Source of the DNA: Pseudomonas hormoni
GTDB lineage: Bacteria > Pseudomonadota > Gammaproteobacteria > Pseudomonadales > Pseudomonadaceae
DNA: 64,000 nt
Direction: 5' to 3'
Assembly (NCBI RefSeq): GCF_018502625.1
Contig: NZ_CP075566.1
Span: 3,954,001-4,018,000 of the forward strand
Position 1 is the stretch's first letter; each line of letters starts with the position of its first letter. The notes beneath the pieces are model-generated. The model was not told the DNA's origin, made no database searches, and saw nothing but the letters and a program-made list of their open reading frames with translations. The translations under genes and the position numbers were made by a program. Of the stretch, positions 1 to 64,000 are shown one piece after another.

Positions 1-261
1 CACTCGATCATCAGGTTCCATGGAGTTCTGCGATAAGGGAACAGCTCGCAGTGTTTGGCGCATCATGTGTGCGTCTTCAGAATTTCGCATGAGAGCCATC
101 AAAACGTCCTTCGATGCCTGCGAAGTAATCTCGACTTCAACGTCAGGGAAAACTTTGTCGGCAAATGCTCGGACCAGAATTTCGACATCGGCATCTTTTG
201 CGGCCTCGATAAAAGCGTCGACATCGTCCTGACATTCCGCCCTGCAAGAAAATACAGTCAC
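1..261 (-). CDS. Hypothetical protein, 3' end cut by the window edge
   Basis: An open frame runs leftwards off the window from a GTG start at 261. The start is preceded by GGAG at a suitable distance, and the 87 visible codons contain no stop. The product is acidic in its first half (CQDDVDAFIEAAKDADVEI) and contains no motif I recognise. It lies head-away from the XRE regulator at 406-732, on the same strand. Function unknown; the frame itself is fairly secure because of its length, ribosome site and ordinary amino-acid composition. Confidence 0.55.
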   Translation of the reverse strand, partial: MTVFSCRAECQDDVDAFIEAAKDADVEILVRAFADKVFPDVEVEITSQASKDVLMALMRNSEDAHMMRQTLRAVPLSQNSMEPDDRV

Positions 262-405
262 TCAATGCTCCAGTTGTGATCGATCAGAAAAAGGGTTCGC
301 AACGGCTTCAATCCCGTTACCAACCCACGCCCGCATGATTCATTTCGCCCTCACCTCGGGCAGCAGTCCACCACCGCCAGGCAGCGCACTGGGCTAAAGA
401 GCAGC

Positions 406-732
406 TCATTCAGGAGCTTGCTCGGTAATCACGGCCGGTACTGGGGCCAGCTCGGTATACTCGTATGTCAGGTCCTGCCTGATTTTTTCGAGGAGGCTGT
501 CGAGGTCCATTTCTGGACTTTTACGCAGATAGCACTCAATGACGATGCTCGCAGGATGCACATCCATAACAGCTGCTAAATCTTCGATCTTCGCCAGTCC
601 CGGACATCTACGCCCTTGCTCCAGGTGTGTCATGTACGCACGGCTAGTGCTGCCGAAGAACCTTTGCTGGGGCATATGGCGGAGCATTCGCATCCCCTTT
701 AATGCGGCCGCGAAAGCATCATTCAGCTCCAT
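406..732 (-). CDS. XRE-family helix-turn-helix regulator
   Basis: 108 residues. Residues about 1-70 fit a Cro/C1-type helix-turn-helix: an N-terminal helix, the segment SRAYMTHLEQGRRCPGL typical of the recognition-helix area, then LAKIEDLAAVMDVHPASI, the classic last helices. The C-terminal 40 residues (SLLEKIRQDLTY) are helical and acidic. The start is supported by AGAGGTG just upstream. Such small XRE proteins usually repress their own promoter or a neighbour; no target can be named here. It transcribes towards the truncated hypothetical at the window edge. Confidence 0.75.
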   Translation of the reverse strand: MELNDAFAAALKGMRMLRHMPQQRFFGSTSRAYMTHLEQGRRCPGLAKIEDLAAVMDVHPASIVIECYLRKSPEMDLDSLLEKIRQDLTYEYTELAPVPAVITEQAPE

Positions 733-1053
733 TCATCACCTCTTGCAAAGGGAATGATAAAGCCATAAAGTCAGCTTTTTAGCGCCCTACAATTGTAGGG
801 TCTGGATAAAATTTCCACAGATATTAAAGCAATAACTATCGCGGCTATGTCGCTGCGATCAGATTGTCAGAACGGTATCCGCAGAGAGCTTTCGAGCAAA
901 TGTCACCAGGGTTGATTCTTAATCAGGAGCAAGCGCGTCCAGGGACACCGATTGCGTTGATTGGGATACCGGGCGTTGGCGATCAATGACGGCTCCAACG
1001 TTGAAATGAAATCCCCCACGGACAAGGGAAGAACGCAGTGATCGTCCCTATTC
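733..1053. other. Intergenic stretch without a supported gene
   Basis: About 320 bases between the XRE regulator and the zinc-motif hypothetical. It is A+T-richer near 740-850 and should contain the XRE promoter. I see no tRNA, terminator or convincing open frame; frames antisense to the 1054 gene start here but look like shadows. Confidence 0.4.
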
Positions 1054-1446
1054 ATGCATGAGGTATTCCCCGTGAGTCCAGAACGCGAAGAGATGCTTTG
1101 CAAACCAAATCTCAACCTTTTTCCGAACGCGACAATCGTGGACGGGAGATATTTCTGGGGGTTCGAATGCCTGGATGGTTGGTATGACCTTCTGAACAAC
1201 GCTCTTTCGTTGGTTTCTGCTCGGTGCGAGATTGCCCCAGATTGCGAGCCGGTCACGGTCTTGGAGGTGAAGGAAAAATTCGGTGGCTTGAGAATTTACT
1301 ACCGTGGTGGCGACGACTACGTGTGCGGCGTCTTCAATTTGGCGGAGGTGATGTCGGTGAACATTTGCGCTATCTGTGGCTCACGGGTTGGCAATAGGCG
1401 TATGCACTATCACCACCCGCGCTGCGATTTGCATTACGAGTCCTGA
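1054..1446 (+). CDS. Conserved hypothetical with C-terminal zinc-ribbon-like motif
   Basis: 130 residues. The middle carries VKEKFGGLRIYYRGGDD, a signature I associate with a widespread uncharacterised family found in bacteria and phages. The C-terminus has C-A-I-C-G followed by HYHHPRCDLH, which could bind one zinc ion. No signal peptide or membrane segment is visible. The next gene starts 2 bases after its stop, so the two are probably translated from one message. The ATG at 1054 lacks a strong ribosome site; an internal ATG at residue 14 is an alternative. Molecular role unknown. Confidence 0.6.
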   Translation: MHEVFPVSPEREEMLCKPNLNLFPNATIVDGRYFWGFECLDGWYDLLNNALSLVSARCEIAPDCEPVTVLEVKEKFGGLRIYYRGGDDYVCGVFNLAEVMSVNICAICGSRVGNRRMHYHHPRCDLHYES

Positions 1447-1448
1447 CC

Positions 1449-1928
1449 ATGAAATTTTCCATGGCGAATCAACCTGGATTGCTTGACGCATTGCGTGATC
1501 ATCTAGCAACCGACCAAAAGCTTATCGACATCGAAGGCGCTCGTAGCTACGTTTCGTCCCCTCGCCTGATGGATTTCAGCGTACGAAATTTTCCAGCTGA
1601 AAAGTTTGCTGCTGTTGGCGACACGTTTTTAGATAAGCGAACAATGTTCGCTGACTCCCCCCAAAAAACCTATGGCATCTTTTTGGGTGATTGGGAGGTG
1701 ATGAAGCCGCAACTTGATCTGGTGGACGCCTATTCTCACAACGACACCAGCGTCATCAATGTCCAAGTTTGGGCATTCGATCCCTGCGCTCTCGACGAGC
1801 ACCAGACGAGGCTCGCCGTCGCGCTTTCCTACACGCGATTAGAGTTGTACGCAGAGCCCAGAATCATCGGCGCGCTGAATGACGTTTTGGAAGACGTCGG
1901 CTTATTTGTGGATTGTGAGCGCTACTGA
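1449..1928 (+). CDS. Hypothetical protein, coupled to the upstream gene
   Basis: 159 residues, soluble and mildly acidic, without a signal peptide. I recognise no domain. The frame starts 2 bases after the stop of the 1054 gene, and an in-frame second ATG lies at residue 5. The tight spacing suggests the pair acts together. Pairs of small unknown soluble proteins next to regulators sometimes prove to be effector/immunity or toxin/antitoxin partners, but nothing in the sequence proves that here. Confidence 0.55.
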   Translation: MKFSMANQPGLLDALRDHLATDQKLIDIEGARSYVSSPRLMDFSVRNFPAEKFAAVGDTFLDKRTMFADSPQKTYGIFLGDWEVMKPQLDLVDAYSHNDTSVINVQVWAFDPCALDEHQTRLAVALSYTRLELYAEPRIIGALNDVLEDVGLFVDCERY

Positions 1929-2062
1929 CTGAATGACTTCCCTCCCCTAGGTTGCCTTCCTTCGATAGAAGGGACATGACCGCTTACGCGAAAGCATCCA
2001 GGGCTGCGTGGTGGGTGATAGGATGGGCCAGTGCGATCCTCGACGATACGGGCGGTGCCGCG

Positions 2063-2365
2063 ATGAAAGACATCACGAACAATTCCGATACGCCAGAGGA
2101 AGATCAATACGGGTTTGAACGATTGATGAAAATCAAGGCTTTGAGGAATGAGCGCCTGGCGTTGCAGAGAGAGGGATCGCAAGCTGCGTATGAAGCGTTG
2201 AGCCCAGAGGAAAAGATTCTCGTCGATGAGAAATTTCGAGAAGCAGCTCTGAAAATTGCAGCGCAATTTGGGAGGAGCCGGCCATTCAGATATGAGGGCG
2301 ACCAATCGTTATCGGAAAACTCGACACCCGCCGACGCCCACGATCCAAACGACAGCCGCGACTAG
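2063..2365 (+). CDS. Small charged hypothetical protein
   Basis: About 100 residues from the ATG at 2063. The frame is open from 1952, but the upstream part (AKASRAAWWVIGWASAI) looks less like the rest of the protein. The body is rich in Glu, Arg and Lys and predicted helical (ERLMKIKALRNERLALQRE, PEEKILVDEKFREAALKI), ending in a polar tail. No family recognised. It follows the 1449 gene on the same strand after a gap of about 130 bases. Real gene status is moderately likely; its start is uncertain. Confidence 0.4.
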   Translation: MKDITNNSDTPEEDQYGFERLMKIKALRNERLALQREGSQAAYEALSPEEKILVDEKFREAALKIAAQFGRSRPFRYEGDQSLSENSTPADAHDPNDSRD

Positions 2366-2643
2366 CCACTTTATCAGGGTTTCAAGGCTTATTCGTGCAA
2401 AGTTTGAGGCGTGCTGTAACGCGGTGCTGGATCAAACTGCCTAAGGATAGCCAGGCACCTGTAGTCATGAGCGTTGCACGAACCGGACGCGTCCGACGTC
2501 CGTCAACGAATCGCCAGCCGTGTTCACTGCGGAGGTGATCGCATCTGTAGATACACCGAATTTTTCGCCCCTTACTTGAGTTCATTGCGGTCTTGAACGT
2601 TAACTCTGAAGTAGAAAGATCATACGTACAAAGGAGAAGGCCC

Positions 2644-2889
2644 ATGATCACTGGCTCCAAACTCGACGCCCTCAGACGATCTGTGGTCGTAAACATAAAT
2701 GGCGACTTACTCGACAAGGCCAGGGCGTTGGATATCAATCTCTCCGAGACTTTGGAGCAGACCTTGATTGAAATTTTTGGGCAAAATCGGCGGAAACAAT
2801 GGCAGGAAGAGAATCGCCAGGCGATGAATGCCTACACCGACCATGTCGGAATCCACGGGGTTTTCAGCGACGGCCTTCGGGACTTTTGA
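2644..2889 (+). CDS. ccdA: CcdA-type antitoxin
   Basis: 81 residues from the ATG at 2644, which has a clear AAAGGAG ribosome site; the frame is open to a TTG at 2593 but this start is better. Residues 10-45 (SVVVNINGDLLDKARALDINLS) fit the ribbon-helix-helix DNA-binding part of CcdA. The C-terminus (WQEENRQAMNAY, then HGVFSDGLRDF) is the classic toxin-binding tail of chromosomal CcdA proteins. Normally it represses its operon and neutralises the gyrase poison CcdB. Here the toxin gene that should follow is only a fragment, so this looks like an orphan antitoxin. Confidence 0.88.
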   Translation: MITGSKLDALRRSVVVNINGDLLDKARALDINLSETLEQTLIEIFGQNRRKQWQEENRQAMNAYTDHVGIHGVFSDGLRDF

Positions 2890-2963
2890 ACTTGAGTATG
2901 TGATGTAAGGCGAACCTAATTGCTGAGCTTGGTACGCGGGTAGTGGCGCCCTTTAAAAAGCCA
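2890..2963 (+). pseudogene. ccdB toxin remnant
   Basis: Directly after ccdA, the frame beginning at 2910 translates as ANLIAELGTRVVAPFKKP. This closely resembles the conserved CcdB segment (DVQADLI-ELGTRVVVPL in family members). Just upstream GAT GTA AGG suggests the expected Asp-Val-Gln with one base missing. The roughly 20 N-terminal residues and the C-terminal half, including the gyrase-contacting end, are absent or unrecognisable. No start codon remains. I infer a toxin gene destroyed by deletion and frameshift while its antitoxin stayed intact. Confidence 0.6.
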
Positions 2964-3161
2964 CGGCCAAACGGGGAGGTTCTAGGGGGGAGTGGGACAG
3001 ATCCATGTTCTGCCTGGTGCTATGGCTATAGGACGATCCTTCCGCACGTTAGTTACTCGAAGCGATGAAGCGCACGCCACCTATTAACGCTATGCGCTCC
3101 ACCATCTGAAAACCCAAGCGAGCAGCTCACAGCATGGGTATCCATCATTGCAAAAAAATTA

Positions 3162-3524
3162 TTACTTGAGCCAAGACTCAACGGTCGCAGCGCCGTGCTT
3201 TGCCTTCCACTCTTTCAAGACCTTATGGTTACCGCCCTTCGTTTCCACGGTCTCGCCGTTGTGAGGGTTGGTGTAAACCTTCACTTGACGTGCTCTACGG
3301 GAAACACTCTTAGATTCAGTAGCTACCCCGGTACGGCCACGCTTAGGATCCAGGAGGTTGACCACGTCTCTTAGGCTGTAGCTGTAATCTGCGAGCAACG
3401 CTCTGAGCTTGGTTTCAAACTCGATTTCTTTTTTCAGGCCTGCATCGCCTTTCAGGGCTTCAAGCGCCTGCAACTGCTCTGCTAAATGTTTTTCCAGCTG
3501 ACGAAATTCGGCAAGTTTAGACAT
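3162..3524 (-). CDS. MvaT/MvaU-family H-NS-like xenogeneic silencer
   Basis: 120 residues, the usual MvaT length. The N-terminal half is a coiled-coil oligomerisation region (FRQLEKHLAEQLQALEALKG, then KKEIEFETKLRALL). SLRDVVNLLDPKRGR is the family linker. The C-terminus, with KVYTNPHNGETVETKGGNHK and LKEWKAKHG, is the DNA-binding domain that enters A+T-rich minor grooves. These Pseudomonas proteins bind and silence horizontally acquired DNA. The sequence differs from housekeeping MvaT, so it may be an additional mobile-element-type paralogue. It is monocistronic with an A+T-rich upstream region (3525-3700). Confidence 0.9.
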   Translation of the reverse strand: MSKLAEFRQLEKHLAEQLQALEALKGDAGLKKEIEFETKLRALLADYSYSLRDVVNLLDPKRGRTGVATESKSVSRRARQVKVYTNPHNGETVETKGGNHKVLKEWKAKHGAATVESWLK

Positions 3525-3792
3525 CGATCGCTCCTAAGGTTGAGAGGGAATTGGCAACCAGAACCAATTGTAAAATGAAAGAGTCTGCTCCAATCACATA
3601 TTTCGCATCAAATAGAATTTAGCAGATCTTAATGGTCTTACATACTGGAAAACTATAACAAATAGCCTGCGAACATCTGCTTTTACGTACACTGCACTGT
3701 GAGTAGCGATGCCGAAGAGCACTGCGGAGCGTGAAGTACTGCCTGGGATTAGCGTTACAAAAATACTTCAGGCACCGGTAAAAAATCGAAAG

Positions 3793-4833
3793 CTATTCAC
3801 CGTCTGCCGGACAAACTCCAACTCGATTTCGTCCGCCTCTCTTCGCCAGATACAGTCCTTTGTCTGCCAAGTCGATCAGCATTTTGCAATCCTCGGTCCG
3901 CTCGGGTGACATGGTCGCAATCCCGATACTCACTGTTATTACAGATGTCGGCTCAGGCGAATTGTGCGGGATTTTCAATGCCTCTACTTTTTTTCGAAGA
4001 TTTTCCGCAATCGTCATGGCATCGACTGATGACGTAGCAGGCAAGATCACTGCGAATTCCTCTCCGCCATATCGCGCCGGCAAAAAGGATTCTCCTTCCA
4101 CCGCATCGCGCATTGCACCAGCAACTTTTTTTAAGGTGTCGTCGCCCGCTAAATGCCCAAAGCTATCGTTGAAGCGCTTGAAGAAATCTACATCGACCAT
4201 CAGCAACGAGATCTCTAAGCCTGCTCTGCTAGCGGTTTGCCATTCAGCTTGTAAAAACTCATCGAAATGTCTTCGGTTTGCTATTTCAGTCAGCCCATCA
4301 GAATTGACGAGGCGCTTCAATTCGCCCATTGCTCGCTGCAACGTCAGATTGGTATCGAGCAGCTGCTGCTGGCTCGTTCTCAAAGCGCGATATGTGTGAT
4401 CCAAGCGTCTGGCAGTAACGAAGGAGCGTGAGTGGTAGCGAATCCGAGCTATTAACTCGATGGGATCGGGCAGTTTAACCAAATAGTCATCAGCACCCGC
4501 TTCAAAGGCCCGACTTTTCACGCTCGGATCTTCCTTAACTGACAGCGCGATTATCGGTATCCCTCGGGTAGGGACGTTTTTTCGATACTCCTGGATAAGC
4601 GAAAGCCCATCCAATCCTGGCATGACCATATCTTGGAGAATCACAGTGGGCTTCACCCTCACAGCCTCAATTACAGCCTGGGTCGAATCCGTGCAGTAGT
4701 GAAATTTAAGATCAATTTCACTGGCCAGTTGGCGCCGTACAGCCTCTACAATCATCGGTTGGTCATCGACTATCAAAACTATGACGGTCTCGTCTGAGGC
4801 TTCGTAAAACTCCTGAAGCTTTAAGTCGTTCAT
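3793..4833 (-). CDS. WspR-like response regulator diguanylate cyclase
   Basis: About 346 residues from the ATG at 4833. Residues 17-140 are a receiver domain: acidic pair D23-D24, phospho-acceptor D68 in ILQDMVMPG, and the conserved Lys near LVKLPDP. A helical linker (about 150-185) precedes the GGEEF cyclase domain, with active site RYGGEEF intact and DVDFFKRFND for substrate and metal contact. It should make cyclic-di-GMP from two GTP when phosphorylated. The product-inhibition I-site (RxxD five residues before GGEEF) reads GESF here, so feedback inhibition is probably absent. No wsp chemosensory genes are adjacent, so its kinase is elsewhere. Confidence 0.9.
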   Translation of the reverse strand: MNDLKLQEFYEASDETVIVLIVDDQPMIVEAVRRQLASEIDLKFHYCTDSTQAVIEAVRVKPTVILQDMVMPGLDGLSLIQEYRKNVPTRGIPIIALSVKEDPSVKSRAFEAGADDYLVKLPDPIELIARIRYHSRSFVTARRLDHTYRALRTSQQQLLDTNLTLQRAMGELKRLVNSDGLTEIANRRHFDEFLQAEWQTASRAGLEISLLMVDVDFFKRFNDSFGHLAGDDTLKKVAGAMRDAVEGESFLPARYGGEEFAVILPATSSVDAMTIAENLRKKVEALKIPHNSPEPTSVITVSIGIATMSPERTEDCKMLIDLADKGLYLAKRGGRNRVGVCPADGE

Positions 4834-5084
4834 GCCCCGCCCCATAGCCAACCAAAGGAAAATAAGCCGGGATTCTTTGCTCAACTGTTACAAATCCAGA
4901 TGCAAAAATAATAGAAAGCGAGCACCTATCATTGTTCCGATTTTTGAACTGCAAAGACTCCGCATCTGAAACTATGGCACCTGTACGAATCGACTAACCG
5001 CACAAGGGATCCTGCCAAGCCTCAATGAGATGCATTCGATAAGGCAAAATTTAGACGTGGATGGGATTGCGCACAAGGGAATTA

Positions 5085-5402
5085 CTAGATTGATTCGATC
5101 GAAACCAGCTCAAAATACTTAAATTTTTTCTTCTTCGCTTCTGTCTTTGCTTCCTGTTCGGCGATGAGACTACTCAGAGTGCTCGCATCGTAAACGAACG
5201 TGTCTGCTTTACCTTCGAACTCCGTCGTAACGCGCAAAGTCACCCTCAGCTTTGGCGACCTAGAGGTGGCAACCTTCCGAGCCTTTGATACGTGTTGCGA
5301 GTCCGCTGTGATGCGTGAGTCCTGAACTTCTGGACTTGACTCATTGTTGCCCAAGCCAAAAAGCGCTTGGCGCATTTCTGCCTCGGTAAGATTTTCTTTC
5401 AT
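5085..5402 (-). CDS. Conserved hypothetical protein
   Basis: About 105 residues from the ATG at 5402; an ATG 18 bases upstream is also possible. The N-terminus (LTEAEMRQALFGLG) is helical. The C-terminal half (LRVTLRVTTEFEGKADTFVYDASTLS, split here only for reading, then AEQEAKTEAKKKKF) suggests a small beta-rich domain followed by a lysine-rich helix. I do not recognise a named domain. It stands alone between the cyclase and the MarR regulator, with no operon partner. Function unknown. Confidence 0.55.
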   Translation of the reverse strand: MKENLTEAEMRQALFGLGNNESSPEVQDSRITADSQHVSKARKVATSRSPKLRVTLRVTTEFEGKADTFVYDASTLSSLIAEQEAKTEAKKKKFKYFELVSIESI

Positions 5403-5623
5403 TGAGGTGCCTCGTTGCACTTACGTTGGTTGACCAGATTTTCAAAAATTTGGCATCCAAGCCTGGGTAGGGAATTACCACCAGCCCTACCATTCAGGGC
5501 TAGGTAACAAATCACTGAGGGCCTATTCCCAGTTAATCAGTCCACTATGGACAGCTTGAAAAGAAACAGGGATTTCCCGCTGCCAATCTAATGAGACAAC
5601 AGCCCCCTCAAGAAATTGAGCAG

Positions 5624-6073
5624 TTATTTCTTTTCGATCAGCCGGTCACGGATGCCAGCTACAGCAGCTTGGATCTCCATGATCTTCTCAGTGCTCAATC
5701 CAACGGCATCCTGAATGCAGTTCGGTACTTTAAGGGCCTCTGCCTTGAGTGCCCATCCCGCCTCCGTCAGCTTTACGCGCACCTGACGCTCATCCTGCGG
5801 GTCTCGATTGCGAGTAATCAAACCCGCGCTTTCGAGGCGCTTTACCAATGGAGTGAGCGTACTTGATTCCAGAAACAGCTTGTTCCCTAGATCCTTGATG
5901 ATCTGATCATCCTCGGCCCAAAGCGTCACCATCAACAGATATTGCGGGTACGTCAGGCCGAGCGACTCCAGCATCGGACGGTAGTACTGCGTGAGTGCAT
6001 GACCAGCCGAATAAATCGAGAAGCATAAAAAATCATTCAGCGGCGCGAAGTCGCTTTTGCCTTCTTCTGACAC
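5624..6073 (-). CDS. OhrR-like MarR-family peroxide-sensing repressor
   Basis: 149 residues from a GTG at 6073, chosen because AAAGGAGGG lies just upstream; the longer open frame would run across the divergent promoter. It has the OhrR signature LCFSIYSAGHAL with reactive Cys17, then YPQYLLMVTLW, and a MarR winged helix (LGNKLFLESSTLTPLVKRLESAG, wing at RNRDPQDERQVRVKLT). OhrR repressors release DNA when this Cys is oxidised by organic peroxides or hypochlorous acid. It is divergent from the secreted hydrolase at 6237, its probable target; an ohr gene is not next to it. Confidence 0.88.
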   Translation of the reverse strand: MSEEGKSDFAPLNDFLCFSIYSAGHALTQYYRPMLESLGLTYPQYLLMVTLWAEDDQIIKDLGNKLFLESSTLTPLVKRLESAGLITRNRDPQDERQVRVKLTEAGWALKAEALKVPNCIQDAVGLSTEKIMEIQAAVAGIRDRLIEKK

Positions 6074-6236
6074 CTGAGTCCCTCCTTTAGTCTGAGATAC
6101 CACGTTATTACGTGCACGATTCAATCGCAAGCAATTGACAAAGAATTTTTCCTGCCGCACGATTGCTACCAAGGCGATTCAATCGCACACAAAGTATTTT
6201 CAAACCAACAGTTTTTCCCGACAGGTAGACATCCGC
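6074..6236. promoter_or_regulatory. Divergent promoter region with a 13-bp direct repeat
   Basis: The space between the OhrR-like gene and the hydrolase carries CGATTCAATCGCA twice, at 6117-6129 and 6175-6187. Between them lies TTGACA (6135-6140), a possible -35, and GCACGATTGC (6157-6166), which resembles part of the repeat in inverse. I infer that these are operator half-sites for the MarR regulator; no binding data exist here. Confidence 0.45.
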
Positions 6237-7007
6237 ATGAAAAAGATTTTCTCTGGTTTAGCACTCGCCACCGCACTCCTCGCAGGCGGTATTGCCCACG
6301 CAGCTGACGCAAAGCCAACCATAGTACTGGTTCACGGTGCTTTCGCTGATTCAAGCAGCTGGAATGGCGTTATCAAGATTCTGGAAAAGGATGGCTACCC
6401 AGTCATCGCAGCCTCCAACCCATTGCGCAGCCTCAAAGGTGACGCTCAATCCGTTGCGGAATTGCTGGCATCCATCAAAACCCCTGTTGTTTTGGTCGGC
6501 CACTCCTACGGCGGCCCCGTCATCTCCGAAGCCGCTTACGGCCAATCCAACGTCAAATCGTTGGTTTACGTAGCAGGTGTGGCACCTGAAGCGGGCGAAT
6601 CAACGGCGGATCTGTCCGGTAAATTTCCCGGTGGAACCTTAGGCCCAACCCTTGCGCCACCTGTTGAGTTGGCTGACGGTAATAAAGATCTCTATATCCA
6701 GCAGGACAAGTTCCATGCTCAGTTCGCCGCAGATGTTCCAGCTGCCGAAGCTAAGCTGATGGCCGCGACTCAGCGCCCTGTGACCGCAGAAGCACTCCAC
6801 GAGAAGTCGACTGAGCCAGCCTGGAAAACCGTTCCGTCCTATTTCGTTTATGGCGACCTGGACAAAAACATCCCGGCTCAAGCCCAGGTGTTCATGGCTG
6901 AACGTGCACACGCCAAAGAAGTTGTGAAGGTCAAAGGTGGTTCGCACGTCGTGATGATTTCCAATCCGAAAATCGTCGCCAACTTGATTGAAAAAGCAGC
7001 AAAATGA
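6237..7007 (+). CDS. Secreted alpha/beta hydrolase
   Basis: About 256 residues from the ATG at 6237; the upstream open frame belongs to the promoter. A Sec signal peptide is clear (MKKIFSGLALATALLAGG, cleavage near AHA-AD). The mature protein begins PTIVLVHGAFADSSSW, the oxyanion region, followed by nucleophile elbow GHSYGG and a C-terminal catalytic His in KGGSHVV. This is the EstC/salicylate-esterase-like group often placed next to OhrR- or LysR-type stress regulators. Its substrate cannot be read from sequence. Control by the divergent MarR protein is inferred from layout. Confidence 0.85.
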   Translation: MKKIFSGLALATALLAGGIAHAADAKPTIVLVHGAFADSSSWNGVIKILEKDGYPVIAASNPLRSLKGDAQSVAELLASIKTPVVLVGHSYGGPVISEAAYGQSNVKSLVYVAGVAPEAGESTADLSGKFPGGTLGPTLAPPVELADGNKDLYIQQDKFHAQFAADVPAAEAKLMAATQRPVTAEALHEKSTEPAWKTVPSYFVYGDLDKNIPAQAQVFMAERAHAKEVVKVKGGSHVVMISNPKIVANLIEKAAK

Positions 7008-7521
7008 AATTTCGGGCAGTTGCCAAGAGGCTAATTCGATTGGTAACTGACCGATCCACTAAACGTTCATTTGCTGAAAGCACACCCCAGCAACTCTCTG
7101 ACCAAGGGTTTGATTCACTTCGTAATCAGAATGCTGAGTGGTGCAAGCTACAGGGACTCCGCGGAGAACTCACATCGTTTTGTGATGAGCAGGAAACGGA
7201 GTCTCAGTTTCGATCAGCCCAGCTTCACAAGTTTTTCACATTATCTAACCTACGTTGACTTCGCTCCTTTCTAATTCTGATTTTTTTGCCCGCGCTTAGA
7301 CGCGGGCTTTTCTTTGTCTGCGTGATAGATAGGTGGCTCTCGTTACCTGTCCCAAGGTACCCGTCGACCAAAAAATTGGTGGATGGTCCAAGGCACATTG
7401 AGGGCATCTCCTCACTCTATGGGCCAAGAAAGCGCTTTACTAAATATTTGGTTACAAATAGTGGCGCTTTGCCCGTTATCAAGCGATCATCCGCGCACAT
7501 AAAAAGAATGGATTCGAAAAA
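7008..7521. other. Intergenic region between hydrolase and hxs operon
   Basis: About 510 bases. It contains an intrinsic terminator at 7288-7314 and, beyond it, the likely promoter zone of the hxs operon. An open frame at 7004-7258 exists but shows no ribosome site and no protein-like pattern, so I leave it out. Confidence 0.4.
7288..7314 (+). terminator. Intrinsic terminator
   Basis: GCCCGCG and CGCGGGC form a 7-bp stem around a 6-base loop (CTTAGA), followed by TTTTCTTTG. A T-run also lies on the left side, so it may work in both directions. It separates the hydrolase gene from the hxs operon. Confidence 0.8.
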
Positions 7522-7827
7522 ATGAACTGGGAAGTTACGGTTTCCGTGGACAGCGCGATTTATCCACTGAGCGTTGTTCAGCGCGTTTCCTATGCTGTCG
7601 CACCTACCTTAACGATTCAGGTTCGGCAGACAGACAATCAGATTCATCTCGATGCCGTTCCCACGATGCTCATCGGCGGAGCTGGTGCAGTCATATCCAA
7701 GCAAGAAGGGCGCGAGCTAATTCTCCGCAATCTGAACGATTTCGCGTTGCGCGAGCGCATTCAGATTGAAACCTCTGGGCTGAGGGAAATACTTGCAAAT
7801 GCCGCCCTACGTGGAGCTGGCGTGTGA
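7522..7827 (+). CDS. hxsD: His-Xaa-Ser system protein HxsD
   Basis: 101 residues. It begins with short beta strands (WEVTVSVDSAIYPLSVVQRVSYAVAP in two pieces) and ends in helices with IQIETSGLREILANAALRGAG, the pattern I know for HxsD. No catalytic motif is evident, and its role in the system is not established; it may be an accessory or substrate-presenting factor for the radical-SAM enzymes. It overlaps hxsB by 4 bases (GTGA), so the two are translationally coupled. Identification rests both on the sequence pattern and on its position at the head of hxsBCA. Confidence 0.85.
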   Translation: MNWEVTVSVDSAIYPLSVVQRVSYAVAPTLTIQVRQTDNQIHLDAVPTMLIGGAGAVISKQEGRELILRNLNDFALRERIQIETSGLREILANAALRGAGV

Positions 7828-9314
7828 ACGATATGCTCATAGCCAAAGAGGCCAGCTATCGACTGCTCCCGTTCCGATTTTTGCGGATCGATGAGCACCA
7901 TAGCGAGAGTATTTTGCTAACAGCTGACACAGGCGAGTATCTTTTCGTTTCTGAAAAACAGTTGAAGGATCTCGCCTACAAGGCCGTGGATACAAGCTCT
8001 GCTCACTACAAAGACCTACTTGCCCGCCACTTTGTCTTTGAGCCGAATGTGCACGACCCATTTCCAGAAATGGCGGCGCAATTTAGTAGTCGTAAAAGCT
8101 TTGTCCTCAAAGGACCTGCGCTACACATTTTCGTTGTCACTCTACGCTGCAATCACACCTGCGCTTACTGCCAAGTCTCCCGGGCGCCACTCAGTGGTTC
8201 GGGTCATGACATGTCAGCCGAGCATGCTGAGCTGGCAGTGGATCGAATGTTTGAGGCTCCCTCCCCCGTACTCACCGTCGAGTTTCAAGGTGGCGAACCT
8301 CTGTTAGCGTTTGACCGCATCCGACAAATTGTTGGGTTGGTCGAAGCCCGTAACGCAGTGGAGCAACGCAGCATCCAGTACGTCATCACGACGACTCTCC
8401 ATCACCTGAATGTCGAGATCCTGGATTTCGCCAAGCAACACAACATTCAATTTTCCACTTCACTGGACGGTCCAGAGTTTCTGCACAACGCCAACCGGCC
8501 AACACCGACCAGAGATGCCTACAAGCGAACGATTGAAGGCATCGAACAAGTAAGGGCATGGCTGGGTCACGATGCAGTTTCGGCACTGACAACCATCACC
8601 TCCAAGAGCTTGGAGCACCCTCACGCGATAATTGACGAGTACGTGGCCCAAGGATTCACCAACATCTCTCTGCGCCCCTTGAGCCCGTATGGATTCGCGA
8701 AGAAATCCGCGAAGCGTCTGGACTATTCGATGGATGAGTTCATCGGTTTTTACTTGGAGGCTTTGTCGTATCTGATGAATCTGAATGCTCAAGGGACGTT
8801 CATCTCAGAAGGTTACGCATCACTCCTGCTGACGAACATTTTGACTCCGTTTGCATCCGGCTATGTAGATCTGCGCTCCCCCCTGGGCGCAGGACTGGGA
8901 ACTCTCGTTTACAACTACGACGGCGATGTCTACCCCTCAGATGAATCCCGCATGCTTCTCGAAATGGGTGAGGACGGATTGAAGCTCGGCAGGGTGCACC
9001 AACCTCTGAAGGAGCTGCTCCAATCGCCAGTGATTGATATGTTGCTGTCCGCAGGTGTGGCAGAAGCGTTACCAGGATGTTCTGACTGTGCGCTAGTCCC
9101 CTATTGCGGAGCAGACCCCATTGAGCATTTTGCCCGCCAAGCGGATCCGATCGGACACCGCGCATTCAGCAGCTTCTGTCAGAAAAACACTGCATTGCTC
9201 ACGCACCTTTTTCGCTTGCTGCGTGATGGGGACAGCGAGACTCAAAAAACCCTTTTGTCCTGGCTAACGCGTAGATCTTTGAGCGCCCTTCCCTCACCTG
9301 GTTATAGGGGCTAA
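7824..9314 (+). CDS. hxsB: Radical SAM maturase HxsB
   Basis: 496 residues from a GTG overlapping the hxsD stop. The radical-SAM cluster motif CNHTCAYC gives C109, C113 and C116 for the SAM-binding 4Fe-4S cluster; FQGGEPLL follows as the SAM-contact GGE motif. The C-terminus carries a SPASM-like set of cysteines (CSDCALVPYCGADP and a later Cys in SSFC) for additional clusters. Related SPASM enzymes modify ribosomally made peptides, so the inferred substrate is the His-Ser-Ser repeat protein HxsA. The exact chemistry is unknown. The enzyme is cytoplasmic. Confidence 0.93.
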   Translation: MNDMLIAKEASYRLLPFRFLRIDEHHSESILLTADTGEYLFVSEKQLKDLAYKAVDTSSAHYKDLLARHFVFEPNVHDPFPEMAAQFSSRKSFVLKGPALHIFVVTLRCNHTCAYCQVSRAPLSGSGHDMSAEHAELAVDRMFEAPSPVLTVEFQGGEPLLAFDRIRQIVGLVEARNAVEQRSIQYVITTTLHHLNVEILDFAKQHNIQFSTSLDGPEFLHNANRPTPTRDAYKRTIEGIEQVRAWLGHDAVSALTTITSKSLEHPHAIIDEYVAQGFTNISLRPLSPYGFAKKSAKRLDYSMDEFIGFYLEALSYLMNLNAQGTFISEGYASLLLTNILTPFASGYVDLRSPLGAGLGTLVYNYDGDVYPSDESRMLLEMGEDGLKLGRVHQPLKELLQSPVIDMLLSAGVAEALPGCSDCALVPYCGADPIEHFARQADPIGHRAFSSFCQKNTALLTHLFRLLRDGDSETQKTLLSWLTRRSLSALPSPGYRG

Positions 9315-9316
9315 AG

Positions 9317-10555
9317 ATGCTACGACTCGACACGCAATTTGAGATTCTCAATCTCACGGCACCCAAGCTATTCAAAGTCATCACTCCAGAAGAATTCATT
9401 TCCCAAGGTGTGGCCGTGTGCGCAGGTGAAGCTTCTTTTGATGACTTAATGCTATGGCTCGACCAATCCTCCACCGCCAATCTGTACCAATGGCTCTCAG
9501 TTCCTGTTGGTGGTTTTTTGGTATCAGGCCACCCGCATCCAGTAGGTCCCATAAGCGCAGCTTTGTTGACCAATCCCAAAGATCCATTGGTCGTGCAGCC
9601 TGGAGATGTCATCGCGGTTAGACCTGGAACGAGCGTCGTACGTGTTCTCTATCGCAGGGGTGCCAATAGCAATCTGTTGTTCATGACTGATCGATGCAAC
9701 AGCCTATGTCTGATGTGCTCTCAGCCCCCAAAGGACATCGATGACAGGTGGCACATCGAGGAGAACCTGAAGCTAATTGACTTGGTCGACCCGGGGGCCG
9801 AACAACTGGGTATAAGTGGCGGAGAGCCCACGCTGTACCGGTCGGGCTTGCTCGCCATCATTGAGCACGCCAAACGGGTACTGCCTGAAAAATCCTTGCA
9901 CATTTTAAGCAACGGTCGGTTGCTGAGTGATCCCACGTGGATCGATGACCTTCGACAAGTAAGTCACCCAAGTCTCAGTTGGGGCGTTCCTCTGTACGCC
10001 GACAATGCAGAGGACCACGACAACGTCGTCCAAGCCCCAGGCGCATTCAGCGAAACAATAGTCGGCCTCTACAACCTCCAACGCGCGGGGCAAAAGATAG
10101 AAATCCGCATGGTACTGAGCAGGCTGACGACGCCTCGGCTTCCCGAGTGGGCGCATTTCGTTTTTCGTAATTTGCCTTTCGTGCACCACGTTGCGCTCAT
10201 GGGTATTGAGAACACGGGGCTCGCTAAGAAAAATTACGATCAGCTCTGGATAGACCCGGCGGACTACCAGGAAAAGCTCAGCCGGGCAGCTTTTTTCCTC
10301 GACATCCGCGGCATCGCTGTTTCGATTTACAACCTGCCTCTATGCGTACTCGATCCGATGCTAGAGCGCTTCTACCGGCAGAGTATTTCAGACTGGAAAA
10401 ACCTGTTTATCGATGCCTGCCAAACGTGCTCGGCTACTCACGCATGTGCGGGCTTCTTCAAATCACATTCATCTCGCTGGCAAAGCCGGAGCATCCATCC
10501 GCTAACCATCGAAGATCTTCAAAATATGCAGGGAGCACAGTATGAAACTGCTTGA
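9317..10555 (+). CDS. hxsC: Radical SAM maturase HxsC
   Basis: 412 residues, starting 2 bases after hxsB with AGGGG upstream. The radical-SAM motif CNSLCLMC gives C127, C131 and C134, followed by ISGGEPTLYR. A C-terminal cysteine group (CQTCSATHACAGF) may hold another cluster. About 120 residues precede the motif and may form a substrate-recognition domain. It is a second, distinct radical-SAM enzyme of the same system, so two chemically separate or sequential modifications of HxsA are plausible. Its 3' end overlaps hxsA by 14 bases. Confidence 0.93.
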   Translation: MLRLDTQFEILNLTAPKLFKVITPEEFISQGVAVCAGEASFDDLMLWLDQSSTANLYQWLSVPVGGFLVSGHPHPVGPISAALLTNPKDPLVVQPGDVIAVRPGTSVVRVLYRRGANSNLLFMTDRCNSLCLMCSQPPKDIDDRWHIEENLKLIDLVDPGAEQLGISGGEPTLYRSGLLAIIEHAKRVLPEKSLHILSNGRLLSDPTWIDDLRQVSHPSLSWGVPLYADNAEDHDNVVQAPGAFSETIVGLYNLQRAGQKIEIRMVLSRLTTPRLPEWAHFVFRNLPFVHHVALMGIENTGLAKKNYDQLWIDPADYQEKLSRAAFFLDIRGIAVSIYNLPLCVLDPMLERFYRQSISDWKNLFIDACQTCSATHACAGFFKSHSSRWQSRSIHPLTIEDLQNMQGAQYETA

Positions 10556-11171
10556 TCGTTGGAAGCTTCTGATCGGCCAATCTATGGCCTTGATCCCCGT
10601 TATCGGTAGCCCTATGGCAGATGCCAGCACGACTCAATTGGCATCGGCTGACTGGTTGCCGAATCCCCACAGTGCTCCGCCTGCATTCAACAACACCCTG
10701 AATGCGAAAGACGCGATCAACGTCTACGCAGGACATAGCTCACACAGCTCGCACAGTTCACATAGCTCGCATAGTTCTCACTACAGCAGTTCGGGTGGTT
10801 ACAGCGCTCCAAGCGCCTACACTGCGCCAACCAGCAATTTTCTTTCGTCGCCTTCAACACCCAGCACTACGACTCACTCCACCGTCAGCACACCGAGCAC
10901 GACATCTTCCAAGCCTTCTACCAGTACGGCAACGCGATCGAATGTCTACTCAGCCACACCTGCCAAGCCCACAGCAGCGGATCTGTCGATGCTTGTTCGA
11001 CGTGTTCAATTGGCTTTGATGATCAAAAAATATTACGCGGGGCCGATCGATGGGGTGCTCAATAACAGTGTCCGTGGATCACTCATGGCTTTCCAAACAG
11101 ATTCGGCGATTGTAAGCAGTGGCAAGATGGATACACCGACGCTAAACGCATTGGGCATTGCCATCCCATAG
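10542..11171 (+). CDS. hxsA: His-Xaa-Ser repeat protein HxsA, the likely maturase substrate
   Basis: 209 residues, beginning inside the end of hxsC with GGGAG upstream. Residues about 10-28 are hydrophobic and may be an export or membrane segment (LIGQSMALIPVIGSPMADA). Residues 65-79 are five exact His-Ser-Ser units followed by H-Y-S-S-S-G-G-Y. A Ser/Thr/Pro-rich linker runs to about residue 150. The C-terminus (LVRRVQLALMIKKYYAGPIDG, then MAFQ and TPTLNALGI) fits a peptidoglycan-binding domain 1 fold. I infer an exported protein with a radical-SAM-modified repeat and a cell-wall anchor. Confidence 0.92.
   Translation: MKLLDRWKLLIGQSMALIPVIGSPMADASTTQLASADWLPNPHSAPPAFNNTLNAKDAINVYAGHSSHSSHSSHSSHSSHYSSSGGYSAPSAYTAPTSNFLSSPSTPSTTTHSTVSTPSTTSSKPSTSTATRSNVYSATPAKPTAADLSMLVRRVQLALMIKKYYAGPIDGVLNNSVRGSLMAFQTDSAIVSSGKMDTPTLNALGIAIP
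10734..10781 (+). repeat. His-Ser-Ser codon repeat in hxsA
   Basis: Five consecutive 9-base units encode His-Ser-Ser, plus a final His codon. Both CAT and CAC, AGC and AGT, TCA, TCG and TCT codons are mixed. The protein repeat is therefore exact while the DNA is not, which points to selection on the peptide rather than recent slippage. Confidence 0.9.
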
Positions 11172-11220
11172 CTCTAAATCAAGGCGCTATGGTGAGTCAG
11201 GAATGGATATCTAAAGATCT

Positions 11221-11412
11221 TTAGATTTCTGTGCAGGAGTCTGTGAACTCAGCAAGTTCTGTGTACGCTTGCACATAGGCTGCATCGGCGCGATCCAATT
11301 CATCCTGTAGCGCTTGGTTTTTTGAAACCCTGATAGCTATCATCTGCCGCGCCAATCGAGCGCGCTTAACTGCGTCAACATACGGTTTCAGGCGCTCGGA
11401 ATCCATCAGCAT
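11221..11412 (-). CDS. Small helical hypothetical protein
   Basis: 63 residues from the ATG at 11412, which has GAGGGCGG upstream; the frame is open a little further. The protein is almost wholly helical (SERLKPYVDAVKRARLARQM, then KNQALQDELDRADAAYVQAY) and may form a short coiled coil. No family recognised. It lies convergent to hxsA with 49 bases between the stops, and downstream of the DUF2188-like gene on the same strand. Confidence 0.5.
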   Translation of the reverse strand: MLMDSERLKPYVDAVKRARLARQMIAIRVSKNQALQDELDRADAAYVQAYTELAEFTDSCTEI

Positions 11413-11453
11413 ATATGAACCGCCCTCAAGGTGAGTGCCCAATCCAAGGTCAT

Positions 11454-11663
11454 TCAGGAGCAGAGCTTACCTTCCTTAAACCTTAATTCCTGGAAGCTGC
11501 CGTCAGCCGAAAAGATTCGGACCGACGCTGTTTCTTTAATCAAAATTTCCGCCGACATCCTCACAATATCTTCTTTAGCCTGTGCCTCAAGCTTCGCTCG
11601 TTGTGACCCGCTTCTGTAAAGCCCCCAACCGCTGGAGGTTTTCAATATCGAATAGACATTCAT
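11454..11663 (-). CDS. DUF2188-like small protein
   Basis: 69 residues. The pattern (Y-S-I-L-K-T-S-S-G-W-G-L, then a helix with AKEDIVRMSAEIL, then SVRIFSADGSFQELRF) matches the small DUF2188 fold: strand, strand, helix, strand, strand. A paralogue with the same pattern sits at 58099-58335. These proteins are common in Pseudomonas and have no established function. It precedes the 11221 gene, with about 40 bases between them. Confidence 0.65.
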   Translation of the reverse strand: MNVYSILKTSSGWGLYRSGSQRAKLEAQAKEDIVRMSAEILIKETASVRIFSADGSFQELRFKEGKLCS

Positions 11664-12119
11664 GTCACTCGCCTATTCCAAAAAATAAGAGGCACTGTCG
11701 ACCTTATGATAGGTGTAACGAAGATTTAATCCGGAAATGCATTTAAATACTATCTATTCCCGAGCTGCGATTCTAGCCCCAAACCTAACGCTTTTTGGGC
11801 CCTACCCAGTTCATTTTTATGAATAATTCCGCCAAGCAAAATAATAGATAATTTTACAACTATTAGTCTGAACAATAGTCCTCGCAATCAATTCAACATT
11901 GCTCTGAGAAAAATTCACACATGACGAAAAATTTAATTCATAAGCCAACTAGTTCTCTATTGGAGCAAAGGATGAATCCAGCTGCGCAGAAGGTGACCAT
12001 GAAATTGGCCTTGAGCTAGCAGACCCTCATTCCGAAATGTAAGCACTCACCTTAAGTCGATTAGCCGTTTCCGGTGAGGCGTCAGGGTCGATCAGGTGGT
12101 TCTGCCGAACGGCGCTTGC
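11664..12119. other. A+T-rich intergenic region before dmeR
   Basis: About 450 bases with a marked A+T-rich stretch at 11700-11950. I see no supported gene, RNA or terminator. It would contain the promoter of the leftward small genes and, at its right edge, the dmeR control region. Confidence 0.4.
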
Positions 12120-12142
12120 ATAGGTATAGGGGGTATACCTAT
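12120..12142 (+). promoter_or_regulatory. Palindromic operator of the dmeRF operon
   Basis: Half-sites ATAGGTATA and TATACCTAT are perfect reverse complements around a GGGGG core, 29 bases before dmeR. Operators of RcnR/CsoR-type metal sensors typically combine a G-tract with flanking inverted repeats. A second G-tract (AAGGGGTATCCC) lies right at the start codon. I infer autorepression by DmeR relieved by cobalt or nickel. Confidence 0.75.
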
Positions 12143-12171
12143 GATGACGCTATAAACGTAAGGGGTATCCC

Positions 12172-12447
12172 ATGGGTCATATAGCTTCCAACAAAAACGA
12201 TCTTCTCAAACGAGTTAAGCGGATCGCTGGACAGATCCAAGCCGTTGAGCGTGCGCTGGAGTCTGATCTTGACTGCGCTAAAACCTTGCATTTGGTAGCA
12301 GCCACACGTGGAGCTATCAATGGTTTGATGGAAGAGATCATCGAGGACCACGCCCGGGAGCATGTAGCAAACCCTGCCCTCAGTGAAGAAGAGCGCAACA
12401 AAGGTGTCGAGGAGCTTCTCGAAGCTATTCGCCGCTACTCCAAATGA
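12172..12447 (+). CDS. dmeR: RcnR/CsoR-family metal-responsive repressor (DmeR-like)
   Basis: 91 residues, all helical. LLKRVKRIAGQIQAVERALE is the family's first helix. C35 in DLDCAKTLH and H60 in EDHAREH fit the metal-ligand positions of RcnR/FrmR-type proteins, with an N-terminal His3 (MGHIAS) as in Ni/Co sensors. The protein should bind the palindrome at 12120-12142 as a tetramer and release it on Co(II) or Ni(II). The partner efflux gene starts 20 bases downstream. A formaldehyde-sensing FrmR role is less likely because no formaldehyde dehydrogenase is adjacent. Confidence 0.85.
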   Translation: MGHIASNKNDLLKRVKRIAGQIQAVERALESDLDCAKTLHLVAATRGAINGLMEEIIEDHAREHVANPALSEEERNKGVEELLEAIRRYSK

Positions 12448-12466
12448 AGTCGATAGGTATCGGGTC

Positions 12467-13369
12467 ATGAGCAGTTCCAGTGTCAGTCACATACACCAAC
12501 ACGTCTTCCTTGGGTCTGCCCACGAAGAAAACGCCAAGCGCACCCTTTGGGTGGTAGCCCTGACAGTGGTGATGATGGTTGGCGAAATCACCGCCGGCTA
12601 CATAACCGGCTCCATGGCGTTACTTGCCGATGGCTTTCACATGGCTACCCATGCCGGCGCCTTGGGTATAGCTGCTGCGGCTTACGGATACGCAAAGCGC
12701 CATGCCACCAGTCAGCGCTATAGCTTTGGCACGGGCAAAGTGGGCGACCTTGGTGGGTTCGCATCGGCGCTCATTTTGGGCATGGTGTCCCTGGGCATCG
12801 GCGTAGAGTCCGTAATGCGCCTGTTGCAGCCAACTGAGGTGCAATTCGGCACTGCAACGCTCATCGCGATTGTCGGTTTGATCGTCAACGTTGTCAGCGC
12901 CCTGCTGCTTGGCCACGGTCACAATCATGACCACGCGCATGATCACCACGGCAATGACAACAACCTAAAATCCGCTTACGTGCATGTCATCGCGGATGCC
13001 CTGACCTCCGTTCTAGCCATCGTGGCCTTACTCGCTGGCCGGTATCTAGGATGGGTATGGCTGGATCCGGTCATTGGCATTGTCGGCGCTATAGTCATCG
13101 CGCGCTGGGCATGGCTCCTGATGGGTGCTACTTCGGCAGTGCTGCTGGATCAAACCGATGAGCACGTCGCCGAGGAAATACGGGAGCTAGTTGAAAAGCC
13201 TGGCGACGCAACCATCACCGACCTACATGTTTGGAGGGTGGGACCCGAGGCCCATGCGGCGATCGTCAGTGTCATGGGCCAGTCCTCGACCAATGCCGAA
13301 AGCATTCGTGAACGCCTCAAGTCTGTTCACGAAGTTAGCCACCTGACGGTCGAATTTCGCCCCGTCTGA
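12467..13369 (+). CDS. dmeF: CDF-family Co/Ni efflux transporter (DmeF-like)
   Basis: 300 residues from the ATG at 12467. It has the cation diffusion facilitator layout: six membrane segments, with metal-site motifs LLADGFHMATH in TM2 and VIADALTSV in TM5. A histidine-rich cytoplasmic loop (HGHNHDHAHDHH) lies between TM4 and TM5, and a C-terminal metal-regulated domain (ITDLHVWRVGPEAHAAIV) follows. It is an inner-membrane proton antiporter that exports divalent metal. The upstream DmeR-type regulator and the His-rich loop favour Co(II)/Ni(II) over zinc; selectivity is inferred. Confidence 0.9.
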   Translation: MSSSSVSHIHQHVFLGSAHEENAKRTLWVVALTVVMMVGEITAGYITGSMALLADGFHMATHAGALGIAAAAYGYAKRHATSQRYSFGTGKVGDLGGFASALILGMVSLGIGVESVMRLLQPTEVQFGTATLIAIVGLIVNVVSALLLGHGHNHDHAHDHHGNDNNLKSAYVHVIADALTSVLAIVALLAGRYLGWVWLDPVIGIVGAIVIARWAWLLMGATSAVLLDQTDEHVAEEIRELVEKPGDATITDLHVWRVGPEAHAAIVSVMGQSSTNAESIRERLKSVHEVSHLTVEFRPV

Positions 13370-13386
13370 TGCCCAAAGGAAACCCC

Positions 13387-13758
13387 ATGCCTATAGGCAA
13401 ACGCGAACTCGGGCGCATCGAACGTCGCGTGGTCAGCACGCTGACTGATGCGTGCGAGACCGCCAAATTTGAAATCCAGGGCTTTACCTGGCTGACCCAC
13501 ACCGCTGACTCGAACGCCTTCGCAGAAACGCTGACGGTGACCTGGGTGTTCGAAACCTTGGCCGACAAAAAACTCGCCCAGGCTAATTCCAAAGCACGGG
13601 TGTTCGAGCTGACCACCATCGCCCTGCACGAAGCAAAGCTCGACGTTAAGGCCTCTGATCGAACGATTCGCTTCGACTCCGAGGAAGAATGTCAAAGGAG
13701 CCACGGCGGCGATTGGCAAAAGCGCATTGTGCAATCACTTGTGGCGAAGGGTTGTTGA
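13387..13758 (+). CDS. Conserved hypothetical protein of the dmeRF operon
   Basis: 123 residues from the ATG at 13387, preceded by AAAGGA; an ATG at 13369 overlaps the dmeF stop but has no such site. Patterns such as FEIQGFTWLTHTADSNAF and LTVTWVFETLADKKLA indicate a small alpha/beta protein without a signal peptide. Homologues in Pseudomonas are often labelled Fis-family regulators, but I see no Fis helix-turn-helix. It follows dmeF by 17 bases and abuts the DUF1289 gene, so it is probably co-transcribed. Confidence 0.65.
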   Translation: MPIGKRELGRIERRVVSTLTDACETAKFEIQGFTWLTHTADSNAFAETLTVTWVFETLADKKLAQANSKARVFELTTIALHEAKLDVKASDRTIRFDSEEECQRSHGGDWQKRIVQSLVAKGC

Positions 13759-13760
13759 GG

Positions 13761-13943
13761 ATGGCAAAGGAAATCGAGAACCCATGCAATGCGGTCTGCC
13801 AGTTGAGCGGTGACCTGTGCGTGAGCTGCGGACGCAGCAAGGAAGACATCAAGAAATGGAAACGCATGAAGCGGCCTGAAAAAATGGCCGCTGTGCAAAG
13901 GGCGAATGTGCGCTTGAAAGGGCTGAAAAAAGCAAATGGATAG
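13761..13943 (+). CDS. DUF1289 family small cysteine protein
   Basis: 60 residues. NPCNAVCQLSGDLCVSCGRSKEDIKKW is the DUF1289 pattern, in two parts: four cysteines spaced C-x3-C and C-x2-C that may bind zinc or an iron-sulfur cluster, then a basic helix (KRPEKMAAVQRANVRLK). It starts 2 bases after the preceding stop, so it is translationally coupled in the dmeRF operon. Its function is not established in any case I know. Confidence 0.82.
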   Translation: MAKEIENPCNAVCQLSGDLCVSCGRSKEDIKKWKRMKRPEKMAAVQRANVRLKGLKKANG

Positions 13944-14349
13944 GCGGATTAGCGTACAGAACTTAAATCTATATTCAGATACGACAGGAAAATTGACAAT
14001 CGCATCCGAGCAATCGTGACTTTAAAAAATAGCCCTTGCTGGCTTATTTGTTTTCAAAAAAACCACCAAAGCTTACCCGACGCTTCGCTGTCGGGAAGGA
14101 ACCAGGGGAGTTGCGATGCACACCTTGGTTGGTATCAAGGGGTAGCGAGTCAACCGTAAACCATTATATTAATGGAATAAAAATGCTGTCAAGCGAATTC
14201 TATATTGTTGGCACGATTAATGCTTTACCCATGATATCCGCACTCTTTCAAAATTCCTCCGAAGGGCTCTTGCCCTTCAGAATTCCAGTCGATTATCGAA
14301 CCAGCTTACCCATTCGTGACGGCATCACTTGTCACGTATATCGAGTCTC
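13944..14349. other. Intergenic region, one doubtful frame
   Basis: About 400 bases between the DUF1289 gene and the convergent SDR gene. An open frame 14036-14353 exists without a ribosome site, family pattern or plausible composition. I do not support it as a gene. Confidence 0.4.
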
Positions 14350-15219
14350 CTAGAGATCGAACGCGCCTTTGAGGATGGCCTCCAAGCCTTTTGGTTTCCG
14401 CCCTAAAAGCTCTTCAAGCGTGCTGCTTGTTTCGTTAAAAGCGCCCTTCTCAATGGCAGAAAACCACCCGGCGACGAAGTCTGAAATTATAGGTGGCCAA
14501 CCTTCTGCTTCTCTAGCAGCAATGAACGTTTCGGCAGAGATTAAATGATAAGAAATAGCCTTTCCCGTTAGATGCGACAAGGTTTGAGCGATTTCTTGGA
14601 AGGACCAAGCCTGCCCGCTGTTCAATAAATAAGCACGATTTTCATGACCCTCTTGGCTGAGCAAGACAGCCCCTGCTTCAGCTAGCTCATCACTGCTTGT
14701 CAGTGCAATGCGCCCCTGCCCGGCGGGCGCACTGAAATCTTTATTGGTTGCATCATCGCCAATGAAAGTCGGCAGCTCATCTGCATAAAGCGGATGCCAG
14801 ACGATTGTGTAGTCCAGACCCGAAAGCTTCAAAAGAGCCTCCGTCGCGATGTCGCTATCGGTAAGGCCTTGGATTGGTGATTGGTCCTGGTCTAAACGCT
14901 GGATACTCGTATAGATCACATGACGGACTCCGGCTCTACGCGCGGCATCAATTACGTTTTTATGGAGGCTTAAACGGTCGCTGAACACATCTGCGGAGAC
15001 CAGATAAATCTTATCCACACCAGTAAAAGCAGCCACAAGAGATTTGTAGTCAGCGTAGTCGCCGTAACGAACCTCAATCCCCATCGAGGTCAGAGATCGT
15101 GTCCTGCGAGCATTCCTGGCCAATGCCACGAGACTTGAAGCTGGAACCTTTTGCGCCAACGATCGCAATACCGCACTGCCGAGCCTTCCTGTCGAGCCCG
15201 TGACCAGAATTTTCCCCAT
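14350..15219 (-). CDS. NmrA/QorB-like SDR family oxidoreductase
   Basis: 289 residues. The N-terminal GSTGRLGSAV is the atypical-SDR dinucleotide motif (TGxxGxxG). ARNARRTRSL follows as the basic patch typical of NADPH binding, then DYADYKSLVAAFTGVDKIYLVS. The family covers NAD(P)H sensor proteins and quinone reductases (QorB). It is divergent from a LysR regulator and probably controlled by it. A truncated copy of this gene, next to a near-identical LysR, lies at 62.4 kb. Confidence 0.85.
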   Translation of the reverse strand: MGKILVTGSTGRLGSAVLRSLAQKVPASSLVALARNARRTRSLTSMGIEVRYGDYADYKSLVAAFTGVDKIYLVSADVFSDRLSLHKNVIDAARRAGVRHVIYTSIQRLDQDQSPIQGLTDSDIATEALLKLSGLDYTIVWHPLYADELPTFIGDDATNKDFSAPAGQGRIALTSSDELAEAGAVLLSQEGHENRAYLLNSGQAWSFQEIAQTLSHLTGKAISYHLISAETFIAAREAEGWPPIISDFVAGWFSAIEKGAFNETSSTLEELLGRKPKGLEAILKGAFDL

Positions 15220-15297
15220 GCAATTTACCTTTGAACTTTAGTGACCCGAAGAGCCATCACTATGATTACAAAGGCCACACAGAATTAGCCCCCAAAA

Positions 15298-15321
15298 GGT
15301 AGAATCAGCTTCAACCAAAAG
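15298..15321. promoter_or_regulatory. 24-bp element shared with the second LysR/SDR locus
   Basis: These 24 bases are identical to 62570-62593 and lie at the same place relative to the LysR start, while the flanking intergenic DNA has diverged. The core is TAGAATCAGCTTCAACC. Conservation in the divergent intergenic region suggests the LysR operator and/or overlapping promoter. Confidence 0.6.
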
Positions 15322-15327
15322 TTAGAG

Positions 15328-16269
15328 ATGACTTCAGATATGCTTAGCAATATTGAACTGTTTATACGCGTCGCTGAAGCCGCCAGCTTCTCCGAAGCCG
15401 CTAGGCGTATGGGCATCTCTTCCGCGGCAGTCAGTAAAAATATCGCTCGTCTGGAAACGAAGCTGGGCACACGGTTATTCCAGCGCAGCACCCGAAGTCT
15501 GACCCTTACAGAAGCAGGTGAAGCGTTTTTCCAAAAGGTCGCTGGAAGCCTCGATACCATTCAGTCAGCCATATCAGAACTCGGTGAGTCACGGGAACTA
15601 CCTGCTGGTCGATTGCGCGTCAATTTGGCCCCGTCTTTCGCATACGATTACATCCTGCCCCTCCTGAAAACTTTCAAACAGCGTTACCCCAACGTTGTGC
15701 CCGATTGGCACCTGGAGATAAGACGCGTTGATTTGATTCGTGATGGTTTCGATGTAGCTATAGGTGGCGGTATTGAACTGTCGCCTGAGGTTGTAGCTAG
15801 GGAACTGGCCAAGCTTCATTTAGTCGCCGTCGCATCTCCAGAATGGCTGGAAGGAAAGGTTTCGCCCGTCATGCCAGAAGATTTGCAGGGGCAGGAAGGT
15901 ATCGTCGCCCGCTCTACGGATACAGGTCGGCTACGCTCGTGGACGCTACGTAATGCTGCGAAAGAGACCTTTGACTTAGACCTCAAAGCTACCGTGATCA
16001 TGAATGATCCAGAGGCGCTGTGCAGTTGCGCTCGGATGGGCTTAGGTGTCGCCTTGGTGCCTCTCGAACGCGCTTGGCCCTGGTTGCAGCGAGGCGAGCT
16101 AATTCGACTGCTACCGGATTGGTACGTGGATTTAGGATCGATCTCCGTGTACTACCCTGCAAGAAAAGCACTACCTGCCAAAACCCGAGTATTCATAGAT
16201 TTTCTCGTAGAGCATTTCCAAGGAAAAATCAGTGATCAATTCAGCGCTACCAGCGAATTGAACACGTGA
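15328..16269 (+). CDS. LysR-family regulator, divergent from SDR
   Basis: 313 residues. Residues about 8-65 form the winged helix-turn-helix (FSEAARRMGISSAAVSKNIARLE), followed by the periplasmic-binding-like effector domain. VNLAPSFAYDYILPLLKTF and YPNVVPDWHLEIRR match the same regions of the paralogue at 62606. It likely activates the divergent SDR gene and represses itself. An in-frame ATG at 15340 is an alternative start. The ligand is unknown. Confidence 0.9.
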   Translation: MTSDMLSNIELFIRVAEAASFSEAARRMGISSAAVSKNIARLETKLGTRLFQRSTRSLTLTEAGEAFFQKVAGSLDTIQSAISELGESRELPAGRLRVNLAPSFAYDYILPLLKTFKQRYPNVVPDWHLEIRRVDLIRDGFDVAIGGGIELSPEVVARELAKLHLVAVASPEWLEGKVSPVMPEDLQGQEGIVARSTDTGRLRSWTLRNAAKETFDLDLKATVIMNDPEALCSCARMGLGVALVPLERAWPWLQRGELIRLLPDWYVDLGSISVYYPARKALPAKTRVFIDFLVEHFQGKISDQFSATSELNT

Positions 16270-16419
16270 TCTTCACCCCCTCCCTCCAGCACCTAACTGG
16301 TCCCCTATGGCGCAAGCCAGTCTTCTGTATTTCCCTTTAAGCGAACCTTTTTGCGGGCAAGCTTCCGCCCCTTAACACCCCGCACACACACATTCCTGAA
16401 GCTCTTGATGGATCTTATC

Positions 16420-16600
16420 CACTGTTGTTCGACTCCCTCCTCCCCTTCCTCGGCGCTATTTCTACAAATTGCAGAGGGTTGGGAACAATCCGAAGCATTT
16501 TCTGATACTCCCTCATGACGAATGACATACCTCAGTATTAGTCGACAGCACTGACGCACTAAAAAATGCGGACTTACGTAGAAGTGCAGATTTATGCCAA
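16420..16600. repeat. Duplicated LysR upstream region, copy 1
   Basis: This stretch resembles 30150-30310 upstream of the intact LysR gene. Shared words include CTCCCTCCTCCCC, CCTCATGAC, a segment around GTATTAG, and CTTA-GTAGAAGTG. The rest of 16270-16784 contains no supported gene. I read it as the old promoter region of the broken LysR gene at 16785. Confidence 0.6.
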
Positions 16601-16784
16601 ACATTGCACTCTAGATCCAAGGCAGCAATGAAGTTACTGAGTAGGGATCACAGACATAACTAGCAAGAGCTACTCCCGTATGCGCCCCTTACGCAGAGAC
16701 AGTTAACGAGCAGGACGGCTATAAACGTAAGGTTAAAATTGCATTGACTACCTAACAACAATTTATCGGCCCACGGTGATAAGA

Positions 16785-17155
16785 ATGACCAGATACGAAC
16801 TTCGCAAAGTCGACTTTAGTCTTTTAATCATTTTCGAAACTTTGATGCAAGAGCACAGCTCACTCGCGCTGGTGAGAAACTGTCTATGTGTCAATCATCG
16901 ATAAATGTTGCCATTAGCCGATTGCGTGAACTTTTCGATGATCCACTCTTTGTTCGATTGGGTAAAACGTTGGAGCCTACAATCAGAGCAACAGAAATAC
17001 TGCAAAACCTGACGCCGGTTATAGACACCATGGCGGCAGTATTGCGCAACGCCAGCGACTTTGACCCAGAGACCAGTTCACCTGTTTTTAAAACTGGCTA
17101 TTCAGGTGACTTGGCTAACGCTGCCTTCAACTCAAGTCACTCATCATTTATGTGA
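16785..17155 (+). pseudogene. Truncated, frameshifted LysR regulator of cyanate cassette 1
   Basis: The ATG at 16785 begins ELRKVDFSLLIIFETLMQEH, nearly the same as the intact LysR at 30501. A one-base frameshift near 16857 moves the continuing match (LTRAGEKL, then SRLRELFDDPLFVRLGKTLEP) to another frame. The match ends near residue 120, around 17128, so the whole effector-binding domain is missing. It stands where the LysR gene stands in cassette 3. I infer a decayed duplicate that cannot regulate normally. Confidence 0.8.
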
Positions 17156-17215
17156 AATAAGAGCACCTTGGCGGACGACACTTTAAACACAAGGTTTTGA
17201 ACCCTTCAAATACAT

Positions 17216-17265
17216 CTATAGGAAGGGCTTATGCAGAGCATTGCATATCGGTCTTGGACGCTATC
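17216..17265 (+). promoter_or_regulatory. Conserved 50-bp element upstream of cynS copy 1
   Basis: This segment aligns without gaps to 22048-22097 and 31526-31575, each 80 to 85 bases before a cyanase start. The strongest part is CATTGCATATCGGTCTTGG followed by ACGCTATC. Such length conservation fits a LysR (CynR-type) operator and promoter, or an RNA leader. Confidence 0.7.
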
Positions 17266-17346
17266 AAGCAAACGGCAGAAGATTGCCACACACAAACGCA
17301 ACACCAACTAGCAACTCAAACCTCGTAATCCGATAGGAGAAACACA

Positions 17347-17814
17347 ATGACACAGTCCCACGCTTACAAAGACACCAGCCTCGAACTGACCGCCAAAATC
17401 CTGGACGCTAAAGCTCGCAAAAAGCTGTCTTTTGAAGATATGGCAGAAGGCACTGGCCTCGGCCTGGCATACGTCACCGCAGCTCTGCTCGGTCAACACG
17501 CGCTTCCTGAAGCCGCAGCCAAAGTGATCGGCGAAAAACTCGACCTGGATGCCGACGCGGTAGCTCGCCTGCAAATCATCCCACTGCGCGGCAGTCTCAA
17601 TGGCGTTCCGACGGACCCAACAGTTTATCGCTTCTACGAAATGATCCAGATCTATGGCACGACCCTTAAAGCCCTGGTTCACGAACAATTCGGCGACGGC
17701 ATCATCAGCGCGATCAACTTCAAGCTGAATATGAAGAAAGTTGAAGATCCAGAAGGTGGTCATCGTGCAGTAATCACGCTCGACGGTAAGTTCCTGCCAC
17801 TGCGTCCTTTCTAA
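17347..17814 (+). CDS. cynS: Cyanate hydratase (cyanase), copy 1
   Basis: 155 residues, full length, with AGGAG upstream. Cyanase converts cyanate and bicarbonate to carbamate, which decays to ammonia and CO2. The catalytic residues R95, E98 and S121 (R96/E99/S122 of the E. coli enzyme) are present in YRFYEM and GIISAINF. The N-terminal half is the helical XRE-like fold, and the C-terminus [14 protein letters not shown] is the dimer-swapped end. The active enzyme is a cytoplasmic decamer. It is followed by a hairpin, a DUF2790 gene and a carbonic anhydrase gene. Confidence 0.97.
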
Positions 17815-17837
17815 GGATACAAATGAAACTGTAATTC

Positions 17838-17857
17838 GGCCCGCAGCCTTGCGGGCC
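17838..17857 (+). terminator. Hairpin after cynS copy 1
   Basis: GGCCCGCA and TGCGGGCC form a perfect 8-bp stem with a 4-base loop, followed by TGCTTC rather than a clean T-run. A related hairpin follows cynS copy 2 at 22673-22693. It may partly terminate or stabilise mRNA, giving more cyanase than carbonic anhydrase. Confidence 0.6.
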
Positions 17858-17912
17858 TGCTTCAAACTTCTTATTCGGGTTCTACTCATCACCAAAAACT
17901 GGAGGATTCACC

Positions 17913-18161
17913 ATGAAAAATATTCTGCTTCTCGCATTATCGCTGACAGCCTCTTTTTCGGCATTTGCACAAGATGTAGCCACCACGACAGACGTCGTAC
18001 ATTATAAATATGGTATGCATTTGGATATTGCCAAAGTAATCCACATTACCGAAGCGGCACCTATATGCGCCCCGACACCAGTACAAATGACGTACCAAGA
18101 CTCTCAAGGGCAAACGCATACGTTGGAATACAGCATCATAGGTGGCGGCTGCACCAATTAA
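17913..18161 (+). CDS. DUF2790 secreted small protein, cassette 1
   Basis: 82 residues with a Sec signal peptide (MKNILLLALSLTASFSAFA, cleavage before QD) and a GGAGG ribosome site. The mature part has YKYGMHLDIAKVIHI, two cysteines (PICAPTP and GGGCTN) likely to form a disulfide, and MTYQDSQGQTHTLEYSI. This is the Pseudomonas DUF2790 pattern; function unknown. Its place between cyanase and carbonic anhydrase is matched in cassette 3 and lost in cassette 2. Confidence 0.85.
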   Translation: MKNILLLALSLTASFSAFAQDVATTTDVVHYKYGMHLDIAKVIHITEAAPICAPTPVQMTYQDSQGQTHTLEYSIIGGGCTN

Positions 18162-18200
18162 TCATAACTTTTAACTCTCCGACTTTGGCAGGATCAAATC

Positions 18201-18860
18201 ATGAAGGCACTAATTGAAGGCTTTTTGAAATTTCAAAATGAAGTGTTTCCAGAACGGACTGACCTGTTCAAACACTTAGCAACCACGCAACACCCCGGAA
18301 CGCTGTTTATCACTTGCTCCGACAGCCGCGTGGTGCCGGAGCTGCTAACCCAACAAGAACCCGGTGAACTGTTCGTGATCCGAAACGCGGGGAACATCGT
18401 GCCTTCCTACAGCCCCCATCCCGGCGGCGTGTCGGCCACGGTAGAATACGCCGTCGCCGTGCTGGGCGTGACCGATATCGTGATCTGCGGCCATTCGGAC
18501 TGCGGCGCCATGACCGCCGTTGCCAAGTGTAAATGCATGGATCACCTGCCTGCGGTCGCAGGCTGGTTGCAGCATTCGGAATCGGCGAAAGTCATCAATG
18601 AGTCGCGGTCTCACGCCGATGATGCGGCTAAAGTCAGCTCGATGGTGCGTGAGAACGTCATTGCCCAACTGGCCAACATCCAGACCCATCCAAGTGTGCG
18701 TCTAGCGCAGGAAAAAGGCCTGCTCAATTTGCATGGCTGGGTGTACGACATCGAAACCGGCTCTATAGACGCTCTGGATGCAGACAACCGCACCTTCAAT
18801 TCCTTGGTAAATCATCCATCTACCTGTGCTGTGCATGCGCGCGCTCTAGCAGTGGCGTGA
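18201..18860 (+). CDS. cynT: Beta-class carbonic anhydrase, CynT type, copy 1
   Basis: 219 residues, full length. Zinc ligands C39, H98 and C101 lie in ITCSDSR and [10 protein letters not shown], and the D41/R43 pair is present. The enzyme interconverts CO2 and bicarbonate. In cyanate operons it recycles the bicarbonate that cyanase consumes, which otherwise escapes as CO2. The start has GGCAGGA upstream. It is almost identical to copy 3 at 22800 and more distant from copy 2 at 20768. Confidence 0.95.
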
Positions 18861-19014
18861 TCCGGAAAGTGTTGAGATGTTCATCCGACCAGCAGTTAGC
18901 ATCTCATCACACCGTTTCACAGCTCTTAACTCGTTACGAAACCGTGGGCTGCTCATAATCTCAACTGACTGACACTCGCTTGAGATCAAAGCTGCTCAGT
19001 TTGCAGCTTTTCCA

Positions 19015-20142
19015 ATGCCATCAGTCACCGACTTGGGTTTAGTGGATAGCCGACAGACCAGGGCAATCCGATTCACTGCTGTCAGCAGAACTGGGGGGCG
19101 TACTTTGAGTAGTGAAATCCGCATCCCAATTTCGCCAGCCGAAACTATTCAGGCTTACGGCACACCTACGACAGCAACTCGGGAGGGTACGCTGAGTTAT
19201 TTGCCAGTGGCGATGTTCGGCGCGGTAATGGGGCTGACCGGTTTATCGTCAGCTTGGAAATTCGCAGACAGCCTCTATGGCTTGCCATCCTGGATAGCTA
19301 GTTTTTTCGGAGGTTTGGCGATCCTGGCTTTCATCCTTGTGGGAATAGGATATTCGATCAAGGCAGCTACGGGGTTGAAAGCTGTCAAGGCCGAATTCCA
19401 ACATCCCATCGCTGGCAACCTGTTTGGAACATTATTCATCAGTCTCATCCTGATTCCGAACCCGGTCTCCGTTTACAGCTTATCCGTAGCGCGGTGGATA
19501 TGGGCAATCGGAACGCTGGGCATGATCCTTTTTGCCTGGGTGATCATTTCTCGCTGGCTCGGAGAGCAACAGCAGACAGAGCACGCTACTCCAGCCTGGA
19601 TCATTCCCATGGTCGGGTTGATAAACATACCCATAGCAGTACCCACCTTAGAGATACACGGTCAGAACGAATTATTGATGTTCTCGCTTGCCATTGGGTT
19701 CTTCTTCGCTATGCCATTGTTCACTTTGATCATGTCGAGATTGATATTTGAAAAGCCTCTAATCCCTTCGCTTCAGCCTTCCCTGATGATTTTAATTGCA
19801 CCTTTCGCCGTTGGTTTTTCAGCTTACGTAAATGTTGTTGGAGAAATAGATCGGTTTGCTACTGCCCTTTATATGCTGACTATTTTTTTACTATCTGTGA
19901 TGATTGGTCGCCTACGTTATTTGGCGATCATCTGCCCTTTTCGCCTGTCTTGGTGGTCCGTGAGTTTTCCTCTCGCCTCCGCTTCAGTGTGCACACTGCG
20001 CTACGCAGAATACTCCCCCAATCTCTTTACACATTCGGTGGCAATTGTATTGTTGGTAGGCGTGACATTGCTTCTGCTCGCAATGTTTGTAAAGACCATC
20101 GCGAACATTTTGAAAGGTAATTTGAAGCTACTTATTGGTTAA
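19015..20142 (+). CDS. SLAC1/TehA-family anion channel or transporter
   Basis: 375 residues as opened at 19015; a TTG near 19105 may be the true start, since 67 residues precede the first membrane segment. About ten membrane helices follow, beginning LSYLPVAMFGAVMGLTGL, as in TehA/TDT proteins. NPVSVYSLSVARWIWAIG and later repeats agree with five helical hairpins. TehA relatives conduct small anions such as chloride and nitrate. Its place between two carbonic anhydrase genes and beside cyanases makes cyanate, bicarbonate or formate plausible cargo; this is inference. Confidence 0.8.
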   Translation: MPSVTDLGLVDSRQTRAIRFTAVSRTGGRTLSSEIRIPISPAETIQAYGTPTTATREGTLSYLPVAMFGAVMGLTGLSSAWKFADSLYGLPSWIASFFGGLAILAFILVGIGYSIKAATGLKAVKAEFQHPIAGNLFGTLFISLILIPNPVSVYSLSVARWIWAIGTLGMILFAWVIISRWLGEQQQTEHATPAWIIPMVGLINIPIAVPTLEIHGQNELLMFSLAIGFFFAMPLFTLIMSRLIFEKPLIPSLQPSLMILIAPFAVGFSAYVNVVGEIDRFATALYMLTIFLLSVMIGRLRYLAIICPFRLSWWSVSFPLASASVCTLRYAEYSPNLFTHSVAIVLLVGVTLLLLAMFVKTIANILKGNLKLLIG

Positions 20143-20767
20143 TAAGACTCTTATGTCTCCATACCCTCAACATAGCAAGCCAAGCATTTAATTTCGCGCA
20201 CTAACTCTTCCGTAATCACAAACCCACTTCCGACTCTACGCCAGTGGATTAACCGGCTATTTAGAAAGAATAAGTACACCCGAATGTAATCATGGGTTTC
20301 CGTGTCTCCGTTTTTATTTTCAATACCTTCACATTTCGTAGACTGCAATGTCGATCACGACAGCGCCAGGAATGCAGCGCATTACAGAGTTTCTAAAGCT
20401 GAGCGCGTTGGGAATTAACTGACCAACGGACCAAACCAAGTTTGGTCTGCAACCGTTACAAGCTTACGTAATTCAGATTCACACGTTAACGGAGAGCCGC
20501 CATTACCCCACAACTCAATGAAGCACTTAAAAAAGCAAAAACGCTGTGTGAAACCATGAACAATGTGCGATGCGGTACCGCAACTATTCCACCACACGAC
20601 ATTAATTAAAACTTAATCCATTCAGTAGCACAAACAAATACGAACAGTATATTCATTTCATATAACAGCGAGGCCATTACGCCCTCTTAATATTGGACGA
20701 CATCCTACACTCACACTAGCCTTTAGTAAAAATACGGTTCAGCACACCACCAGAGGGGTAACAGACA
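20143..20767. other. Intergenic region before carbonic anhydrase copy 2
   Basis: About 620 A+T-rich bases. Two short leftward frames (20151-20348 and 20415-20597) lack ribosome sites or family patterns. Near 20690 the words ATATTGGACGACATC resemble the TCTTGGACGCTATC end of the 50-bp cyanase element, so the same regulator may act here. Confidence 0.4.
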
Positions 20768-21400
20768 ATGAAAGCGCTCATCGAAGGTTTCATCAAATTC
20801 CAGAAAGAAGTATTTCCACAAAGAACGGATCTTTTTAAATATCTCGCTACCACGCAAACCCCTGAAACGTTATTCATTACGTGTTCTGATAGCCGAGTTA
20901 TCCCAGAAATGCTCACGCAGCAGGAACCAGGTGAGCTGTTCGTAATACGCAATGCGGGAAATATTGTTCCCTCCTACGGGCCGCAGCCAGGTGGTGTGAC
21001 AGCCACCGTCGAATATGCCGTTGCGGTGCTCGGAGTGTCCGACATCGTTATTTGTGGGCATTCAGACTGCGGGGCAATGACCGCGGTTTCGAGTGGAAAA
21101 CCCCTCAACCATTTACCAGCTGTTGCTGCTTGGATGAGCTATGCAGAATCCGCAAAAGTGATCAATTCCACTCGTACATTTACATCCGACAAAGATCGCA
21201 TTTGTTCAATGGTCCGCGAAAATGTCATCGCTCAACTCTCCAACTTACGAACACACCCCAGTGTAAGACTTGCCTTGGAGCAAAAAAAGCTAAATCTGCA
21301 TGGCTGGGTTTACGACATCGAATCTGGATCAATCGAGGCACTTGATGGCACAACCAATAAATTTGTGTCACTAGTGGACTTCCCAGAAACCAAAGCCTAA
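20768..21400 (+). CDS. Beta-class carbonic anhydrase, copy 2 (divergent)
   Basis: 210 residues. Zinc ligands C39, H98 and C101 are kept ([17 protein letters not shown]). It shares most of its length with copies 1 and 3 but differs at many positions ([24 protein letters not shown]) and lacks their C-terminal tail. It is therefore an older duplicate or separate acquisition. AGAGGGG precedes the start. It stands alone, followed by the NTF2-like gene after 117 bases. Function as for cynT, probably supplying bicarbonate. Confidence 0.93.
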
Positions 21401-21517
21401 TGACAAGTTGAGTGATAATAGTTTTTTAATAAGTGACCAACTATATTAAAAGCTAACAACCCCACTTACTGAATCCATACAATTTATCTGGCACCGTTAA
21501 GATTTGGAGTAATTATT

Positions 21518-21994
21518 ATGTCTGAATCGGAAACCCGCCCACCGCTGCCGCCGTTTGATCGTGAGTCTGCAACCCTTAAAGTTCGTCTTGCAGAGGATGG
21601 CTGGAATAGCCGTAACGCGGAGAAAGTGTCGCTGGCATACACCCCAAGCACGAAATGGCGTAATAGAGTGGACTTTGCAGCAAACCGGGCGGAAGCAGCT
21701 GCATTCCTGACTCGAAAATGGAACAAGGAGCTGGAGTATCGGCTCATCAAAGAGTTATGGGCTTTTACTGATAACCGCATCGCGGTGCGGTACGCCTATG
21801 AATGGCACGACGATTCAGGAAATTGGTACCGCTCATATGGAAATGAAAACTGGGAGTTCGCAGACGATGGACTTATGGCTCATCGTTTTGCCTGCGTAAA
21901 TGACATGCCAATCAAAGAGTCTGAGCGAAATTTTCGATGGCCATTAGGTAGGCGGCCAGACGACCACCCAAGTCTTTCCGCTTTAGGCTTTTGA
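21518..21994 (+). CDS. DUF1348/NTF2-like superfamily protein
   Basis: 158 residues with GGAG before the start. [39 protein letters not shown] and [18 protein letters not shown], then GRRPDDHP near the end, are the DUF1348 signature within the SnoaL/NTF2 fold. The fold is a cone-shaped pocket that may bind a small molecule; no catalytic role is established. It precedes cyanate cassette 2 on the same strand by about 190 bases. Confidence 0.9.
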
Positions 21995-22047
21995 ATTTTA
22001 ACAGGTTTTAGAACCTGAATAATTGTTCCATTTCTGACAACGCTTAT

Positions 22048-22097
22048 CTATAGGGAGGACTTATCCAATGGATTGTAAATGGGTCTTGGACGCTATC
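22048..22097 (+). promoter_or_regulatory. Conserved 50-bp element upstream of cynS copy 2
   Basis: It aligns without gaps with 17216-17265 and 31526-31575. Here the core reads GATTGTAAATGGGTCTTGG and ACGCTATC. It starts just after the NTF2-like gene and probably drives cassette 2 independently. Confidence 0.7.
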
Positions 22098-22180
22098 TGC
22101 GGTTCAGACGATGATTGTTTCACAGCAAAGCGACACCAACTCGTCACTATTAACCATACGAAATTGATCGGAGAAATACC

Positions 22181-22648
22181 ATGGTCCAGTCCCACGCTTA
22201 CAAAGATTCCAGCCTTGCCCTGACTACTGAAATTCTCGATGCCAAGGCACGTAAAAACTTGTCATGGCAGGATATGGCCGACGGCACTGGCCTCGGCTTG
22301 GCATATGTCACGGCCGCCCTGCTTGGCCAACATCCTCTGCCCGAAAGCGCCGCTAAAGTTGTCGGTGAAAAGCTAGACCTGGATGCCGATGCGGTAGCCG
22401 CCCTGCAAATCATCCCGCTGCGCGGCAGCCTGAATGGCGTACCTACGGATCCGACGATCTATCGCTTCTACGAAATGATCCAGATCTACGGCACGACCCT
22501 TAAAGCCCTAGTTCACGAACAATTCGGGGACGGCATTATTAGCGCGATTAACTTCAAACTTGATATGAAGAAAATTGAAGACCCAGAAGGCGGTCATCGT
22601 GCCGTGATCACCCTGGACGGTAAGTTCCTGCCACTGCGCCCTTTCTAA
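22181..22648 (+). CDS. cynS: Cyanate hydratase (cyanase), copy 2
   Basis: 155 residues, nearly identical to copy 1, with the catalytic R95, E98 and S121 all present. Differences cluster in the N-terminal half ([14 protein letters not shown] against [14 protein letters not shown]). The gene has GGAG upstream, its own 50-bp control element and a hairpin after the stop. It is followed directly by carbonic anhydrase copy 3, because the DUF2790 gene found between them in cassette 1 has been deleted. Confidence 0.97.
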
Positions 22649-22672
22649 GAGCGCAACTCTCCCCTGGCATTC

Positions 22673-22693
22673 GGCCCGTATCCTATGCGGGCC
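22673..22693 (+). terminator. Hairpin after cynS copy 2
   Basis: GGCCCG and CGGGCC pair around a 9-base loop, followed by TGTTTTA. It matches the hairpin at 17838-17857 in position and stem. It may cause partial termination between cyanase and carbonic anhydrase. Confidence 0.6.
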
Positions 22694-22740
22694 TGTTTTA
22701 AAAACTAATTAATCAATCTTAAATATCACCATTTCTAATT

Positions 22741-22799
22741 GGAGGATTCGTCATGAGCCGAGTAATCATTCACTCCTCCACTTTTTACAGGATAAAATC
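22741..22799 (+). other. Deletion scar of a DUF2790 gene in cassette 2
   Basis: GGAGGATTCGTCATGAG at the left matches the ribosome site and start of the DUF2790 gene in cassette 1 (GGAGGATTCACCATGAA). The right part, TAATCAT through CAGGATAAAATCATG, matches the sequence between the DUF2790 stop and cynT there. About 240 bases of coding sequence are missing. Only a start codon and a few codons remain. Confidence 0.7.
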
Positions 22800-23459
22800 A
22801 TGAAAGCTCTTATTGATGGTCTTTTGAAATTTCAAAAGGAAGTGTTTCCACAAAGGACTGATTTGTTCAAGCATCTGGCCACCACACAACATCCTGGCAC
22901 TTTGTTTATCAGCTGCTCTGACAGTCGTGTCGTACCCGAGCTGTTGATGCAGCAAGAGCCAGGTGAGCTTTTCGTCATTCGCAATGCTGGCAACATCGTG
23001 CCGTCCTACAGCCCGCAATCTGGTGGGGTATCCGCAACGATCGAATACGCCGTTGCTGTGTTGGGTGTGACCGACATCGTGATCTGCGGACACTCGGATT
23101 GCGGCGCCATGACAGCCGTTGCCAAGTGCAAATGCATGGACCATCTGCCTGCCGTCGCTGGCTGGTTGCAACATGCCGAGTCGGCGAAAGTCATCAACGA
23201 ATCTCGGCCTCACGCCAGTGAAGCAGCCAAGGTCAGTTCGATGGTTCGTGAGAACGTCATTGCCCAACTGGCCAACATCCAGACCCACCCAAGCGTACGT
23301 TTGGCTAACGAAAAGGGCCTACTGAATTTGCATGGCTGGGTGTACGACATCGAAACCGGCTCGATAGACGCTCTGGATTCCGACAACCGCAGCTTCAAAT
23401 CTTTGGTAAAGCACCCTACTACCTGTGCTGTGCATGCGCGCGCTCAAGCCGCGGCATGA
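22800..23459 (+). CDS. cynT: Beta-class carbonic anhydrase, CynT type, copy 3
   Basis: 219 residues, almost identical to copy 1, with zinc ligands C39, H98 and C101. It sits about 150 bases after cynS copy 2 and starts with CAGGATAAAATC upstream, the same leader as copy 1. Its role is to keep bicarbonate available to cyanase and to trap CO2 released by the reaction. One odd change is ISCSDSR where the others read ITCSDSR. Confidence 0.95.
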
Positions 23460-23514
23460 ACTACTCTCAAATTTGAGGCACACCCAGGCACCAAACTTAG
23501 ATATAGGAGCCAGC

Positions 23515-24906
23515 ATGTCCAGAGAAACAACAACGGGTGCGGAAAGTGTCCTCCCTACCGCCGATGGGTTGCCTGAAAACGCTCGCCGTCTTGCCGTATT
23601 TTCCCTCGCCATAGGTGTTGCCATGGCATCCCTTGACACGGCGATAGCCAACGTAGCTTTGCCAGCAATTGCTGAGCAATTAAACACAACACCCGCGTCA
23701 TCAGTTTGGATCATCAACGTCTACCAACTGGCGATGGTAGCGACGCTATTACCGTTCGCTGCCCTTGGTGAAATCATCTGCTATCGCAGAGTTCTTCTTT
23801 TTGGACTTCTTTTATTCACGATTGCTTCCTTAGGCTGCGCACTTGCCTGGTCATTGCCATCACTGGTCACCGCTCGTCTTCTCCAAGGGGTCGGAGCTAG
23901 TGCCGTTATGGGCGTGAATACCGCCATGCTGAAAGCCATCTATCCAACAAAAATGTTGGGGCGAGGCTACGGGACCAACGCTCTCGTGGTCGCCGTCGCT
24001 TTTGCGATAGGGCCGACCATGTCATCCCTTATTTTGTCAGTCGCCAGTTGGCCATGGCTCTTCGCAATTAACGTCCCGCTTGGCCTGGTTGCATTTTTCC
24101 TCGGTCGTAAAGTACTGCCTGCCACTCACCGTGCAACGCACAAATTCGATGGATTAACCGCCCTTTACAACGTAGTGGCATTCAGTCTGTTGATATTGCT
24201 TTTCGGAGACGCGGCCCATCAAGCCAACGTTACAACGCTGCTGTTGGAGTTGGTTGGCGCAGCATTGTTTTTCGCGTTGTTACTGCATCGGCAGGCAGAC
24301 CATAAAGCGCCAATGCTGCCAATCGACTTGCTACGCCGCCCCATGTTCGCGCTATCAGTCGTAACGTCTGTCTGCACCTTCGCGGCTCAGGGGCTCGCAT
24401 TTGTTGCCCTGCCTTTTTACTTCTTTTCCACACTTGGTCGATCACCCGTTGAAACAGGATTTCTGATGACTCCTTGGGCAGTGATGGTCGCAATCATGGC
24501 CCCTATTGCTGGCAGATTGAGCGATCACTATTCACCTGGTGCTTTAGGAGGAATCGGCCTTGCGATATTGGCAGCTGGATTACTCGCCTTGGTGCTGATG
24601 CCTGATGCCCCGTCCACGATCAATATCAGTTGGCGCATGGCTATGTGCGGGGTTGGATTTGGGTTTTTCCAAGCGCCTAACCTCAAAGGTTTTATGGGTA
24701 GCGCTCCACCTCAACGTGCTGGTAGCGCTAGTGGGATGGTTGCTACTTCTCGGCTCATCGGACAATCCACCGGGGCGGCTTTGGTTGCCTACTGCTTCAT
24801 GTTGTCGAGCGAGCATGGAGCAATATTCGCACTGTGGGCTGCTGCTGCATTTGCGGGAGCCGCAAGTGTCGCAAGTTTCGGGCGGGTGGTCGCTGTACGA
24901 ACTTGA
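23515..24906 (+). CDS. MFS transporter, DHA2 (EmrB/QacA) type
   Basis: 463 residues from the ATG at 23515, with AGGAG upstream. The first helix ends in the DHA2 hallmark LDTAIANVALPAIAEQL, and loop 4-5 has RLLQGVGASAVMGVN, motif C-like. About 14 membrane helices are visible. The group exports drugs and small organic molecules by proton antiport. It follows cynT copy 3 by about 55 bases, so it may share a transcript with cassette 2. A link to cyanate or cyanide metabolism is only suggested by position. Confidence 0.88.
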   Translation: MSRETTTGAESVLPTADGLPENARRLAVFSLAIGVAMASLDTAIANVALPAIAEQLNTTPASSVWIINVYQLAMVATLLPFAALGEIICYRRVLLFGLLLFTIASLGCALAWSLPSLVTARLLQGVGASAVMGVNTAMLKAIYPTKMLGRGYGTNALVVAVAFAIGPTMSSLILSVASWPWLFAINVPLGLVAFFLGRKVLPATHRATHKFDGLTALYNVVAFSLLILLFGDAAHQANVTTLLLELVGAALFFALLLHRQADHKAPMLPIDLLRRPMFALSVVTSVCTFAAQGLAFVALPFYFFSTLGRSPVETGFLMTPWAVMVAIMAPIAGRLSDHYSPGALGGIGLAILAAGLLALVLMPDAPSTINISWRMAMCGVGFGFFQAPNLKGFMGSAPPQRAGSASGMVATSRLIGQSTGAALVAYCFMLSSEHGAIFALWAAAAFAGAASVASFGRVVAVRT

Positions 24907-25012
24907 TCAACGAGCGCTGTCGTCGCACGATGAGTCCCATGGATAGGTCTGACGGGGGCAATTATTTTACGCCTCATAAGTGGAACGCAGTGTGTGTTCT
25001 CGGAGAATACAA

Positions 25013-26062
25013 ATGCTCGACCTGGCATTAAGCCAATGGCTGGACACGCACGCGGAGGGACTTGACTCGGGATCCAGTGATCCACAAGAAGTTTTGTCAC
25101 AACTGGCGAGAGCCAACGTTTTACGTGTTGGAATCAGTCCTTTTTTAGGCGGTAGCGGTAAAAACTTGGCCGACGCGGTGGAAATTTTAGCCGCTGTTGC
25201 CAGCCATTCACTGACGGCAGCTTTTGTCCTTTGGGGTCAGCGCACATTCATCGAATATGTTCTGCAAAGCTCAAATTTTGCATTGCGCGAAAGGTTATTA
25301 CCGTTCCTGCTCGATGGAAAACTGGCAGGTGCAACTGGCCTTTCCAATGCCATCAAATATCTGTCGGGGATTGAAGCTCTGCAAGTGCAAGGAAGCGCAA
25401 CCGAAGCGGGTTGGGCCTTGAATGGAGGACTTCACTGGGTAACAAATTTGCGCAGAAGTGGATTCGTTGTTGCTGCGGCTGTAGAGAATACGCAAGGTGG
25501 TACGCCCTTCATTTTAGCTATTCCGGGCTCAACTACGGGCCTTCAGCGTTCAGAAGATTTGCAGTTGATGGGATTGCAATCCAGCAACACAGCTGCCCTA
25601 GATGTTGTACAGGCCGAGGTAGGGAGCGACTGGCTGCTGCATGAAGATGCGCACGCTTTTCTGCAATCAGCGCGACCAGCATTTCTCGGTTTGCAGTGTG
25701 GCATGTCCATTGGACTAGCCAGACGATCATTGCAGGAAGTGGAGGAACATTTGCAGCACGACCGCTCGATTCTACTAGAAACCTTGCTGAACCAACGCTG
25801 GCAATTGGAAGGGATGGTTAGCGAACTTAAACGTGGGTTACTGAACGGGCGTTTTCGGGAACAGCCCGCAGCTTTATTTTGCTTACGGATATCCTTTGCT
25901 GAGGCAGCTGCTAACGCTGTGCAATTGGAACTGCAAGCGAGCGGTGGCAAAGCATATCTGGATGAACATGGGATCGGATTCGCCCGACGTTGGCGTGAAT
26001 CGGCGTTCATACCAGTTGTTACTCCGACGCTGGTCCAGCTTCGCGCTCAGCTGCAACGATAG
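25013..26062 (+). CDS. Acyl-CoA dehydrogenase-like flavoprotein
   Basis: 349 residues from the ATG at 25013, with GGAGA upstream. GISPFLGGSGKNLADAVEIL and ATGLSNAIKYL resemble the N-terminal and beta domains. The C-terminal helices end AYLDEHGIGFARRWRESAFIP, like the FAD-contact end of the family. It is shorter than typical acyl-CoA dehydrogenases (about 380-400). Such short members act on sulfur compounds, nitroalkanes or other non-CoA substrates. It follows the MFS gene after about 105 bases; substrate unknown. Confidence 0.8.
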   Translation: MLDLALSQWLDTHAEGLDSGSSDPQEVLSQLARANVLRVGISPFLGGSGKNLADAVEILAAVASHSLTAAFVLWGQRTFIEYVLQSSNFALRERLLPFLLDGKLAGATGLSNAIKYLSGIEALQVQGSATEAGWALNGGLHWVTNLRRSGFVVAAAVENTQGGTPFILAIPGSTTGLQRSEDLQLMGLQSSNTAALDVVQAEVGSDWLLHEDAHAFLQSARPAFLGLQCGMSIGLARRSLQEVEEHLQHDRSILLETLLNQRWQLEGMVSELKRGLLNGRFREQPAALFCLRISFAEAAANAVQLELQASGGKAYLDEHGIGFARRWRESAFIPVVTPTLVQLRAQLQR

Positions 26063-26320
26063 CGAAGGTGAGTTGTTCCTCGATCGTCGCGTATTCTGAT
26101 AAATCAGCAACGGATGTGCTGATATGCCGGGTGCAAGCTTGGGTGCTTCCTCAACCTTGATAAGTCAGACACCGCTGCCGATCCACACCAAAATCTCACT
26201 CATGCCATACCGAAGTATTAGGTCCGTATATTTTCTGACTACCAAGATAAGCCCTATGCACGAATGTATTTCCGGCCCCTGGAAGATATTCTTTTTCCTA
26301 AGGTTTCGGAGGATTTCGTC

Positions 26321-26926
26321 ATGAACATGCTGATTACGAACATCGCCAAAAGACTGTCATCGCTGAGGTCTCTCACGTTCTTCAGATCTGCTCTGATTGA
26401 CGTGAGCCTTGTGTCTTGCCTGAATAGCGAATCCCTCGGAATAGAATTGCATATCAGCATTTCCGATAACGGTGCCTCACAAAACAACGGAAGCGTTGAT
26501 GCGAGCGTTAGATTGATCGGCCAAGACATCGACTGGTTGCCAGCAGGATCGCACCTTGTCAGTCCACGTAAATTCTATGTGCATCATGGAATTTATCTTG
26601 GAAACGGCAAGGTCGCACACTATTCAGGACTGAGCGGATCACTGAGAGCGGGTCCTATTGAAGTCACCGACCTGGAACGATTTGCCAATGGTAGGTCCGC
26701 TTGGGTCTATCAGGAACAAACGGCTTTCACAAACGATGAAATCGTCGTGCGTGCACGCTCCAGGATTGGCGAGTCGCAGTATAAAATCTTCTCCAACAAT
26801 TGTGAGCACTTCTGCAACTGGTGTATTACGGGTACCAGCCATAGCGCTCAAGTCGCTGAGTTCCTCCATTTCCCTTTTCGGCTGATAGGTCAGGTTTACG
26901 CTCAGGAACCTTGTCTGATCGCATAG
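26321..26926 (+). CDS. LRAT-domain (NlpC/P60 superfamily) protein
   Basis: About 201 residues from the ATG at 26321, chosen for GGAGG upstream. The second half carries the LRAT pattern: FYVHHGIYLGNGKVAHYSG supplies the histidines and SNNCEHFCNWC the nucleophilic cysteine (NCEHF motif). LRAT and related proteins transfer acyl groups or cleave thioesters or amides, often at membranes. The N-terminal 60 residues lack a signal peptide. The region around it is unrelated in function. The activity is inferred from family motifs only. Confidence 0.85.
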   Translation: MNMLITNIAKRLSSLRSLTFFRSALIDVSLVSCLNSESLGIELHISISDNGASQNNGSVDASVRLIGQDIDWLPAGSHLVSPRKFYVHHGIYLGNGKVAHYSGLSGSLRAGPIEVTDLERFANGRSAWVYQEQTAFTNDEIVVRARSRIGESQYKIFSNNCEHFCNWCITGTSHSAQVAEFLHFPFRLIGQVYAQEPCLIA

Positions 26927-27116
26927 CGTAAGAATTGAATTCCACTCCAAAACGAGGACTCTTTCGACCCACTGAATTATGACGATCAAAACGGCTATTT
27001 TATTGCGAACTGGCGCGCTTTTACGCCGGCGAACGGTTTTGCCTGCCGCAGTTCTACCGACTAAAATTGAGTTTATTGTCGGTGTCGAATTGCAGACCTA
27101 GCAGGCCAATTGATTT

Positions 27117-28958
27117 ATGAAAATCATAACGGAACCGAAGGTAATTACTGAAACGTCCTCACGCACCCTTCTTTCTTCTTTGCAGCTTCAACGCTTAGGC
27201 GCAATAGCGCTTTCAAGCACCATATTCGTCGTCGACCTTGCCAGCTCAATCCGTGTCGCCATAGCGGTGCTCTACGTGGCGGTGATTCTGATTTCCGTCA
27301 ATATATTCCCCAAAAAGGGCGTTATCCTCGTTTCTCTGTTTTGCATCGGGTTGACGCTGATTGCATTTGTCTCACAACACGGTCTGGATTTTTATGACGA
27401 TAGTTTTGCGCGACTTTTGGTCAGCCTTTCAGCGATTGGCATCACGACTCTTCTAGCTCTCAAAAACAAAGCCTTCAGTGATGAATTGCAGGAACAGGTG
27501 CGATTGCTTGCGCAAACGCATGACGCGATCATCGTACGCGACATGAATCACATCATCTCTACGTGGAGTGCCGGCGCCGAAGCTCTATACGGCTGGTCTA
27601 GAGAGCAAGCCATAGGTCAAGATTTCCGCGCCCTCTTGGCACCCCAGATAACGACATCCTGGGACGAGATGATGACCTCGTTACTAGAAACGGGTCACTG
27701 GGAAGGAGAGGTAATCGAGCACTGTCGAGATGGGGCATGCGTGACGGTTGTAAGCCGATGTTCGTTATCACGCGGGGAGAATAACGAGCCCATAGCAATT
27801 CTTGCGACCCATAACGATATATCCGCGCGAAAGCAGGCAATAGACGCCCTGAAACGCAGCGAAGCGTTCCTTGCAGGAGCACAGTGGCTCAGTCGAACAG
27901 GAAGCATTGGCCTCAAAATCCCAAGCGGTGAAATGTACTGGTCGGATGAAGCGCGGCGCATATTTGAATTCGATATCGACGAGCAACCAATGCTGACCAG
28001 CGTCTTGAATCGAACCCATCCAGATGACCTCCATCTGGTTAAAGACGCGATCAAGCATGCATACCAGAAAGAATCTCGGATAAACGCAGAGTACCGACTT
28101 TTGATGGCCGACGGACGCGTCAAGCATCTGCAAATGCTAGCGCAGTTAATGGAAGATGGACGCGACAATTTCGAATATATCGGTGCGCTGATGGACGTCA
28201 CTGACGCCAAAACTTCAGAGGAAGCACTGCATCGATCACAAGCCGAATTGGCTCACGTCACTCGGGTTGCCACCCTCGGAGAGCTTGCTGCATCCATCGC
28301 CCATGAGGTCAATCAGCCATTGGCCGCCGTCACGACCAATGGTACCGCCGGGTTGCGGTGGTTGAATCGAGACGTGCCTGACATAGGCGAGGTGCGCGGC
28401 GCGATTGAACGCATGGTGAGTGAAACTAATAGGGCAAGCGAAGTCATACGCCGTATCCGTGCAATGTCCCGGAAAGCACAGCCACAAAACGTTACGCTCA
28501 ATTTTATTGAAATCATTGATGAGTCCGTAGCCCTGGTCGAGAGAGAACTCAAACGGAACAAAATTGTGCTAGACCTTAGCTATCTCAACGAGGCTGCCGA
28601 AGTCGACGGCGACCGAGTACAGTTACAGCAGGTCATCATCAATTTACTGATGAATGGCATGCAGGCAATGATCAACGCCAAAACAAAAAATCGAACCTTA
28701 CGGTTGAGCCTAAAAAACTCAGCAATGGGCGAGGTGCTCGTTGAGATTAAGGACAATGGCCCGGGAATTACGTCGGATCAGATGTCGAAATTGTTTGAAG
28801 CCTTCTACACCACCAAGGCCGAAGGTATGGGAATGGGACTCTCGATTTGCAAATCAATTATCGAAGCCCACGGTGGGCGCATATGGGCCACGTCTGATCA
28901 CGGAGAAGGCGCGACGTTCTATTTGTCCCTACCAGTTACCCAGAAGGAGCACGTGTGA
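27117..28958 (+). CDS. PAS-domain membrane sensor histidine kinase
   Basis: 613 residues. Four hydrophobic segments at about 25-120 anchor the protein in the inner membrane. PAS domains lie at about 130-240 (ISTWSAGAEALYGWSREQAIGQ) and 255-365 (PAS_3 type). The dimerisation domain has H396 in ASIAHEVNQPLAAV, and the ATPase domain has DNGPGI and GMGMGLSICKSIIEAHGG. It should autophosphorylate and pass phosphate to the FixJ-type regulator that overlaps it by 4 bases. The signal is unknown. Confidence 0.92.
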   Translation: MKIITEPKVITETSSRTLLSSLQLQRLGAIALSSTIFVVDLASSIRVAIAVLYVAVILISVNIFPKKGVILVSLFCIGLTLIAFVSQHGLDFYDDSFARLLVSLSAIGITTLLALKNKAFSDELQEQVRLLAQTHDAIIVRDMNHIISTWSAGAEALYGWSREQAIGQDFRALLAPQITTSWDEMMTSLLETGHWEGEVIEHCRDGACVTVVSRCSLSRGENNEPIAILATHNDISARKQAIDALKRSEAFLAGAQWLSRTGSIGLKIPSGEMYWSDEARRIFEFDIDEQPMLTSVLNRTHPDDLHLVKDAIKHAYQKESRINAEYRLLMADGRVKHLQMLAQLMEDGRDNFEYIGALMDVTDAKTSEEALHRSQAELAHVTRVATLGELAASIAHEVNQPLAAVTTNGTAGLRWLNRDVPDIGEVRGAIERMVSETNRASEVIRRIRAMSRKAQPQNVTLNFIEIIDESVALVERELKRNKIVLDLSYLNEAAEVDGDRVQLQQVIINLLMNGMQAMINAKTKNRTLRLSLKNSAMGEVLVEIKDNGPGITSDQMSKLFEAFYTTKAEGMGMGLSICKSIIEAHGGRIWATSDHGEGATFYLSLPVTQKEHV

Positions 28959-29605
28959 GCCAAGATACTGCGTCCGAAACGCCAACTGACAATGGGCCCA
29001 TCGTTTTCGTGGTTGATGACGAAGAGGCTGTACGCGTCGCACTGAGCAGCCTTTTTCGCTCAACGGACGTTCGAGTGGAAACCTTCGCCACCGCGGCAGA
29101 GTTCCTGCTGCGACCAGATCCGCAAGCTCCATGTTGCCTGGTGCTTGATGTACGCCTTCAGGGATCCAGTGGCTTGGATTTCCAACGGCAATTGCTTGAT
29201 GCGAACAATAACGTGCCCATCATCTTCATCACAGGACATGGCGACATCGCCATGACCGTCAAAGCAATGAAGGCCGGCGCGGTGGATTTTCTTGTCAAAC
29301 CCTTCCGCGATCAGGATCTTCTGGATGCCGTGTCAGCGGCCCTCAGAACCGATGCGAAACGTAGAGAAATCGACAAACAGGATTCCGAGATGAATGCGTG
29401 CTACAGGTCTTTGACCCCTCGTGAGCGAGAGGTAATGGCCTACGCGGTTAAGGGGTTAATGAACAAGCAAATTGCGAGCGAGATTTGTTTGAGTGAAGTG
29501 ACCGTGAAAATTCATCGTGGTCACGCGATGAAAAAGATGCAGGCGAAATCATTTGCAGACCTGGTTCGGATGGCGGAAGCACTAGGAATCGGCGTGAAAC
29601 GCTGA
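28955..29605 (+). CDS. FixJ-type response regulator with LuxR DNA-binding domain
   Basis: 216 residues from a GTG overlapping the kinase stop. The receiver domain has an acidic pocket (VVDDEEAVR), phospho-acceptor Asp in CLVLDVRLQGSSG, FITGHGDI and the Lys in FLVKPF. The LuxR/GerE helix-turn-helix is LTPREREVMAYAVKG and SEVTVKIHRGHAMKKM. It is the cognate regulator of the 27117 kinase. Its targets are unknown; a single-domain receiver gene follows. Confidence 0.92.
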   Translation: MSQDTASETPTDNGPIVFVVDDEEAVRVALSSLFRSTDVRVETFATAAEFLLRPDPQAPCCLVLDVRLQGSSGLDFQRQLLDANNNVPIIFITGHGDIAMTVKAMKAGAVDFLVKPFRDQDLLDAVSAALRTDAKRREIDKQDSEMNACYRSLTPREREVMAYAVKGLMNKQIASEICLSEVTVKIHRGHAMKKMQAKSFADLVRMAEALGIGVKR

Positions 29606-29721
29606 GCTTAGTAATACCTGTGTGTTATTTCCTTAAATGGAATACGTCCCTAAAGTGGTAGCAGACGACGAGTGCAGTTCGTACTCAATTTTGCTACCGG
29701 CCGGATTTAGGGTGATACCCA

Positions 29722-30093
29722 GTGAATAAAACCCCCATGATTTCCATTGTCGACGACGACAAATCTGGTCGCATAGCGTTGAGCAGCCTTGTGCGCTCGA
29801 TGGGCTATGAGTCCTGTCTTTTCTCATGTGCCGAAGATTTTCTTGCCTCCGCGGAGCGCCGCGAGACTGACTGCCTGATCACTGATTTCCAAATGCCTGG
29901 AATGACCGGTCTGGATCTCCAGGGCAAGCTGGCCAGCGACGGACAGAATATTCCAATCATCTTCATCACTGCTTACCCCGAAGAGTCCGTGCGCAATCGT
30001 GCAACCGCGGCTGGAGCGGTCTCTTTTCTTAGCAAGCCATTCGATGGTCAAGTAATCATCGACTGCATCGAGCAGATTTTCACCAGAGGCTGA
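29722..30093 (+). CDS. Single-domain response regulator
   Basis: 123 residues from a GTG at 29722. A receiver domain only: SIVDDDKSGRIALSSL, phospho-acceptor in CLITDFQMPGMTGL, FITAYPEE, and Lys in FLSKPF. It is closest to the receiver of FixJ-type proteins and lacks an output domain. It may act as a phosphate sink or as a protein-protein switch for the upstream kinase. About 115 bases separate it from the FixJ gene. Confidence 0.88.
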   Translation: MNKTPMISIVDDDKSGRIALSSLVRSMGYESCLFSCAEDFLASAERRETDCLITDFQMPGMTGLDLQGKLASDGQNIPIIFITAYPEESVRNRATAAGAVSFLSKPFDGQVIIDCIEQIFTRG

Positions 30094-30149
30094 ATCGGCC
30101 TGATATTGCGCCCGTCCTCACCCTATCCCCCTGTTGACGCTATTCCCTT

Positions 30150-30310
30150 CAGCTCCCTCCTCCCCCTCTTCACCCGCAATACCTAACGTAGAACCATCTC
30201 CAACCTCATGACATTTTCACCTTCATACACATACTTCTGTATTAGCCACTACCACTCAGGCGCTAAAAATTTCGATCTTATGTAGAAGTGTTCATAAACA
30301 CCGAAAGTCC
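30150..30310. repeat. Duplicated LysR upstream region, copy 2
   Basis: It resembles 16420-16600 (see the shared words there) and lies 190 bases before the intact LysR gene, in the gene-free stretch 30094-30500. The similarity upstream of an intact and a broken LysR shows that regulator and control region were duplicated together. Confidence 0.6.
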
Positions 30311-30500
30311 TATTCTACATACAAGCCATCGAACAAAGCGCTTCAGATTAAAACTAGAAATTCAGAAACTTCAGTTTTAGTTGGGGCTTACTTACTGCAA
30401 AATGACTCAAAAGCATCGAGCGCCAGTTGTCAGTATTTCAAAGGCTCTGCTTGCATTAATTTTTCGCATGTTGAGGCTCATAGCCCAAACGGTGATGATG

Positions 30501-31448
30501 ATGAACAGGAATGATCTTCGCAAAATCGACTTCAGTCTTCTGATCGTATTCGAAACTTTGATGCACGAACGCAACCTTACCCGCGCCGGTGAAAAACTGT
30601 TTCTCGGGCAGCCTTCCATCAGTGCTTCTTTGAATCGACTTCGTCAATACTTTAATGACCCGCTCTTTATCCGCATGGGTAGGTCGATGGAGCCGACGAG
30701 CCGAGCCTTTGAGATTTTTCAAAGCCTTACTCCCGCCTTGGACAACATGGTCGCCGCACTCGGCAACGTCAGCGAGTTTGATCCTCTGACTAGCAATGCT
30801 GTGTTCCGGATTGGCCTTTCGGATGATGTTGAATATTCGTTGCTGCCAGGGATGCTGCGTCAACTGCGCATGGAGGCTCCAGGAGTGAGCTTTGTGGTGC
30901 GCCGTACCGATCACTCGATGATGTCCGATCAGCTTTCCACTGGAGAAGTATCGCTTGGTGTATGTCACAGCCGCGAACTTCCGGCCAACGCAAAACGAAA
31001 ATTTCTTCGTAGCATCTATCCGACTGTACTGAGTTCCCATTCGATCTCTGGTGCCTTCGGCTTAGACGAGTACTGCAATCGCCCACACGTTTCTGTCTCT
31101 CTCAATGGCGAATTGACCGACACCATAGACCGGACGTTAAACACTATGGGACGGCAGCGCCAAGTAGTGTTGGCTGTTCCCCAATACAGTGCTCTCAAAA
31201 CACTCCTTGAAGATACGGACATGATTGCAGTCGTACCGGAGTACGTTGCATCAGCCATGACAAAACAGGGCGGGTTACGGATGGATCCGGTTCCAATGAG
31301 TATTCCTGCCCTTGAGCTGTCGCTGGCCTGGAGTGGAACCCTGGACAACGACCCGGGAGAGCGCTGGCTTCGTTCCCGAGTCTGCCATCACCTCTCTGAT
31401 AGAAGTGGCTCGGTCAGCGAAATAAGCCTTCGAAAAGCAGCTGCATAA
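30501..31448 (+). CDS. LysR-family regulator of cyanate cassette 3
   Basis: About 315 residues from the ATG at 30501; the frame is open to 30381, but the match with the broken copy at 16785 begins here. The winged helix-turn-helix is LTRAGEKLFLGQPSISASLNRLR, and the effector domain follows intact (FRIGLSDDVEYSLLPGMLRQL). It is of the NodD/LeuO-like class whose members begin with DLRKIDFSLL. It lies 77 bases before a 50-bp cyanase element, which is its most likely target. It may serve all three cassettes, since the copy in cassette 1 is broken. Confidence 0.9.
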   Translation: MNRNDLRKIDFSLLIVFETLMHERNLTRAGEKLFLGQPSISASLNRLRQYFNDPLFIRMGRSMEPTSRAFEIFQSLTPALDNMVAALGNVSEFDPLTSNAVFRIGLSDDVEYSLLPGMLRQLRMEAPGVSFVVRRTDHSMMSDQLSTGEVSLGVCHSRELPANAKRKFLRSIYPTVLSSHSISGAFGLDEYCNRPHVSVSLNGELTDTIDRTLNTMGRQRQVVLAVPQYSALKTLLEDTDMIAVVPEYVASAMTKQGGLRMDPVPMSIPALELSLAWSGTLDNDPGERWLRSRVCHHLSDRSGSVSEISLRKAAA

Positions 31449-31525
31449 TGACTCGTAAATAATTAAGCATCTCATAACGAACTACGCACATACATTTCCA
31501 TTAGTAATATTTACCTGAAGCACGC

Positions 31526-31575
31526 CCATAGGCAGGACCAATACTACGGATTGCATATCGATCTTGGACGTTATT
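31526..31575 (+). promoter_or_regulatory. Conserved 50-bp element upstream of the broken cynS
   Basis: It aligns without gaps with 17216-17265 and 22048-22097; the core here is GATTGCATATCGATCTTGG and ACGTTATT. It is kept although the cyanase gene behind it is broken, perhaps because it still drives the DUF2790 and glutaredoxin genes. Confidence 0.65.
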
Positions 31576-31657
31576 GACACACTGGATGATTATTGGCAAA
31601 CACCTGAGCGATGCTTTTTAACGATACTGATCAAAAGACTTTATTGGAGTTAACGTA

Positions 31658-32060
31658 ATGAAACAATCTAGCGTTTACAACGAAGTTAGCATCGCTCTAA
31701 TCACCGAAATCCTCCACGCCAAAGCCAGCAAAAGGCTGTCTTGGCAAGATTTAGCGGATGGCACTGGACTGGGCTTGGCTTATGTGACAGCGGCATTGCT
31801 AGGTCAGCAACCACTGCCCGAAAAGTCGGCCAAGTTGATTGGCGAAAAATTAGAGCTGGATACAGAAATGGTTGCTCTCCTGCAAGTCATTCCTCTAAGC
31901 GGACGCCTTATTGGCGTTCCCCGTGAGCCACACATCAACCGCCTCGACGAGACGATCCAGATTTGCTGCTGCACGCTTAAAGCTCTCGCTGACGAACATG
32001 TGGCGGCCTGATTAAAGCGACAAACTTTAAAGTTAATACGATGCATGTATAAGGCAGTCG
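31658..32060 (+). pseudogene. Decayed cyanase, cassette 3
   Basis: The open part (31658-32011, 117 residues) matches cyanase through [20 protein letters not shown] and keeps the R and E of the active site in NRLDE. It diverges at ICCCTLKALADEHV and stops. Beyond the stop, another frame continues the match (LIKATNFKVNTM against [13 protein letters not shown]), so a frameshift has occurred. Even if restored, the catalytic serine would be lysine. The last third, including the dimer-swapped C-terminus, is lost. I infer no cyanase activity. Confidence 0.82.
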
Positions 32061-32217
32061 GTGAAGCTTGAATACATTTGACTGTAAGCCTCAATCTAAA
32101 AACTGAATTTCTTAGACTGTAATTGTTTATGCGTTTCCACCCTGTGTATCTCCAGGACTACCTTAGATCTTCGAAAAAGTTATTAACAGTACGCCCATAT
32201 AATTGGAGATTATTCTC

Positions 32218-32466
32218 ATGAAAAAAATTCTGTTTCTCGCCATGATTTTTACCGCTTCACTGTCGGCTTACGCACAACAAGCCACTGCATCACCTACTGT
32301 TGTTCCTTACAGTTATGGAATGTACCTAGACATCTCTAAGGTGGTGAACATTTCCCCGATAGCGGATGTTTGCGGCCCTACCTTGGCAGAAATAACCTAC
32401 AAAGACTCTGAGGGCAAAATTTATATTCTTGGATACAGCGTAATGGGTACCGGCTGCTCCAACTAA
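32218..32466 (+). CDS. DUF2790 secreted small protein, cassette 3
   Basis: 82 residues from the ATG at 32218. The signal peptide MKKILFLAMIFTASLSAYA ends before QQ. The mature part has YSYGMYLDISKVVNI, cysteines in DVCGPT and TGCSN, and EITYKDSEGKIYILGYSV, matching the cassette 1 protein throughout. It is intact although its neighbouring cyanase is broken. Function unknown; a periplasmic, disulfide-stabilised role is inferred. Confidence 0.85.
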   Translation: MKKILFLAMIFTASLSAYAQQATASPTVVPYSYGMYLDISKVVNISPIADVCGPTLAEITYKDSEGKIYILGYSVMGTGCSN

Positions 32467-32565
32467 GAACCGAGTATCACTACCAGGCCTTATTGTCCGC
32501 CATGTGCCATGAATGCCGACTCTATTTAACCGCAGTTCAATTCACACACTATTGGAGTTAAAAAT

Positions 32566-32829
32566 ATGCTTACTGTCACCATGTACGCTACCGCCACCTG
32601 CCCCTATTGCCAAGCAGCAAGACGCTTGCTTGCCAAAAAAGGAATCCAGTTCAATGAGATTGAAGTGACGTCGGTCGAAAAACGAGTCGAGATGATCAAC
32701 CGCAGCGGACGCCGGACGGTACCGCAGATTTTCTTTGGTAACTGGCACGTCGGGGGATATGACGATCTGGCTCAACTAGAGGAGGAAAGCGGACTGAATG
32801 AGGCGCTCAACTCGCGCGTTGCGTGCTGA
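32566..32829 (+). CDS. Glutaredoxin, GrxC type
   Basis: 87 residues with GGAG upstream. Active site C12-P-Y-C15 in ATCPYCQAA, the cis-proline segment RTVPQIF and the GGYDDL glutathione-binding turn are present. It reduces protein disulfides and mixed glutathione disulfides with glutathione. It is one of three redox genes here, with the DUF417 gene and glutathione reductase, which would regenerate its reductant. Confidence 0.93.
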   Translation: MLTVTMYATATCPYCQAARRLLAKKGIQFNEIEVTSVEKRVEMINRSGRRTVPQIFFGNWHVGGYDDLAQLEEESGLNEALNSRVAC

Positions 32830-32893
32830 GACACCTCAGTAACCAATCGTTTGAACTCCATCTAAACCTACATTCCACCAAAGGATTTTAGCC

Positions 32894-33529
32894 ATGAGTT
32901 ACCAGTCCTCACTACAATCAGCGCTTCAGAAAGCCAGCAAGCTTGATAGCTTGGGCGTTCACCTGATTCGGATCGCTGTTGCCATCATATTCATTTGGAT
33001 TGGGGCGTTGAAATTTGCCCCGTACGAAGCGGATAGCATTACACCATTTGTGGCTAACAGCCCGGTTATGTCGTTCTTCTATGAACATCCGACCGAATAC
33101 AAAGAACACCTTACTCACGAAGGTCAACTCGACCCTGCGAAACGCGCATGGCAGACGCAGAACCACACCTACGCGTTTTCAGACGGCCTTGGTACCGTTG
33201 AAATTCTCATCGGCCTAATGGTCCTCACCTACGCCTTCTCACGCCGGTTGGGCATGGTGGGTGCAATACTCGCTTTCCTAACACCTTTAGTAACGCTGTC
33301 GTTTTTGATCACAACTCCCGAGGCTTGGGTGTCGAATATTGGTGATGCTCAATATGGTTTTCCTTACCTGTCCGGTGGAGGGAGGCTGGTGCTCAAAGAT
33401 GTATTGATGCTTGCAGGAGCGGTAGTAATGATCGCGGACTCGGCACGCAAACTCTTGCAACCAACTACCCAGATCAGCAGATGCCCTGCGACAAAAGAGC
33501 CAACGCAACAATGGATAGGCTTGCCATAA
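32894..33529 (+). CDS. DUF417 (YkgB/RclC-like) membrane protein
   Basis: 211 residues with about four membrane segments. VHLIRIAVAIIFIWIGALKF, YEADSITPFVANSPVMSFFY and the later GTVEILIGLMVL agree with the DUF417 family, whose E. coli member RclC belongs to the reactive-chlorine response. A GSH-linked cluster around it supports a role in oxidative or electrophile stress. The C-terminal tail is longer than usual. The start has AAAGGA upstream. Confidence 0.87.
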   Translation: MSYQSSLQSALQKASKLDSLGVHLIRIAVAIIFIWIGALKFAPYEADSITPFVANSPVMSFFYEHPTEYKEHLTHEGQLDPAKRAWQTQNHTYAFSDGLGTVEILIGLMVLTYAFSRRLGMVGAILAFLTPLVTLSFLITTPEAWVSNIGDAQYGFPYLSGGGRLVLKDVLMLAGAVVMIADSARKLLQPTTQISRCPATKEPTQQWIGLP

Positions 33530-33606
33530 CTAGGTGCTCTGGCCAGCCCCAGGCACGCCGTTGGTCGATAGACGACCTATCGTGCCTGTTTTGCAAATCG
33601 GTGGGG

Positions 33607-33628
33607 CCGCAAGTTCCGGCCCTTGCGG
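33607..33628 (+). terminator. Hairpin after the DUF417 gene
   Basis: CCGCAAG and CTTGCGG form a 7-bp stem with an 8-base loop, followed by GATTATTT. A modest intrinsic terminator is likely. Confidence 0.5.
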
Positions 33629-33757
33629 GATTATTTCATTCAACTGAATGGAGTCATCAGATTTTTGCTCCTTCTCATAAACCAATTAGAAGGGGAAACT
33701 GAAGGGATGTTCTCATTCGAGACTTCCCTCAGAGTTCTCCGTTCTAGGAGTTCCGAA

Positions 33758-33988
33758 ATGTTCGACAACACGTTCCGTAACTGCACAGATTTGGATGCCG
33801 ATAAATCCGGCCTTCCTATGCGCGAGCACGAAAGTAGTTTTTTGCTACCGCAAATGATGATGATCCAAGCCATGCCGTCTGGAGTTTCGTGGCAAAAAAC
33901 GAACTGCTATCAGGTCATGCATAACGCCGAGCCCTCGCACTTTTTCAATCGGCTTATGCACGTACTGAAGCGCCGTATTGCCCCTTAA
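33758..33988 (+). CDS. Small hypothetical protein
   Basis: 76 residues from the ATG at 33758, supported by AGGAG 9 bases upstream; longer frames to 33623 have weaker starts. The body includes HESSFLLPQMMMIQAMPSG and ends in a basic helix (MHVLKRRIAP). No family recognised. It lies 45 bases before glutathione reductase on the same strand and may be co-transcribed. Gene status is moderately supported. Confidence 0.4.
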   Translation: MFDNTFRNCTDLDADKSGLPMREHESSFLLPQMMMIQAMPSGVSWQKTNCYQVMHNAEPSHFFNRLMHVLKRRIAP

Positions 33989-34033
33989 CACTTTTCATAA
34001 TCTAGCGATGTATAACCCCATCAGGGAACTAAG

Positions 34034-35395
34034 ATGACTTACGACTTCGATCTGTTTGTTATTGGTGCTGGCTCGGGCGGCGTACGGGCGGCTCGGTTTT
34101 CCGCGGACTTTGGCGCCAAAGTGGCGGTTGCTGAAAGCCGGTACCTAGGTGGCACTTGCGTAAACGTGGGGTGCGTACCGAAAAAGCTGCTCGTGTACGG
34201 TGCCCACTTTTCAGACGATTTTGAACAGGCTAAAGGCTTTGGTTGGAGTACCGGAGAAGCGCAGTTCGACTGGGAAACTCTTATTGCTAACAAGAATCGT
34301 GAGATAGAAAGACTCAACGGCATATATCGCAAGCTGCTGAGTAACAGCGGTGTCACTCTATTCGAAGGTCACGCGCGGCTCACTGATGCCCATCATGTGG
34401 AAGTCAACGGTAAGCGCTATAGCGCCAAGCAAATTTTGATTGCAACTGGTGGTTGGCCGCAGATACCCGATATCCCTGGGCGTGAGCATGCGATCACGTC
34501 CAATGAGGCATTCTTTCTGAAACGGCTGCCTAAGCGGGTACTGGTTGTAGGTGGAGGTTACATCGCCGTTGAATTCGCTGGCATTTTCAATGGCCTGGGC
34601 TCCGATACACGACTGCTGTACCGCGGTGACCTGTTCTTACGAGGGTTCGATCAAGCGGTCCGAACTCATTTGGCTGAAGAACTGACCAAAAACGGTGTGC
34701 AGCTGGATTTCAAAACGAATATCGTCCAGATCGACAAACAGCCAGACGGAAGCCTCCTCGCGACGCTTGAAGACGGTCGTCAGTTGGAAACAGACAGTAT
34801 TTTTTACGCCACAGGTCGACGGCCAATGCTCGACAATTTGGGGCTGGAAAACACCTTTGTAGAGCTTAACGATGCAGGCTATATCTCAGTCAACGAAAAC
34901 TTCGAAACACGCGAACCTTCTATCTTGGCCCTCGGCGATGTAATTGGTGGCGTGCAGTTGACGCCGGTTGCAACGGCGGAGGGTTCAGCGATCGCTCGTC
35001 GCTTGTTTAAGCCTGAGCAGTATCGTCCCGTCGACTACCGGCACATCCCGACCGCGGTTTTCAGCCAGCCGAGCATTGGTACTGTAGGTCTGACTCAAGA
35101 GCAGGCGACAGCTGAAGGCTTCAATGTAACTATTTACGAAAGTCGCTTCCGTCCAATGAAGTTGACCTTGACTGACTCTGCTGAAAAAACGCTTATGAAA
35201 CTGGTAGTCGACGCCCGTACCGATAAAGTTTTAGGCGTACACATGGTTGGCCCTGACGCTGGTGAAATCATCCAAGGCTTGGCGATCGCTCTCAAAGCGG
35301 GTGCTACCAAGCGCCTGTTCGATGAAACCATAGGCGTTCACCCGACCTCAGCTGAGGAGTTCGTCACGTTACGTACACCGGTCATGGCTTCTTAA
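34034..35395 (+). CDS. gor: Glutathione-disulfide reductase
   Basis: 453 residues, the normal length. The FAD motif [15 protein letters not shown], the redox-active disulfide in [13 protein letters not shown], the NADPH motif [13 protein letters not shown] and the C-terminal [10 protein letters not shown] with the active-site His are all present. The cytoplasmic homodimer reduces oxidised glutathione with NADPH. It supports the glutaredoxin upstream and the two glutathione transferases nearby. A CynR-like regulator follows on the same strand. Confidence 0.95.
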
Positions 35396-35580
35396 GAGTC
35401 AGGTTTGGATGCCCACCTTTAGGTCTTCTAATCACGATGCCGTGGGACGGCTGATTAGCTCGGAGCGCATCTCTAAAGGTTCGCAGGATCCCAAATTGAT
35501 GCGCTCGGCCATAACGACCTCACAGCGCCCTAGTCGATTACACTGCTGGCTATCTACCTCACCTACGAGCGGTTCATGCG

Positions 35581-36462
35581 ATGCTGCTAAGACATTTACG
35601 CTATCTGTTAGCGGTCGCTGATAACGGCGGCTTCACGCGGGCGGCCGAGGTTCTCCACGTTTCTCAACCTACCCTTTCGCAACAGATCCGCCAGTTAGAA
35701 GAAACGCTCGGCGTTGTGCTATTTGATCGTACCTCGCGAACAGTTACGCCCACAGATGCTGGCCAGGCGTATATCGAATGTGCCCGCCGCGTGCTCGTAG
35801 AATTAGCAGCAGGCAAGCGGGCGCTTCACGATGTTAAGGACCTGTCGCGCGGTACTCTAAGACTGGCCATGACCCCGACTTTCATGGCGTATCTAGTGGG
35901 GCCAATTGTCCGTGATTACACAGCTAGGTTTCCCAATATCCATCTAGAAATTTTCGAGCTGTCTATGGACGACATTGAAATGGGGCTTGCTGATGACTCA
36001 CTGGATATCGCCATCGCTTTTGATCATTTTAGAAATCCTGACCTGGAATCAATTCCAGCATTTGTCGAAACGTTGGCGCTGATGGTCGGGCGTGAGCACC
36101 CGTTGTACGACTGCCGGAAAGCATTAACGACTGAACAGGTTGCCGAATTGGATTTTGCATTATTGACTCCAGATTTCGCTACCCGGGTATGTATTGATGA
36201 GTATTTCACTAAAGCGAAGATCACCCCCAAAGTGGTGATTGAGGTGAACTCAGTAAACACACTACTGGAGGTCATTCGTCACACTGGCGTTGCCACTATC
36301 CTTCCAGAGCCCATCGCCACGCAAGATCGGGCACTGTACAAGCTAGAGATGAAAGACAAGGCGCCTCAACGTGGAGCATCGTTGCTAAGACGCAAAAATA
36401 ATTATCACAATGCGGCGTCGGTGGCTTTCGTGGAATTAGTGCAGGGGACCATAGGTAAATAA
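35581..36462 (+). CDS. LysR-family regulator resembling CynR
   Basis: 293 residues. RHLRYLLAVADNGGFTRAAEVLHVSQPTLS is very close to the start of E. coli CynR, and LARGTLRLAMTPTFMAYLVGP-type matches continue (RGTLRLAMTPTFMAYLVGP, EVNSVNTLLEVIRHTG, SLLRRKNNY). CynR activates the cyanate operon on binding cyanate. It lies about 13 kb from the working cyanase copies. It may regulate the 50-bp elements together with, or instead of, the LysR at 30501. Assignment to cyanate is inferred from similarity and region. Confidence 0.8.
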   Translation: MLLRHLRYLLAVADNGGFTRAAEVLHVSQPTLSQQIRQLEETLGVVLFDRTSRTVTPTDAGQAYIECARRVLVELAAGKRALHDVKDLSRGTLRLAMTPTFMAYLVGPIVRDYTARFPNIHLEIFELSMDDIEMGLADDSLDIAIAFDHFRNPDLESIPAFVETLALMVGREHPLYDCRKALTTEQVAELDFALLTPDFATRVCIDEYFTKAKITPKVVIEVNSVNTLLEVIRHTGVATILPEPIATQDRALYKLEMKDKAPQRGASLLRRKNNYHNAASVAFVELVQGTIGK

Positions 36463-36789
36463 GGTCAAAAGGGGGTCTGATGGTCCGCATCAGAGGCCAG
36501 AGAAAATCAGCATCTTACATATGGCCCCGACGGATTCATGAGGGGACCCAGCGGCAACCCAGCACTGGAATTTTCCGGCAATGCCGGGTATTGCAACCAA
36601 GGCTCACTGTCTAGCCAATGCCGAAGAAAGCCGCTTCTGCTTTGTACGTTGGATCTATCTCGTTGCAACCCACGTCATCCCCTCTAAGCGATGGCCTCCT
36701 ATGGTGATTGACGCCTACAAAGATAGAAGCTTTCTAGCCCTAAAACGGCTCAAATAACCCACATGGGGCATCCTAAAAAAAACCGCTCA
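36463..36789. other. Intergenic region without a supported gene
   Basis: About 330 bases between the CynR-like gene and the convergent cytochrome gene. I see no RNA gene, strong hairpin or credible frame. Confidence 0.4.
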
Positions 36790-37332
36790 TCACTGAGAAT
36801 ATTTAGTGAAGATCAAATCCGTCGCAGTAGGCAATTTCGTGTGGCAGGCGAAGCAGCTATTCACGATTTTTTCACTTGGGTTGGGCTTTCCATTTTCAAA
36901 CTGCCCGTACCCCCACCCACCTGTACTTGCGTAACGCTTAGAGTCTTTAACCTCGATCTGAACGTTCGTTGGCTCTCCAGCGACGAATGACTGATCTCTA
37001 CCAAACACGGCATTATTTTGTGGAGAGGATTCGTATTTGTAGGCCAATCTCGCGATGATCGTGCCATCCGGAAATGGCAGAGTCCCTTCCCTGTAAGCCT
37101 TCATAGCTATGTCATTTCCCAAGATCACGCGGATGTCGGGCTTCTCACCTTCTTCATGAGCAATGCTGACAAACTGCCAATTACGATAGCCTTCAGGAAG
37201 TTTGACTCCGAACACAGGCGATCCTTCCGCGTCTGCACCAGGAGTTGAATCTGCGTGAGCAACAATCGATAGGCCCAATAGCACACCGATGATGCCGGCG
37301 GTCGCAGGTAAAACGACAATTTTCCAAGTCAT
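36790..37332 (-). CDS. Cytochrome P460-family protein
   Basis: 180 residues from an ATG at 37332, next to a GTG at 37335, with GGAG upstream. A signal peptide (MTWKIVVLPATAGIIGVLLG, cleavage near AHA-DS) directs export. LPEGYRNWQFVSI and the C-terminal heme motif CFACH are family hallmarks. Cytochromes P460 hold a lysine-crosslinked c-type heme and oxidise hydroxylamine in nitrifiers; in Pseudomonas they are implicated in handling reactive nitrogen species. The crosslinking Lys cannot be proved from sequence alone. Confidence 0.87.
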   Translation of the reverse strand: MTWKIVVLPATAGIIGVLLGLSIVAHADSTPGADAEGSPVFGVKLPEGYRNWQFVSIAHEEGEKPDIRVILGNDIAMKAYREGTLPFPDGTIIARLAYKYESSPQNNAVFGRDQSFVAGEPTNVQIEVKDSKRYASTGGWGYGQFENGKPNPSEKIVNSCFACHTKLPTATDLIFTKYSQ

Positions 37333-37427
37333 CACACACGCTCCGAGTAGGGCGCTACACGAGTTTCTTCTTGGAACAAATAGCGCCGATATTTATTTCA
37401 AGGCGATTAAATTATTGAATGCAGGCC

Positions 37428-38114
37428 TCACAGCGGAGGAAGGCCATTGAGCTTTCTCCTCTCCTCTTCAGCATGGGACGATGGGCGAATATCTTCCCCC
37501 TTTTCGTAAGCCCGAATAACCGCAGGTCGCTTCCCTACTTTCTTCATCCAGGCCACAATGTGAGGGTAATCCGATAGGGTTATTCCCTGTTTACCGTGGA
37601 TAACGACCCAAGGATAAATTGCCATATCGGCGATCGAGTACTCACCTGCAACGTACGGTCGCTCGGATAACTGCTTCTCAAGCACCCTGTATAAGCGCTC
37701 GGTTTCCTTGCTGAAACGGGCTTCCGCAAGCGGTGAACTCTCTGAAGCATAGTGTAGGAAAAAAACCGTCTGGCCCAATATCGGGCCAAGGCTTGCGGCC
37801 TGCCAAAATAACCACTGAAGGACTTCAGCAGCGCCTTTAACGTCTTGTGGGAGAAATTGGCGCCTGCGCTGAGCCAGGTACAGCAAAATTGCACCCGACT
37901 CAAAGACCGATACACCTGCTTCGCTGTCTACTAATGCGGGTATGCGCTGGTCGGGCGAAATGCGCGTGTACTCAGTTGTAAATTGCTCTCCCTTGGTAAT
38001 ATTGACGGGATGGATGGTATAGGGACGACCCGATTCTTCTAAAAAAATAGCAACCTTCTGACCATTCGCAGTCGGCCAGTAATAATATTCCACGGCACTG
38101 GGATCATTAGTCAT
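37428..38114 (-). CDS. Glutathione S-transferase, YfcG-like
   Basis: 228 residues. The thioredoxin-fold part starts YYYWPTANGQKVAIFLEE and keeps the glutathione-site DSEAGVSVFESGAILLYLA. The all-helical C-terminal half contains YSIADMAIYPWVV, the conserved N-capping box of the family. It conjugates or reduces with glutathione, probably as a disulfide-bond oxidoreductase (Nu class). It is 95 bases downstream of nothing obvious and precedes the cytochrome P460 gene on the same strand. Confidence 0.9.
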   Translation of the reverse strand: MTNDPSAVEYYYWPTANGQKVAIFLEESGRPYTIHPVNITKGEQFTTEYTRISPDQRIPALVDSEAGVSVFESGAILLYLAQRRRQFLPQDVKGAAEVLQWLFWQAASLGPILGQTVFFLHYASESSPLAEARFSKETERLYRVLEKQLSERPYVAGEYSIADMAIYPWVVIHGKQGITLSDYPHIVAWMKKVGKRPAVIRAYEKGEDIRPSSHAEEERRKLNGLPPL

Positions 38115-38180
38115 TGCCTTAGCCTCTGGATGAAATGACGCAAAACTGGATGGGATAGCCGAGAAATTTCGGCAATGCCT

Positions 38181-38803
38181 TCAAGGCACTTGTGGAGTGT
38201 CGTACCACTCAGGCCCAGGCGAAGCGCAGCGCTTTTTCTGCCGGATATATGTGGCGTTCTCTACACTCGTTAATTGCTCTAATAATTGAAATGCGACCTC
38301 GGTAGCTGTCCCAGGTCCACTTGATGTAATGATTCGACCGTCAACCACAACGGGCCGATCGACAAAATGAGCGCCAGTTTCGAGCAATTGATTTTTCCGC
38401 TTCCCACCCTCTTGGTGGTACGTCGTCGCGTTTTGCCTCTCAACACACCAGCTGCCCCCAGACAAACAGACGCCACGCATACACTGGCGACAATTTTGCC
38501 GGCATCAACGAAATCTCGAATGGTCGCAAGGAACGGTTCACTCAGAGCTTCCTCATAAAAACCCGCGGGTTCGAAACCACCCGGCAACGCTAAGGCATCA
38601 AACGCGCTTGTATCTAAATCGCTCAGTAAAAAGCTCGGGCAGATTGTGATACCGAAGGTTGTGACGATCCTCTTCCGAAGCCCGGCATTTACCAATTCAA
38701 GAGAATCATCACCAAGCAAATCGGCCCAACCGAGCACGTCGGTGAACGCCGCCATTTCCAAAGGCTCAACTCCATTAGCAAGCAACATTAGTACGCTTTT
38801 CAT
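38181..38803 (-). pseudogene. DJ-1/PfpI-family gene with a frameshift
   Basis: The first frame (from 38803) encodes a DJ-1/PfpI protein: MLLANGVEPLEMAAFTDVLG, ALPGGFEPAGFY and the nucleophile region VASVCVASVCLGAAG. After RGK the match moves to a second frame that reads NATTYHQEGG and RIITSSGPGTATEVAFQLLE, the usual end of the family. The shift lies at the four-base T-run 38431-38434 (A-run on the coding strand), as if one A were lost. Either a real inactivation or a sequencing error in a homopolymer. Confidence 0.82.
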
Positions 38804-39175
38804 CCGGGTGAGCCTCCGCGGCTTCGCGTGAGTGTCTATGGGCGCTAGAAACCATATTCCGCTTTAAAAACAGCGGAGCGAACGACCAAAAAATGGAATC
38901 CAATATTCCACCCCTCGAAATGGCGGAATGAATTTTTGGATCCATTAGTAATGCAGGAAAATTCCAATTCTGGCTTGCATCTGCGCCCTCGGCTGTACGC
39001 ATACTCAAGGCAAGGCGCCCCAATTAACCGCTTGCCCCCCCTCCCCAGCCGGAGGAAAATCAATGAATAGTTAAAAGAATGTTCATTGCCAAGGCAGAGG
39101 TACTGACTTCCACTGCTGTACTGACTGTTCGAATAAAACCGGAGAACCTACATACGTGCATGCGCTATCTGGCTT
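38804..39175. promoter_or_regulatory. Intergenic region with inverted repeats
   Basis: About 370 bases. TGGAAT and ATTCCA form an inverted repeat at 38894-38910. CCGCT and AGCGG form another at 38859-38876. They lie upstream of the PfpI-like gene and could be operators of one of the nearby LysR proteins. No gene is supported here. Confidence 0.35.
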
Positions 39176-40087
39176 TCAAAGCACGTCTGGTTGCATAGCT
39201 GGATGCTTGCGCAGGCCATCTACCACGTGGTCGACAAAGCTGCGCAACCGCATTGAAGCTTTGCGTCTCTCTCTGTAAACAACGTGGACAGGCAAGGAAG
39301 GAAGCTCAAAGGGTTGCAGGATTCGCTGCAAACGTCCGCTATTGAGGTAATCGTACAACGGGTAACTCAGACAACGAGTGATACCCGCTCCATGAGCTGT
39401 CGCACTAATCGCCGCCTGCACCGTAGCGCAGCTGAGTCGGGTGCGTGCTCTAATGCTGTTCTGCAAGCCCTGATTTTGAAAGTCCCACTGGATGCTATTC
39501 CGAAAGGCCTGTGTGCCAATCAACTTGTGTTGTTTAAGGTCGTCTGGACTACACGGCTCACCGTGAGCTTCAAGGTAATCAGGACTGCCACAGACGATCG
39601 AACGCACGTACCCCACCGGACGAGCGATCCATGATGAGTTAGGTAAATTCCCAATCAGCACCGCGACGTCCAACGCCTCTTCATTCATGTTCGGGAAGCG
39701 ATCATGGTAGTGAGTGAATAACTTGATGTCCGGATACATATCCATGTAGTCCGTTAGAAGTGGTGTCATGACATAGCGGCTAAACAACAGCGGGAGCAAA
39801 ACCGTCAGGTTGCCCTGGGCTTCAATATGCAGTCCCTTTGCCGACGCCTCTGCTATCTCGATCTCTTGTAGGATGTGGGAGCAGTCAGCCATAAACGCTT
39901 CCCCTGCTCTGGTCAACACAACCCCCTGCGTACTTCGCTGCAACAATGACACGCCTAGACGTGCCTCCAGCCGCGCTACCGCGCGAACAACAGTAGGGCC
40001 AGAAACTTTGAGACGGCGGGCCGCCGCCGCGAGACTAGGTCTATCGGAAAGCGCCTCGAACATGACCATCTCATGGTAGCGGTCCAT
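39176..40087 (-). CDS. LysR-family regulator, second of a tandem pair
   Basis: 303 residues from the ATG at 40087, which overlaps the stop of the upstream LysR gene by one base (TGATG). The winged helix-turn-helix is LAAAARRLKVSGPTVVRAVARLE, and the effector domain follows intact. The coupled arrangement with a related LysR gene suggests recent tandem duplication or joint control, though the two sequences differ widely. Target and ligand unknown; the PfpI-like and glutathione transferase genes are candidates. Confidence 0.88.
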   Translation of the reverse strand: MDRYHEMVMFEALSDRPSLAAAARRLKVSGPTVVRAVARLEARLGVSLLQRSTQGVVLTRAGEAFMADCSHILQEIEIAEASAKGLHIEAQGNLTVLLPLLFSRYVMTPLLTDYMDMYPDIKLFTHYHDRFPNMNEEALDVAVLIGNLPNSSWIARPVGYVRSIVCGSPDYLEAHGEPCSPDDLKQHKLIGTQAFRNSIQWDFQNQGLQNSIRARTRLSCATVQAAISATAHGAGITRCLSYPLYDYLNSGRLQRILQPFELPSLPVHVVYRERRKASMRLRSFVDHVVDGLRKHPAMQPDVL

Positions 40088-41007
40088 CACATCTCACCTT
40101 CAATGCCGGACTGAAGCGCAATATCACCGCCCAATCGCTCAGTGAGAAATTCCACGAAAGTTCTAATTTTCGCAGGCACCCGATTGCTCTTCTGGTAGAC
40201 GACTTGTATGGGCAGTGCTGGAGGTTCGTAGTCTTGAAGCACGATCTCCAATGCGCCAGCAGCGACTTGGCTTGCCACCTGGTAGGACAGCACCCGAGTG
40301 ACACCCCAGCCCTGCGACGCGATATTGATGGCAGCCTGATTAGCCGTTACCACTAACCGTGGGTCAAACCGAAAGCTTAAATTGTTGCCCTCGTTTACAA
40401 ATTGCCAATCGCTAAGAAGATGGCTCGCAGACGACATTACTATATTGGCTGTACTAAGCTCGCCTGGATGACCAGGTCTTCCGTAACGATCAAAATAGTT
40501 AGGTGCACCGCATATTACTTGGCGCACCTCACCCACCTTGATGGCGTGCAGCGTTGCCTCTTGCACGTGCCCAATTCGAATCGCGACGTCGATGCCCTCA
40601 TCAGCAATGCTGGTCACTCGGTCGACGAGCAATGCACTGAGATGAACCGAGGGATATCGATCGAGATATTCGGCTAATAGTGGAGCGATATACAGTTCTC
40701 CAAATAATACCGAAGCCGTTACGGTCAAATGGCCACAAGGCAATGAGTAGCTGCCAGCGGCAGCCTCTTCAGCCTCGCCCACCTCACCTAAAATTCTGCG
40801 ACAATCCTCTAGGTAGCGCTGCCCTGCCTCGGTCAGGTGCAAGCTACGGGTAGTTCTTGACAACAACTGGGTGCCGATCCGCTCCTCCATTGCCGCGATC
40901 ACTCGCGTCACGCTGGGTGGAGAAATATTGAGACGTCGGGCTGCGGCAGCAAACCCTTCTTCTTCTGCAACCGCTGTGAATACTTGCATTTCTTGAAAAC
41001 GATCCAT
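40087..41007 (-). CDS. LysR-family regulator, first of a tandem pair
   Basis: 306 residues. The DNA-binding domain has FAAAARRLNISPPSVTRVIAAME, followed by RTTRSLHLTEAGQ and a full effector-binding domain. It resembles AaeR/DsdC-like regulators that control exporters or detoxification enzymes, but no ligand can be named. It is transcribed away from the glutathione transferase gene, which is on the same strand upstream. The two LysR genes form a one-base overlapping operon. Confidence 0.88.
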   Translation of the reverse strand: MDRFQEMQVFTAVAEEEGFAAAARRLNISPPSVTRVIAAMEERIGTQLLSRTTRSLHLTEAGQRYLEDCRRILGEVGEAEEAAAGSYSLPCGHLTVTASVLFGELYIAPLLAEYLDRYPSVHLSALLVDRVTSIADEGIDVAIRIGHVQEATLHAIKVGEVRQVICGAPNYFDRYGRPGHPGELSTANIVMSSASHLLSDWQFVNEGNNLSFRFDPRLVVTANQAAINIASQGWGVTRVLSYQVASQVAAGALEIVLQDYEPPALPIQVVYQKSNRVPAKIRTFVEFLTERLGGDIALQSGIEGEM

Positions 41008-41176
41008 ACGTGCCCCGACCTGGTAAAGGACAGCAACTATCCGTAGTGATAAACATCACTTCTCAAAGTCATCAGCCACCCCTAACGCATTTTAAAATGT
41101 GCGAGTAAATGAAAAAATTGATGATCTTTGGAGCGTCTGTAGTTAAATTAAATTTGGCAATATGATTTGCGTACCG

Positions 41177-41824
41177 CTAGCTTCTAATATTCCAATCGTG
41201 CTTTTCATATACTCTTTCCTGTCGCTGCACATTCACAAACCGCGGCAACGACGAAACAGTGGTTAACCATTCGCGGACGAGTGGGTAATCAAAAAGGGAG
41301 ATGTACCCATGCGGCGCATGGGATAAATAGGAATAAGCTGATACGTCCGCTATCGTGGGTTTACCACTCACTAAAAACTTATTTACTGTCAATGCTAGGT
41401 TAATTTCTTTGAGCAGTGCCAAGATCCTAATTAAAGGCTCGTCAACTTCACAGTTAGCATCAGAGTTAGTAATCCATCGTTCAGAACCTGCTTTGGAGTC
41501 AACATCTTCATCGGTCATAGATAACCAACAAAGCACTCTGGCCAGAACTAGATGGTCCCTTGGCAACCATTGACCGTCGCCGTACGTTGCGGCCAGATAT
41601 ACCAAGATAGCGTTGCAATCAGCCACAACGGTGCCGTCATCATCGATAAAAGGTACTTGGCCAAAGCTGTTACCGGCTAGAAACTCAGGGAGCTGGTGCC
41701 CGTCCCCCATCAAGTCGACTGATACCACCTCGGTATGTAAACCTAATAGAGACAGCATTAATTCGACGCAGTGGTACTGATCGGATTTTGGATGGCGGTA
41801 GAGTTTGATCGCTTTCTGGGACAT
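41177..41824 (-). CDS. Glutathione S-transferase family protein
   Basis: 215 residues from the ATG at 41824, chosen because GGAG lies 7 bases upstream. KLYRHPKSDQYHCVELML is the start of the thioredoxin-fold domain. GNSFGQVPFIDDDGTVVADCNAILVYLA is the glutathione site, and KPTIADVSAYSYLSHA is the C-terminal signature. It detoxifies electrophiles with glutathione. It precedes the LysR pair on the same strand with about 170 bases between. Confidence 0.9.
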   Translation of the reverse strand: MSQKAIKLYRHPKSDQYHCVELMLSLLGLHTEVVSVDLMGDGHQLPEFLAGNSFGQVPFIDDDGTVVADCNAILVYLAATYGDGQWLPRDHLVLARVLCWLSMTDEDVDSKAGSERWITNSDANCEVDEPLIRILALLKEINLALTVNKFLVSGKPTIADVSAYSYLSHAPHGYISLFDYPLVREWLTTVSSLPRFVNVQRQERVYEKHDWNIRS

Positions 41825-42091
41825 CACGTACTCCAAAAATTATCTGAGTGCGACTCCGCGCTTAAGCTCTCGCTCAATCGTCCTCGCTTCTCAAAAACAT
41901 CGGAATCACCAATAATGACAATCCAGTATTTCATCTGACGAAATTATCGATAATTTCCTAAGAATCTTTTGTAATTACGTCCCTGATTAAGCGTCTTCAC
42001 GCCGACGCCATGGCGTATCAGCTATTGAGGAAGGGGAATGGGACTTCCCCCTCCTGGTGTAGGTAATTCAAAACTCGTCTAGCGCCAAGGA

Positions 42092-42388
42092 TTAACCTTT
42101 GGCGGCCAACACATCTACCTTCTGGATCGATGGTGGCTCCGACAGCAAATAACCGGCCTTCGACATCAACGCTTGGGCAATGGGGCCGTTCAGATGAGCA
42201 TCCCGGTCCTCATTGTTGGCAAAGGCATCAAAAATACCGAAAACCGATGTGCTCATTTTCAGAGCAAACCAAGAGGTGGTACCTGTCTCCGCGTTTGCCA
42301 ATGGCAAAGCACTTCTCAGAAAGTCGTCAACCTCCGCTTCCTTGCCTGGCTTAGCTTTCATTTCTACAAACAGGGCTACGCTGACCAT
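42092..42388 (-). CDS. Antibiotic biosynthesis monooxygenase (ABM) domain protein
   Basis: 98 residues. VALFVEMKAKPGKEAEVDDFL opens a ferredoxin-like ABM domain. FALKMSTSVFGIFDAFANNEDRDAHL is its second half, with the conserved histidine. Such dimers oxidise quinols or aromatic rings without cofactor (YgiN-like), or bind hydrophobic ligands. It is divergent from the GlxA-like regulator at 42484, which probably controls it. Confidence 0.85.
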   Translation of the reverse strand: MVSVALFVEMKAKPGKEAEVDDFLRSALPLANAETGTTSWFALKMSTSVFGIFDAFANNEDRDAHLNGPIAQALMSKAGYLLSEPPSIQKVDVLAAKG

Positions 42389-42483
42389 CTCAAATTCCTA
42401 TGCGGGTGGTTGTGATTCCAGTGTAGGAACACTTGAAATCGTCGTATAGTGGCGGGGCCGACAACAAAGGTATCGTTTCCGCC

Positions 42484-43461
42484 ATGAGAATTTATATCCT
42501 TGCTCTAGAAGGTGTTTTTGATCTCGGCCTAGCCGCCTTTATGGACGTGCTCGGAACTGCCAGCGAATTAGCCGGAGAAGATCCGACAAAGCGAATGTTG
42601 GATGTAACCATCGTGGGGGTGAGACCCGAGGTACACACAGGCCAACGTCTTAGCGTGCCGGTGCACCTTGCGGCAGAATTACCTCAACCAGATCTCGTGT
42701 TGGTGCCCGCGCTGTCTTCGAAGATGCCGGAAGGACTTACGCGAGCCCTCGAACAACCCGACGTCGGGGAAGCAGGCCAGTGGTTGAGATGCTGGTCACA
42801 GGCCGGAGCAACAATAGCTGCCGCTTGCACAGGCACATTCGTGGTAGCAGAAGCCGGACTGCTAAACGGTCATAGCGCTACTACGTCCTGGTGGCTGTCA
42901 GCATTCTTCCGTCACCGTTATCCTCTAGTGATTCTGGATGAAGAGCGGATGCTCGTCTGCTCAGATCCTTTTGTTACTGCGGGAGCTGCAATGGCCCATT
43001 TCGATCTTGGTCTGCACGTAGTCAGCCGTCAAAGTCCTACACTTGCTGCGCTATGTGCTCGCTACCTACTTATCGAGACGAGACCATCACAAGCTGCATT
43101 CATCATTCCCGATCACATTGCTCACACTGACCCGATAGTCCAGCGCTTCGAGCAATGGGCACGCGATCATCTTGAGTCTGGCTTTTCAGCAGCCGCGGCG
43201 GCCGCCACAATCGGCGTGAGTGAGCGAACTCTCGTTCGGCGTATTCAACAAGTTCTAGGCAAGTCACCACTAGCGTGGTTTCAGGATCTACGCGTTGATT
43301 ACGCAGTTCATCTGCTGCAAACGACAGACTCCAGCGTCGAACAAATTGCTAGCCGCGTTGGTTACGCTGACGGTACAACTCTGCGAACTTTACTACGCCG
43401 CAAACTTGGGCAAGGAATACGAGAATTGCGCCAACGCGCTACTCACGTTGCAGTTTTATGA
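42484..43461 (+). CDS. GlxA-like AraC-family regulator with DJ-1/PfpI domain
   Basis: 325 residues from the ATG at 42484. The N-terminal 200 residues are DJ-1/PfpI-like (YILALEGVFDLGLAAFMDVLG, with the Cys in AACTGTFVVAEAG). The C-terminal 100 are an AraC pair of helix-turn-helices (AAATIGVSERTLVRRIQQVLG, then VEQIASRVGYADGTTLRTLL). Family members sense small metabolites and regulate degradation or stress genes. The divergent ABM gene is the likely target. AAAGG lies about 14 bases before the start. Confidence 0.92.
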   Translation: MRIYILALEGVFDLGLAAFMDVLGTASELAGEDPTKRMLDVTIVGVRPEVHTGQRLSVPVHLAAELPQPDLVLVPALSSKMPEGLTRALEQPDVGEAGQWLRCWSQAGATIAAACTGTFVVAEAGLLNGHSATTSWWLSAFFRHRYPLVILDEERMLVCSDPFVTAGAAMAHFDLGLHVVSRQSPTLAALCARYLLIETRPSQAAFIIPDHIAHTDPIVQRFEQWARDHLESGFSAAAAAATIGVSERTLVRRIQQVLGKSPLAWFQDLRVDYAVHLLQTTDSSVEQIASRVGYADGTTLRTLLRRKLGQGIRELRQRATHVAVL

Positions 43462-43839
43462 TTGATAGTAGGTGCCTATGAGTAATTTTATTTAGGCACC
43501 TACTCCCTACTACACTTCTCCCCTTCAAATCACCAAAGCATCATTATCTTTGCTCCATTACGCATATCTGATCTGAATTCGTTTGCTTTTTAATATTAAG
43601 ATAATGCTACCTGCAATAGCGACCCGCAGCACATCCCCTCAACATCTAAAATAAATGAAGACAAACTAGCCAGCACTATTTTTGCAAATATAATTATCTT
43701 TGCGATTAGCACTTCATAACGCCGTTTCACATCTTTTAACTCGTTTCGCGAGAACCTCGCGCCCATAGTCCTATCCGACCGCCGCTCATTATTCAGATCT
43801 AGAACATCTGATCGCATAACCAGGCTCTCGGAGCAGAAA
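43462..43839. other. Intergenic region with a terminator-like hairpin
   Basis: GTAGGTGCCTA (43468-43478) and TAGGCACCTAC (43493-43503) form an 11-bp stem with a 14-base loop just after the GlxA-like gene. The rest is A+T-rich and contains the promoter of the Tat-exported hydrolase. No gene is supported. Confidence 0.6.
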
Positions 43840-44826
43840 ATGACAGACAAATCCGTGCTTTCTCAAGATGCAGCAATACGCCGCGGCCTTGTAATGACAG
43901 GAATAGGCGTGGCCCTTGTGTCAATGTTACCCAAAGCGGCACAGGCACAAACTGCCTCGCCATCAAAATCTGAATCGGGATCTCATACCATGACATCCAA
44001 TACCATTACTACCACTGAAGGTGTGGTGCTTTATTACAAAGATTGGGGACCAAAAAACGGTCCAGTCGTGACGCTCAGCCATGGCTGGCCTCTCGATTCT
44101 GACAGCTGGGATGGGCAAGCTTTCTTTCTCGCATCCCAGGGCTTCCGAGTCGTCGCGCACGATCGCCGCGGGCATGGCCGTTCAAGCCAACCTTGGGACG
44201 GTAACGACATGGATCACTACGCGGATGACCTTGCGACTGTGATCAATACGCTGAATCTGAAAAACGTCACGATCATGGGTTTTTCCACCGGTGGTGGTGA
44301 AGTAGCGCGATATGTAGGCCGGCATGGCACCTCCCGCGTTGCAAAGATCTGTCTGATTTCGTCAGTACCTCCACTCATGCTGAAAACTCCTGCGAATCCG
44401 GGTGGATTGCCAATCGATGTATTCGATGGGATTCGCGCCGGGATGATCGCGGACCGCTCGCAACTGTTCAAAGATATCCCTGCGGGACCATTTTATGGAT
44501 TCAACCGGCCCGGGGCAAAAACCTCACAAGGCATGATTGATTCCTGGTGGAGACAGGGAATGGTCGGTGGTTTCAAAAACACATTCGATTCAATCAAAGC
44601 GTTTTCGGAAACAGACTTTACCGAAGACCTCAAAAAATTCGATAAACCGACGCTCATCGTCCATGGTGACGACGATCAGATTGTGCCTATCGATGCCGCT
44701 GGCAGAGCCTCCAAAAAGCTGGTCCCTAGCGCAACTCTCAAGGTATATGCGGGCGCGCCCCATGGTCTGACTGAGACCCACAGGGAACAACTCAACAAGG
44801 ATTTACTGGCATTCCTTCATAGCTGA
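43840..44826 (+). CDS. Tat-exported alpha/beta hydrolase, chloroperoxidase-like
   Basis: 328 residues with GGAG upstream. The N-terminus is a Tat signal: twin Arg in [12 protein letters not shown], a hydrophobic stretch and AQA before QTA. The hydrolase has [14 protein letters not shown] near the oxyanion hole, the nucleophile elbow GFSTGGGE, the acid in [10 protein letters not shown] and the catalytic His in APHGLTETH. Such cofactor-free haloperoxidase/esterases act on esters or peracids. It forms a probable operon with the isochorismatase-like gene 27 bases downstream. Confidence 0.9.
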
Positions 44827-44853
44827 ACGTCGTAAACTATGTGGAGAGACATC

Positions 44854-45675
44854 ATGTCTGAGAAATTCCTACCAATCGGCAGACGCTCATTTGTCATGGG
44901 TGCAGCAGCGGCAGTGGCAGCAAGTGCTATTCCGTCCGCAATGGCTGCGGACAAACCCGCACAATCGAATCTAGAAAAATATGCTGCCCCAAAGAACCCC
45001 GCACTTCCGAAGTCGACGATGAAGCTCGACCTTTCGCGTACCGCTTTGGTGGTCATCGACCCGCAAATCGACTTCATGAGTCCGAAAGGTAAAGCCTGGC
45101 CGATGACGGGCGAAAGCGTGACGGAGCAGAATCTAGTCCCCAATCTCCTGCGCCTATTTAAAGCGGCCAAAGCAGCCAATATGACGGTCGCTATCTCGCC
45201 GCATTGGTACTGGGGAACGGACCATCACTGGAAAATTCAGGCCCCAGTCGAAGCCATGCAACACGATATGAAGCTCTTTGATGATCGCAAAAACGAGTTA
45301 GACGTGGCAGGTTTTGAGAATTCAGGAAGCGATTTCATGCCGGAGTTCAAACCTTACATCATGGACGGCAAGACGTTTCTCTGTTCGCCCCACAAACTAT
45401 ACGGCCCACAGGTTAACGACCTAAACCTACAGCTGCGTAAACAACTCGTCGATCAAGTCATCCTGACCGGCATGCTGGCGAACCTTTGCGTGGAATCTCA
45501 CATGCGTGAGCTGCTTGAACAGGGGTTCGAGGTCGCAGTGGTACGAGATGCCGTAGCGGGCCCTAAGCTTCCTGAGGGTGACGGGTACCTGGCAGCGATC
45601 ATCAACTACCGCTTTATGGCAAATGCCGTGTGGACTACCGATGAAGTGGTCGCAATGATGGAAGGCAAGTCTTAG
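44854..45675 (+). CDS. Tat-exported isochorismatase-family hydrolase
   Basis: 273 residues from the ATG at 44854, supported by GGAGAG. The Tat signal has GRRSFVMGAAAAVAASA and a cleavage site near AMA-AD. The cysteine hydrolase fold is shown by LVVIDPQIDFMS (catalytic Asp), and LTGMLANLCVESHMREL (nucleophilic Cys). Substrates of the family include isochorismate, nicotinamide and carbamoyl compounds; a periplasmic version is unusual. It ends 3 bases before the convergent large regulator. Confidence 0.9.
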   Translation: MSEKFLPIGRRSFVMGAAAAVAASAIPSAMAADKPAQSNLEKYAAPKNPALPKSTMKLDLSRTALVVIDPQIDFMSPKGKAWPMTGESVTEQNLVPNLLRLFKAAKAANMTVAISPHWYWGTDHHWKIQAPVEAMQHDMKLFDDRKNELDVAGFENSGSDFMPEFKPYIMDGKTFLCSPHKLYGPQVNDLNLQLRKQLVDQVILTGMLANLCVESHMRELLEQGFEVAVVRDAVAGPKLPEGDGYLAAIINYRFMANAVWTTDEVVAMMEGKS

Positions 45676-45678
45676 GTA

Positions 45679-48612
45679 TCAATCCTGCCACAGGGTTATG
45701 TTGAGCCCTGTGGCAGCATCTCCTAAATGGCACGTAGCACTCCGTAGACTCAACGATTCCAATAACAGTCTGGCTTCACGCATATCTTGGGTGTCATACC
45801 CCTCAGTAAACCTTCCAAAAACCGTATGAAGCAATTTTCCAGCCTCATTAATGCGGCCTTGCTTCAGATGCAGTCTGGTTAACGAAATGGCCGTCCGTAA
45901 TTCCCAAGCCAACGCAGATTGCCGCTCGGCGCATGCCAGAGAGCGGTTCAGATATTGCTCGGCTAGCTCAAAGTCTGGGTCCGGTCGAGCTGCATAGAGG
46001 TCCGCGGCGATTCGCAAGACTTCCGGGGTATCGAAGGTCTCTCCGATGTTTTCAATCATCTCCATTGCCCCGCAAACGATTTCCAACGCATTATCAAATC
46101 TACCTGTAGCGGCGAAACCCTCCGCGAGGCATCTGATAAACATGGTGGCCAGGACTTGATGATTCTCTACGCTTAACAAGCTCAGGCAACCATTCAACCG
46201 TTGAACACCAGCTTCAACGTTGCCTTGGGAATACAAAAGAATGCCTTCTAGGCCCAGCCCTACTGCCAGCTCTGGCTCGAAGGAATTGAGCTTAGCAGTC
46301 GAATTAAGCTGATCAATTGTCTGCCGGGCGGCACTCCAATCGCCTGTCCAGAGAAACACCGTGGACACGTAGATAAGTGCCAGGCAAATGGTTGCAGGAT
46401 GGCGCAGATGATTTGCACGATGGAGAGCTTGTCGACCGAGCTGAACTGCTTGATCCGGGTATCCGCGCAACCAAGAAATCCTAGCCAGAGATGACAACGC
46501 TCGAACACGATAGTCATAGCTAAACGAGAAGTCGTCCCCTACTGATTGCGAAAAATACAGATTCCAACCGGCACGAGAATCCTGCGCAGACGACTGATGT
46601 TGAATGGCATATTGATCAGCATCTCCCAGCATCCACTGCATCATGGCGATGCCTTTAGGATCTGTAATTTGATCACTCAGCGTCATTGCCTGAAGAGTCG
46701 AGAGTTGGAACTCTTGTTGCTCCGCACTCCACGTGAGAGTACTGCTTGAACCACCCAACAATCTGAGCTGACGAAGGGTGTCGCCCAGGTGCTCATCAAA
46801 TACTTTACTCATACCGCTGGCCGCATTCCCAGAATGGGGCTTTCCTAAAGCGAACATACTGGCGATTGCTACCGCTTCCTGCCAAACAGTTTCCTGAGGG
46901 AGACCATTGGGCTGGCAAACCCCGGCGGCGAGGGCTCGCCCACTCCAGCGACGACACTCATCTAGCATGGACAACCCTAAGAATAAAGGCGCTGAAGAGG
47001 CTGCAAGACGAATGCCAAGGGAAAGATTCCCTGACTCCGAAAAAGTCCAATCGAGCGTCGAACAGATGTTTCCTAGATACTCTATGTAACGTTGAATGCG
47101 CTCGTAATCTGGAAGCGCTTCTCCCTGCACATTGAGACGCTCAAGCAGTGAAACGAGGTAGATAGCATGGCGTTCAGTTGTCGAGTCAAACTCACCAGCG
47201 CCGTGTAATTTCTCAAGCGCGTAAGCCCGGGTCGTGTAGGGCAGCCTGTAGCACATCAAGCAATTATTGCTTTCGGCCAAGACCAACGACTTTGTCACCA
47301 ATCGTCCTATTGCATCGATAACCATCATCTCATGGCCTTGAGGAGCTACCACTTGAGTCGCAACCTCTAGGGAGAATTTGCCAGTCAAGACGGATAACCG
47401 GCGTAGCACCATAGCTTCGTTAGCGGATAAGAGATCGAAGCTCCAATCGATCATTGCGTTTAACGTTTGGTGCCGAGACATTGCATTGCGACGCCCTTCC
47501 CAAAATAGGCTAAATCGATTTTTGAGCAGTTCAGCGATGCCCTGAATTCCGTAGGCTGGAACCTGACCGGCGCCCAGTTCAATTGCTAGCGCTATGCCGT
47601 CGAGTTTTCGACAGATGTGAGCCACCACTCGAGCATCGTTATCGCTGAGGGCAAACGCACTTTGATTATGAGCAACACGTTCAACGAACAATTGCACGGC
47701 CGAGAATGTCATGGCATCGACGGCTGTCAGATCAGCTTGCTCGGGCGGACAGGCCAGAGAGCCCAAGCGGTAAATATGTTCGCCCTCCGCTCGTAATGGT
47801 TCTCGGCTGGTAACCAAAATGTGAGTGTGTTCTGCCTGCCCAAAGAGCGTTTCTGCCAAGCAAGTGACTGCATCGATTACATGGTCACAGCTATCAAACA
47901 CGACCAACAGACGCATGTCTCGTATGAGGCCCACTAACGTTTGCAGTGGCTCGGCTTCTTGGTACTGCACACCTACCGCCGCCGCGAGAGTTCCAGGCAG
48001 CATACTGGAATCAGTAATTGCGCTCAGATCCAGGAAGATAACCATGCCTTCAAATTGCGATCTGAAATGGTGAGCAACCGCTATTGCTACGGTTGTTTTA
48101 CCCATCCCTCCGAGACCGCTAATAGTGACGAAACGGTGTTGCTTTATTAGGTCCGAGATCTCCTTCACGGTGTCGTCACGACCTACCATTCGCACCAGGC
48201 GTGGAGGTAACTCGCCAGCCGGAATCGACTGAGTCGTGGCTGCATTTTCAACATCGAGGGGAGCAAGTGTAACGGGGGCCACAAAGCTATAACCGTGGCC
48301 CGGAATATTAACGACATAGCTCGTACTTGTTTCTGGGCACGCCAAAGCTTTGCGTAATGCATAAACATGTACACGTATGCAGCTGTCATCCACTACTACG
48401 CCCTTCCACACCATCTGAACGAGGTCGCGGGTGGTGATCACGTCACCAGCGTGGGCGACGAGAGCGATGAGCACGTCTAAAGCTCGGCTACCCAACTCGA
48501 CTTGCTGTCCGTTCCTAAGCAGCCGTCTCTTTGACGGAAACAGTTGGAATTGACCGAACCTGATGGCGCAAGAATTCTGCATTTCTGTAGAGTTTTTCAT
48601 GGGATTGATCAT
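45679..48612 (-). CDS. Winged-helix regulator with NB-ARC ATPase and TPR-like region
   Basis: About 977 residues from the ATG at 48612 (a second ATG lies at 48600). Residues about 15-110 are an OmpR/PhoB-type winged helix (RFGQFQLFPSKRRLLRNGQQ, DLVQMVWKG, NIPGHGYSFVAP). About 150-450 form a STAND/NB-ARC NTPase: Walker A GLGGMGKTT, LVVFDSCDH as Walker B, then LVTSREPLRAEGE. The remaining 450 residues are helical and fit TPR repeats. Such proteins switch from inhibited to active oligomers on ligand binding. It lies opposite the Tat-exported hydrolase operon. Confidence 0.9.
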   Translation of the reverse strand: MINPMKNSTEMQNSCAIRFGQFQLFPSKRRLLRNGQQVELGSRALDVLIALVAHAGDVITTRDLVQMVWKGVVVDDSCIRVHVYALRKALACPETSTSYVVNIPGHGYSFVAPVTLAPLDVENAATTQSIPAGELPPRLVRMVGRDDTVKEISDLIKQHRFVTISGLGGMGKTTVAIAVAHHFRSQFEGMVIFLDLSAITDSSMLPGTLAAAVGVQYQEAEPLQTLVGLIRDMRLLVVFDSCDHVIDAVTCLAETLFGQAEHTHILVTSREPLRAEGEHIYRLGSLACPPEQADLTAVDAMTFSAVQLFVERVAHNQSAFALSDNDARVVAHICRKLDGIALAIELGAGQVPAYGIQGIAELLKNRFSLFWEGRRNAMSRHQTLNAMIDWSFDLLSANEAMVLRRLSVLTGKFSLEVATQVVAPQGHEMMVIDAIGRLVTKSLVLAESNNCLMCYRLPYTTRAYALEKLHGAGEFDSTTERHAIYLVSLLERLNVQGEALPDYERIQRYIEYLGNICSTLDWTFSESGNLSLGIRLAASSAPLFLGLSMLDECRRWSGRALAAGVCQPNGLPQETVWQEAVAIASMFALGKPHSGNAASGMSKVFDEHLGDTLRQLRLLGGSSSTLTWSAEQQEFQLSTLQAMTLSDQITDPKGIAMMQWMLGDADQYAIQHQSSAQDSRAGWNLYFSQSVGDDFSFSYDYRVRALSSLARISWLRGYPDQAVQLGRQALHRANHLRHPATICLALIYVSTVFLWTGDWSAARQTIDQLNSTAKLNSFEPELAVGLGLEGILLYSQGNVEAGVQRLNGCLSLLSVENHQVLATMFIRCLAEGFAATGRFDNALEIVCGAMEMIENIGETFDTPEVLRIAADLYAARPDPDFELAEQYLNRSLACAERQSALAWELRTAISLTRLHLKQGRINEAGKLLHTVFGRFTEGYDTQDMREARLLLESLSLRSATCHLGDAATGLNITLWQD
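45685..45716. terminator. Hairpin shared by convergent genes
   Basis: CTGCCACAGGG and CCCTGTGGCAG form a perfect 11-bp stem with a 10-base loop. It begins 10 bases after the isochorismatase stop and lies inside the last codons of the convergent regulator gene. It could end transcripts from both sides; no long T-run follows. Confidence 0.55.
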
Positions 48613-48922
48613 GATTCGCAGCCCCACGCGCAGAGGCACGAAAAGCCGAAATCTAACGACGGAACGATTGCGATAACACCTGAGGCTTTGGTCATGATGG
48701 TCACTGGCGACGAATGAACGAACATGGGCAACTCATTCTGTAGCTTCCGTGACTCCAGTTCTAAGCGCGCCTTTTTTAGGTCCATCGATGCAAACTTCCC
48801 ACGGTGCAGTGTAGGCATGGCACAGCATTCGAGCGGCGGTTGACTCACATTCTCGGACGATCGGGGCTGAGCTGTTACCGCCAGCCCCAATCGCAGGGTA
48901 CAGATGCGCTTTTTCTGCTCCT
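48613..48922. other. Intergenic region between the NB-ARC regulator and DUF2790 gene
   Basis: About 310 bases. No supported gene. It should carry the promoter of the large regulator; a run of nine C near 48941-48950 is notable but unexplained. Confidence 0.35.
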
Positions 48923-49156
48923 TCAATTGGTCTGGCACCCCCCCCCTTCCTCCATGTACGTTGCAACACGCCGCGCCCCCAGGGAGTCTTGATAAACCAT
49001 TTCAACAGGCACGACCCCACATGCGAACCTAATGTCTGTAACGCTGATTATTTTTGCCACATCCGTAGGTACACCAGTGCGGGCTGTCTGCACATCATTG
49101 GCGGCAAACGCGCTACTGGCAGCAATGGTCAAGAATAGAGTAATCATAAATTTCAT
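48923..49156 (-). CDS. DUF2790 secreted small protein, isolated copy
   Basis: 77 residues with GAGAGGAA upstream. The signal peptide MKFMITLFLTIAASSAFA precedes AND. The mature part has GVPTDVAKIISVTDI, cysteines in RFACGVV and GGGCQT and VEMVYQDSLGARRVATY. It is the third DUF2790 protein of the window and the most diverged. It stands alone. Function unknown. Confidence 0.8.
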   Translation of the reverse strand: MKFMITLFLTIAASSAFAANDVQTARTGVPTDVAKIISVTDIRFACGVVPVEMVYQDSLGARRVATYMEEGGGCQTN

Positions 49157-49840
49157 GGCATTTCCTCTCGTAAGGTTGGGCGGTTCTAGCCAGTCGCTCG
49201 CGAAGGCATTGGTGCGTCTGCTGCTCCATCAATCAGAGAAAGCTCCACACGTACCTCTTCGAGCATTAAGTGGCCGCCACAAGGCAAGAAGGCCAAACCT
49301 GAATCGGCATCAATGAGAACAAAGACCCTAGGCGTGGTGATCATTACGCTCAAAGTTACGAGAGACATATCAAAGGCTACTGCACCACCGAGCCAGTCGG
49401 CACATCGAAGTCGGCTTGCAAATCACAGACATCCCGAAATCAAGATTCGATTAATCCCTACGCGGGAAGTAGCCATAGGTGATATGAAAGTCTGCTAAGC
49501 TCACTTATCACTCTCAATTCACCTTCACATATCAGATTAGCTTTGTATTTTGTGAACGATCAGGAATGTACAACCTGGACGTACAATTCGCGACAAAAGG
49601 TATAGTTTTCCGATCCTCTGCGGCGTTACTAACGTGATTACTCCATACCGCGAAATAATTGCCGAGGTTCATATCACTAGTTGGTGCTACGAGCGAGACA
49701 TGCACATTACAGTACAGCAAGCGAAATAACTGACACCAATTATTTTGAAAAAATTAGCACTACAGATTAGTGAGCAGATTCATCAAGGCATGAAAACAAT
49801 ATTCATTAAAAACTTCAGCCTTAATTTATTGATTTAGAAT
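49157..49840. other. Long region without a supported gene
   Basis: About 680 bases. A leftward frame at 49186-49368 encodes CGGHLMLEEVRVELSLID but has no ribosome site or known family. The right part (49500-49840) is A+T-rich and gene-free. The AhpD-like gene's terminator lies at its end. Confidence 0.4.
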
Positions 49841-49871
49841 AAAAAACCCCGACACACTAAAGTATTCGGGG
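49841..49871 (-). terminator. Intrinsic terminator of the AhpD-like gene
   Basis: On the minus strand CCCCGA and TCGGGG form a 6-bp stem, followed directly by six T. It lies about 20 bases after the stop at 49891. Confidence 0.8.
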
Positions 49872-49890
49872 CGATTTACGATTTAGCATG

Positions 49891-50232
49891 CTATTTTTTC
49901 AATGTGTCATACGCTTCAAGGGTGCGCAGTGAGTAGATATACGCAGCACCGGCGTTCATCTGGACCGCGGTAGCCAAGGTCGCGGCAATTTCTTCACGAG
50001 TCGCGCCAGCCTTAATTGCCTCATCGGTGTGAGCACCAATACAGCCATCGCAACGCGTAGTGACAGCGACGGCAATCGAAATCAGTTCGCGCGTCTTGGC
50101 ATCCAGAACGTTGTGTTCAGAGGAGGCCTCGGCGAGGGCCATATAGGCCTTGACCATCTTTGGATTACTTTTGCCCAGCGATCCAAAGGCTTTTTGGATG
50201 GTAGGCAGCATTTCAGACCAGTTTACGAACAT
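49891..50232 (-). CDS. Carboxymuconolactone decarboxylase/AhpD-like protein
   Basis: 113 residues with AGGAG upstream. RELISIAVAVTTRCDGCIGAHTDEA holds the AhpD CxxC plus His that reduces peroxides or reacts with partners. AGATREEIAATLATAVQMNAG is the usual second half. It is a small all-helical protein forming oligomers. It is divergent from a frameshifted AraC regulator, a common arrangement for regulation, which would now be lost. Confidence 0.9.
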   Translation of the reverse strand: MFVNWSEMLPTIQKAFGSLGKSNPKMVKAYMALAEASSEHNVLDAKTRELISIAVAVTTRCDGCIGAHTDEAIKAGATREEIAATLATAVQMNAGAAYIYSLRTLEAYDTLKK

Positions 50233-50345
50233 TGATTAAGCTCCTGAGCGGGGTTGGGTTGTACTGTTTCGACACGCTCAGTTTTCTACAAGGACGAGGT
50301 TCACGTTTGTTCGATCGGCTCACTTTTTGTCGCGAGCAACTCAAA

Positions 50346-51238
50346 ATGAATTCGATAGAAAAGCTCATCAGTTTGGCCAACGTACGTGGAAGTCTCAATT
50401 TGCGCTGTCAATTTGAGGGCGATTGGGCCCGCGAGCATGAACAGGAACCACTGGGAAAAGCGCCTTATCACATCGTTTTAGTCGGAGAATGTCGCGTCGA
50501 TTTCCCCAACGGCAAAAGTGTGCCAATGCGCGCGGGCAACATTTTGCTCCTACCAACAGGGCTCCCCATGTGATGCTCAGCTTGGGCAACACCGCGGCGC
50601 CGACATCGCCGAGAATCACTAATGGAGGTGCCGTCCCCACCTATCGCATTGGTGGACCTAGTAGCGACTTCGATATGCTCTGCGGCAGCTTCCACTTCAA
50701 CCGTACTTCTCTGCTTTTCGCAGCGCTGCCTAGTTATTTGGTGATACCCACTGCTTGTGGGCCGCTATCAGCATTGGTTGAGATGCTGCGCAGTGAAGCT
50801 GAAGGCCAGGAAATCTGCTCCAGTTTCATGCTCGATGCACTGTCTCAAGCGTTGTTCACCCTTGTCCTGAGAGCACATCTCACAAGTGATGGTCATACCA
50901 CCGGTTCATTGGCTTTGCTTAATGACAAACGGCTCTGCCGCGCATGGCAAGCGATGCTAGCCGACCCACCGTTCGAGTGGACAATTGAGTGTCTTGCCGA
51001 ATTAGCGAGCATGTCACGAGCGACTTTTGTTCGCACGTTTGTGCGGATCGCCGGCGCGGCGCCATGGGCTCTGTTGACCCAAGTAAGAATGGAGTTAGCG
51101 ATCAATTTACTGCGTCTCTCTCACCTAGGATTGAGTGACATTGCAGTAAGCGTTGGGTATCAATCGCAATCGGCGTTCAGCAAAAAATTCAAGGAGTTTT
51201 ATGGGGAGGCACCTGCAAAGGTGCGGCGCGAAATTTAG
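50346..51238 (+). pseudogene. AraC-family regulator with a frameshift
   Basis: The first frame begins MNSIEKLISLANVRGSLN and continues through LVGECRVDFPNGKSV, the cupin-like AraC_binding domain, to LLLPTG. The match continues in another frame from APHVMLSLGNTAA to the C-terminal AraC helix-turn-helices (LAELASMSRATFVRTFVRIAG, then DIAVSVGYQSQSAFSKKF). The shift is at the G-run 50559-50561, as if one G of four were lost. Real inactivation or sequencing error; the domain order is otherwise complete. Confidence 0.85.
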
Positions 51239-51282
51239 CTTCCCCATATCTCAACCAGTCGGGCCAAAGTCTTGCGTTGGTC

Positions 51283-51690
51283 CTAATGGATACGTGCTGC
51301 CTGCGATACAGCAAAAGTATCCTCTAGCATTCGAAAGCTAGTGATCAACCTATCGCTGATCTCCAGCACAAGGACGAACGACGTTTCAATGAGTTTTCCA
51401 GTGGCATTGACCCGCGATGCGAGCGTACCTAGGATCATTGCACGATGATCATTCGCCAAAATATCCTGGATAACCAGACTCTCGCTTGTAAGCAGAGCCG
51501 CAGTGTCTCTCACGAAATTTACTATTGCCTCTTTGCCTTGGTGCTTACCCAGCCAAGGTAATGCCCCTACGTCACCCGCAACCTCCCACTCCGCATTCTC
51601 AGCGAATTGGAGCGCAAGCGCTTGAGCGTCGCCGCTGGCCAGCTTCTGCAAAAAAAAATGAGCGAATTCTAAGTTGGTTTGCCCGTTCAT
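51283..51690 (-). CDS. NTF2-like (SnoaL) superfamily protein
   Basis: 135 residues. FAHFFLQKLASGDAQALALQFAE, then NAEWEVAG and GKHQGKEAIVNFVRDTA, are the helix and strand pattern of the SnoaL-like fold. SFVLVLEISDRLITSFRMLED is the C-terminal strand part. The fold forms a pocket for small molecules; no catalytic residues can be named. It is close to another NTF2-like gene upstream on the same strand. Confidence 0.8.
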   Translation of the reverse strand: MNGQTNLEFAHFFLQKLASGDAQALALQFAENAEWEVAGDVGALPWLGKHQGKEAIVNFVRDTAALLTSESLVIQDILANDHRAMILGTLASRVNATGKLIETSFVLVLEISDRLITSFRMLEDTFAVSQAARIH

Positions 51691-51786
51691 CGTCTTTAGA
51701 CCCTAATTGACTACTCTACTTTCTTCTCGAACAACCACTTAGCTCTGTAGCAATACTCACATCACTAGTTGCGTACACAGTGGCGC

Positions 51787-52212
51787 TCATCCCCAGTAAA
51801 ACCTATCATCATCTTCACCTAAAAAATCAGGATCGACGTAAATATGCAGACGTGAAATTAAAGTCCCTGTGAATTCGAAAACATTACAAAACCTTCCTTC
51901 GGACCGCCCATCAACCGGCCAGTTTTCTCCATTCTTCGCCACACCACTCTCGGTGCCCTCTACAACTACTATTCGCCCACTTGCAATGTAGTTATAGGTA
52001 TCAATATCGTGTTTCAGGCTATTAAGCTTGCTCATCAGCCCTTGAACAAACGCGACGACTTGTTCCTTTCCTGTGCGAGTACCAAATTTTGGAAAAAACA
52101 GCTGAACATCGTCACTGAATAGATCTAGGATAGATGGATCACCAGCATCAGCCTTACCAAAGTAGAGCTTGGTAATATCAATCAGCTCTTTACTATCATT
52201 TACATTTGTCAT
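51787..52212 (-). CDS. NTF2-like (SnoaL) superfamily protein
   Basis: 141 residues from the ATG at 52212. KLYFGKADAGDPSILDLFSDD, then VQLFFPKFGTRTGKEQVVAF and RLHIYVDPDFLGEDDD, fit the SnoaL-like fold. It is distinct from the neighbour at 51283. The two may act on related ligands. It follows the SDR gene on the same strand, separated by about 140 bases. Confidence 0.8.
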   Translation of the reverse strand: MTNVNDSKELIDITKLYFGKADAGDPSILDLFSDDVQLFFPKFGTRTGKEQVVAFVQGLMSKLNSLKHDIDTYNYIASGRIVVVEGTESGVAKNGENWPVDGRSEGRFCNVFEFTGTLISRLHIYVDPDFLGEDDDRFYWG

Positions 52213-52351
52213 CTCAGCACCCGAATAGGTTATTTGCAGCATAAGATCATCGTAGACAGACTTCCTAGATAATCAAATCTTCCACCATAACCCTGTCGAT
52301 CTAAATTACATAAATACTGGGAAAACTTGCGTTTTCCCAGTCTTCACACAA

Positions 52352-53107
52352 TCAGATCTGTGCAATACCGCCATCTACGAACAATTCACTGCCGTTCACG
52401 AAGCTTGAATCATCGGATGCCAGGAATACAGCCGCTTTGGCAATCTCATCAGGATCGCCAACACGGCCCATTGGAATCAACGAAGCGAAGTGGTCCAGCA
52501 TGCCTTGTTGATGCGCTTCATCCGGACCAGCGAGACCAACGAGACCTGGGGTCTTGATCGGGCCAGGGGTAAGGCAATTCACGCGAATGTCTTGGCCTTT
52601 CAAGTCAAGAATCCAATTGCGTGCGAACGATCGAACAGCAGCCTTCGAAGCTGCATAGACACTGAAATCTGGAGTGCCGCCGCTAGCCGCGGTCGATCCG
52701 GTCAGAATCACCGAAGCGCCCTTTGACAAAAGTGGCAGCGATTTTTGTACTGTGAAGAGCACTCCTTTCACGTTTCGGTCGAACGTATCATCGAAATGAT
52801 CTTCGGTGATGTCTTTCAAATTGCGCAGCTCACCGCCGCCGGCGTTTACGAACAGCACGTCGACCCGACCATGCTGAGCTTTCACTTCATTGAACAGTTC
52901 GTCCAATTCTTCTAGCTTCGTGGAATCAACGCGTACAGCGGTCGCGTTATTACCGATGGCCAGCGCAGCAGCGTCTAGCTCAGCTTGACGCCGACCCGTG
53001 ATGTATACGTGAGCGCCTTCCTTAGCGAAGCGGATGGCAGTGGCCAAACCGATACCAGTGGACCCACCAGTGACAATGGCAACTTTGCCTTCGAGCTTGC
53101 GTGACAT
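52352..53107 (-). CDS. Classical SDR family oxidoreductase
   Basis: 251 residues from the ATG at 53107, supported by GAGGA. TGGSTGIGLATA is the cofactor motif, with TGRRQ next to it favouring NADPH. NAGGG, the catalytic Ser in LTGSTAASGG and Y-x-x-x-K in YAASKAAV complete the active site. PGPIKTPGL is the usual loop. It reduces or oxidises a carbonyl or alcohol; substrate unknown. It is divergent from a LysR gene and probably controlled by it. Confidence 0.92.
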   Translation of the reverse strand: MSRKLEGKVAIVTGGSTGIGLATAIRFAKEGAHVYITGRRQAELDAAALAIGNNATAVRVDSTKLEELDELFNEVKAQHGRVDVLFVNAGGGELRNLKDITEDHFDDTFDRNVKGVLFTVQKSLPLLSKGASVILTGSTAASGGTPDFSVYAASKAAVRSFARNWILDLKGQDIRVNCLTPGPIKTPGLVGLAGPDEAHQQGMLDHFASLIPMGRVGDPDEIAKAAVFLASDDSSFVNGSELFVDGGIAQI

Positions 53108-53206
53108 TCGATGTTCCTCAGAAAAGCGCAAAAAAGCGCATGCCCAAAGAATATCGACGAACCCTACCTTTCCAAATAGAATTGATTGCAAACCATCGTT
53201 GCAGAA

Positions 53207-54136
53207 ATGTTGATGTCCAAGATGCCGGATTTCGAAGGATTGGCAATGTTCGCGAAGGTCGCAGAGGAGCGTTCCTTTGCCGCCGCGGCCAGAGTATTGG
53301 GTGTCTCAGTCGCCACCGTTTCCCGAGGTGTTAGCCGCCTTGAAGACAGGCTTGGTGCCCGTCTATTGAATCGAACCTCTCGACAGCTCGCCCTTACAGA
53401 GTTCGGTCGTAGCATTGCCGAAAACGCCAGTCGGCTTTATCGAGATGCAGAGCTAACTGAAGGCTTCGCGAGGGAGCTTTCATCGCGCCCGCGAGGACTT
53501 GTGCGGCTCGCGATTCCAATGACGTTTGGCGTACGTTGGGTAGCCCCAATCATTCCGGAGTTTCTCCTCAATTACCCCGATATCTCGATTGACCTTCATC
53601 TATTCGATGGTGCAGTTGATCTGATCGGCGAAGGCTTTGATGCTGCAATTCGAATCGCGGTGTTACCTGACTCATCTCTGGTCGCTCGAAGGCTCTGTCC
53701 AGTTTCACGATATCTGGTCGCTTCCCCCGCCTACCTTGAGCAGTATGGCCTTCCGGATCACCCGCATGACTTGATGGGAAGAAATTGCCTGGGCTACGCA
53801 TACCGCGCACAAAGTGACGTATGGCGCCTTAGCAATGCAGCTGGGGACGAAACCAGCGTTGCACCTTCGGGCTCGTTGCGCGTTACCAATATCGAAGCTT
53901 TGCTACCCGCAGTACTGGCCGGGCTCGCGATTGCCGAGCTGCCAGAATTCGTCGCAAGTGAATATCTGCGCGATGGACGGCTTCAGGTGATTCTGCCTGA
54001 ATGGCATTTTCAGGAGGGCGGGCTTTACTTTGTCACCCCTTCGGGGCACTCGCGTCCGGCAAAAGTCGACGTGCTAGCTGAGTTCCTCGTAAAGAAGCTA
54101 TCCTATCCATCTTGGCTCTGGGAAAGTCCGACCTAG
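53207..54136 (+). CDS. LysR-family regulator, divergent from SDR
   Basis: About 309 residues; ATGs at 53207, 53213 and 53222 are all possible. FAAAARVLGVSVATVSRGVSRLE is the winged helix-turn-helix, then NRTSRQLALTEFGRS. The effector domain is intact. The class resembles LysR proteins paired with SDR genes and likely activates the divergent SDR. The ligand is unknown. Confidence 0.9.
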   Translation: MLMSKMPDFEGLAMFAKVAEERSFAAAARVLGVSVATVSRGVSRLEDRLGARLLNRTSRQLALTEFGRSIAENASRLYRDAELTEGFARELSSRPRGLVRLAIPMTFGVRWVAPIIPEFLLNYPDISIDLHLFDGAVDLIGEGFDAAIRIAVLPDSSLVARRLCPVSRYLVASPAYLEQYGLPDHPHDLMGRNCLGYAYRAQSDVWRLSNAAGDETSVAPSGSLRVTNIEALLPAVLAGLAIAELPEFVASEYLRDGRLQVILPEWHFQEGGLYFVTPSGHSRPAKVDVLAEFLVKKLSYPSWLWESPT

Positions 54137-54247
54137 GCTTTAAACGCCCTACCCTGCCTACTGATCCCCCTTCCTATCCCAGCGATTCATGAAACCTCAG
54201 TCCGTGGGCGTGTGATCGCCCGATCACAAATGCCATTGAGGTCCATT

Positions 54248-54428
54248 CTTGCCGAAAATATCAATCGGTATTCCAGCAATCGGTATGACGTGTCGCTAAT
54301 TCTGGTAGTGCTCTGCTGCTACCCTTTATTAGATAGCTCCCCAAAAAACCAGTAACCCGCATAAGGTCATTCTTCAAGCGGCTAGGAGGCCATTTTTTTC
54401 AATCAGCGCCGACTCCCCTGGAGCTTTT
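54248..54428 (+). promoter_or_regulatory. Upstream region of OprD porin 1, repeated before porin 2
   Basis: TTGCCGAAAATATCAATCGG and ATTCCAGCAATCGGTATGACG here resemble words at 55808-55852 before porin 2. CAATCAGCGCCGA and GGAGCTTTTATG occur just before both starts. The repeats suggest that regulator site, promoter and ribosome site were duplicated with the gene. Confidence 0.55.
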
Positions 54429-55772
54429 ATGAAAAGCAAAAACCTACCAGCCGCCATAATTTTCACGTGTTTCTCGATTGGTGCCGATGCAGCTGACCCA
54501 ACAGCGCATGGGTTCATAGAGGACAGTCGAGCGACTGTCAGCTCTCGCACGATGTACTACTCAAACGACAATCACGATGGCGGATTCGACCAGCGCGAAG
54601 CCGGTACGGCACTTAATTTAAATTTCGTATCGGGCTTTACTCAAGGCACGGTTGGTTTTGGGCTAGATCTGGAGTCGTCCGTTGCCGTTCACCTGGATGG
54701 AGGTAGGGGCCATCACCCTGACAATGCCAACACCTTCTTCCCAAGCGACTCTGACGGCTCTTCCGCTCATTCATGGGACAGAGCAGGCGCGAACATAAAA
54801 GCGCGATGGTCAAAAACAGAACTAGCGGTGGGTAATATCTTCACGCCAAACCTACCCATACTGACTAATACAGATGCACGGCTCGTGTCTCAGAACTTTG
54901 GAGGCGGCGTGATCACGTCCAAAGAGTTCGATGGGCTGACGCTCACTGCCGGTAAATTTGACCAGTCTGCTGGCCGGGCAACCAGTAACCCAACGGGGCT
55001 GGCGGTTGCGGGCGGCACCAAGGACTCCAACGATTTTCGTTTCGCCGGTGGTGATTGGAAGGCAACAAAGGACCTGATGTTCCAATACTATTTCGCAAGG
55101 CTCGAAAACTATTACAAACAAAATTACTTGGGCTTGGTCCACGTGTTGCCGCTTGGGGCTGATCAGTCGTTCAAGACTGACCTTCGCTATTTTGACAGTA
55201 GCTCTGACGGAAAAAACGGTGAGCCCGGGTACCGTTTCAATAACAACAACGGTTATGCAAGACACCCCGGCGAGGTAGATAACAAAACCTGGAGTGCCAT
55301 GTTCACCTACACCCTCGCAGGTCACGCGCTGATGCTTGGGCACGTAAGCGTGAGCGACGACGGGGGATTCGTGTGGTTAGACCAAGGCACTGTTACAGAC
55401 GGTCGAAATCGGCCTGAGGGTAATGGAGGGTCCACCTTTTACCTATTCACCAAAGCTATGGTTGGCACCTTCTCCCGCGCTGGCGAACAAACGAGCTTTG
55501 GTCAGTATTCCTATGACTTTGCAAAGGTGGGAGTACCTGGGTTGAAGGCTTCGGTTGCGTACTTGAGAGGCGAAGACATCAAAAATCCTAGAGGTGGCAG
55601 CGATCTGTCCGAATGGGAGCGTGACCTGAGGATCGACTACAGCATTTTAAACGGGCCGCTAAAGGGATTTAGTACAACGCTGCGCCATGGCACCTATCGC
55701 AGTGACAACACTGGCATACCCAACACTGACCAGACCCGCTTGATTTTCAACTACAGCTACGCCTTCTTTTAA
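54429..55772 (+). CDS. OprD-family outer-membrane porin, copy 1
   Basis: 447 residues with GGAG upstream. A signal peptide (MKSKNLPAAIIFTCFSIGAD, cleavage near AA-DP) is followed by GFIEDSRATVSSRTMYYSN, the usual OprD first strand. About 18 alternating beta strands follow, and the C-terminus IFNYSYAFF ends in an aromatic residue as beta-barrel proteins do. Members take up amino acids, aromatic acids or other small carboxylates. DWKATKDLMFQYYFARLE is a conserved mid-barrel part. Substrate unknown. Confidence 0.95.
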   Translation: MKSKNLPAAIIFTCFSIGADAADPTAHGFIEDSRATVSSRTMYYSNDNHDGGFDQREAGTALNLNFVSGFTQGTVGFGLDLESSVAVHLDGGRGHHPDNANTFFPSDSDGSSAHSWDRAGANIKARWSKTELAVGNIFTPNLPILTNTDARLVSQNFGGGVITSKEFDGLTLTAGKFDQSAGRATSNPTGLAVAGGTKDSNDFRFAGGDWKATKDLMFQYYFARLENYYKQNYLGLVHVLPLGADQSFKTDLRYFDSSSDGKNGEPGYRFNNNNGYARHPGEVDNKTWSAMFTYTLAGHALMLGHVSVSDDGGFVWLDQGTVTDGRNRPEGNGGSTFYLFTKAMVGTFSRAGEQTSFGQYSYDFAKVGVPGLKASVAYLRGEDIKNPRGGSDLSEWERDLRIDYSILNGPLKGFSTTLRHGTYRSDNTGIPNTDQTRLIFNYSYAFF

Positions 55773-55807
55773 GCCACCTATCAGCTCACCAACGAGCAGG
55801 CATTACT

Positions 55808-55980
55808 CTTGCCGAAATTGTCATGCAGCATTCCGAAAATCGATATGACGCCGCACCTCTCGTGACGTGTCTCGACTGCTACGCTATTGGTTACTACAAA
55901 AATTCCAATTTGCACTGGCTCAGTTTTAAAACGGCTGGGTGGGTCATTTTTCAATCAGCGCCGAAGTGTCAGGAGCTTTT
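55808..55980 (+). promoter_or_regulatory. Upstream region of OprD porin 2, repeated from porin 1
   Basis: CTTGCCGAAATTGTCATG, ATTCCGAAAATCGATATGACG and the terminal GGAGCTTTTATG parallel 54248-54428. It allows independent transcription of porin 2. Confidence 0.5.
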
Positions 55981-57321
55981 ATGGAAAGAACGACCTTGCC
56001 AGCAGCGATCATTCTCGCTGGCCTCTCAATCGGGGTAAATGCCGAAGATGCCAAGCCGCATGGATTCATAGAAGACAGTCAGGCCACTGTCAGCAATCGC
56101 ACGTACTACTACTCGAACGACAACCGAGACGGTGGGCTCGACCAGCGCGAAACAGCAACGGCGCTTAAGTTCGCGTTCACATCGGGCTTCACTCAAGGCA
56201 CGGTAGGTTTTGGTGTGGACGTGGCATCGCTGGTGGCTGTCCACCTGGATGGGGGCAAAGGTCATCACCCCGACGCGAATACTTTCTTCCCCAGCGACAG
56301 TGACGGCTCCGCAGCCCATTCATGGAGCAGAGTGGGCGGTACTCTGAAGGCACGCCTCTCAAAAACAGAGTTAGGTGTCGGCAACATCTTCACGCCCAAT
56401 CTGCCCATCCTCGTCGCTACTGACTCGCGGCTCGTCTATCAAAATTTTGGCGGCGGCATCCTCACCTCCAAGGAGATTGATGGGCTGACGTTAACCGCCG
56501 GCAAAATTGATCAATCTTCAGGTCGAGCCACCAGCAACTCCACTGGTCTAGCTATAGCAGGCGGTACCAAAGACTCGAACGATTTTCGCTTTGCCGGTGC
56601 AGACTGGAAGGCAACGAAGGATCTGACGTTTCAGTACTACTTCGCCAGACTCGAAAACTACTACAAACAAAATTACCTCGGCCTGGTACACGTCCTGCCG
56701 CTAGGAGATGAGCAGTCCTTCAAAACTGACCTGCGCTATTTCGATAGCTCTTCCGACGGAAAAAACGGCGACGTCGGGTACCGTTTCAACAACAACGGAG
56801 GCTTCGCCAAAACGCCCGGAGAAGTCGACAACAAAACCTGGAGTGCGATGTTCACTTACAGCTTTGGGGGCCATGCAATCCTGCTCGGTCATGAAAGCGT
56901 GAGCGACGATGGCGGTTTTGTGTGGCTCAACCAAGGCAACGTTGTAGACGGCCGGAATCGTCCCGAGGGCAACGGAGGCACCGCGTTCTATCTGTTTACC
57001 GACGCCATCGTAGGCAACTTTTCTCGGGCAGGTGAGCAAACGAACTTCGGCCAGTACTCCTATGACTTTACGAAGCTGGGGATACCAGGCTTAAAAACCT
57101 CTATCTCGTACCTCAGGGGTGACGATATTAAGGATGTCGCAGGTGGCAGTGATCACAAGGAATGGGAGCGAGACATACGGATCGATTACATCATTCCATC
57201 AGGGCTGCTGAAGGGATTCGGGACAACGTTGCGCCACGGCACCTATCGCAGTGATGGCTCCGCATTACCTGACACAGATCAGACACGCCTGATCTTCAAC
57301 TACAGCTATTCGTTTCTTTAG
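55981..57321 (+). CDS. OprD-family outer-membrane porin, copy 2
   Basis: 446 residues from the ATG at 55981, supported by AGGAG. The signal peptide MERTTLPAAIILAGLSIGVN ends near NA-ED. It is homologous to copy 1 over its whole length and shares long blocks such as FQYYFARLENYYKQNYLGLV. Changes are concentrated in parts likely to be loops, which suggests altered substrate choice after duplication. It has its own upstream copy of the control region. Confidence 0.95.
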   Translation: MERTTLPAAIILAGLSIGVNAEDAKPHGFIEDSQATVSNRTYYYSNDNRDGGLDQRETATALKFAFTSGFTQGTVGFGVDVASLVAVHLDGGKGHHPDANTFFPSDSDGSAAHSWSRVGGTLKARLSKTELGVGNIFTPNLPILVATDSRLVYQNFGGGILTSKEIDGLTLTAGKIDQSSGRATSNSTGLAIAGGTKDSNDFRFAGADWKATKDLTFQYYFARLENYYKQNYLGLVHVLPLGDEQSFKTDLRYFDSSSDGKNGDVGYRFNNNGGFAKTPGEVDNKTWSAMFTYSFGGHAILLGHESVSDDGGFVWLNQGNVVDGRNRPEGNGGTAFYLFTDAIVGNFSRAGEQTNFGQYSYDFTKLGIPGLKTSISYLRGDDIKDVAGGSDHKEWERDIRIDYIIPSGLLKGFGTTLRHGTYRSDGSALPDTDQTRLIFNYSYSFL

Positions 57322-57771
57322 CACTAAATGTCCTACGCAAAATTAGAACGGGAGGCCAATGCCAAAAGGTGACCCGCTCCACGGAAATGATCCAGTGGTC
57401 GTCTCGCGCGCTAGACGACATCGTCTGCAAAATCCCATGTTCCGCTCGACGGAAGTGCCATGTTGACGTGTCGTCCACGTAACGCCTCCTCTAAGCGGGT
57501 GAGGCTTCTGGCTTTAACTGCCAGAAGCCTACGTCACCGCCCCACAGCTCGCTGACGATACGGTAACTAACATCATTTCTAAAAACCCGAATAAACAAAG
57601 ACACCAAGACAATCCCCTTATGCCGAGGCCAATATCTTCGATTCAGGTAGCTTGGAAATTCTCGGTTAGTCCTGGATCAGATCTACTTAGGTGGTGAAAC
57701 GCGCAAATCGTAAAATTGTTGAATTTTTGCGTCAGCCACAACTCCGTACGTTATGAACGTAAGGAGGACCT
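57322..57771. other. Intergenic region with a perfect hairpin
   Basis: AGGCTTCTGGC and GCCAGAAGCCT (57502-57530) form an 11-bp stem with a 7-base loop, without a T-run after it. It lies about 180 bases after porin 2 and may be a terminator or mRNA-stabilising hairpin. The remaining 450 bases hold no supported gene. Confidence 0.55.
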
Positions 57772-58023
57772 ATGGCTCGAACAGATATTTTTATCATCGA
57801 GTACAAGCTTCATGAGAAATCGAGGTCTTTTATCATCCGCGCGCAAAAGATGAGCAATGGTGATGCGTGGCATTGGGCGGCCTGTGATGCAGGAATTGCC
57901 CCCATACCTAAACCAGGCAAACCACCACTGAAAGTCATTTCCAAACCGCAAGCTGAAAAGTATGGAATTACAGAGGTGAGATGGCGCGAAACTGCTGCTT
58001 TAGAGTGGACAGGGGTTTCATGA
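57772..58023 (+). CDS. Small Pseudomonas protein, probably DUF6555 family
   Basis: 83 residues with a strong AAGGAGG ribosome site. It has the pattern I associate with DUF6555: DIFIIEYKLHEKSRSFIIR, then DAWHWAACDAGIAPIP and KYGITEVRWRE. The fold is probably two strand pairs with a helix. No function is established. It is single, convergent to the DUF2188-like gene. Confidence 0.7.
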   Translation: MARTDIFIIEYKLHEKSRSFIIRAQKMSNGDAWHWAACDAGIAPIPKPGKPPLKVISKPQAEKYGITEVRWRETAALEWTGVS

Positions 58024-58098
58024 TGAACGCGAGTCCGATTGCGAGTCAGACTCTATGGAGGGAAGGATCCCGTACCTGGAAATCAATCAATGCCGTTT

Positions 58099-58335
58099 TT
58101 AACCTTTTGATGCCGCCGGATCCGCGCATCTTGGGTAGGTTCGCTCCTCCTGTATTTTTCCATCAGACGTATGAATTTTAAGCGACGCCGTTTTGTCCTT
58201 CAGAAATACTGCGGCAACCTCAATAAGCTCAGCCTTGGTTTCAGCCGCTTTGAGTACCTTAGCATCCCCCTCCTTTGTCAGTTGCCAGCCTTTGCCAGTT
58301 AAAACAATGTGATAGTTATCCACGTTTTTCTCCAA
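58099..58335 (-). CDS. DUF2188-like small protein
   Basis: 78 residues. NYHIVLTGKGWQLTKEGDAK, a helix (TKAELIEVAAVFLK) and ASLKIHTSDGKIQEERTYP match the DUF2188 pattern also seen at 11454-11663. A tail of about 10 residues (PRCADPAASKG) is extra. Function unknown. It is convergent to the 57772 gene. Confidence 0.7.
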   Translation of the reverse strand: MEKNVDNYHIVLTGKGWQLTKEGDAKVLKAAETKAELIEVAAVFLKDKTASLKIHTSDGKIQEERTYPRCADPAASKG

Positions 58336-58761
58336 TTATTGAGTACAGCATTTTTGCAAATGGCTTAGGCAGGTTTCAGCAATTTTCACGGTGAAAAATC
58401 TCGGTTTTTTGTACTCGCCAAGCGCATCCCCTTGTGTAAATTCTCAAGCAGTCAATCGTGAGAGAGGGCCGGCAATACAGTAGTTCCAAGTATTGACGCG
58501 CCTGGATACCGCCAACCAGTGCCGGGCCTACCCACCCAACCCGCGCCCCCTGGCGTCATTCGCGAAAGCGGTCGCTCAAAAAAATTTCACCTCGATCACC
58601 CTTCGCAGGATTCACCAAGCTTAGATGGCAAGCAGGAGAGCAGGGATTTCAGACTTGCCACAGAGATCGCGGAGCGTTGAAATCTATAAACAGAAACATC
58701 GAATGCGCAAAACACCTACAGAGGATGAACGCACCGTATCGGATGCTTCCCGCCAATTTTT
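58336..58761. other. Intergenic region without a supported gene
   Basis: About 425 bases between the DUF2188-like gene and the end of umuC. No RNA gene or clear terminator is visible; umuC's terminator should be here but I cannot point to it. Confidence 0.35.
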
Positions 58762-60039
58762 CTACTTACAATGGACCGTCCATAACTGATCCAATCTTGT
58801 CGTGAAACTCTGGCTCATCATCTCCCGCCGCATCCCCCAGTCTGGATTGCTCGGCACGCTGGCGGTACGCAGCGTTCCCCTGCCCCACCGCCCATTTATT
58901 TGGTCCAGTACCGCCATTATTCTTGTAGCTTCGGCGGGCTGTGAGACAGCGAACAAGTCGTCCGTGTATTCGCCTGGCTGGCAAAGATTGAGCAGCATGA
59001 CTTCCGCCTTGCTGAACTTGAATCCAGGGCGATACACACGCTCCACCGCGTCTACTGCGGCCTTGGTCAGCAGCCTCACATCGTCAGTGGGATACGGTAA
59101 ATCCACCACCAGGCCATTGGCGAACTTTGCTTCCTCTGGATTGAACATGCCGGTGCGGATGCTGACCCGAATCTTCTTGCAGACTGATCCCTGAGCACGG
59201 AGCTTTTCCGAGGCGCGCATCATGTACGTCGCCACCGCTTCTTTAATCGGCTGCAATTCCGTGAGGCGTTTCCCAAACATTCGACTGCAACAAATCTCCT
59301 GCTTCGGAGGATCAGGTTCATCCAGTTCAAGGCAAGGCGTACCGGCCAACTCCCTAGCTGTCTTTTCAATCACCACACTGAATTTACTGCGAAGCATCCA
59401 CTGATCAGCCTTAGCCAAGTCCATCGCCGTTTTGATGCCCAGTGCATCCAAATGCATTTCCATGCGCCGACCTATTCCCCATACCTGGGACACATCGGTA
59501 TTACGCAGTACCCAATCACGCTTGAATGGATCGCAGATATCCACGACCCCACCCGTCTCCGACTGAAGCCGCTTCGCAGTGTGATTAGCCAGCTTGGCCA
59601 ATGTCTTCGTCCGGGCGATCCCCACACCTACTGGGATACCTGTACCCCGCAGAACTCCGCTTCGTATCTGGCGTCCTAACGCATCTAGATTCGATATACC
59701 CGTAAGATCAGCGAAGGCCTCATCGATGCTATAGACCTCCACCGCCGGCACCATGGTTTCGATCAGCGACATCACTCGCTCGCTCATGTCGCCATACAGC
59801 GCGTAGTTCGAGGAGAAGGGAACGATGCCGTGCTGCTTAAGCTTGTGCTTTATCTGGAAGTACGGCTCCCCCATTTTCACGAAGGGTTTGGCGTCGTAGC
59901 TTCGAGCGATGACGCACCCATCGTTATTGCTCAAGACAACGATAGGCACACGAGCCAAATCAGGACGAAACACCCGTTCGCAACTTGCGTAAAAGCTGTT
60001 GCAATCAATCAGCGCAAACACCGGTACCTGCTTAGACAT
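58762..60039 (-). CDS. umuC: Y-family DNA polymerase subunit UmuC (RulB-like)
   Basis: 425 residues from the ATG at 60039, overlapping umuD by 8 bases. FALIDCNSFYASCERVFRPD is the polymerase start with catalytic Asp, and SIDEAFADL holds the second acidic pair. The finger part has NNDGCVIARSY. The little-finger domain and a C-terminal UmuC extension follow. With cleaved UmuD it forms the error-prone polymerase V for lesion bypass. Plasmid- and island-borne forms in Pseudomonas are called rulAB. Confidence 0.95.
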   Translation of the reverse strand: MSKQVPVFALIDCNSFYASCERVFRPDLARVPIVVLSNNDGCVIARSYDAKPFVKMGEPYFQIKHKLKQHGIVPFSSNYALYGDMSERVMSLIETMVPAVEVYSIDEAFADLTGISNLDALGRQIRSGVLRGTGIPVGVGIARTKTLAKLANHTAKRLQSETGGVVDICDPFKRDWVLRNTDVSQVWGIGRRMEMHLDALGIKTAMDLAKADQWMLRSKFSVVIEKTARELAGTPCLELDEPDPPKQEICCSRMFGKRLTELQPIKEAVATYMMRASEKLRAQGSVCKKIRVSIRTGMFNPEEAKFANGLVVDLPYPTDDVRLLTKAAVDAVERVYRPGFKFSKAEVMLLNLCQPGEYTDDLFAVSQPAEATRIMAVLDQINGRWGRGTLRTASVPSNPDWGMRREMMSQSFTTRLDQLWTVHCK

Positions 60040-60457
60040 GGCTGCGCACACTGCTTGTGATCACGCCCCAGATGGACAACTCATCTCCCTCAAGAACGTA
60101 CCGGGATGGATACTTAGAATTCTCTGAGTGAAGGATCATTTGAGTGCCGCGTATGCACAGCCGCTTGCAGATGGGCTCATTGTTGAGCAAGGCGACAACG
60201 ATGTCGTTATGGCCCGCTTCCAGCGCGCGATCCACGATCGCTAGATCGCCGTCAAAAATTCCGGCCCCCTGCATGCTGTCTCCAGCAATGGAGACCAGAT
60301 ACACATGCGGCGCACGGATATTCAAAATCTCGTCCAGGGAAATATGCTGTTCAATGTGGTCAGCAGCCGGCGAAGGAAAGCCTGCCGGCACGCGAAACGA
60401 ACACCGAGGGAGCTTGATGCCGCCTTCGATGATTGGACCCAGGATGGTGAAGCTCAT
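60032..60457 (-). CDS. umuD: SOS mutagenesis protein UmuD (RulA-like)
   Basis: 141 residues from the ATG at 60457. The RecA-stimulated self-cleavage site is A25-G26 in VPAGFPSPA. The catalytic pair is S61 (AGDSMQG) and K98 (PICKRL). The cleaved dimer partners UmuC. It is the first gene of the operon, 18 bases after the LexA box. Slightly shorter N-terminus than some relatives, otherwise normal. Confidence 0.95.
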   Translation of the reverse strand: MSFTILGPIIEGGIKLPRCSFRVPAGFPSPAADHIEQHISLDEILNIRAPHVYLVSIAGDSMQGAGIFDGDLAIVDRALEAGHNDIVVALLNNEPICKRLCIRGTQMILHSENSKYPSRYVLEGDELSIWGVITSSVRSHV

Positions 60458-60475
60458 GGCGACGCCTTCTACAAA

Positions 60476-60495
60476 TACTGTATTTACATACAGTA
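60476..60495 (-). promoter_or_regulatory. LexA-binding SOS box
   Basis: TACTGTAT and ATACAGTA are perfect inverted repeats around TTAC, giving CTGT-N8-ACAG. It lies 19 bases before umuD and matches the gamma-proteobacterial LexA consensus at nearly every position, so tight repression and DNA-damage induction are expected. Confidence 0.92.
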
Positions 60496-60602
60496 AACGT
60501 CGAAGCGTGTTTGTCGTCAATTTTTCATGAAGGACTTTTCGATAAGCGGAGGACTGCTTCAGTCAGTGCTAGTCTTTTCTCCTTCTATGAAGGAGCAAGC
60601 TC

Positions 60603-60809
60603 ATGCCAACCAACGACCTGATCCCTTCCCTGCTTTATCGTCTAAACGAAAACCAAATCGCGATCGCCGCGGCTGTCGAAGAGCTTGCCTTGTGCGTAGA
60701 TAAACTCGGGCATGCCACTGTTGCCGACAACGTGCGCGGTGCCTTGGCGACGCTGGACTTGAACCTGGCGCATATCACTCGCGGGATTGCGGATTTGATG
60801 AATGATTGA
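60603..60809 (+). CDS. Small helical Pseudomonas protein
   Basis: 68 residues with AAGGAG upstream. It is a helical hairpin-like protein (PSLLYRLNENQIAIAAAVEEL, then LGHATVADNVRGALATLDL). I know similar small proteins in Pseudomonas but no function. It is divergent from umuDC, about 110 bases from the SOS box, so damage-linked expression is possible but not shown. Confidence 0.65.
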   Translation: MPTNDLIPSLLYRLNENQIAIAAAVEELALCVDKLGHATVADNVRGALATLDLNLAHITRGIADLMND

Positions 60810-61324
60810 ACGCTTGGGTAGTCGGTAAAAAACACGTTAGATAAGATGAAAAAGCGAGGAGAAACAAAGAAAAAACCCGCGAGAAACGCGCGGGCAAAAA
60901 GGGGATGAAAAGAGGAGTTCACAAAACGCAGAGCATTTCACAGTACAGCCGATCTGAAGCAAACCTCAGCTTAGCGGGTTATTCGATCTTCGCAGAAAAC
61001 TGCGTTTTTTATTGCGCCGACCACGGTAACCTCATCAATTGCTTCGACACATTTTGAAATCACAATCTCCCTGCATTCACGCGCATCAGTCGTAGGGCCC
61101 ACGTCGCGCGAAAGCGACTTGTGTTTTACCTAGGACCTTTCCCCCTTCCGCCCACATCGCGCATATCAATCCCCACGTCGCCCGAGCGCCCCATGAAAAA
61201 TACCGCTCGTTGGCAGTTGCGGCTTCATTTGAAGGGCATGCACCTCGCTGGTCACCATTCGGCAACGCCGGCAACACACAAATAATCCAAGGGCTAAACT
61301 GCTTGTGGATATTGGAGATCTGCA
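60810..61324. other. Intergenic region
   Basis: About 515 bases. It holds the terminator-like hairpin at 60871-60894 and otherwise no supported gene. The stretch 61100-61250 has repeated words (CCACGTCGC twice) without a clear role. Confidence 0.35.
60871..60894 (-). terminator. Intrinsic terminator, minus strand
   Basis: CCCGCG and CGCGGG form a 6-bp stem. On the minus strand it is followed by a T-run; on the plus strand by CAAAAAG. It would stop leftward transcripts from the 61-62 kb region before umuDC and also lies 65 bases after the 60603 gene. Confidence 0.7.
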
Positions 61325-61528
61325 ATGGCGCACCGAAAAAAGCTCCGCACCAGGGTCAATTTGATCTCTACAAACCCTGAGATCCCTGAGATCCCTGAGC
61401 CTAAAAATTCCCGGCACCACTCATCCAAGATGAAGCTCGACCTTGAGACACTCCTAGCCGATACGCCCGAGCACAGTATCGACTTTGATTGGGAAACTAT
61501 GCAGCCATTTGGCCGTGAATTTCGCTGA
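61325..61528 (+). CDS. Small protein with a MazE-like tail
   Basis: 67 residues with GGAG upstream. The second half (LDLETLLADTPEHSIDFDWE, then PFGREF) resembles the tail of MazE/PemI-type antitoxins. The first half has three short repeats (PEIPEIPEP, from repeated GAGATCCCT) and no clear AbrB-type DNA-binding domain. No toxin gene follows. It is antisense to the non-family tail of the VOC reading frame. Could be an antitoxin remnant or an unrelated small protein. Confidence 0.35.
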   Translation: MAHRKKLRTRVNLISTNPEIPEIPEPKNSRHHSSKMKLDLETLLADTPEHSIDFDWETMQPFGREFR

Positions 61529-61739
61529 GCCGATGTCACGCGCTTAACATTCCCACCCCTAGCAACCCTGGCTTCTCTAGTGAGCCGCATTAGAGTCATG
61601 CTGGTCCGCCGAGCGGTGCTGTTGCAGGGAGTGATTCGATTCTGCGCTGGGAGCCGTGCAGTTACTTCTGGAGAAAACCGATTTTCAATCGGCAAGGTTT
61701 TCAAACCAGTGGGTGTCTGAATGTGCGCCACCAAATAGG

Positions 61740-62325
61740 GCTTCGAATTACCTCCTAAACCATGGATATGAACCGGCCCGGAAAAGTTGATTGCATCGAG
61801 TAACGCCTGGACGGTATCAGGATCTGGATCAAACACATCCAGCGCCACTAGCGAACACCCCTTATCCTGCATCGCACTAGCGGGATGTGGCGCTTGCTCC
61901 CATTGAATCAATGTCGGGGCTGATCCATCTAGCGGTAGGTGGCCATCGGATGGAATGGTGGTCCGCCAGGACAACGTACCTCGGGTCATGGGTTCGGGTT
62001 CTCCGACAATTGCGCGACAGGCTTCGCTCATCGCATGGATGTCGTCAGTGCGGGCAACCCAGGTCGCCAGACGTGCTGGCGTATTAACGGCCAATTGATC
62101 CATACCAAACCAACGAGGCCGGCCCGGAAGATTGGCAGACGGGTCCACGGCAATCACTTCCAGATAAGTTTCCGGCCCCAGACGTAGCAGCCGATTGTGG
62201 GTGCCCATGCGAGGATGCATGCCGCCCGGTTGAAGTTCCACGCCGAGCGAGTTGGTGACGAAAGCACAGCCGCTATCGAGATCGGGAGCGACTATAGCTA
62301 AGTGGTCAAGGGTGGTCCCAGATGC
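61740..62325 (-). pseudogene. Glyoxalase-like (VOC) protein without proper ends
   Basis: The frame from 62325 downwards reads LDHLAIVAPDLDSGCAFV, then PGGMHPRMGTHNRLLRLG, the start of the Glyoxalase_3-like family. It continues as a normal domain to AHIQTPTGLKTLP. A stop codon just upstream leaves no normal start; only a GTG at 62241 inside the domain remains. Past the domain, the frame stays open to 61294 with a low-quality tail antisense to the 61325 gene. I infer a gene damaged at both ends by the rearrangement that also removed the SDR gene. Confidence 0.6.
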
Positions 62326-62410
62326 CTATGTTCGATCACGCCCTCGGACACAGGCACGCAGCGGTGACGGGCAGTCACGAATCGTGAGGCCGACTTGCCA
62401 CAAGATCTGA

Positions 62411-62489
62411 TGCTGGGATTTTGTACTAGTGTACGCATGACAGCATTACCCAATCTGCCTGTCGCGCCAATGATGAGAATTTTTGCCAT
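62411..62489 (-). pseudogene. Truncated NmrA-type SDR at the second LysR locus
   Basis: From the ATG at 62489 the frame reads KILIIGATGRLGNAVMRTLV, matching the start of the intact SDR at 14350-15219 (KILVTGSTGRLGSAVLRSLA). The match ends after about 25 residues, and what follows is unrelated. Only the cofactor-binding loop remains. It has the same divergent position relative to its LysR gene as the intact copy. Confidence 0.85.
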
Positions 62490-62569
62490 GATATCTTGCT
62501 TTCCAATCTTGGTATTCAGGAGGAAACCCATCATGACCAAAGCATTAAGGATTACTTTAGTCCTCAATC

Positions 62570-62593
62570 GGTAGAATCAGCTTCAACCAAAAG
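62570..62593. promoter_or_regulatory. 24-bp element shared with the first LysR/SDR locus
   Basis: Identical to 15298-15321 (core TAGAATCAGCTTCAACC), 12 bases before the LysR start. The surrounding sequence differs between the loci. Probable operator of the two LysR paralogues. Confidence 0.6.
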
Positions 62594-62605
62594 CTTGAGG
62601 TAATC

Positions 62606-63526
62606 ATGGAAACACTGGGTAATCTCGAATCCTTCGTCCGTGCCGCAGAAGCCAGCAGCTTTTCCGAAGCAGCGCGGCGCTTAGGGATTTCCTCAGCCGC
62701 GGTCAGTAAAAATGTGGCGCGACTTGAAGCCAATCTTGGTACGCGTTTGTTCCACCGCAGCACGCGAAGCCTCACCCTCACCGAGGCGGGAGAGTTGTTT
62801 TATCAACAAGTCGCGGAAGGCCTAGAAACCATCCAGGGGGCCGTAAACCAGCTTGGAGAAGCACGAAAAGTCCCCGCAGGGCGATTGCGAGTCAGTTTGT
62901 CACCGTCTTTCGCTTACGATTATGCATTGCCATTGCTCAAGACCTTTATGGAGCGCTACCCCGCCGTAGTGCCGGATTGGCAGCTAGAAATGCGTCGCGT
63001 GGATTTGATAGGTGAAGGTTTTGATGTCGCTATTGGTGGCGGCATGGAATTGTCACCTGGCGTTGTGGCACGAGAACTGGCCAAACTTCATCTCGTGGTT
63101 GTCGCTGCTCCGTCATGGCTGGAAGGTAAGCCGCTACCCATTAAGCCCAGCGAATTGCAGGGAGTTGATGGCATCGTAATGCGCTCGACTAGCTCGGGAC
63201 GTTTGCTCAACTGGACGCTTCGTGATTCAACCGAAGGACGGGTCGACATCAATCTAAAACCGGTGGCGATCATGAACGACCCGGAAGGGTTGTGCAGATG
63301 TGCTGTGATGGGGTTAGGTGTCGCACTCCTTCCTTTGGATCGCGCGTGGCCTTGGTTGCAGCGCGGTGAGCTGATTCGATTATTGCCTGATTGGTATGTG
63401 GATCTAGGCGTGGTCTCGATTTACTACTCTTCTAAAAAATCTTTGCCTGCCAAAACAAGAGTGTTTGTCGACTTCCTGTTGGAACATTTTCAAGAGTCAC
63501 TCTGCCAACACTTACGAGCCGATTGA
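62606..63526 (+). CDS. LysR-family regulator, paralogue of 15328
   Basis: 306 residues with TTGAGG upstream. It is highly similar to the LysR at 15328 along the whole length, including FSEAARRLGISSAAVSKNVARLE and PDWYVDLG. It keeps all domains even though its divergent partner gene is truncated. It may act on the identical 24-bp element at the other locus. The ligand is unknown. Confidence 0.92.
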   Translation: METLGNLESFVRAAEASSFSEAARRLGISSAAVSKNVARLEANLGTRLFHRSTRSLTLTEAGELFYQQVAEGLETIQGAVNQLGEARKVPAGRLRVSLSPSFAYDYALPLLKTFMERYPAVVPDWQLEMRRVDLIGEGFDVAIGGGMELSPGVVARELAKLHLVVVAAPSWLEGKPLPIKPSELQGVDGIVMRSTSSGRLLNWTLRDSTEGRVDINLKPVAIMNDPEGLCRCAVMGLGVALLPLDRAWPWLQRGELIRLLPDWYVDLGVVSIYYSSKKSLPAKTRVFVDFLLEHFQESLCQHLRAD

Positions 63527-63570
63527 CGCCTACTGCAATTAAGCCAGCATGGATCACTACACGTAGTAAT

Positions 63571-63756
63571 TCAGCTTTGCTTTCCCCCGCTTTCGACCAA
63601 GGGAAATTTTTCCAATCGCGCAACCTTAGTTTTCAAATTGGATGAACCGCCTTCGCGCACTCGCGTGTAGATGCCGAAGACTTTGCCAGACTCTTCAATT
63701 TCCGCTTCGTAGGCCTTTGGCGCTGTGCGACTATGGAAAATAATTCGATATAACAT
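63571..63756 (-). CDS. Small hypothetical protein
   Basis: 61 residues. YRIIFHSRTAPKAYEAEIEE and the basic end SNLKTKVARLEKF suggest a small alpha/beta protein. The ribosome site is weak. No family recognised. It is convergent to the 62606 LysR gene with 44 bases between. Confidence 0.4.
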   Translation of the reverse strand: MLYRIIFHSRTAPKAYEAEIEESGKVFGIYTRVREGGSSNLKTKVARLEKFPLVESGGKQS

Positions 63757-63913
63757 GGAATTTAACTCGCAGGTTATTCCTCCTTGCGAAACAGTCGACT
63801 TGTATTATTCAACTAGTGGTACAGCGCAGTACCGACGGTCATATTTCCGCACATTTCGGCACCACTCCATTTGCCCCCAAGCTAGACTTTTGATGAATAT
63901 GCGGAGGTCAGCC

Positions 63914-64000
63914 ATGTCGCGCATCCAAAAGAAAATTACAGGAATTAGAAAAACAACCAAACTGAATGAATTTAAATACTTAGATCTATGGAAGTCTTTT
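63914..64000 (+). CDS. Hypothetical protein, 5' end only
   Basis: A frame starts with ATG at 63914 behind GGAGG and stays open to the window edge (29 codons). The visible part is basic (SRIQKKITGIRKTTKLNEF). Too little to identify; no operon partner is visible. Confidence 0.5.
   Translation, partial: MSRIQKKITGIRKTTKLNEFKYLDLWKSF

Follow-up and report, generated by a model that had tools for sequence, protein, structure and literature searches.

The window analysed in this study, a stretch of 64,000 nucleotides from Pseudomonas hormoni (contig NZ_CP075566.1), contains a compact and complete copy of hxsDBCA at 7522-11171, which is a further copy of the known, genome-described Hxs system. The best overall explanation, put forward tentatively, is that hxsDBCA is a RiPP-like cassette, compact and horizontally mobile, whose product is a modified wall protein. 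Hxs is widespread, and no description of its product was found in the open papers searched; the anatomy reported here predicts a residue pair in each repeat triplet, an enzyme bearing an RRE-like domain and a missing cluster. The first-pass annotation had ranked the operon as a candidate for an undescribed biological system, which is too strong, as Hxs is catalogued in NCBIfam and a passage of PMC9062424 credits the His-Xaa-Ser motif to Haft and Basu. Its statement that Hxs has no established product structure agrees with the open PMC papers searched, in which neither such a structure nor a description of the product chemistry was found.

Gene layout, family assignment and distribution of hxsDBCA

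The four genes and two features upstream of them are as follows.

7522-7827, + strand: hxsD, 101 aa, ATG start; model of beta-alpha-beta-beta-alpha order, pLDDT 86.5
7824-9314, + strand: hxsB, radical-SAM maturase, 496 aa, GTG start
9317-10555, + strand: hxsC, second radical-SAM maturase, 412 aa, ATG start
10542-11171, + strand: hxsA, His-Xaa-Ser repeat protein, 209 aa, ATG start, no Cys
7288-7307, + strand: terminator-like hairpin of 7 pairs, all G-C, with a T-rich tail/T run; pattern match only
7444-7521, + strand: upstream stretch conserved with the genes; in the comparison with L035, conservation of the cassette begins here

ORF calls confirmed that the genes are adjacent on one strand, with a 4-base overlap, a 2-base gap and a 14-base overlap at the successive junctions. 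The Hxs assignment was upheld by NCBIfam profile searches, in which all four proteins exceeded the curated cut-offs of TIGR03976-TIGR03979. HxsD passed narrowly (51.8 bits, cut-off 50, TIGR03976), and the scores were 573.4 bits for HxsB (cut-off 370, TIGR03978), 381.4 bits for HxsC (cut-off 267.9, TIGR03977) and 162 bits for HxsA (cut-off 121.65, TIGR03979). The TIGR03976 search returned 37 proteins at E <= 0.001, several of them labelled HxsD by their sources. Shine-Dalgarno-like sequences precede hxsB (GGAG, 7813-7816), hxsC (AGGGG, 9306-9310) and hxsA (AGGGAG, 10530-10535); none was seen ahead of the hxsD start on inspection of the sequence. The hairpin at 7288-7307 sits between an upstream hydrolase gene and hxsDBCA, and the hairpin scan gave six against a shuffle mean of 5.5, that is, no enrichment. 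Locus L035, from Pseudomonas sp. GM79, matches the window over 7444-11170 only, with 75.8% identity (E <= 1e-10).

Among 81 hxsB loci, hxsC was present in 80 and an HxsA profile match in 74, and HxsD matches numbered 65 in all. An ORF with HxS repeats was located near hxsB in 78 of the 81 loci, including entries from Myxococcota, Bacteroidota and Melainabacteria. Locus L081, which has neither hxsC nor a repeat ORF, is an unexplained exception, and L105 and L107 are close to contig ends. The distribution of Hxs is patchy: of 398 genomes sampled from the genus, 51 encode an HxsC that scores above cut-off. Relatives of hxsB were found on 320 plasmid records, and copies are carried both on plasmids and in phages.

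Approximately 1 kb downstream of hxsDBCA, at 12172-13369, the window encodes a metal-sensing repressor (PF02583) and a cation efflux protein (PF01545). Flanking ORFs were clustered and the representative sequence of each cluster was judged by eye; no metal genes were seen among the neighbour clusters common to at least 4 of the 81 loci. As no recurring metal neighbour was seen and L035 shares only 7444-11170, the two downstream genes were not counted as part of the system.

The repeat protein HxsA

The following features were located in hxsA.

10542-10625, + strand: signal-peptide-like N-terminus, residues 1-28, positive by a home-made heuristic
10698-10733, + strand: pre-core element LNAKDAINVYAG, residues 53-64, conserved across homologues
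10734-10787, + strand: repeat core (HSS)5HYS, residues 65-82 (H65-S82)
10995-11153, + strand: peptidoglycan-binding domain PF01471, residues 152-204; 28.3 bits, cut-off 23

Repeat runs were located by their period-3 His, and on this basis His at position 1 and Ser at position 3 are fixed and position 2 is variable in both the locus set and the homologue set. For the locus set, the ORFs considered were those on the + strand between 3.5 kb ahead of the hxsB start and 2.6 kb past the hxsB end, and position 3 was Ser in 501 of 501 units from 78 of the 81 loci, after 8 period-3 His runs (7 ORFs) with Ser in fewer than half of their third positions had been left out. In the best 120 of 604 HxsA homologues, a selection biased towards close relatives, the unfiltered count was 714 of 715 units. 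Across the loci, the third-position Ser is encoded by all six codons (AGY 108, TCN 393), and therefore selection acts on the protein; the position-2 Ser is AGY in 177 and TCN in 57 cases. Recent DNA-level repeat expansion as the source of the regularity was ruled out by this codon mixture. In the window itself, every position-2 Ser has an AGY codon and the position-3 Ser of all five HSS units has a TCN codon; across the loci, this is a tendency only. Immediately before the core, the 120 homologues have Ala at -2 (117/120), Tyr or Phe at -3 (105/120) and Asn at -5 (88/120), and the consensus of the conserved pre-core element is PLNxxxxN-L-[YF]-A-[GAS].

The linkage of the repeat ORF to hxsB and the extreme conservation of the repeat indicate that HxsA is very probably the substrate. 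The annotation had named it as the target, a claim that these two grounds support. The modification itself would probably fall on the His and Ser of each triplet. Cys is absent from HxsA of the window and from 112 of the best 120 of 604 homologues, which argues against an obligatory thioether; as a general product, a thioether was rejected. The locus set is more diverse, and Cys occurs there in 23 of its 80 precursor ORFs; some of these ORFs were extended upstream by first-start calling, which does not account for the short L092, L099, L102 and L110.

The same home-made heuristic was positive for the N-terminus of 97 of the 120 HxsA homologues (best 120 of 604) versus 2 of 37 HxsD and 0 of 120 HxsB proteins. 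Judged from its predicted signal and its PF01471 domain, HxsA of the window is likely exported and wall-bound. No more than 7 residues follow the repeat in 15 of 80 precursors; wall binding is therefore not general.

Domain and cysteine anatomy of HxsB, HxsC and HxsD

The elements recognized in the two radical-SAM proteins are listed below.

7866-8099, + strand: HxsB putative RRE-like beta-beta-beta-alpha-alpha-alpha domain, residues 15-92, from secondary structure and CteB alignment
8148-8171, + strand: HxsB radical-SAM motif CNHTCAYC (C109, C113, C116)
8937-8942, + strand: HxsB S372-D373; S372 aligns with the anSME Aux I ligand Cys276 (4k37)
9078-9179, + strand: HxsB Aux II-type cysteines C419, C422, C428 and C452, kept in 81, 81, 81 and 80 of 81 rows
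9695-9718, + strand: HxsC radical-SAM motif CNSLCLMC (C127, C131, C134), kept in 80/80 rows
10343-10447, + strand: HxsC probable auxiliary-cluster cysteines C343, C368, C371 and C377, each in 80/80 rows

Both cluster motifs noted in the first-pass annotation are present and conserved, CNHTCAYC being kept in 80 of 81 HxsB rows, with a gap at this place in the remaining row. RRE domains are ordered as three strands followed by three helices. The N-terminus of the HxsB model runs E17-21, E30-34, E39-42, H44-51, H60-67 and H80-92, and the alignment with CteB (5why) in the whole-model comparison starts at residue 15; CteB was the top structural match of HxsB, tied with anSME. Position 372 is Ser in 75, Ala in 4 and Thr in 2 of 81 rows and never Cys, and the adjacent D373, beside the site of anSME Cys276, is Asp in 81/81. 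From its sequence and model, HxsB reads as an RRE-like domain, a radical-SAM core and a half-SPASM domain, with the Aux II cysteines kept and those of Aux I lost. The full seven-Cys SPASM motif (PMC6231123) is absent, as HxsB and HxsC each have only four invariant or near-invariant Cys besides the radical-SAM motif. An eighth HxsC column, A185 in the window protein, is Cys in 48 of 80 rows. The HxsD model, with a strand, a helix, two strands and a long helix, is not RRE-like.

In profile comparisons, HxsB missed the cut-offs of all the cyclophane families searched (YhhB, 60.6 against 445; GrrM/OscB, 55 against 310; AmcB, 49.3 against 425; FxsB, 42.4 against 370). Its best non-Hxs match was the ranthipeptide maturase PapB (96.9, cut-off 340), and the cut-off of the anSME family TIGR03942 was not reached (73.2, cut-off 349.45).

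Proposed modification and comparison with known systems

In the mechanism that we tentatively prefer, HxsA would be a precursor that starts with a Sec-signal-like stretch, continues with a short conserved element and carries a (His-x-Ser)n core, and the RRE-like domain of HxsB would dock it. HxsB and HxsC, with HxsD as a small partner, would abstract a hydrogen per triplet in the cytoplasm, probably from Ser C-beta, and His(i) would be joined to Ser(i+2), so that three-residue rings follow one another as a ladder before export. The modified HxsA would then be exported and anchored at the peptidoglycan via its C-terminal domain, and at the wall the His-dense, rigid segment would presumably bind metal or another ligand. 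The His-Ser cross-link in particular is a possibility somewhat short of probable, and metal binding by HxsA is doubtful. Against this mechanism stand the HxsB scores far under the cyclophane-family cut-offs, with PapB as the best match outside Hxs, and the loss from HxsB of the Aux I ligands that a full SPASM domain has, as well as the lack of metal-pointing neighbours among those seen, the Cys in 23 of 80 precursor ORFs of the locus set, the limited generality of wall binding and the home-made nature of the signal-peptide heuristic. If the cross-link is real, a wall-bound protein would join the substrates of radical-SAM enzymes, along with a SPASM variant that has Aux II only. In its most specific form, which we consider rather unlikely, Hxs would build consecutive His-Ser three-residue rings into a protein exported to the wall rather than into a peptide that is released. 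HxsB, as the lead enzyme, would have a mirror-image Twitch domain (Aux II kept, Aux I lost, Aux I Cys changed to Ser beside the invariant catalytic Asp), and the products would form a class of surface-displayed His scaffolds, made rigid by enzymes and disseminated through plasmids and phages.

The Asp near the Aux I site is common to HxsB and the Ser-oxidising anSME, and therefore a non-crosslinking oxidation fits it equally. HxsB would in that case oxidise the third Ser at C-beta to a formylglycine-like aldehyde, with products that stay single or react with His or the wall, and HxsC would catalyse a second step. This is unlikely, since oxidation alone gives no reason for keeping His(i) alongside Ser(i+2), and HxsB both scores far below the anSME family cut-off and is missing the anSME Aux I cysteines. 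Other non-crosslinking edits of the repeat, such as a stereochemistry change, epimerisation, desaturation or methylation, are quite improbable, because epimerases would make the invariant His/Ser spacing unnecessary and HxsB is nearer to CteB and anSME.

From the presence of two maturases, the annotation had suggested two different or sequential modifications, which may or may not be so. The co-occurrence of hxsB and hxsC in 80 of 81 loci, and the retention of one radical-SAM motif and one four-Cys set by each enzyme, would also suit a single complex that makes one type of modification with radical chemistry from only one member, an arrangement compatible with the cross-link. A precedent is given in the abstract of PMC12093266, where the thuricin CD enzymes TrnC and TrnD are two radical-SAM proteins in one complex with one job, the radical chemistry reportedly coming from one of the two; we regard this arrangement as questionable for Hxs, as HxsB and HxsC match different families and do not resemble recent duplicates. 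It is very improbable that HxsA works without modification as a His-rich wall protein that binds metal, with the radical-SAM enzymes acting on something else. The tight His runs, the wall domain and the metal-sensing repressor and cation efflux gene downstream in the window would agree with it, but repeat ORFs accompany hxsB in 78 of 81 loci, the Myxococcota, Bacteroidota and Melainabacteria entries included, and no recurring metal-gene neighbour was seen by eye in the 81 loci. Furthermore, chelation needs no Ser at every third position, yet each of the 501 units has one.

Among known systems, bufferins (MNIO-modified, Sec-exported and copper-binding) share with Hxs a modified precursor bearing a Sec-type signal peptide, a feature called rare among bacterial RiPPs in a passage of PMC12452194. 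Hxs differs in its His/Ser rather than Cys motifs, its wall-binding domain and the lack of a demonstrated copper link, and also in its enzymology, as family searches identified the two enzymes of hxsDBCA as radical-SAM and not MNIO (DUF692). The thioether maturases of sactipeptides and ranthipeptides, CteB and PapB, resemble HxsB in combining an RRE-like domain, putative in HxsB, with a radical-SAM core and a SPASM-type domain, and are set apart by the mostly Cys-free HxsA. The anSME enzymes resemble HxsB in overall fold and alignment, the Asp beside the Aux I site and Ser as the likely target; HxsB lacks their Aux I cysteines, has a putative extra RRE-like domain at its N-terminus and would act on an unrelated substrate.

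The enzymes of triceptides, or three-residue cyclophanes (XncB, OscB, MscB, HaaB, YhhB), share radical-SAM chemistry and fixed i and i+2 residues around a free middle one, and precedents for His at i and for Ser at i+2, each, are given in a passage of PMC11002830. The link that characterizes triceptides is a C-C bond from the ring of residue i to C-beta of residue i+2. Unlike the triceptide enzymes, HxsB is far under the cyclophane cut-offs and has kept SPASM only in its Aux II half; Hxs uses two radical-SAM enzymes plus HxsD, and its substrate is long, apparently exported and often wall-bound. The closest likeness is to the Hxs system of TIGR03976-TIGR03979 itself, as all four components are above cut-off in one tight unit. 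No essential difference from it was found in the copy in the window; this copy is located in an AT-rich region and encodes the long form of HxsA with a C-terminal peptidoglycan-binding domain.

Anatomy and setting of the hxs cassette

The gene positions proposed in the first-pass annotation were borne out by the ORF calls in the window, as were the junctions it had described (hxsD and hxsB overlap by 4 bases, hxsB and hxsC lie 2 bases apart, and hxsC and hxsA overlap by 14 bases).

7522-7827, + strand, hxsD
7824-9314, + strand, hxsB
9317-10555, + strand, hxsC
10542-11171, + strand, hxsA

Inspection of the window sequence revealed Shine-Dalgarno-like stretches preceding hxsB, hxsC, and hxsA. 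A 79-aa ORF with a TTG start (7286-7525) shares 4 bases with the beginning of hxsD. All four proteins exceeded the curated NCBIfam cut-offs (score/cut-off in bits: HxsD, 51.8/50; HxsB, 573.4/370; HxsC, 381.4/267.9; HxsA, 162/121.65), confirming the Hxs assignment. By Pfam, HxsB and HxsC each have a radical-SAM core, and residues 152-204 of HxsA match a peptidoglycan-binding domain. HxsA is present over cut-off as one copy in the P. hormoni genome. The cassette, previously put forward as a candidate for an undescribed biological system, belongs as a complete example to a known family and is not a new kind; its value lies in an anatomy that makes the open Hxs chemistry testable. The His-Xaa-Ser motif is credited to Haft and Basu in the portion of PMC9062424 available, where HxsB/HxsC-driven maturation is termed putative. 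The view that no product structure is established agrees with the accessible parts of the open-access literature on His-Xaa-Ser and HxsA-D, in which no Hxs product chemistry was found; subscription literature may hold a solved structure.

Each 5-kb step across the 64-kb window had a G+C content of 0.49-0.52, whereas 12 stretches of 10 kb elsewhere in the genome averaged 0.597. The entire window is therefore AT-rich and sits in a region that is probably a large island or part of one. This region also carries an MvaT/H-NS-type xenogeneic silencer gene (PF22055; 3162-3524, - strand). At 12172-13369, a cation efflux gene (PF01545) adjoins a metal-sensing repressor gene (PF02583), and the two resemble a Co/Ni efflux pair; no recurrence of these metal genes beside hxs was seen by eye among the flanking ORFs of other loci.

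Distribution and mobility

HxsC exceeded its cut-off in 51 of 398 genomes sampled from the genus; among 95 genomes searched as relatives, P. hormoni included, HxsB did so in 8. The cassette is thus patchy. Short low-scoring matches in two genomes of the genus (G043:C1:291787-291975 and G026:C43:534476-534898) could be hxsB remnants. The closest named locus, from Pseudomonas sp. UYIF39, showed 97.4% identity across 1257-12429 of the window. The next closest, from Pseudomonas sp. GM79, shared only 7444-11170, so the conserved unit in that pair comprises the four genes and about 80 upstream bases. According to the excerpts available, hxs genes are listed for a Pseudomonas aeruginosa genome (PMC8446631), and one Vibrio parahaemolyticus strain has an Hxs system at a site occupied by galactitol genes in another strain (PMC6537148).

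An HxsB tree with 80 rows placed the window inside a supported 29-row set, mainly Pseudomonas with one Vreelandella and one Pantoea entry, and put a Paenibacillus entry among Lysobacteraceae; such out-of-place rows may reflect transfer or contamination. An hxsB relative (E <= 1e-80) occurred in 320 plasmid records, 254 typed conjugative and 296 from Klebsiella, and an Aeromonas plasmid has the order hxsD-B-C-A. On a Klebsiella IncN conjugative plasmid (L144, 5723-9592), hxsDBC is flanked by mercury-resistance and transfer-type genes; in this one inspected Klebsiella plasmid, a precursor-like ORF after hxsC (8407-8643) stops ahead of any HxS repeat. Two phage records gave a match at E <= 1e-40, one being a Leptospira phage with the order hxsA-D-B-C (L145, 5260-8569).

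Of 81 loci, made up of the window and the top 80 among 562 confirmed hxsB loci, 78 had an HxS-repeat ORF near hxsB. The hxsA profile match lay 3' of hxsC in 61, 5' of hxsD in 13, and was lacking in 7. In one locus (L056, 3133-4635), hxsB is broken into two pieces. A Patescibacteria contig (L110) carries two HxS precursors (2578-2826 and 4649-4903) flanking hxsC on both sides, with Gly in most middle positions.

Repeat core and flanking elements of HxsA

Repeat runs in the locus set were detected by period-3 His, and runs with Ser in less than half of their units were removed (8 runs, 7 ORFs). In counts from related and hence non-independent sequences, the third position was Ser in 501/501 units of the 82 filtered runs and, with no Ser filter, in 714 of 715 units (the other being Thr) of the best 120 of 604 HxsA homologues. 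Position 2 of the 501 units was variable (S 234, R 159, Y 69, A 21, G 13, N 2, T 1, V 1, H 1). Third-position Ser used all six codons across loci (AGY 108, TCN 393), which demonstrates selection at the protein level. In the window repeat (10734-10787), AGY encodes every position-2 Ser, and TCN every position-3 Ser save that of the last unit. Cys was absent from 112 of the best 120 HxsA homologues and present in 23/80 precursor ORFs of the locus set.

Upstream of the core, the same best 120 of 604 homologues shared Ala at -2 (117), Tyr/Phe at -3 (105), and Asn at -5 (88), and 90 had an LN pair against a shuffled mean of 10.7. Because position -1 is Gly in 49/120 and Gly has no C-beta, this in-register element is less likely to form a ring than to serve as a docking signal. 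An in-house signal-peptide heuristic was positive for 97/120 of the HxsA homologues listed, 2/37 HxsD, 0/120 HxsB, and 4/80 HxsC, and also for the HxsA of the window. Among 39 precursors scanned, picked for diversity out of 80, PG_binding_1 occurred in 22 and PG_binding_2 in 4, counts that may overlap; the repeat ends <=7 residues from the C-terminus in 15/80 precursors, and hence not every precursor has the wall domain.

Candidate chemistry and known systems

Strict His(i)/Ser(i+2) spacing with a free middle is the signature of i/i+2 links, and on the favoured reading HxsB, HxsC, and HxsD would join His to Ser within each HxsA triplet. The available text of PMC11002830 describes three-residue cyclophanes formed by HaaB, C2(His)-C-beta(Ala), and by MscB, C4(Phe)-C-beta(Ser); a His-Ser link therefore requires no unprecedented partner. 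Oxidation of the repeat Ser in place of cross-linking is a serious rival, because HxsB scores far under the cut-offs of known cyclophane families and retains one feature of anSME, the Ser-oxidising anaerobic sulfatase-maturating enzyme.

A pair of radical-SAM enzymes does not have to imply two modifications, judging by thuricin CD, for which TrnC and TrnD function as a complex (PMC12093266, in the part available). HxsA would have to be modified first and exported afterwards, as are the bufferins, whose Sec signal peptides are described as rare among bacterial RiPPs in the accessible part of PMC12452194.
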